A stretch of 21,080 nucleotides of DNA, taken from positions 1 through 21,080 of the IMG/VR virus record IMGVR_UViG_3300028735_000042. One strand, written 5' to 3'. The notes under the pieces were generated by a model. The model was not told the origin of the DNA. It saw only the letters and a program-made list of their open reading frames with translations, and made no database searches. Position 1 is the stretch's first letter, and every line of letters begins with the position of its first letter. Below are positions 1 to 21,080 of this stretch, piece by piece. The position numbers were made by a program, and so were the translations under genes. This DNA comes from a virus.

Positions 1-15
1 CCGGTAGTGAGCCCG

Positions 16-1173
16 TCAGTTCACCCAGGTCCACGCCCCTCCAGAGGTCCCTCCGGAAGCATTGACGAGCTGCCCGCCGTCGAGGATGAGCCCCATGCAG
101 AACAGCCGCGTGTCGGTGTATGTCCAAGTGCTGCCGTTGTAGTAGGCTTTCCGAAACCCACCGAACGGGAAGAGCCCCTGGCTGCCAGCAGAGTTGTGCA
201 TGAGGTATGGCGCGGTGAGCTTGAAGTAGTTGGAGGCATCATCGGTGGCCGTGTCCTTCAGCGTCACCTGCCACGTGCCAGAGTCCATCACCTGCACAGA
301 CGAAAAATAGGCCCGGAAGTACGTGTTGTTAAGTAAGGCGCCAGGGATGGCCGCAGTGTCTGTTGGAGTCCCCTCGGCCTTTCGGATGCGGTATATGAGG
401 GCCCCAGTCGGAGATCCAATCCTCCCCGTAAACGACACAATCCCAATGACTCGTAAACTCACACCAGACGGAATTGTGATCCTTGCTCCGACTTCGTTGG
501 AGCCGTAGATCCCCTGAGTCTCGTAAGTAGCAGATGGGTCTTGCAGAGCAGGAAGCCCGTCGAAAGTCCCGTCCGAGTATTCCAGCCTCATCGCTGGTGC
601 GACGTTGCCATCGCCAGTTGACCACGTAGAGCCGCTGTCGGTTGATTTGAGGACGAAGTAAGAGTTCCCCTTGCCAATCGTATAGTTCGTGGTGTAGCTG
701 AATGGCCCGCCATAGCTGTAGGTCCAAGCGGCCTGCCAATAGTTGCTTGCAGGTGTGCCGTTCGCGTTCCGGAACACGAGGTAGTAGTAGGTGCCAGCAG
801 TCAAGGACGAGGTGAATCCAGTCACCTCGACCCAGGTGGCCCCGGTCGGAACGCTGGTCACTGTGTTCCGAGACTGGATCGAGGCATTGGGATTGCCGGT
901 CGTGGTGTTGGTGGAGTACAGGTCGCAGACAATATCGTTCGCCCCGAGCGTCCCGGTTACAGCGCTTACGTACACCAGGACCTTCGAGAGCGTCTTGGAC
1001 TGCTTCGCCAGGAAGCCGTAGGCCGCCCTGGAAGTGGAGGCGTTGAAGCTAAATAGATCGTTGCCCGCGTCTGGTGCCTGTGGCAACCAGCCAACTGGCA
1101 CACCCTCTGTGCTCAGGCCCGCATACAGGCCCCACGCAGCCACGAGCAAGGCAATCGGCAAGAGTCTTCTCAT
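16..1173 (-). CDS. Putative phage surface/tail protein with N-terminal signal-like segment
   Basis: A 385-residue protein rich in Ser, Thr, Gly, Tyr and Asn, the composition of secreted or virion beta-structured proteins. Its start overlaps the stop of the tail-spike gene (ATGA at 1170-1173), so the two are translationally coupled. The reading frame stays open upstream, but the longer version has no beta-rich character and antisenses the spike gene. Residues 1-18 (MRRLLPIALLVAAWGLYAG) look like a Sec signal peptide or N-terminal anchor. Two similar beta-rich stretches follow (around residues 35-200 and 210-385), each containing a segment of the type 'GT(W/Y)..' and 'SxYFxL'. I do not recognise a named family. 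Position after the spike suggests a second receptor-binding or decoration protein. It could alternatively be a lysogenic-conversion surface protein. Function is inference; existence of the gene is well supported. Confidence 0.75.
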   Translation of the reverse strand: MRRLLPIALLVAAWGLYAGLSTEGVPVGWLPQAPDAGNDLFSFNASTSRAAYGFLAKQSKTLSKVLVYVSAVTGTLGANDIVCDLYSTNTTTGNPNASIQSRNTVTSVPTGATWVEVTGFTSSLTAGTYYYLVFRNANGTPASNYWQAAWTYSYGGPFSYTTNYTIGKGNSYFVLKSTDSGSTWSTGDGNVAPAMRLEYSDGTFDGLPALQDPSATYETQGIYGSNEVGARITIPSGVSLRVIGIVSFTGRIGSPTGALIYRIRKAEGTPTDTAAIPGALLNNTYFRAYFSSVQVMDSGTWQVTLKDTATDDASNYFKLTAPYLMHNSAGSQGLFPFGGFRKAYYNGSTWTYTDTRLFCMGLILDGGQLVNASGGTSGGAWTWVN

Positions 1174-4100
1174 CTCGTGCACCTCACGGCCAGCGTCAAG
1201 CGTGTGATCGTTGACGCCGAGTCCACGTTGAAACCGATCACGTCCCCTGCACTCACAGCCGTCGTCCAGCCGGTCAGCGTCGTGCTCGACGCGCCCTGCT
1301 GGCTGGAGAGCGTCGGTTTCGCGCTCGCCGTGATCGTATCGGCTACGGTGGGGGGAAAGTTCGCCATCGTATCTTTCCAGATGTCCACAACCGCCGATCC
1401 GCTTTGGTCGGCGAGCAGGGTCCACTCTGCGATGGTGCAAGCGTAGGGGACCCGGATGAAGCCTTTCTGCCCGGTCGTGATCGCGCTTCCACCTCCGTCG
1501 ATCGTGATGCCGAAGGATGAGGCAAGCGCATTCGAGGCCAGGTCAAGGGTAGGATTGCCAGAAACTCCATCGCCGTTCGAGATGGTGATGTGATTCGCCG
1601 TCCCGGTGATGGTACGGGCCGACAAAGTATCCGTCGCCGTTCTTGCCAGCAGTCCGTTAGCGCCAGGATCGGGAAGGGTCCCCACCTTCTTCCACCCGGT
1701 TCCCGCGTACCACTTCAGGAAATTCGAGGCTCCCGAATCGACGGCGATATCTCCGGTAGCCGGAGAGGACGGAAGCGTGCCGGAGGCCACGTTGAGACCC
1801 GCGGTTGTGGCCGAGGGCTGCATGGTCTGTTTCGCGCCGGCGGAATATGTGTTCGCCGCGGTTTTGTCCGCGGCATTGGTGACCTGAGCAGCCGTGTAGT
1901 CTCCGGTCTGGGAGACTACGGCGCCGGTCCGTCCAAACACGCTGGTAACCGACCCGGAGCCGCCGCAGGCAGCACTTGTCCCGTTGACGAGCACACAGTC
2001 TGTGGCATTACCGGATACTGCAACCAGGTCCCCGTTGGCGTTCGTTGCGATGGCCTTGGAGGCCGCGTAGCCCGCGCCCTTGAAGGGCACGGAGGCGCTG
2101 TCCACGGTGATCTGGTCCCCGGTCATCGACAGGCCCACGCCGGTCGTAATGACCCGGTTGGCGAGGAATGCCCGGAAGTCCAGCCCGCCGCCAGTGTCCC
2201 AGGCGTTGCTCACCGCGTCGATACGCCAGAGCGGAATCACGTCCGCCGGCCACGTGGTTACCCCGCTGACCGCAGTGCAGTTCGCGTTGCACGCCAGCGT
2301 GACGTTGTGCCCTACCGTCAGGGCGCCGGAAGGGGTGACGTAGATATAGGCCGTCCCGGTCCCGGACGTGAGCGTCACGACCGCGCTCGCCGTGATTCTG
2401 GTGGTGGTCGAGCCAAAGCGGATATTGCACGGCGTACTGGCCGAGCACGCCGGGCCAATCGTCAACTGGGTAGCGCTATCCCTCCGGACCGTCAAATCGC
2501 CCAGTGCGGATGCCATCGTGGCGCCGGAACCGGACACGGTTGCGGGTTGCCACTGGTTGTTCGACGCGCTCCACACCAGAGCCTGGGCGTCGCTCGGGGC
2601 AGTGCTGGCGACGTTCCGGCCCTGGAGCTTGCCGACGGTCGTGCTTGCGACGTCGCCTGTCACGTCCCCGCCCAGGGTGTGGGTGTGCGACGTGGCGGCC
2701 TTCCCGTTCAACTGGTTCTGAATGTCGCTCGTAACGTTGGCCAGGTACCCGAAGGCAGTGTTGCTGACCGTCCCGCTGCCAATCTTGGCAGCGTCCACAC
2801 CCGAGGCGATCTGGCTGTTGCTCGCCGTCCCGGAGATCTGACTGAAGGAGTAATCCCCGGTCTGGGCGACTACCGCGCCGGTCCTGCCGAACACGCTCGA
2901 TACGAGGCCGGAGCCAGACACGGTTTGAGGTTGCCATTGGCTGTTCGCCCCGTTCCAGACCAGTGATTGCCCGTCCGATGGAGCGGTCGAGGCCACCGCC
3001 CTGCCCTGGAGCTTTCCGACTGTCGTGGCAGCCACCGTGCCGGTTACGTCCCCGGATAGCGGGGTATTGTCAGTGACGCCGGCATTGGAACTGATGGTAT
3101 TGGAACCAGTGAGCGCCGCCGCGCCGGCGAGATTCGGGGCCAGCCGGTTTCCCACGACCACGGTTCCGTCCGTCGTCCCCGACTCCAGCAGTCCGTAAGC
3201 CTGATGCTTGGGATCAAAGTCCACGTCCACCGACACGTTGTTCGCCACAATCGTGGTCGCCGTCGAGTCCAGCACGATCCCGCTGTAGGTTCCCGCGGAC
3301 CCCTGGCTGTTCATGTGGCTCAGATTGCCGGCGATGAGATTGTCCTTGCTCATCTGAACGACAATCCCGTGGCCGTTGTTGTTCCTGACGGCGTTCTCCT
3401 GGATCTTGTGCCTGCCCCCTCCGTACACGAAGATCCCGTGCGCGGAGTTCGTCAGCAGGTTATTCCCCACCAGGCTCACGTTGTAGCCGCCGGACACGAG
3501 CACGCCGGAACTGGCGTTATAGTCGATGTGGTTTCCGGCAATGATGTGGTCGTTTGATCCCTCAACTTCCAGCCCGTTCCCGCCATTCGACTGGATGTAG
3601 CTGTTGAGTACCCGGGACTCATCCTGCGGGGTTCCGCTAGAGGCAATCCGGACGCCTCCCGATTTCCCGTCATGGACGTAGACTCCGCTGACCACGGCGA
3701 AGGCGGAATCCGCCAGGTACAAGGCGTATCCCGAGGTCTGGTTCGCTTTGTTGCCGTCGATCTGGAGTTCGGAGACTGAACAGCGCGAGCAGGAAGACAG
3801 CTTCACCGCATCCAAGTTCAGGCCATTTGCGGCCACGAGGCGGGAAGCGTCTCCCACGCCGCGAATGGAGACCCCTGTCTTTCCGGCTAGCAGGACCTGG
3901 GCGCCAAGCGTGTAGGCGTGAGATCCAAGCTGGATCGTCGAGTAATTTCCGGCCGCCGCGATGGCGTTATTGAGGCAGGTGTGATCGTAGGTCCCCTGGA
4001 CGGCACAGTACGAATCCGCATAGAGCACGGCCAGGGTGGGAGCCTTCGCGTTGATCTGCGCCTGAATGTCGCTCACGACATTGGCGAGATAGCCGAAGAC

Positions 4101-4811
4101 CGTGTTGCTGACCGTCCCGCTACCAATCTTGGCAGCGTCCACTCCTGCCGCGATCTGGCTGTTGGCCACCGTTCCGGAGATCTGGCTGAAGGAGTAGTCC
4201 CCGGTCTGGGCGATTACCGCGCCGGTCCTGCCGAACACGCTCGATACGGCGCCGGAGCCCCCTCCCTCGACCGGGACGGACACGGCGGCCGTAATGCGCC
4301 CTTTCGCATCCACGGTGATCTGCGGGGTATGGGTTGCATCGCCGTAGGTTCCCGCGGAAACCCCGGAGGCTTTCAGAGTGGGATTGGGAAACTGGCCGGT
4401 GAGATCGCCGCCGGCGAAGAGGCCCGGATCGGGCGGACTGGCCTCCGAGGTGGTTCGGATCTCCCGAAGACTGGCCGAGGCTTGATCCGGGACGATCCAG
4501 TATTCGGTTTTCGTTCCGGCGACCCCGCTGTAGACCGCGCGGTAGCGAGTACCGGCCGGTGTCAGGGTGGAATTGGGGGCCAGAGAGAACTCCGGAAGCA
4601 CACCGTTGACGACCTTCAGGCGGGTTTTCCAGCCGGCGTAGGTCTTCAGCGGAGCGTAGGTGTTATCCACCAGGGACAACTCGATGGTTCCATTCCAGCC
4701 GGTTCCGTCCGGATTGTAGATGTGGTCCACGATGGCTGTTTCGGCCCAGAGAAAAGGCGTCAAAAGCAGGGCCAGCGCGAACGCCGCAATGGTAGTACGC
4801 ATGGGTCTCAT
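1170..4811 (-). CDS. Tail spike/fibre with right-handed beta-helix and internal repeats
   Basis: A 1213-residue protein. The start at 4811 is chosen because ATGA overlaps the upstream stop at 4808 and because it opens directly into a signal-like segment (residues 1-24, MRPMRTTIAAFALALLLTPF then LWAE); the frame is open further upstream but without sense. Residues about 290-560 form a pectate-lyase-like parallel beta-helix with N-G-I/N-x-I rungs ('NGGNGLEVEG', 'NSAHGIFVYGGG', 'NNGHGIVVQ'), preceded by a typical 'DSYCAVQGTYDHTCLNNAI' entry segment. Flanking it are repeated modules: SVFGRTGAV at residues about 190, 638 and 956, and GDVTGxVAxTTVGKLQGRxV at about 588 and 716. The last 110 residues are a compact beta domain ('GFIRVPYACTIAEWTLLADQSG') of a kind seen at fibre tips. 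Expected role is host surface binding, possibly polysaccharide cleavage. The signal-like N-terminus is unusual for a virion protein. Confidence 0.85.
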   Translation of the reverse strand: MRPMRTTIAAFALALLLTPFLWAETAIVDHIYNPDGTGWNGTIELSLVDNTYAPLKTYAGWKTRLKVVNGVLPEFSLAPNSTLTPAGTRYRAVYSGVAGTKTEYWIVPDQASASLREIRTTSEASPPDPGLFAGGDLTGQFPNPTLKASGVSAGTYGDATHTPQITVDAKGRITAAVSVPVEGGGSGAVSSVFGRTGAVIAQTGDYSFSQISGTVANSQIAAGVDAAKIGSGTVSNTVFGYLANVVSDIQAQINAKAPTLAVLYADSYCAVQGTYDHTCLNNAIAAAGNYSTIQLGSHAYTLGAQVLLAGKTGVSIRGVGDASRLVAANGLNLDAVKLSSCSRCSVSELQIDGNKANQTSGYALYLADSAFAVVSGVYVHDGKSGGVRIASSGTPQDESRVLNSYIQSNGGNGLEVEGSNDHIIAGNHIDYNASSGVLVSGGYNVSLVGNNLLTNSAHGIFVYGGGRHKIQENAVRNNNGHGIVVQMSKDNLIAGNLSHMNSQGSAGTYSGIVLDSTATTIVANNVSVDVDFDPKHQAYGLLESGTTDGTVVVGNRLAPNLAGAAALTGSNTISSNAGVTDNTPLSGDVTGTVAATTVGKLQGRAVASTAPSDGQSLVWNGANSQWQPQTVSGSGLVSSVFGRTGAVVAQTGDYSFSQISGTASNSQIASGVDAAKIGSGTVSNTAFGYLANVTSDIQNQLNGKAATSHTHTLGGDVTGDVASTTVGKLQGRNVASTAPSDAQALVWSASNNQWQPATVSGSGATMASALGDLTVRRDSATQLTIGPACSASTPCNIRFGSTTTRITASAVVTLTSGTGTAYIYVTPSGALTVGHNVTLACNANCTAVSGVTTWPADVIPLWRIDAVSNAWDTGGGLDFRAFLANRVITTGVGLSMTGDQITVDSASVPFKGAGYAASKAIATNANGDLVAVSGNATDCVLVNGTSAACGGSGSVTSVFGRTGAVVSQTGDYTAAQVTNAADKTAANTYSAGAKQTMQPSATTAGLNVASGTLPSSPATGDIAVDSGASNFLKWYAGTGWKKVGTLPDPGANGLLARTATDTLSARTITGTANHITISNGDGVSGNPTLDLASNALASSFGITIDGGGSAITTGQKGFIRVPYACTIAEWTLLADQSGSAVVDIWKDTMANFPPTVADTITASAKPTLSSQQGASSTTLTGWTTAVSAGDVIGFNVDSASTITRLTLAVRCTR

Positions 4812-5527
4812 TCGCCTGTGATCCAGTTGAAGATTCGCCGTCCGCTGAAGGCCCAGACTTCGCAGGACATGGGAGCTTCGGCGGCGGAGTTGAGGGATTG
4901 AATGGCAGTCCTGCTCAGACGGGCCAGTTCGAGGACCTCCGGGCGCAGTTCCTTGCCCCACTCAGGCGCCAGGCGGACCGCCAGGTTGTAGCGGATGGCG
5001 TCGGCGTACCCGGGAGGGAATTCGACCTCCAGCCCGGAATCGTCAAAGCCGGTTGTCAGGGCGCGCCAAGGATAGATGGCTACCTGATGGGCGATGGAAG
5101 GAACCGGCCAGAGAGAGAAGTTGGCCAAGGGGAAGGCGTTGTCGTTGTAGGCGGCCTTCGGAAGCGTCGAGGGCAAATCCTTGATGCGCACATCGGCCCA
5201 TTCCTCCGCCGTCCTGAGGAGCTTCAGGGGCAACTCGAACGGCTGGGACGGATTGTTCAGCGCGACGATTCCGGCCCGCTCGATGCGGACCGGACGGGGG
5301 TTATCGAAATCCCCTCCCGGGCCGAGGGTGTAAGTCTGCTTCCCCGGGACGAGATCGTAAACATCCCGGCCGATCGAAAAGACATTGAGCCGCTCCACCG
5401 ACCAGGCTTCCAGCATGGTGTTGAGCACCAGGAGCGCATCGGACAATTCCGAGGCCCCGGGAGTGCGCCCAGGCCCAAGCTGCCCGATCAGACGCAAGCT
5501 GCTCTTAATCAAGTCCAGGACGGTCAT
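4808..5527 (-). CDS. P22 gp4-like tail accessory/head-completion protein, copy 2
   Basis: A 239-residue protein starting MTVLDLIKSSLRLIGQLGPG, paralogous to the gene just upstream (MTVQELINAALRTIGVLASG). Both share the order: N-terminal helix pair with 'SDALLVLNTMLEAWS', then 'YTLGPGGDFDNPRPVRI', an 'EEWADV' segment, 'W/APVPS' and a C-terminal 'YADAIRYNLAVRLAPEWGKELRPEV' helix. This layout matches the P22 gp4 family, which attaches under the portal and closes the head before tail assembly. That family assignment is from memory of conserved patterns. ATGA overlaps on both sides (5524-5527 and 4808-4811) place it in one operon with its paralog and the spike. The Cys-containing tail 'MSCEVWAFSGRRIFNWITGE' is not shared with the paralog. 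Confidence 0.75.
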   Translation of the reverse strand: MTVLDLIKSSLRLIGQLGPGRTPGASELSDALLVLNTMLEAWSVERLNVFSIGRDVYDLVPGKQTYTLGPGGDFDNPRPVRIERAGIVALNNPSQPFELPLKLLRTAEEWADVRIKDLPSTLPKAAYNDNAFPLANFSLWPVPSIAHQVAIYPWRALTTGFDDSGLEVEFPPGYADAIRYNLAVRLAPEWGKELRPEVLELARLSRTAIQSLNSAAEAPMSCEVWAFSGRRIFNWITGE

Positions 5528-6213
5528 TGCTGCGCCTCCGGAGGAGCTTGGGCAGGCGGAACCGCTCCGGGAGCAGGCGGCCCAAGCACCGCCGCATTCA
5601 GGCCGAAGATGGAGGTCTTCGCATCGTTGGCGATTGCCGCGAGGGTCGGATCAATCACCCGCCCGAACTCAGGAGCCAGATCAACAGCCAGATTGAAGCG
5701 CAGCGCCCGCAGATAACCGTCTGGCAGGCTGATGGAATCGCCCAGGGAAGCAAACTGGCTCAGGGGCTTGTAGCTGTACAGTTCCAGCGAAGACCCGAAT
5801 AGAGGGACCGGCGCCATGCGGATCGTGCCGGAGGGGAAGCCTCCATCGTAGAAAAGCACCTCGGCAAAGGTGCCCGTAGCAGCCTTATCCAGTACGGTAG
5901 CCCACTCCTCGGCGCTGACGACCCGGACCGCCTTGGCGATGTTGTTCATCGAGATCACCGAGGCGGCCTTGATCTTGATGGGCCGGACGGTGTTGAACGT
6001 CTGGCCTGTCCCAATCGTGTAGGACAAGGCTCCGGTGAGCGGGAAGGATTCCCGGGTGATCTGGTAGATGGGGAGCGCCTGAGCCGTCCAGCTTGCAACC
6101 AACTGGTTCAGCGCGGCCAGGCCGTCCGCGGACTCTTCGGAAGACGGCGATTCTCCGGACGCCAGCACGCCGATGGTGCGCAGCGCCGCATTGATAAGCT
6201 CCTGGACGGTCAT
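5524..6213 (-). CDS. P22 gp4-like tail accessory/head-completion protein, copy 1
   Basis: A 229-residue protein with the gp4-family pattern: N-terminal 'ELINAALRTIGVLASGESPS', helix 'ADGLAALNQLVASW', then 'SYTIGTGQTFNTVRPIKI' and C-terminal 'GYLRALRFNLAVDLAPEFGR'. The tail is Pro/Ala rich (GPPAPGAVPPAQAPPEAQQ), probably disordered. ATG at 6213 directly follows the TAA of the upstream small gene and has an AAAGGG ribosome-binding site a few bases upstream. Known members of the family bind the portal ring and stabilise packaged DNA. Together with the following paralog it could form a mixed or two-layer adaptor ring; that is inference. Confidence 0.75.
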   Translation of the reverse strand: MTVQELINAALRTIGVLASGESPSSEESADGLAALNQLVASWTAQALPIYQITRESFPLTGALSYTIGTGQTFNTVRPIKIKAASVISMNNIAKAVRVVSAEEWATVLDKAATGTFAEVLFYDGGFPSGTIRMAPVPLFGSSLELYSYKPLSQFASLGDSISLPDGYLRALRFNLAVDLAPEFGRVIDPTLAAIANDAKTSIFGLNAAVLGPPAPGAVPPAQAPPEAQQ

Positions 6214-6402
6214 TTACTTGCCCTTCTTTCTCGGCTTCTTGGGGGTATCGCTTGATTCAGGGCCGGCGAGATCAGCCGGCGAGGAGGCCCAACCGGGGCC
6301 GAGAGCCTCGTCCTCGCCGGGATCCTTGACGATTCGGGGTTCGAGAGTCCGGTGATACCGCCAAGCCGGATATGCTTTGAATTCCACTCTGGTTGTCCTC
6401 AC
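6214..6402 (-). CDS. Small virion-module protein (62 aa)
   Basis: The open frame extends to an ATG at 6459, but that part translates the hairpin region (GGWFPPPPARLF) and looks non-coding. The GTG at 6402 gives MRTTRVEFKAYPAWRYHRTL followed by 'EPRIVKDPGEDEALGPGWASSPAD' and a basic Lys-rich end (KKPRKKGK). Short proteins with a 'YPxWxYH...xIVxxxxEExALGPxW' pattern are, as I recall, common next to phage head genes, with no assigned function. It sits between the coat gene and the gp4-like genes. No clear Shine-Dalgarno precedes the GTG, so the start is uncertain; an internal start or coupling is possible. Confidence 0.6.
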   Translation of the reverse strand: MRTTRVEFKAYPAWRYHRTLEPRIVKDPGEDEALGPGWASSPADLAGPESSDTPKKPRKKGK

Positions 6403-6412
6403 TTGAAAGAGC

Positions 6413-6443
6413 CGGGCGGGTGGCGGGGGAAACCACCCGCCCG
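6413..6443 (-). promoter_or_regulatory. Strong RNA hairpin C (11-bp stem) upstream of the small virion gene
   Basis: Arms at 6413-6423 and 6433-6443 are perfectly complementary (core GGGCGGGTGG / CCACCCGCCC) around a 9-base loop. On the transcribed minus strand it is followed by GGCTCTTTC rather than a clear U-run. It is the last of three hairpins after the coat gene and may be a weak terminator, an attenuator or an RNA-stability element. Confidence 0.6.
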
Positions 6444-6448
6444 ATAGC

Positions 6449-6481
6449 GGGGCAGGCACGGGGGGAGAACCTGCCTGCCCC
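6449..6481 (-). promoter_or_regulatory. Strong RNA hairpin B (10-bp stem) downstream of the coat gene
   Basis: Arms at 6449-6458 (GGGGCAGGCA) and 6472-6481 (TGCCTGCCCC) are perfectly complementary, with a 13-base loop. It is separated from the next hairpin by only five bases. No U-run follows, so it is not a classical terminator. A role in stabilising coat mRNA or lowering read-through is inference. Confidence 0.6.
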
Positions 6482-6486
6482 GGAAG

Positions 6487-6507
6487 CTGGCGCGAAGGAG
6501 TCGCCAG
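6487..6507 (-). promoter_or_regulatory. RNA hairpin A (6-bp stem) just after the coat stop codon
   Basis: Arms CTGGCG (6487-6492) and CGCCAG (6502-6507) pair across a 9-base loop. It begins 12 bases past the coat stop codon in the direction of transcription and is the first of the three-hairpin series. Confidence 0.45.
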
Positions 6508-6518
6508 GAAGGATGAAG

Positions 6519-7754
6519 CTACGACGCGATGCGGACCGAGAACTGAGGAATCAGCACGGCCCAGCCGTAAAGCACATCGCAGCGGGTGACGAAGGCATCG
6601 TTGGAGATGTCGTACTGGGACACGATGCGGATGCTCATGCCGGTTTCCTTGTCGGTGGAGCGGGCCGCGAAGGCCACGCCCTCGGGCATTTCGAGCGGGA
6701 CCATGGCCAGGGCGAAAGCCTCCCGGTGGAAAGCCAAGCCCTGCGGACTGGCCTTGCCGGCGATGGAAGACTGCTGAGCGGCGGCCTGCCCGAAGACGCT
6801 GATCAGCGCTCCGCTGGCCGGAGAACCAGAGCAGTTCTTATACGGGCCGGTGGGAGTCAGAGCGGGAGCGATGGGAAGCGCCGCGTTTCCGGAGGCATCA
6901 GAGGAGACGTCGGCCGTCAGGACCCACTGAGCGAGATCCTGCAAATGGTCTCCGGATACCGGATTGACAGCGTACACGCCGGCGAACTGGATGATGTCAC
7001 CCTTCTTGAGCCGGGAGGCGGCCGCCGCGGTCCATCCGTTGGAGTTGATCGTCGCGCCGGTCTGGCCGGCGCCGTTCACCGCCGGAGTCCCGCCCAGGGG
7101 ACCCACGGTGTGGGTGCGGACGTTCTGGTCCATGATCCAGTCGAAGCCCGCCGCGGTGCCCATGCGGCCCTTCTCGTACTGGCGCTTGATCTGCGGCGCC
7201 GAGTTGAGCAGGCCCTTGAGACCGTCAATGATCTCAGTCTGCATGTCGGGACTGATGACCACCGAGCGGTTATCATCGGCCGGACAGCTCATCTTGTCCA
7301 GCCAGGCGCCCGCCTGGTTGTAGGTCTTCAGGGCGTTGGGGATCGTGCCCGGAGTGCCCACCACGTTGAAGGTGGACTGATAAGCCAGGCTCAGCCCGTC
7401 CACATCGACGACGTTGGCCAGAGCCACGGCGGCGCTGTTCAGGTAGCGTTCGCCAAAGCGGTCGATGGTGAGGGTGCGGTCCTTGGACGTGAATTTGAAG
7501 CCAACGTGCTTCTGCTTGTTAATCACCAGAGGCACGCTGACCTCTTCGACATCCTGCACGACGAGGGTCGCGCCGTCAGAGGCCGCGAACTTGACCGGCA
7601 CACGCAAATTCAAGGTGTCGCCGATCTTGCCGCCCGTGACCGCGAAACGGTCATCGTACTCGTGACGGACGGCGGAAGCGAATCCGAGGTTGTTTTTGAA
7701 GCGCCGCAGCAGTTCGTTGGAGATGATCTGCGGCGTAAGCAGCGTTTGAGACAA
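6519..7754 (-). CDS. Major capsid protein, P22 coat type
   Basis: A 411-residue protein, close to the 430 residues of P22 gp5. The start is TTG at 7754 (reads LSQTLLTPQIISNELLRRF), supported by AAGGA eight bases upstream that lies in the last codons of the scaffold gene. Characteristic P22-coat-type stretches are 'KIGDTLNLRVPVKF', 'FKFTSKDRTLTIDRFGERYL', the central 'RLKKGDIIQFAGVYAVNP' of the insertion domain, and 'AFALAMVPLEMPEGVAFAA' with 'SIRIVSQYDISNDAFVTRCD' near the C-terminus. It forms the icosahedral shell on the scaffold. The gene follows the scaffold by three bases and precedes a hairpin-rich gap, consistent with separate control of this most abundant product. Confidence 0.92.
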   Translation of the reverse strand: MSQTLLTPQIISNELLRRFKNNLGFASAVRHEYDDRFAVTGGKIGDTLNLRVPVKFAASDGATLVVQDVEEVSVPLVINKQKHVGFKFTSKDRTLTIDRFGERYLNSAAVALANVVDVDGLSLAYQSTFNVVGTPGTIPNALKTYNQAGAWLDKMSCPADDNRSVVISPDMQTEIIDGLKGLLNSAPQIKRQYEKGRMGTAAGFDWIMDQNVRTHTVGPLGGTPAVNGAGQTGATINSNGWTAAAASRLKKGDIIQFAGVYAVNPVSGDHLQDLAQWVLTADVSSDASGNAALPIAPALTPTGPYKNCSGSPASGALISVFGQAAAQQSSIAGKASPQGLAFHREAFALAMVPLEMPEGVAFAARSTDKETGMSIRIVSQYDISNDAFVTRCDVLYGWAVLIPQFSVRIAS

Positions 7755-7757
7755 GGG

Positions 7758-8732
7758 TTATTTCCTTTTCAATTGCGCGTTCCTGGCCCGCTCCCAGGCG
7801 TTGTAGTCCCCGGCGAGGCTGGGGTCGTAGATGCTTTTGGCCGGGGCTCCTGTGCCAGGTTTCACGGGAGTGATGGGTTTCGGTGCGCGGGTTAAGTTGG
7901 GTTTCGGTTTGGGAGCAGAAGCGAGGCTGGCTTCAATCCGCCCGATCTCGCGCGCGATGGCGATGGGCGAGGCAAGCCCGGCGATGCGCTTGGCTTCGGA
8001 GCGGTTTTTGGCAAGAAAGTAGGCGATCTCCGGTCCGCGCTCCGACTCCAGGATGGCCGCCTGCATGGCTCCGGGGAGGGGCACGTCGTCGGCGTCCGAC
8101 AGAACCTCGTCGTAATCAGGATGGGCTCTCCTGGCCTCTTCCTGCCGGTTCTGCCAGGCCGCCAGAGCCTCTTGCCGGCGCCGTTCGGCCTCGCGCTGCC
8201 TTTCGGCTTCGAGCTTCTGACGCTCGCGCTGTTCCAGCTTCCATTCCGTGAGGGCTTCGGAAAACTCCTCATAGGTCTCGAAGTCTTCCGGCTTCGGTTT
8301 CCCCTCAGGGGATGAATCCGGCTTGGCCGCCGCCGTGTCCGTTCCAGACGCCTTTTCTCCAGCCGGAGCATTTCCGGCCAGACGGGCTTCCAGCTCCGAG
8401 ACGCGGGCCGCGAGCTCGTGCTTTTCGCGGGTCAGTTTGTCGATGCGCTTCTGGTATCCGCCTTTTCGCTTGGGGGGATTCGGGGCCTCATCTTCCTTGG
8501 CCTCCGGCTCCTGCTCCAGATCTTCTTCCGGGGATTCCGAGTCCCCGACGCTTTCGGCCGCCGGCGCATCCGCCGAGGCCTCGGAGGAAAGATCCTGTTC
8601 GGGTGTATCGGAGGAATCCGAATCCGGTTCCCCGCCGGTCTGGTCTCTCCAGGCGATGTACTCGTTGTAGTCGTCCGGAGGCGCAGATTCCGGGGTCTCG
8701 GTCTGAGGATTCGTATCTTCGTCTTTGTTCAT
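7758..8732 (-). CDS. Scaffolding protein-like, P22 gp8 position
   Basis: A 324-residue, highly charged protein with the organisation of a phage scaffold: a long acidic, Ser/Glu/Pro-rich disordered N-terminal part (residues 1-85), a coiled-coil 'GGYQKRIDKLTREKHELAAR' onward (about 91-118), a second very polar helical segment (about 150-200, many Glu/Arg), and a basic C-terminal tail (NAWERARNAQLKRK), as used by P22 scaffold to bind coat. The start ATG at 8732 has a strong AGGAG four bases upstream. It sits between portal and coat as in P22-like phages. Assignment rests on position and composition rather than on a strong sequence motif. Confidence 0.8.
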   Translation of the reverse strand: MNKDEDTNPQTETPESAPPDDYNEYIAWRDQTGGEPDSDSSDTPEQDLSSEASADAPAAESVGDSESPEEDLEQEPEAKEDEAPNPPKRKGGYQKRIDKLTREKHELAARVSELEARLAGNAPAGEKASGTDTAAAKPDSSPEGKPKPEDFETYEEFSEALTEWKLEQRERQKLEAERQREAERRRQEALAAWQNRQEEARRAHPDYDEVLSDADDVPLPGAMQAAILESERGPEIAYFLAKNRSEAKRIAGLASPIAIAREIGRIEASLASAPKPKPNLTRAPKPITPVKPGTGAPAKSIYDPSLAGDYNAWERARNAQLKRK

Positions 8733-8739
8733 GGTGCTC

Positions 8740-10818
8740 CTATGGATTGGTGTCCGGGTGTATCAGCCCGCCCGTAGGCTGTGAGGGGACCCCGGCTCCG
8801 GGAATTGCAGGCCCGTAATCAGGCCCTCCAGACTCCGGCTGGGGCGCCGCGTTAAGCTGCTGGAGCCGCTCGCCGAGAGTACGAATCTCGGCTTGCAGCG
8901 TTTCAATGGCATTTCGTGAGCCAAGCTGGGCTTGGGTCTTCAGGAGTTCGACCTCGGCCTTCAGGGTCTCGATCCGCTCCCGCGACTCCAGTTCCAGCCG
9001 CTTGGCCTTGATGTCGTCATTCGCCCGGTTCAGTTCCGCGGTAAGCTGCTCGATCATCTGAGACATCTGCTGGAGCTTGGCCTGTACCTGAGGAGGAACC
9101 GGTTCGCCGCCTTGTTTGTCGTCTTCGGCAAGATTCGGAGGCAGAGTCTTGCGGAAGCGGTCGGCCAGCTCGGGAGCGCCGGGAACGTCGCTGTTCCGGA
9201 ACAGAATGTCGCCGGCAATCTGGAGGAGCTGCGGATAGGCTTGAGCGAACTTCGTGAGCATGTCGAAGGCTTCCTGCCGTTTGGTGGTGTAGGACGGTCC
9301 GGTGGAAACGGTGACATCGTACTTGCCCACCGACAGGTCGTAATGCCGGTAGCGATTGGCTTCCTCGTCGAAGAAGCGTTCGTTGACCCGGATGACGCGC
9401 TGGGAATCGTCCTCGCCGATGATGCGGATTGTTCGGGCCGTATCGTAGATCCGCGGGATGAGATCGACCAGAATCCGGCCGGCCTGGCGCTGGGATCGCG
9501 CCAGATTGTCGAGGAAATGATAGGTCGCAACGTCCCCTTCGCGCTGCCGGGCCAGGATCGCCTTCCCGCTGGTCTCGTTCGAGCGGGCTCCCAGGGAAGC
9601 GTCATAGATCCCCGTCGTGGCCTTGATGTCGTCCGAGGACTGGGCCGCGCCGACGCTGAGAGCCTGAATGGGCGGCTCGAATGTGTTCCGGGTGGGGGGC
9701 GGCACCGGCTGCCCGTTTATCGAGATGGGCTTGTACTGGAGGTACGGGTGGTTAATCAGGTTGGCGGTGCGCCAAACGTGTTCATGCCCCGCGAACTGCC
9801 CCTCGGCCCCGATCCAGGGCGACTTGGGAGCGAGCATGACCGTCTCGGCTTGGGCGGTCTTGTAGTAGTTGTAGAGCTGCTGGGGATCTCTGGCGAAGCG
9901 GATGAGAGAGAACAGCCTGCGCTCGCCGTCCACAACCATCTCCCGGCCGAATATCCGGACAATCGGGAGGTACTGACCGGGCCAGGGCTCGTCTTCCAGG
10001 GTCTCGGCGCCATTGATGCTGGCGCAACGGATCTCACGGGTGAGCACTTCCCGCTCCTTGAGGACGGCAATGCCCTCATGTTCGGGACCTAGCTGGTCTT
10101 CAAACACCCTGGTTCCATCGGCGAGAGCCAGCAAACGCTTGCGCTTCGTCCGGACGTACCAGTATTCAGCCACCTGCACTGAATCGTCGGTAATCCAGCC
10201 TTCGGCTTGGCCTATATCGCCGTCGAAGAAGTTGGTTGAGGAGGTCTCCGAGCCGGGCCAGCGCTCCTTGAATTCCTGCTTGGACATCCGCTCGACCACG
10301 AAGACGTACCGGGCGTCGGAACCGTCCGCACGTTTGGCGTAGGGATCGAAGTAGACGGAGAAGGGGTCGGCGATGGGCTCGATCTTGATTTCCAGATCGA
10401 AACTTTCGTCGCCGGCGTAGTCGGTCAGAATCCGGAATGCCCCGAAGCCGCACATGACCGCGTGCTCAAAAGCTGTCTGGTAGGCCACATCGGCGTCCGA
10501 GGCATACTCGATGTGCCGGATCAAACCCTGAATCACTTCAGCCGTATCCGCATCCCCGGAGGAATCGTCGGTTGGACTGATTTTGATGGCGGGCTTATTC
10601 TGCCGGCTGTCATTGACCACCTGGGCGACGAACCCAGGCAGCTTGTTGATGGTGATGACGGGCCGGTTCGAGGATTCCCGCTGCTGCCGGGCGCGTTCGT
10701 CCCACTGGTCTCCGGCCAAAAACCGGAGATCCTGACGGGCCTGTTCCCGGTTCCAGTTCTCGGCTTCGGATGCTTCCTGGAAACGCTCTTTGGCTTCCTT
10801 CAGTAGTTTTGAGTCCAT
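8740..10818 (-). CDS. Portal protein, P22 type
   Basis: A 692-residue protein (P22 gp1 is 725). N-terminal 'ENWNREQARQDLRFLAGDQW' and 'NRPVITINKLPGFVAQVVND' are typical of P22-type portals, followed by 'VYFDPYAKRADGSDARYVFV', a wing/stem region with 'ARDPQQLYNYYKTAQAETVM' and 'SSDDIKATTGIYDASLGARSNETSGKAI', and a long C-terminal coiled-coil (about residues 590-665) ending in a Pro/Gly-rich tail, the position of the P22 barrel. It forms the dodecameric ring for DNA entry and exit. Lies 19 bases after the terminase nuclease stop and seven bases ahead of the scaffold. No strong Shine-Dalgarno is seen before the ATG. Confidence 0.93.
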   Translation of the reverse strand: MDSKLLKEAKERFQEASEAENWNREQARQDLRFLAGDQWDERARQQRESSNRPVITINKLPGFVAQVVNDSRQNKPAIKISPTDDSSGDADTAEVIQGLIRHIEYASDADVAYQTAFEHAVMCGFGAFRILTDYAGDESFDLEIKIEPIADPFSVYFDPYAKRADGSDARYVFVVERMSKQEFKERWPGSETSSTNFFDGDIGQAEGWITDDSVQVAEYWYVRTKRKRLLALADGTRVFEDQLGPEHEGIAVLKEREVLTREIRCASINGAETLEDEPWPGQYLPIVRIFGREMVVDGERRLFSLIRFARDPQQLYNYYKTAQAETVMLAPKSPWIGAEGQFAGHEHVWRTANLINHPYLQYKPISINGQPVPPPTRNTFEPPIQALSVGAAQSSDDIKATTGIYDASLGARSNETSGKAILARQREGDVATYHFLDNLARSQRQAGRILVDLIPRIYDTARTIRIIGEDDSQRVIRVNERFFDEEANRYRHYDLSVGKYDVTVSTGPSYTTKRQEAFDMLTKFAQAYPQLLQIAGDILFRNSDVPGAPELADRFRKTLPPNLAEDDKQGGEPVPPQVQAKLQQMSQMIEQLTAELNRANDDIKAKRLELESRERIETLKAEVELLKTQAQLGSRNAIETLQAEIRTLGERLQQLNAAPQPESGGPDYGPAIPGAGVPSQPTGGLIHPDTNP

Positions 10819-10837
10819 GGCGTATCTGTGAATCCGG

Positions 10838-11578
10838 TCAGCCCATCATCCAGGAGCCCCCTCCGGGCTCGAATGAGACCAACACGTTGCGTTGCTGCGG
10901 TGCGGCGGGCTTGGACTGGAGGATCTCGGTAAGAGACATCTCCAGATACCGGGTGGCGTCCAGCAGGTGATCCCGGTCTTTGACGACCCGCCCCTTTTCA
11001 TCCCGCCTGTAGAGGCGGAACTCTTCCAGCCAGTTCCGCAAGCTGGAGAAGACCTTCAGGCGGCCGGAACTCAGGCGTTGCCACAGCCTGTAGATCCCGG
11101 TTTCCACGGAATTGTCGGCGACGTGGAGCTTCAGGCCCAGTTCGGTGTACATCTGGAGCAACTGGCGGCCATCGACCTGACTCCTTCCCCGGGCCGCCGG
11201 GTCGATGGCTCCGTGAATCCATTCCCCCCTGGAGCGGATTGCCTGAGCGTGGACGCTCGGCTCAGCCTCTCCCCGGTAATGCTCGCTGTAGAGGTAGAGC
11301 ACATCGGTATCCCGGTTCAGGGCGCCCCAGACGGCAGCCGTGCGGTTCCAGGCAACGTCCAGGCCGTAGGCCCTGGGCCAATGCTCCGGCAGGGGGAAAT
11401 CCCCCACTGTAATGTCCGATTCAGGCACCGGGTAGATGGCTCCGGACCCAAGCGACGGAACTCCCCGCGAGCGGGCCTCGCGCTGATAAGGCGGTATGGA
11501 CTGCCAAAGCTCGCGCTTGACCTCCTCGGACAGATGGGGCGCATCATCCCAGGTAGCCAGGCAAACAAAGCGTGAAAT
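10838..11578 (-). CDS. Terminase large subunit, C-terminal nuclease half (separated)
   Basis: This frame is open from just after a TGA (11597-11599) and reads EPEGCAISRFVCLATWDDAP then HLSEEVKRELWQSIPPYQ, the segment that normally follows the ATPase domain in one polypeptide. The RNase H-like nuclease is complete: 'AYGLDVAWNRTAAVWGA' with the first Asp, 'GAIDPAARGRSQVDG', and 'KDRDHLLDATRYL' with the last acidic residues. There is no in-frame ATG or TTG near the start. An ATT at 11576-11578 lies eight bases after a strong GGAGG and is my choice, while a GTG at 11428 would delete conserved sequence. It either functions as a separate polypeptide pairing with the ATPase half or marks an inactivated terminase. 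Confidence 0.8.
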   Translation of the reverse strand: MSRFVCLATWDDAPHLSEEVKRELWQSIPPYQREARSRGVPSLGSGAIYPVPESDITVGDFPLPEHWPRAYGLDVAWNRTAAVWGALNRDTDVLYLYSEHYRGEAEPSVHAQAIRSRGEWIHGAIDPAARGRSQVDGRQLLQMYTELGLKLHVADNSVETGIYRLWQRLSSGRLKVFSSLRNWLEEFRLYRRDEKGRVVKDRDHLLDATRYLEMSLTEILQSKPAAPQQRNVLVSFEPGGGSWMMG

Positions 11579-11596
11579 GGCGCAGCCCTCCGGTTC

Positions 11597-11728
11597 TCAC
11601 TTGCTCCAGCGGGCAAGCAAGTACCCGAGGCAGACGAAAGCCGCCATCGGAACGACAACAGCCAGGCCAACCACCAGGAGCGCAGCCGAAACCAGCGTTT
11701 CACTTACGTGCAGGATCATCATTTTCAT
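11597..11728 (-). CDS. 43-aa membrane protein lying between the terminase halves
   Basis: ATG at 11728 overlaps the TGA that ends the ATPase half (ATGA), and the TGA at 11597 is immediately followed, in the same frame, by the nuclease half. The sequence is MKMMILHVSETLVSAALLVV then GLAVVVPMAAFVCLGYLLAR and WSK: one long hydrophobic stretch (residues about 12-38, possibly two short helices around Pro27) and a basic C-terminus. Removing the 131 bases 11597-11727 would join '..FLPGGRPPQ' to 'EPEGCAISRF..' in frame, so this gene appears to be an insertion within an ancestral terminase gene. Function unknown; a holin-like or regulatory micro-protein is possible but unsupported. Confidence 0.55.
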   Translation of the reverse strand: MKMMILHVSETLVSAALLVVGLAVVVPMAAFVCLGYLLARWSK

Positions 11729-12455
11729 TGCGGCGGACGGCCTCCCGGGAGAAAAGCCAGTACGACCTCGCTCAATCCCTGGAGCGGCGTAAAGGTAAGC
11801 ATGAGCAGGCCGCCGGTGGTCATGGTCCGCAGCAGGCACTCGGTGTAGATGTCCATGGGAGGCTCCTCATCGAGCCAGACCAAGTGCTGCTCGGTTCCCT
11901 GAAAGGCTTCCCTTCGCTGGTCGTAACTCTTCAGCACCAGGGTCGAGTGATCGCCGGCAGCGTGCCGCACGTAGACGATCTCGACAGCATCCCGGATGCC
12001 TTCTCTCCGGCGGGGCTCTCCCAGAATCAAATCCCCGGGGATCATCCCGGTTCCCCACTTGCCCATGGGGCCGAGGAGTTTCTCCTGGATAATCTCCCGG
12101 ACGGTCTTGGAACTGTCTCCGGCCGCCCACGCCCTGATGCCTCTCGGGAAGCGATGTCCCTCCCACCAGGCGGGATAAATGCCCGTGAGATGGCAGGTCA
12201 GCTCATAGGCGCCTACCCCTTCGGTCTTGCCGATCCGGTTGGCGGCCAGCATCAGCCGTTCGCGGTGGGGAGATCCATCGCAGTCCGGCGGGCAGCCAGG
12301 CATGGGCTTGTGGTTCCCGCCGGCGCGGAAAAACTCCATGTGCTTCGGATACAGTTCGCGCCGGAGCGGACCCTGTTCGGGGTAGTAGCGCAGAATCTTG
12401 TTCCGGGCGCGCCTCCGGGCTTCCCTCTCGATGTCAGCCAGAGTATAGGGCTCAA
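11725..12455 (-). CDS. Terminase large subunit, N-terminal ATPase half (frameshifted start, truncated)
   Basis: The packaging ATPase domain is clear: Walker A-like 'ANRIGKTEG', then 'CHLTGIYPAWWEGHRFPRGI', 'WAAGDSSKTVREIIQEKLLG', 'TLVLKSYDQRREAFQGTEQH', Walker B 'VWLDEEPP' and coupling 'LLMLTFTPLQGLSEVVLAFL'. The conserved sequence begins before the only in-frame ATG (12339): upstream codons read LEPYTLADIEREARRRARNK and ILRYYPEQGPLRRELYPKHM, yet contain no ATG, GTG or TTG. A TTG at 12455 overlapping the small-terminase stop (TTGA) is the natural start but is one base out of frame; one extra C in the CCC at 12448-12450 would give MSPYTLADIERE. The product stops at 11725 before the nuclease. 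Either a lesion, a sequence error, or recoding. Confidence 0.75.
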
Positions 12456-12952
12456 GCTGAGACCAGTTTTCTGGCGATCCGGCGGAGCTCTTCGAGTTCC
12501 TCGTCGGTGAGGCAGCGTAAGCGCTGTTCCTCGATGCTGAGCGGCGCCGAAGAGTTTTCCGGGCTATCGAATCCCTCCCTGTAGTTCTCGCGGTACTTGG
12601 CCGGGTTGGCAGCTTGCAACAGCCTGATGAGCAGCGCGTCGGAGTAGCGGCGGATGACTAGCGGAGGCCCGGGACGGAGCTCGCCGGTAGCTTTGTCTCG
12701 AACCCACTTCCGGCAGACTTCGCCCCTGTAGATCACCGGTTCGGCCACGCCCTCTATGGCCCTCCGTACCGCCTCGTCTTCGAGCACCTGAGCGGCTTCC
12801 CGCTGGGCCTGGGCGAAGGCGGCGGCGTAGCGGCGGTCCGACAGGAGGCGCCGGTAGTGCATGGCCCGGCTGATTTTGGCCGCGCGTGCGGCCTTGGTCA
12901 CGCTGTAGGTGCGGCGATAGGCCGCGAGGAATATCTGGGCTCGGTTGGCCAT
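12452..12952 (-). CDS. Terminase small subunit
   Basis: A 166-residue protein beginning MANRAQIFLAAYRRTYSVTK with an N-terminal helix-turn-helix ('SVTKAARAAKISRAMHYRRL'), then 'YAAAFAQAQREAAQVLEDEAVRRA' and the segment 'ALLIRLLQAANPAKYRENYR' that is typical of one family of small terminases (phBC6A51-like, from memory). It recognises the packaging site and recruits the large subunit. The gene sits directly ahead of the large subunit, with the stop overlapping a TTG. The ATG follows the upstream membrane-protein gene by 12 bases; no strong Shine-Dalgarno is visible. The C-terminal part is acidic (DEELEELRRIARKL), suitable for partner contact. Confidence 0.85.
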   Translation of the reverse strand: MANRAQIFLAAYRRTYSVTKAARAAKISRAMHYRRLLSDRRYAAAFAQAQREAAQVLEDEAVRRAIEGVAEPVIYRGEVCRKWVRDKATGELRPGPPLVIRRYSDALLIRLLQAANPAKYRENYREGFDSPENSSAPLSIEEQRLRCLTDEELEELRRIARKLVSA

Positions 12953-12964
12953 TTACGATGAAAC

Positions 12965-13204
12965 TCACGGAGCGGGGTTGGGGATGTCTTCCAGATGCCG
13001 CAAACGGCTTTCCATTCCCTCCATGCGCGCGGAGCAGACCGGGATGCTCTGGTATTCGGTCTTCAGGGCGTCCAGGAGCTTCTCCGTTGAGGAGGCCAGT
13101 TCGGCCCGAATCTGCTGTTTCAGCAGATAGTTCAGGAACTGGCCCAAGACTCCCGCCCCGGACAGCGCCAGAGCCGCCATGGCAATGTAGTCGCTCGGGG
13201 TCAT
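12965..13204 (-). CDS. Small membrane protein with cytoplasmic helix
   Basis: A 79-residue protein coupled by ATGA to the upstream gene (13201-13204). Residues about 8-27 (AMAALALSGAGVLGQFLNYL) form one transmembrane helix, followed by a charged helix with heptad-like spacing ('LASSTEKLLDALKTEYQSIP', 'MEGMESRLRHLEDI'). Such single-span proteins with a coiled tail occur next to phage terminase genes and are sometimes called holin-like or DUF proteins. I do not recognise the family. A lysis role is possible given the lack of other lysis genes in the window, but no endolysin neighbours it. Confidence 0.65.
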   Translation of the reverse strand: MTPSDYIAMAALALSGAGVLGQFLNYLLKQQIRAELASSTEKLLDALKTEYQSIPVCSARMEGMESRLRHLEDIPNPAP

Positions 13205-13713
13205 TTCTTTGTCGAACTGAAGTAGTCCTCCAGTGGGTACAGTCCGTATGGACGGGTTTCCACGAAGACCCTGCCAAGCCGCTGCTCAATCCGATAGACG
13301 GCGTGGAAGAAATTGCCGCGATCCATGCCCAGGACTGCGCAGCAGGGCTTCCACTCCCGGCCTTCGATGAAGTGCAGGCGGAACAGTTTCCATTCCCTTT
13401 CGTCAAGATGGCGCCGGCTGAGGAGCCAGAAATCGGCCAGATAGTCCTCGGTCCGCCGCTCGAAATGCAGTTTGGTGTCTTTCCCCCTGGGCACCCACTG
13501 CTGAGACACCCTGCTTGCATAGCGCGGAAGGACCTGAAGGCGCTGATAGCGCTGCCAGCATACCCGAAACGCGCCACGGTACACGCAATCGCACGGCCGC
13601 AGGCGCTTCCAGGAGGCTATCAGCACGAACCCCGAACCGGCGCAATGCCGGCAGCGTTCGCTGGCTAAAAGCCGGACCCAGGATTCGTCCCAGATACGAG
13701 GATCTGGTCCCAC
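13201..13713 (-). CDS. Zinc-finger plus sigma-region-4-like regulator (late activator candidate)
   Basis: About 170 residues from a GTG at 13713 with AAGG upstream; the longer open frame from 13911 overlaps the preceding gene and lacks sensible sequence. Cys21-x2-Cys24 in 'CRHCAGSGFV' and Cys41/Cys43 in 'RPCDCVYRGAFRVC' look like a zinc-binding pair of knuckles. The C-terminal part 'HLDEREWKLFRLHFIEGREW' then 'KPCCAVLGMDRGNFFHAVYR' and 'IEQRLGRVFVETRPYGLYPL' has the shape of a sigma-70 region 4 helix-turn-helix. Similar proteins, as I recall, occur in prophages ahead of late genes. Together with its position just upstream of the terminase genes this suggests an antiterminator- or activator-like regulator. 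Role is inference. Confidence 0.65.
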   Translation of the reverse strand: MGPDPRIWDESWVRLLASERCRHCAGSGFVLIASWKRLRPCDCVYRGAFRVCWQRYQRLQVLPRYASRVSQQWVPRGKDTKLHFERRTEDYLADFWLLSRRHLDEREWKLFRLHFIEGREWKPCCAVLGMDRGNFFHAVYRIEQRLGRVFVETRPYGLYPLEDYFSSTKK

Positions 13714-13994
13714 CGGTTCACGCCTTGCGAGGCGAGAGCCACCCGCAAGGACCGGATTGCCCGGGCGTGCATGGCATGTACGGCCGAGGGATAGGTCCCG
13801 AACGCGCTGGCGATTTGGGTAAGCGTCCAGCCTTCCCGGTATTTCAGGATCAAGAGCCGGCGCTGCCGCGCCGGCAGGCCCGCCACTAACGACCAGATCA
13901 GCCGTCTGCATTCCTTTTCGCTGGCCTCAGTCTCCGGGGTGCTCCAGACTACACCGCACAGGAGTTGACGACCGCCCCAAAGATCTCCCTGCAT
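13665..13994 (-). CDS. Sigma-70 region-4-like helix-turn-helix protein
   Basis: A 109-residue protein whose C-terminal two thirds reads LPARQRRLLILKYREGWTLT followed by 'QIASAFGTYPSAVHAMHARAIRSLRVAL', the classic sigma region 4.2 layout: an RQRRLL-type helix, YREGWTLTQIA, then a recognition helix with a Ser-Ala-Val-His segment. No region 2 is present, so it cannot be a complete sigma factor. It resembles small phage activators of the RinA/ArpU kind. It overlaps its neighbours on both sides (46 bases with the upstream gene, about 49 with the downstream gene), an unusually deep overlap that leaves its exact start uncertain. Confidence 0.65.
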   Translation of the reverse strand: MQGDLWGGRQLLCGVVWSTPETEASEKECRRLIWSLVAGLPARQRRLLILKYREGWTLTQIASAFGTYPSAVHAMHARAIRSLRVALASQGVNRWDQILVSGTNPGSGF

Positions 13995-14329
13995 TGATTC
14001 GGTATGTGCTTCAATGTCCAGACCCCGCGCGGGTTGGCGTTCAGCGGATGGACTCTGCGCTCTACGCCATCGGCATCGACCACGACCTCGGGGACCTCCC
14101 GGTTGTGGGAGTAGCGGGTTCTGGTGACCGGGCTCGAACTCGGTTCGGCATCCAGAGCATCAAGAACTTCCAGGGCATGAACCCGCCTGCGGGTGGCAAG
14201 CAGGCGCACCCGCCCATCAGAGAGGAGGCGGCGAGCCTGCGACTCCTTGGCCCAGAAAAGCAGCTCGCCGGCGCGATTCTGGACCCGGACACGCAAAGGG
14301 AATGCTGGAAGTTCCTGTGGATGGAGCAC
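13949..14329 (-). CDS. Hypothetical protein, 126 aa
   Basis: The start is GTG at 14329 (reads VLHPQELPAFPLRVRVQNRA), with no obvious Shine-Dalgarno. The sequence continues 'GELLFWAKESQARRLLSDGR' 'VRLLATRRRVHALEVLDALD', suggesting a small alpha/beta fold, and later contains 'VVVDADGVERRVHPLNANPR'. I do not recognise the family. It follows a 113-base gap with two hairpins after the sigma-factor gene, so it may be the first gene of the late transcript. Codon usage (GC-rich third positions) is like the neighbours, supporting coding. Confidence 0.55.
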   Translation of the reverse strand: MLHPQELPAFPLRVRVQNRAGELLFWAKESQARRLLSDGRVRLLATRRRVHALEVLDALDAEPSSSPVTRTRYSHNREVPEVVVDADGVERRVHPLNANPRGVWTLKHIPNQCREIFGAVVNSCAV

Positions 14330-14363
14330 TGCCGAGAGGGGGTAACTGGGAGTCGTTGTTTAG

Positions 14364-14426
14364 GGTCGGCTTCTTCCGACCGAGCGCTTTCCCAGACGGC
14401 GCCGCGCGTCCGCCGCGGACGGACGC
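14364..14426 (-). terminator. Two-hairpin region between sigma-factor gene and late genes
   Basis: In the 113-base gap 14330-14442 two perfect hairpins occur: GCGTCCG (14406-14412) with CGGACGC (14420-14426) around seven bases, and GGTCGG (14364-14369) with CCGACC (14376-14381) around six bases. Neither is followed by a clean U-run on the minus strand (the second is followed by CTAAACAACG). They may end or attenuate the early transcript, and a late promoter could lie here; no confident -35/-10 pair is seen. Confidence 0.4.
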
Positions 14427-14442
14427 ACGAATCTGCAATAGT

Positions 14443-15051
14443 CTACCCGCAAGCCCTCCGAATTTTCACGTCCGGGCTGGGTTTTTTTTCGAGATGCCGG
14501 CTGGTGAGCCTCGAAAATTTTGCTTTTGCCCGGGACTTGAGCAGCCGGAAGCTGGTGGCAGAAAGGCACATCTCTGCCTGAATCCGCTCGGCAGGTTGAT
14601 TTTCGACGTAGAAGCGCACGAGGACCTCCCGGTCGGCTGGGCGCAACTCGTTCAGAAGCTTGGCCATGATTCCTGCGCGCTCGTTTTCCCATACTTGCCG
14701 TTCGGGATCGTGGCGGTCGTCTACGGGATCTTCGGAGAGATCTTCGAGGGCGGTGAGGCGATTCCTCGCGCTCACCGCCAGGCCGATGACCTTGGCCATG
14801 GTGTTCTTGAGCGTTCCGAAGATGTAACCGGGAAGAGCCTCCGGCTGCCTTACCCGGCATTCGCGAATTGCCATAAGGACGGCGATATAGACATCGTGAG
14901 CGCGATCATCGGCATCTTCCCGGTTGCCGATCCTGCGCAGGAGATACCAGCGGACCGTGCGTTGCATGAAGAGATATAGCTCCTCTTCCGCACAGGGCTC
15001 TCCGGCCTGGATGCGTTCCACCAAGCCTGTCCAATCAGAGCCGGAAGTCAC
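14443..15051 (-). CDS. ECF-like RNA polymerase sigma factor, phage-encoded
   Basis: A 202-residue sigma-70 family protein. Region 2 spans residues about 8-90: 'LVERIQAGEPCAEEELYLFM', 'YLLRRIGNREDADDRAHDVY' and 'GYIFGTLKNTMAKVIGLAVS'. Region 4 spans about 140-190: 'LRPADREVLVRFYVENQPAE' then 'RIQAEMCLSATSFRLLKSRA'. Region 3 is missing, as in ECF factors. The 'MxLxxTxFRLLKSRAKAKF' ending is one I associate with Acidobacteriota sigma factors, which is the best clue to the host. ATGA overlap with the upstream gene (15048-15051) indicates coupled expression. Likely redirects host polymerase to phage (late) promoters, though a host-derived moron is also possible. Confidence 0.85.
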   Translation of the reverse strand: MTSGSDWTGLVERIQAGEPCAEEELYLFMQRTVRWYLLRRIGNREDADDRAHDVYIAVLMAIRECRVRQPEALPGYIFGTLKNTMAKVIGLAVSARNRLTALEDLSEDPVDDRHDPERQVWENERAGIMAKLLNELRPADREVLVRFYVENQPAERIQAEMCLSATSFRLLKSRAKAKFSRLTSRHLEKKPSPDVKIRRACG

Positions 15052-15422
15052 GACTTGGGCACGGCACGCAAAGTCCTCTCTCCCGTGCGCTCCTCTCGCA
15101 GAAGCGACTTGTCGCCGATGAGGCGATCAAACTCGGAGAGCGGAAACCGGCAGGCAGCCAGAAATCGACGGACTCCCAGCAATTTGAAAACCTGGCTCAT
15201 GCTGGAGATGGACCTGACCACGGCCCGTGGGGAGATCTGGACCGTGTAACGCGATCCCTCCGCAATGGCCGGCTGGTCATTGGGAAGGCTGGAATAGTAA
15301 CTGAGGATCTTCCGTTTGAGTGCCGAAACCCGGTCGGCAACGGGTTTCATTTCCGCGATTCGCCTGCTCAGCTCACCGAATTCGTCGATCACCTCGGGGC
15401 TAGGCCCCCTCTGCTTGCTCAC
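15048..15422 (-). CDS. Hypothetical protein coupled to the sigma-factor gene
   Basis: A 124-residue protein from GTG at 15422 (VSKQRGPSPEVIDEFGELSR). The N-terminal half is helical ('RRIAEMKPVADRVSALKRKI LSYY' in outline), followed by a short beta segment 'EGSRYTVQISPRAVVRSISS' and a C-terminal 'FDRLIGDKSLLREERTGERT'. The helix-then-'YxVxIxxRxxxR' pattern is seen in small phage proteins of unknown role. Direct coupling to a sigma factor raises the possibility of an anti-sigma or co-regulator, but no anti-sigma motif is visible. Upstream lies an AT-rich 55-base gap with an inverted repeat. Confidence 0.6.
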   Translation of the reverse strand: MSKQRGPSPEVIDEFGELSRRIAEMKPVADRVSALKRKILSYYSSLPNDQPAIAEGSRYTVQISPRAVVRSISSMSQVFKLLGVRRFLAACRFPLSEFDRLIGDKSLLREERTGERTLRAVPKS

Positions 15423-15431
15423 CTATTCGGA

Positions 15432-15449
15432 AAGTACCATTACGTACTT
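15432..15449. promoter_or_regulatory. Inverted repeat AAGTAC-N6-GTACTT, candidate operator
   Basis: In the 55-base AT-rich gap (15423-15477), AAGTAC at 15432-15437 and GTACTT at 15444-15449 form a perfect inverted repeat. It lies just upstream of the GTG start of the gene coupled to the sigma factor. A related sequence occurs upstream of the replication gene (19160-19180). Size and placement suit a dimeric repressor site; no protein partner is proven. Confidence 0.4.
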
Positions 15450-15477
15450 AAGTGTCTCAAATTCAACCGAGTAAGGA

Positions 15478-15999
15478 TCAGGTAGCCCTGTAGACCTGGG
15501 CGATATACGCGGCGAGCTCGAACGGGATCCGGGCGCGATCCGTGCGCCTGGCGCTCGACAGGTGTTCTTTCCTGTGAGGCGTGATGGAAGGCAACAAACA
15601 AGGCACATCTCCCCACAGATAGAACGGGCCAACATGAGCCCGGGCCGGCCCGAGCCAGTACTGGGCTGCCCGGACGTTTTCCAGCACGATTGGGACGCCC
15701 GCTTCACGTGCAATACGCCAGCACGCCTCGACCACGGAAAGATCCGGAGCAGGAGGTTTGCGCCGTTTCGTCCAGGGCATCCCGTGGCGGGAAAACTCCT
15801 CACAAGGCGGGGATGCGACGATAACGGCTGCGCGCGAGAAGCGCCGTCCGTCAAGCGTGCGAACATCCTGGAGGATGAGCCGGCCCGGGAATTCCGGGTA
15901 TCGGACGACATCGAATCCGATCACATCGTAACCCTGGGCCACAAACCCCGCTGCCCAACCGCCCGATCCGCAGCAAAGGTCGATGCAGAGAGGTTTCAT
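15478..15999 (-). CDS. Short DNA cytosine methyltransferase (Dcm-like)
   Basis: A 173-residue class I SAM-dependent methyltransferase starting MKPLCIDLCCGSGGWAAGF. Motif I 'DLCCGSGGW' binds SAM (residues 7-15), 'VIGFDV' is motif II, 'ASPPCEEFSRHGMPW' (62-76) carries the catalytic Cys66 of the PPC motif, and 'IVLENVRAAQYW' (104-115) is the ENV motif VI. It ends 'IPFELAAYIAQVYRAT', matching the short phage cytosine methyltransferases I recall. It lacks a large target-recognition domain. Probably modifies phage DNA against restriction. ATG at 15999 overlaps the stop of a 24-codon leader; an alternative start is ATG at 16008. A 30-base repeat of its own 5' end lies 68 bases upstream. Confidence 0.85.
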   Translation of the reverse strand: MKPLCIDLCCGSGGWAAGFVAQGYDVIGFDVVRYPEFPGRLILQDVRTLDGRRFSRAAVIVASPPCEEFSRHGMPWTKRRKPPAPDLSVVEACWRIAREAGVPIVLENVRAAQYWLGPARAHVGPFYLWGDVPCLLPSITPHRKEHLSSARRTDRARIPFELAAYIAQVYRAT

Positions 16000-16068
16000 C
16001 GCCGACATCTTGACCGCACGGCCACATTGGCGCATAAACAGCAAAGGTCGATGCAGAGGGGTTTCGTC
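15971..16068. repeat. 30-bp direct repeat, 28/30 identical, at the methyltransferase start
   Basis: Copy 1 at 15971-16000 and copy 2 at 16039-16068 both begin CAGCAAAGGTCGATGCAGAG and differ only at their 21st and 28th bases (A versus G). On the coding strand both encode KPLCIDLC. The copies are offset by 68 bases, which is not a multiple of three. Confidence 0.9.
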
Positions 16069-16070
16069 AT
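15996..16070 (-). CDS. 24-codon leader ORF upstream of the methyltransferase
   Basis: ATG at 16070 overlaps the TGA of the HNH gene, and the ORF reads MTKPLCIDLCCLCANVAVRS then RCRR before a TGA that overlaps the methyltransferase ATG. The first eleven residues match the canonical start of this methyltransferase family, after which the sequence diverges. It is either the remnant of a broken or recombined methyltransferase 5' end, or a coupling leader peptide. No independent evidence of expression beyond the perfectly spaced ATGA overlaps. Confidence 0.4.
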   Translation of the reverse strand: MTKPLCIDLCCLCANVAVRSRCRR

Positions 16071-16504
16071 GCGCCGGACTGGAGAAGGGGGCGGGTCAGG
16101 TCCTTCCTTCTTTCCCGGGTCCGTTTGTGGTGGTCCTTGTCGTGGTTGAGATGGCACCACTGGCAGAGGGCCTTGAGATTCTCGTCCCGGTTGTCCCGCG
16201 GGTTGTGATTCAGGTGAGCGATGGTGAGAATGACCCGGAGACGGCGGGCACGGCTGAAATCGGAGGGGAAAACCCGGGTATCCTGGTGCAGACCGGAGCG
16301 GCAGCTAATCCAGTACTGGGCGAGGACCGGCCGCAGCCGGGGAGACCAGTACTGGTCGCCGCATCCAGGGACCACCCAGACGATCTGCCCATCGGGTTTC
16401 CGGCACTGCTCGCAGCGATGGCCGGCGCGGACGAGAATCCTGGTCCGAACCGCGCGCCAGTTCGGACCGCTGTACAGGTGGCGGAGCTCGGGGCGGATTG
16501 GCAT
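16067..16504 (-). CDS. HNH endonuclease
   Basis: A 145-residue protein starting at ATG 16504, which shares one base with the upstream TAA. A zinc pair Cys31-x2-Cys34 ('HRCEQCRKPDG') and Cys114-x2-Cys117-His118 ('LCQWCHLNHD') flank the catalytic segment 'IAHLNHNPRDNRDENLKALC', with His97/Asn99/His100 as probable metal and catalytic residues. It matches the zinc-bound HNH fold of phage nucleases. It could act in packaging, host DNA degradation or homing. It sits between small Cys-rich genes and the methyltransferase. Insertion of 'GDQYWSPRLRPVLAQYWISC' between the zinc pairs makes it longer than minimal HNH proteins. Confidence 0.8.
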   Translation of the reverse strand: MPIRPELRHLYSGPNWRAVRTRILVRAGHRCEQCRKPDGQIVWVVPGCGDQYWSPRLRPVLAQYWISCRSGLHQDTRVFPSDFSRARRLRVILTIAHLNHNPRDNRDENLKALCQWCHLNHDKDHHKRTRERRKDLTRPLLQSGA

Positions 16505-16764
16505 TATCGTCCGCCTCCGCACGGCCCTTCGTGGACAGGGGCGCCGCAATCCGGGCAGGCGGCATATTCTCCGGCGAGGAGATCTTCACACACCGACTGA
16601 ACCCAGTCGCCAAAATCGACCCCTTCCAGGGTCGAGTTGGAGATCGCCCGGATTCCGTGCTCGTAGCGGAGCACGAGGCGTTCCAGCCACTCGATATACT
16701 CACCGGTGTCGCCAGCGCCATCCCGGCCGGCCCGGCTGCGGAGTTCAGACAAAACGTCGGGCAT
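16504..16764 (-). CDS. Small protein with C-terminal zinc-knuckle-like motif
   Basis: An 86-residue protein starting MPDVLSELRSRAGRDGAGDT. The chosen ATG at 16764 has GGAGGAG seven bases upstream; the longer frame to 17007 overlaps the neighbouring gene and is unlikely. A helical part 'GEYIEWLERLVLRYEHGIRAI' precedes an acidic segment and the C-terminal 'CPDCGAPVHEGPC' zinc-binding pattern. Family unknown. It overlaps the preceding gene by about 20 bases and the HNH gene by one, so it is part of the same operon. Confidence 0.65.
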   Translation of the reverse strand: MPDVLSELRSRAGRDGAGDTGEYIEWLERLVLRYEHGIRAISNSTLEGVDFGDWVQSVCEDLLAGEYAACPDCGAPVHEGPCGGGR

Positions 16765-17011
16765 GATGACTCCTCCTTGCTTCACGAACCATATCCAGCA
16801 GTTCTTCGGGAATGCACTCATCGTGGAAGCGCGCCTCGGGGCCGTTCTCGGTGCTCCAAATACGCGCACAGATGTAGGGCAAGCCTTCCGCATCGAATTC
16901 CGGGATCGCCTTGAGACAAACGCTGCATAAGCAGGCCGGATCTCCCTCCGGCGGGCTATCCGGGAAGAAGTGGATTCCCGGACCAGGAGATGGGTAGCAG
17001 GTGTCAATCAT
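16745..17011 (-). CDS. Small Cys-rich protein
   Basis: An 88-residue protein from ATG at 17011, preceded by an excellent Shine-Dalgarno (GGAGG four bases upstream), which decides the start. The frame is open to 17269 but without sense. The sequence contains 'CLCSVCLKAIPEFDAEGLPY' and 'RFHDECIPEELLDMV'; the Cys-x2-Cys and His-x2-Cys pairs could bind zinc. Function unknown. Early-region phage genes of this size often encode host-takeover proteins, but nothing here demonstrates that. Confidence 0.65.
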   Translation of the reverse strand: MIDTCYPSPGPGIHFFPDSPPEGDPACLCSVCLKAIPEFDAEGLPYICARIWSTENGPEARFHDECIPEELLDMVREARRSHHARRFV

Positions 17012-17025
17012 TTGACCTCCACGGC

Positions 17026-17154
17026 TCAGAATCCGCACGCCTTCTTGCCGGCCCATACCAAGAGCACCATCAGCATGAGCCACAAAAAGGCGCGGAAGCG
17101 GCGTTCCAGCCGCTTCCGCCTGCGAATATAGGAGCATTCGCCCTCGATTCTCAT
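17026..17154 (-). CDS. 42-aa membrane protein
   Basis: A very short gene: ATG at 17154 overlaps the stop of the upstream gene (ATGA at 17151-17154) and it ends with TGA at 17026-17028, 15 bases before the next start. The product MRIEGECSYIRRRKRLERRF continues RAFLWLMLMVLLVWAGKKAC and GF. A very basic stretch (residues 11-21) is followed by one transmembrane helix (about 22-36), so the N-terminus should stay in the cytoplasm. Unknown family. The exact ATGA coupling and clean membrane topology make it more than a chance ORF. Confidence 0.55.
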   Translation of the reverse strand: MRIEGECSYIRRRKRLERRFRAFLWLMLMVLLVWAGKKACGF

Positions 17155-17435
17155 GAAACCGCCCTCCTGCGCAGGGAAATCTCGACCTGCCTGCGCAATC
17201 TATACCTTCCGTCCGGATCAAGGTATGCCTCTCCCGCCCAGAACAGATAGCGGCAGGAGCGCTCGACAAGATCCCGCCTGGCGCGCAGACCGGAGCGCGT
17301 CAGATCCTCTACGATTTCCGCGGGGGTCCTGGGTTGGTCCAGCGATAGGCGCACGGCATCCACCATGACCGGACGAAGCTCCGGGGGAACACGCCTGTCG
17401 CCGATCTCCAGGGCGCCTTTGACCTGGACTCTCAT
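17151..17435 (-). CDS. Small winged-helix-like protein, unknown
   Basis: A 94-residue protein from ATG at 17435, which overlaps the upstream stop by ATGA; the open frame extends to 17582 but the extra part antisenses the neighbour. Sequence MRVQVKGALEIGDRRVPPEL, then 'TPAEIVEDLTRSGLRARRDL' and 'SCRYLFWAGEAYLDPDGRYRL', resembles a small winged helix (helix, helix, then a beta wing 'YLDPDGRYRLRR'). Strongly basic overall, so DNA or RNA binding is plausible. No family is recognised. Confidence 0.6.
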   Translation of the reverse strand: MRVQVKGALEIGDRRVPPELRPVMVDAVRLSLDQPRTPAEIVEDLTRSGLRARRDLVERSCRYLFWAGEAYLDPDGRYRLRRQVEISLRRRAVS

Positions 17436-17698
17436 AGCGCCCTCCCGGACTCGCGGAGATAACGCCGCCGGCGAGCTTGCCAGGAACGGTCCGCGGGATT
17501 GAGGTCCCGATGGAGCACATCGGAGAGTGAGGCGCCGGCGGCCAATGCCTTGGCCTGCTGGATGCCGATACGGCGCCGGCACCCGGGCGCCACTTCGAGC
17601 GCAATGCGCCCGCAGTCCACGTATAGCGGCGGGATGCGGCCGGCTTTTCTGGCAGCGAGCAGCCCGCGGTACATTTCCAGTTCCTCATCGAGTCTCAT
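17432..17698 (-). CDS. Hypothetical basic protein, 88 aa
   Basis: ATG at 17698 overlaps the stop of the replication gene (ATGA at 17695-17698), which fixes the start inside a much longer open frame. The sequence MRLDEELEMYRGLLAARKAG is helical, followed by 'RIPPLYVDCGRIALEVAPGC', a basic helix 'RRRIGIQQAKALAAGASLSD' and a very basic C-terminus (RSWQARRRRYLRESGRAL). No known domain is seen. As a small basic protein coupled to the replication initiator it might assist replication; this is inference. Confidence 0.6.
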   Translation of the reverse strand: MRLDEELEMYRGLLAARKAGRIPPLYVDCGRIALEVAPGCRRRIGIQQAKALAAGASLSDVLHRDLNPADRSWQARRRRYLRESGRAL

Positions 17699-19146
17699 TG
17701 GTACGCCTCCCGGGTCAGCTTTCCGGGCCGGGAAACTACCGGCTTGGAGGGAGCGGCCACGGCGGAACGGGATTCGCGAAACTCCTCCCAGCTCATCAAA
17801 TCGAGACGCTGTTCCAGGAGGCTCCTGGCCCCCTGTTCTGCCGCGAGATTGCACTGTGGCTCGGGAAGGTCCGGGCGGATGCTGCGGATCTTGGCAGCGC
17901 ATTGGGAGACCAAGTCCGAAAATTCGGCCGGCCGGGCTGCGATCTCGGCGGCGATTCGTGATTCCCGGTACTCCTCGAATTCGGCGCGCAACCGGAGATC
18001 GTCGCCGGCAGTGGACTGATTGGCGGGTTGCGGCATCGGGATGAGGTGAGGCGAGCGAAAGACCTTCGGGACGCTGACCAACAGGAATCCAACCGGATTC
18101 TTCTTGTAGTGAGCCAGGGGGCCTTTGCGCTCGACCACGGCCATGACCTGCTCGACGGTTGCGGAGGGGTCCAGTTCGCGGCAAGCGGAAAAGAGCCGTT
18201 CGGCGGCCTCCAGATCGGCTGGGCCGTAGTCGTTCAACAGCGCCGCAAGTTTGAGAATGGGGTTCCGTTCCGGGGTTTGATCGTTCGTCGTCGTCGTCGC
18301 TGTGGGGTTCCCTTCTACGATAGAACCTGACGACGACGATACTCTCTCTCTTTTCTCTGTAGTCAATAATGATGCGGTTGTCTGTACAAGGTCGAAATCG
18401 GACTTTGTACAAACTCCGTTCTGGGTTTGTACAGAGAAATCGAACGTTGTCTGTACAAACTTTTCGACCACCGGCACGATCGCGTTGATCCGCTCGCGGC
18501 GATCGTCGTTGGGGGGCTGCTTCGCCCGGGCCGGGTGCTCCTCGCGAATTTTCTTGAGCCCAAACTCGCGAAATAAGGTATCCTGTCTTTGAGTGAAGAC
18601 GATGCGAACACTGGCGGTGAAGTCGGCGATCAGCGATTTCTCGAGCCTTTCTTCGCTTTCCTTTCGCCTAAGGAATTTCTCACGTAATTCAGGTGACAGT
18701 TCCTTTATTTGCTTAAGGATATAGGTAGGCAAATTGTCTGTACAGACAATTTTGTTCGCCTCATCTTCGCCTTTTTCAGATACCGATTCGGGCAATCTGA
18801 CGTCTCCGCAGATGCGGAGGCGGTTTCCCTCCCGCTTCACCCTCCCCTCGACTTCCAGCTCGCGCCATGCGCGGTAGACGTTGGCGACGTCCATTCCGAG
18901 GTCGGCCGCGGCGTGTTGAAGGCCGAGAGCGTGTCCGTTTTGGTCCACGGCGTGGGGCGAGCGGTATCCCTGCCGGATCGTTCTGGACAGCATCCACGCC
19001 CATAGCCTCAGCTTCGGAGCGTAACGCTGGTCCTGGTAGGTCAAATACTGGTCCGGGGGAATCGGATCGTACCCCCTCGTCGATCCGATCATGCGCATCA
19101 GATCGACGTTCTGCTGCTGGCTGTTGCCATTTCCGTTGGCGCTCAT
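17695..19146 (-). CDS. Replication initiator-like protein (phage O-like) containing the candidate origin
   Basis: A 483-residue protein from ATG at 19146 with GGAGG six bases upstream. Residues about 40-115 form a winged helix ('LRLWAWMLSRTIRQGYRSPH' ... 'DLGMDVANVYRAWRELEVEG RVKR' in outline), as in initiator proteins. Residues 120-270 are polar and probably flexible, and here the DNA carries TGTACA repeats that encode recurring V-Q/C-T (residues 230-256). The C-terminal part (about 285-480) is helical: 'NPILKLAALLNDYGPADLEA', 'GPLAHYKKNPVGFLLVSVPK'. Position in the early operon, winged helix and intragenic repeats parallel lambda O, whose gene contains the origin. No helicase or loader is seen nearby. 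The O-like role is inference. Confidence 0.6.
   Translation of the reverse strand: MSANGNGNSQQQNVDLMRMIGSTRGYDPIPPDQYLTYQDQRYAPKLRLWAWMLSRTIRQGYRSPHAVDQNGHALGLQHAAADLGMDVANVYRAWRELEVEGRVKREGNRLRICGDVRLPESVSEKGEDEANKIVCTDNLPTYILKQIKELSPELREKFLRRKESEERLEKSLIADFTASVRIVFTQRQDTLFREFGLKKIREEHPARAKQPPNDDRRERINAIVPVVEKFVQTTFDFSVQTQNGVCTKSDFDLVQTTASLLTTEKRERVSSSSGSIVEGNPTATTTTNDQTPERNPILKLAALLNDYGPADLEAAERLFSACRELDPSATVEQVMAVVERKGPLAHYKKNPVGFLLVSVPKVFRSPHLIPMPQPANQSTAGDDLRLRAEFEEYRESRIAAEIAARPAEFSDLVSQCAAKIRSIRPDLPEPQCNLAAEQGARSLLEQRLDLMSWEEFRESRSAVAAPSKPVVSRPGKLTREAYQ
18286..18460. other. Candidate phage replication origin
   Basis: Within the initiator gene, three elements adjoin: an inverted repeat of CGT/ACG triplets (18286-18299 with 18329-18340), a CT-rich tract (ACTCTCTCTCTTTTCTCTGT, 18341-18360), and four regularly spaced TGTACA repeats (18378-18460). 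The surrounding sequence is less GC-rich than the rest of the window. This is the layout expected for an iteron-type origin; no experimental evidence. Confidence 0.5.
18378..18460. repeat. Four TGTACA iterons spaced 22-24 bp
   Basis: TGTACA cores begin at 18383, 18406, 18428 and 18452, giving intervals of 23, 22 and 24 bases, close to two helical turns. Flanks are similar: TTGTCTGTACAAG, TTTGTACAAA, TTTGTACAGA and TTGTCTGTACAAAC. The regular spacing places all sites on the same DNA face, as for an initiator-bound iteron array. Confidence 0.75.
18731..18752. promoter_or_regulatory. Perfect 22-bp palindrome containing the iteron core
   Basis: The sequence AAATTGTCTG followed by TACAGACAATTT is a perfect 22-bp palindrome whose left half is the same TTGTCTGTACA found in the iterons about 270 bp away. 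It is in the 5' third of the initiator gene (residues 132-139). It may be a high-affinity dimer site of the same protein, for example for autoregulation or origin looping. Confidence 0.6.
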
Positions 19147-19159
19147 TGTGCGCCTCCGG

Positions 19160-19180
19160 AAGTACTATTGCGAAGTACTG
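19160..19180. promoter_or_regulatory. AGTACT direct pair upstream of the initiator gene
   Basis: AGTACT occurs at 19161-19166 and 19174-19179, just upstream of the initiator Shine-Dalgarno. The stretch AAGTACTATTGCG matches AAGTACCATTACG at 15432-15444 in 11 of 13 bases, both upstream of minus-strand genes. Possible shared operator. Confidence 0.3.
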
Positions 19181-19494
19181 GACGTTCCATCTGTAGCTTT
19201 TCTCCTGGGTTGCTTGTACTCTCTAAGTGAACAAAGACAAAAGTGGCTGCGAATGTTGGCCGAGCCGGGACGAATTCGCAGGAGGCGGCGTTGGCGAAGC
19301 TGCTGAGCGGCCTGGTAGGTGCGGTAGAGAGACATTCCGGTGGCCTCGGCGAGGCTCCGGAAGCTGGCCTCAATCAGCAGGTTGTTGGCTTGAATCGCCG
19401 CCGACCACAGATACAAGAGAAGGCGCAGTTCGCCATTCTTGAGCGTGCCGGCGATACGGGCCAGCTCTTCGAGAACACGTTCAGCCGAGAACAT
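19165..19494 (-). CDS. Winged helix-turn-helix protein, early gene
   Basis: A 109-residue protein starting MFSAERVLEELARIAGTLKN with a strong ribosome-binding site (GGAGAGGAGC four bases upstream). Residues about 20-75 read 'GELRLLLYLWSAAIQANNLL' 'IEASFRSLAEATGMSLYRTY' 'QAAQQLRQRRLLRIRPGSAN', a standard winged helix with an 'ASFRSLAEATGMSLYRTYQA' recognition unit, as in replication initiators and small phage regulators. The C-terminus is basic and disordered. It lies 18 bases upstream of the initiator-like gene, so it may regulate replication or the early operon. Not an obvious CI or Cro relative. Confidence 0.7.
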   Translation of the reverse strand: MFSAERVLEELARIAGTLKNGELRLLLYLWSAAIQANNLLIEASFRSLAEATGMSLYRTYQAAQQLRQRRLLRIRPGSANIRSHFCLCSLREYKQPRRKATDGTSSTSQ

Positions 19495-19762
19495 AGTGCT
19501 CCTCTCCGGGCGGGTTCTGGTACTTGCCAGAGGCGCTCGGGAAGGGGCACACTAAATGCGCAACGGGCGTCATCCCCGGAAGGGGCTTGGCGTTCGCTGT
19601 CTCCTCTGGCGTGGTCAGTTCAGAGCTTTGCGGCCGTGCAATCTTGCCGGATTCTAGCGGTCGCAGAGTTCCGGGTCGCGTCGGAGGCGCACTAATCGGA
19701 CCGTATAATTTGAGACTATACGGGACCGAATTAGGGCCTCCGTCTTCAGGTAAAACCCCCAT
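19481..19762 (-). CDS. Possible first gene of the early operon, unknown
   Basis: A 93-residue ORF from ATG at 19762 with a good AGGAG seven bases upstream; its end overlaps the ribosome-binding site and start of the next gene by 14 bases. The product (MGVLPEDGGPNSVPYSLKLY onward) is Pro, Gly and Ser rich with no clear secondary structure and no recognisable domain. The region also carries the large inverted repeat 19692-19734, which argues for a regulatory rather than coding role. Real gene or leader ORF remain equally plausible. Confidence 0.4.
   Translation of the reverse strand: MGVLPEDGGPNSVPYSLKLYGPISAPPTRPGTLRPLESGKIARPQSSELTTPEETANAKPLPGMTPVAHLVCPFPSASGKYQNPPGEEHYVLG
19692..19734. promoter_or_regulatory. 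Long imperfect inverted repeat with 9-bp spacer next to integrase
   Basis: The left arm 19692-19707 (CTAATCGGACCGTATA) and the reverse complement of the right arm 19717-19734 (CTAATTCGGTCCCGTATA) agree except for one extra base and one or two mismatches; the inner seven bases (CCGTATA/TATACGG) are perfect. The spacer is ATTTGAGAC. A plus-strand TATAAT (19704-19709) lies inside, though without a good -35. It may be an integrase core site, a promoter/operator between integrase and the early operon, or both. Confidence 0.55.
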
Positions 19763-19797
19763 TCAGACGCTCCTTTCTTGGGTTCCGCAGTGCCGAT

Positions 19798-20742
19798 GTG
19801 CTCAGCATGCGGAGAATTCAGGATCGGTACATCGAGCTTGGTGAGCTCAAGAATCTGGTAGCACGCTACGTGCGTGCTGAAAGATCTGTGAGCACGCGGA
19901 GAAACTATGAGGCCGACTGGAACATGCTGCGCGCATGGTGCCAGTCGTCGGGCCGGGAGTTCCCTCCGTGCGGAGAAACCATCACGCTGTACTTCGCATA
20001 CCTGCTTTCCTGTGGGCATAAGGTGTCTTCCGTAAACCGGAGGCTTTCTTCGTTTCGATACTACTTCAGACAGCAGGGACTCCCTGTGCCAGACCTGAGC
20101 GTGGCTGCGGCATTGCTCGCCGGCGCGAGGCGCGAGCTGCGCCAACGGCCGAAGAAAGCGGGAGCCTTTTCCACCGCCCAGCTCTCGCAGATGTGCGCGG
20201 CGCTCGGCAGACGGCCCATCGACATTCGTGACCGTACCATTCTCGTGCTCGGATTCGCCTCCGGCCTGCGGGCCTCCGAAATGGCCGCCCTCGACATGGA
20301 TGACGTCGCCTTCCACGACGCAGGCATCGTTATCACCATCCGCAGATCGAAGACCGATCAGGAGGGCAAAGGACGGATGATCGGCGTGTTTCGAGGGGAG
20401 GGAGAACTTTGCCCGGTAGAGGCATTGGCGGACTGGCTGGAGATCCGCGGAGCGCACCCCGGGCCGCTGATATGGGGATGCAGCCGCTCGCGCCTGCGGC
20501 CCGGCCGGCGGATCTCCTGGGAGGTCGTGCATAAAGCGGTCCGGCGCGCCGCAGCCGCTATCGGACTCGATCCGCTCCGGTACGGCGCCCACAGCTTGCG
20601 GGCTTCGTTTGTTACCGCCGCGGCAGCCCGCGGAGCGCATCCCATCGCCATCATGCAGGTGACAGGACACAAGAACGTCGCCACGGTGGCCGGCTACATT
20701 CGCCCGGACGTATTCGCGTTCAAGACGGCGCGAGCCTTGTAG
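19798..20742 (+). CDS. int: Tyrosine integrase
   Basis: A 314-residue tyrosine recombinase, the only clear plus-strand gene. The N-terminal SAM-like core-binding domain (residues about 15-115, 'SVSTRRNYEADWNMLRAWCQ') is followed by the catalytic domain with all expected residues: Arg158 in 'ASGLRASEM', Lys185 in 'RRSKTDQ', His265 and Arg268 in 'AHSLRASFV', His291 in 'TGHKN' and the nucleophile Tyr300 in 'VAGYIRP'. The start is GTG at 19798 or ATG at 19807; neither has a strong ribosome-binding site. It lacks a long arm-binding domain, so it is of the short XerC/D-like type. It faces away from the early operon and marks the phage end. Expected to catalyse integration and excision. Confidence 0.95.
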   Translation: MLSMRRIQDRYIELGELKNLVARYVRAERSVSTRRNYEADWNMLRAWCQSSGREFPPCGETITLYFAYLLSCGHKVSSVNRRLSSFRYYFRQQGLPVPDLSVAAALLAGARRELRQRPKKAGAFSTAQLSQMCAALGRRPIDIRDRTILVLGFASGLRASEMAALDMDDVAFHDAGIVITIRRSKTDQEGKGRMIGVFRGEGELCPVEALADWLEIRGAHPGPLIWGCSRSRLRPGRRISWEVVHKAVRRAAAAIGLDPLRYGAHSLRASFVTAAAARGAHPIAIMQVTGHKNVATVAGYIRPDVFAFKTARAL

Positions 20743-20767
20743 GCGCTGGAAGTGTTGCATTGCAGGC

Positions 20768-21080
20768 TCAGATTTCGCCCGTCTTGCGGTGGTCGGCGTC
20801 AAGCATGGCAAGCACGCGCCGGCAGAAATCCGCCGTCTGCTCCCGGCTGGGCATTCCACCCCACAGCATGACAGTATCTTCGCTGTCCAGCTTCTTCAGA
20901 TTGACTGCGCCAGGCGGATAACCGCCAACAGCCGGGGAGCAATCCTCAAGAAGGTCCGCTTGTTCCGCCTCTTCTTTCGTATAGAGGAGCGCGAAATCGA
21001 GCGTCCCCGTCGCGCTGTCGCAGTATATCCGCAGGCCGTGTCCGTCTCCGTCCCACAGGTCTACAGACCATCCGACGGTT
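20768..21080 (-). CDS. 3' part of a gene running off the right edge
   Basis: An open frame enters from the right edge and stops with TGA at 20768-20770, 25 bases after the convergent integrase stop; about 103 residues are visible (ending 'CRRVLAMLDADHRKTGEI'). It includes 'GWSVDLWDGDGHGLRIYCDS', 'LDFALLYTKEEAEQADLLED' and 'VMLWGGMPSREQTADFCRRV'. No family is recognised. GC content and codon use fit a real gene. It may be flanking host DNA, placing an attachment site between it and the integrase, or a further phage gene. Confidence 0.6.
   Translation of the reverse strand, partial: TVGWSVDLWDGDGHGLRIYCDSATGTLDFALLYTKEEAEQADLLEDCSPAVGGYPPGAVNLKKLDSEDTVMLWGGMPSREQTADFCRRVLAMLDADHRKTGEI

Follow-up and report, generated by a model that had tools for sequence, protein, structure and literature searches.

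We read a 483-residue protein encoded by a viral genome as a phage replication initiator whose gene has a lambda-O-like origin at its centre; the protein would bind there as a dimer, with DNA unwinding and helicase recruitment following at the same place. We put the probability of this reading at roughly 0.8. The virus record analysed is 21,080 bases long and is called the window here; the predicted initiator gene occupies 17695-19146 on the minus strand, where it is supported by 11 homologues and contains the origin-like DNA. Protein binding, unwinding, helicase recruitment and use as an origin are predicted from the sequence comparisons and structural modelling described below.

The window encodes P22-type podovirus head proteins (portal, coat and small terminase), and an integrase gene lies near one window end (19798-20742, plus strand), 0.65 kb from the initiator reading frame. 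Similarity to the large terminase is distributed over a 204-residue frame followed by a 196-residue frame (11725-12339 and 10838-11428, minus strand), and this gene may be split by a frameshift, an intron or a sequencing error. A sigma-70-like factor with regions 2 and 4 is encoded at 14443-15051 (minus strand). Searches of Pfam, PHROGs, NCBIfam and PDB gave the 483-residue protein no significant match, protein searches of phage and plasmid collections gave zero matches, and none of six of its peptides scanned against viral contigs was matched. Of the neighbouring reading frames tested, most are without any match and none was recognised as a helicase or loader gene. Directly upstream of the initiator gene, a 109-residue frame (19165-19494, minus strand) shows weak similarity to RepL, HTH_36 and O-like proteins (E 0.012-0.26); this small winged-helix candidate was ruled out as a conserved partner, the frames upstream of the relatives' genes being without homology.

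The hexamer TGTACA occurs at 18383, 18406, 18428 and 18452, with spacings of 23, 22 and 24 bp, entirely within the 483-residue frame, reproducing the spacings given in an earlier sequence-only reading of this DNA. In gene order, and with DNA elements given without strand, the array consists of site 1, GTTGTCTGTACAAACTTT (18446-18463, core 18452-18457), site 2, TGGGTTTGTACAGAGAAA (18422-18439, core 18428-18433), site 3, GGACTTTGTACAAACTCC (18400-18417, core 18406-18411), and site 4, GTTGTCTGTACAAGGTCG (18377-18394, core 18383-18388), each identified by the TGTACA count, the family comparison and a weight matrix. A fifth TGTACA, absent from that reading, lies at 18739, some 290 bp from the array towards the gene's 5' end, and forms the centre of a solitary perfect 22-bp palindrome, AAATTGTCTGTACAGACAATTT (18731-18752, core 18739-18744). 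Only these five good sites were found across the 21-kb window by the family-derived position weight matrix. TGTACA is present eight times in the whole window against 1.09 expected, a count that 0 of 100 shuffles reached, and five times in the initiator gene against 0.32 expected when the protein and its codon usage are held fixed. The excess within the gene is thus not explained by the protein sequence. Because the site spacings are not multiples of three, the four array sites are read as V-Q three times and as C-T once, which are the recurring peptides that had been noticed at the repeats.

Relatives were obtained through both DNA and protein. A scan of viral contigs with the pattern TGTACA-N15-19-TGTACA-N15-19-TGTACA returned 119 stretches, most of which looked AT-rich or low in complexity by eye, and yielded contig L128 (GC 0.60), whose array lies inside a reading frame homologous to the 483-residue protein (phmmer 2e-27). 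This divergent homologue, missed by the protein searches, was retrieved through the DNA pattern alone. L128 also contains a sigma-factor-like frame (7251-8069). The peptide motif DPxPPDQYL, taken from the window and L128 pair, led to L246, L247 and the Bryobacterales MAG contig L253, a second peptide motif to L286 and L287, and a profile search of 257 Bryobacterales genomes to L265-L268 and L276; TGTACA played no part in the motif and profile searches. Together with the window protein, the 11 homologues make a family of 12. A phylum-wide sample of 396 genomes, searched at a stricter threshold, returned only the already known member, and the family therefore looks concentrated in Bryobacterales. 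The portal and capsid relatives of the window (L003-L029) are without the 483-residue gene over the extent of their contigs, which suggests that the replication module is swapped independently of the head genes; L128, for its part, has a terminase and portal set different from that of the window. The integrase was abandoned as a route to relatives since mostly its conserved catalytic stretch was matched, and a genome-contig scan with a capsid alignment gave no matches.

The solitary site is present in exact or near-exact form in 11 of the 12 family members, the exception being L268. All ten members with a complete region, a count that leaves out L287 as cut by a contig end, also possess the array, with 3-4 recognisable sites (five in L265) spaced mostly 21-24 bp apart and situated 254-326 bp further on in the gene than the solitary site. 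The array of L246 has two exact sites with a degenerate one between them. The homologues share only about 25-40% identity, yet the sites are kept, and they fall in codon phases 0, 1 and 2; the solitary site of L246 is in a changed phase and encodes G-C-V-H-S, not V-C-T. When synonymous codons were permuted within each gene, 4.3 occurrences of TGTACA were expected in the family against 38 observed, the largest excess among all 4096 hexamers (z 18.4). The 473-residue frame of L268 contains no TGTACA and no other repeated 8-mer above shuffles, and it also lacks the C-T and V-Q-T peptides; a decayed locus or sites located elsewhere are two possible reasons. The shuffle excess, the use of three codon phases and the joint absence of sites and peptides in L268 show that selection acts on the DNA of the sites. 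The sequence-only reading had proposed just this, expecting repeat positions to be conserved while amino acids vary, as is now seen across the family; relatives that lack the repeats and retain the peptide, which it had named as counter-evidence, were looked for, and the opposite was found in L268.

Around the fixed TGTACA core, the six-base arms of the sites vary between phages, for example ATTGTC in the window and L286, AAGGTT in L253, GGGCTG in L246, GCTGTT in L276 and TAACTC in L266. The two arms of the solitary sites are mutually palindromic at 44 of 60 positions (null 24.6 +/- 4.4; 0/5000), and the array arms are also palindromic beyond chance, with 44 of 5000 permutations reaching the observed value. 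Solitary-site arms are closer to the array arms of the same phage than to those of other phages (0/20000 permutations), in a test that is not fully independent given that the phages are related to different degrees. Such a match within each phage is expected if one dimeric phage-encoded protein reads both the solitary site and the array. The correlation between recognition helix and arms (Mantel r 0.29, p 0.04; partial p 0.09) is only suggestive.

An AlphaFold model built with a seven-member alignment predicts that the protein begins with a winged-helix DNA-binding domain (residues 31-115; 18802-19056, minus strand), as had been proposed for the gene that contains the repeats. The domain has the three-helix HTH (helices 44-56, 76-83 and 87-99) and the beta wing (strands 103-106/109-112) of a winged helix, and it superposes on a CRP-family winged helix with a Z of 9.8 and an rmsd of 1.6 Å over 69 residues. 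This single predicted winged helix is followed by long helices, the model of the remainder having a low pTM: a helical middle domain (residues 141-235; 18442-18726, minus strand) lies between two linkers, its last residues overlapping array site 1, and a C-terminal helical domain (residues 294-464; 17755-18267, minus strand) is the proposed point of helicase or loader recruitment. The low-confidence stretches are mainly residues 121-136 and the predicted disordered linker at residues 237-291 (18274-18438, minus strand; pLDDT 25-32 over most of its length), which holds most of the array, the low-stability tract and an inverted repeat. The first linker ends in residues encoded by the solitary palindrome; in or at the edge of the second lie the array (residues 230-255, approximately), the low-stability tract (approximately 259-275) and the inverted repeat. 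The DNA elements are thus placed where the protein tolerates change. Foldseek searches against PDB and BFVD returned nothing below E 0.001; replication initiators and replisome organisers are among the weak matches to viral proteins.

The candidate unwinding element (18321-18370) adjoins the array and is of low stability. It contains the CT tract noticed earlier, a pyrimidine run at approximately 18340-18361 (CTCTCTCTTTTCTCTGTA) that makes the coding strand of the window purine-rich (ATTATTGACTACAGAGAAAAGAGAGAGAG). The 50 bp after the array are within the least stable 0-5% of the gene in 10 of 10 relatives tested (3% in the window); in 8 of 10, the single least stable stretch of the gene does not follow the array but is located at or next to the solitary site. 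The triplet (TCG/CGA) inverted repeat that had been described beside the array, TCGTCGTCGTC / GACGACGACGA (18285-18339; arms 18285-18298 and 18329-18339), is likewise present inside the frame. It was rejected as an essential origin part and is probably optional, because post-array inverted repeats, with arms of 11-17 bp, were found in only 5 of 10 relatives, that of L247 being built of TGGC tetranucleotides. A degenerate half-site (CTACAGAGA / TACAGAGA, coding strand) at 18354-18363 within the low-stability tract recurs in L128 and L247 and perhaps adds a weak site to the unwinding region. The end of the 48,404-bp contig of L247 (L294, last 130 bases) repeats 130 bp of its post-array hairpin region (L292:506-635) at 99% identity and diverges before the C-terminal part of the gene, reflecting either an assembly break at a repeat or a recombination variant at the origin. 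GC skew showed no clear switch at the gene in the 48-kb relative or in a 33-kb contig.

In the mechanism we propose, a winged-helix dimer would bind each palindromic site, contacting the fixed TGTACA core and the phage-specific arms. About four such dimers, two helical turns apart, would wrap the DNA into an O-some-like complex, which may open or distort the low-stability purine/pyrimidine tract beside the array; recruitment of the replicative helicase, directly or via a host loader, could then fall to the C-terminal domain. The solitary perfect palindrome would be a strong site for the same protein, serving autoregulation or looping to the array.

The main rival to an origin is that the sites are operators without origin function, the winged-helix protein being a regulator of the early operon, or of itself, whose array and palindrome silence or roadblock transcription. 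The winged helix does resemble those of CRP and MarR regulators, as the solitary palindrome does a classic dimer operator. An origin, however, better fits a conserved array of about four sites placed deep in the coding region at two-turn spacing and followed by a low-stability tract, and with its two further domains the protein greatly exceeds a simple repressor in size. Sigma-70 promoters and terminators around the gene did not exceed chance, and the scan of 18200-19700 revealed no sigma-70-like promoter, although acidobacterial promoters may not fit such a scan. We therefore regard pure operator function as unlikely. Lower still is our estimate for a partition (centromere-like), packaging or integrase arm-type site that lies in the gene by chance. 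Sites of these kinds can hold arrays of short palindromes, and the integrase gene is close by, but the TGTACA sites track the 483-residue gene through unrelated phages, including L128 with its different terminase and portal set, whereas relatives in head genes are without the gene. The array is always inside the initiator gene at a fixed position, and no partition ATPase was recognised beside it in a non-exhaustive search. That the repeats are a by-product of V-Q-T and C-T peptides selected in the protein is refuted by the synonymous shuffles and next to impossible: the seven members aligned all have C135, and V-Q-T is seen repeatedly in several relatives, but the sites encode different peptides in three phases, as the solitary site of L246 illustrates, and the array region is predicted to be disordered.

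The origin reading may extend to a wider set of proteins. Residues 290-370, approximately, of the window protein (the KNPVGFLLVSVPKVF region) match seven Bryobacterales proteins (L269, L270, L271, L272, L273, L274 and L275) that have other N-terminal parts. Most of their genes contain palindromic repeats of their own above the synonymous-shuffle expectation, including AGGTGCACCT in L269, CTACCAAA/TTTGGTAG in L270, AGGTAGCC in L273, AACACCCACGG in L272 and CCTGTCACC in L275. The case for these repeats is weaker because most keep a constant phase per orientation; they hint at an initiator class in which the DNA-binding domain and the in-gene iterons change together. We suggest, tentatively and at somewhat less than even odds, that mobile elements of Bryobacterales (Acidobacteriota) carry self-contained initiator-origin genes in which a shared, probably helicase-recruiting C-terminal domain is combined with a swapped cassette of DNA-binding domain and linker iterons, under solitary-palindrome control. 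If this is true, the solitary palindrome in a second linker adds a built-in feedback or looping control that the lambda origin lacks.

The window gene and its relatives in Bryobacterales, an acidobacterial order, would form a sequence-unrelated counterpart of the lambda O/ori arrangement, which suggests that the in-gene origin is a recurrent solution. It also suggests that placing the origin within the gene keeps initiator and sites together through recombination. The iteron itself served as a search handle and brought up a homologue where protein searches of viral contigs, phages and plasmids had failed. Paired data on recognition helices and palindrome arms across the family offer a test of how origin specificity evolves, and the gene might serve as a minimal replicon in a phylum for which genetic tools are few.

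The lambda origin lies in the middle of the O gene and consists of four dyad-symmetric 19-bp iterons, bound by O dimers, with an AT-rich region adjacent (PMC7466680). As annotated, these iterons are 20, 24 and 23 bp apart and fall at about residues 117-145 of the 299 in O, against 24, 22 and 23 bp in the window; lambdoid versions with six iterons occur in P27/933W. The two systems share about four dyad-symmetric sites in the middle of the initiator gene, between two domains: the DNA-binding domain, whose coding sequence precedes the array, and another functional domain, here predicted, that follows it. In both, the sites are specific to each phage type (PMC7466680). The AT-rich region of lambda has a candidate counterpart in the low-stability tract that adjoins the array, the minimum of the gene being at the solitary site in 8 of 10 of the present relatives. 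The resemblance to lambda O in the sequence-only reading holds in these features, namely about four palindromic sites some 22 bp apart followed by a low-stability tract, a predicted disordered linker and a winged helix, as does its view that repeat and initiator both differ from lambda's. The site here has an invariant TGTACA core, the protein has one more helical domain, encoded ahead of the array, and a conserved solitary palindrome is situated 254-326 bp upstream of the array in the other linker. No P-like loader gene was recognised among the neighbouring frames tested, and the relatives lie in Bryobacterales. Homology to lambda O was not detected (hhalign probability 1.8%), the best match of a family member to an O-like PHROG had an E of 0.17, and a literature search for TGTACA together with iteron found nothing.

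In some Gram-positive phages (SPP1 gene 38, Tuc2009/TP901-1 rep), too, the repeats of the origin lie in the coding sequence of the initiator or adjoin it; no such family is among the matches. Initiators of iteron plasmids (RepE/RepA/pi) are winged-helix proteins that act on repeats of about 20 bp next to an AT-rich region, but their iterons usually lie beyond the gene, where monomers that have two winged helices bind them, whereas here one winged helix is predicted, the sites are palindromic and inside the gene, and no plasmid matches were obtained. Taken together, the best reading of the gene is an in-gene phage origin of the lambda-O type that stands outside the O family by sequence.
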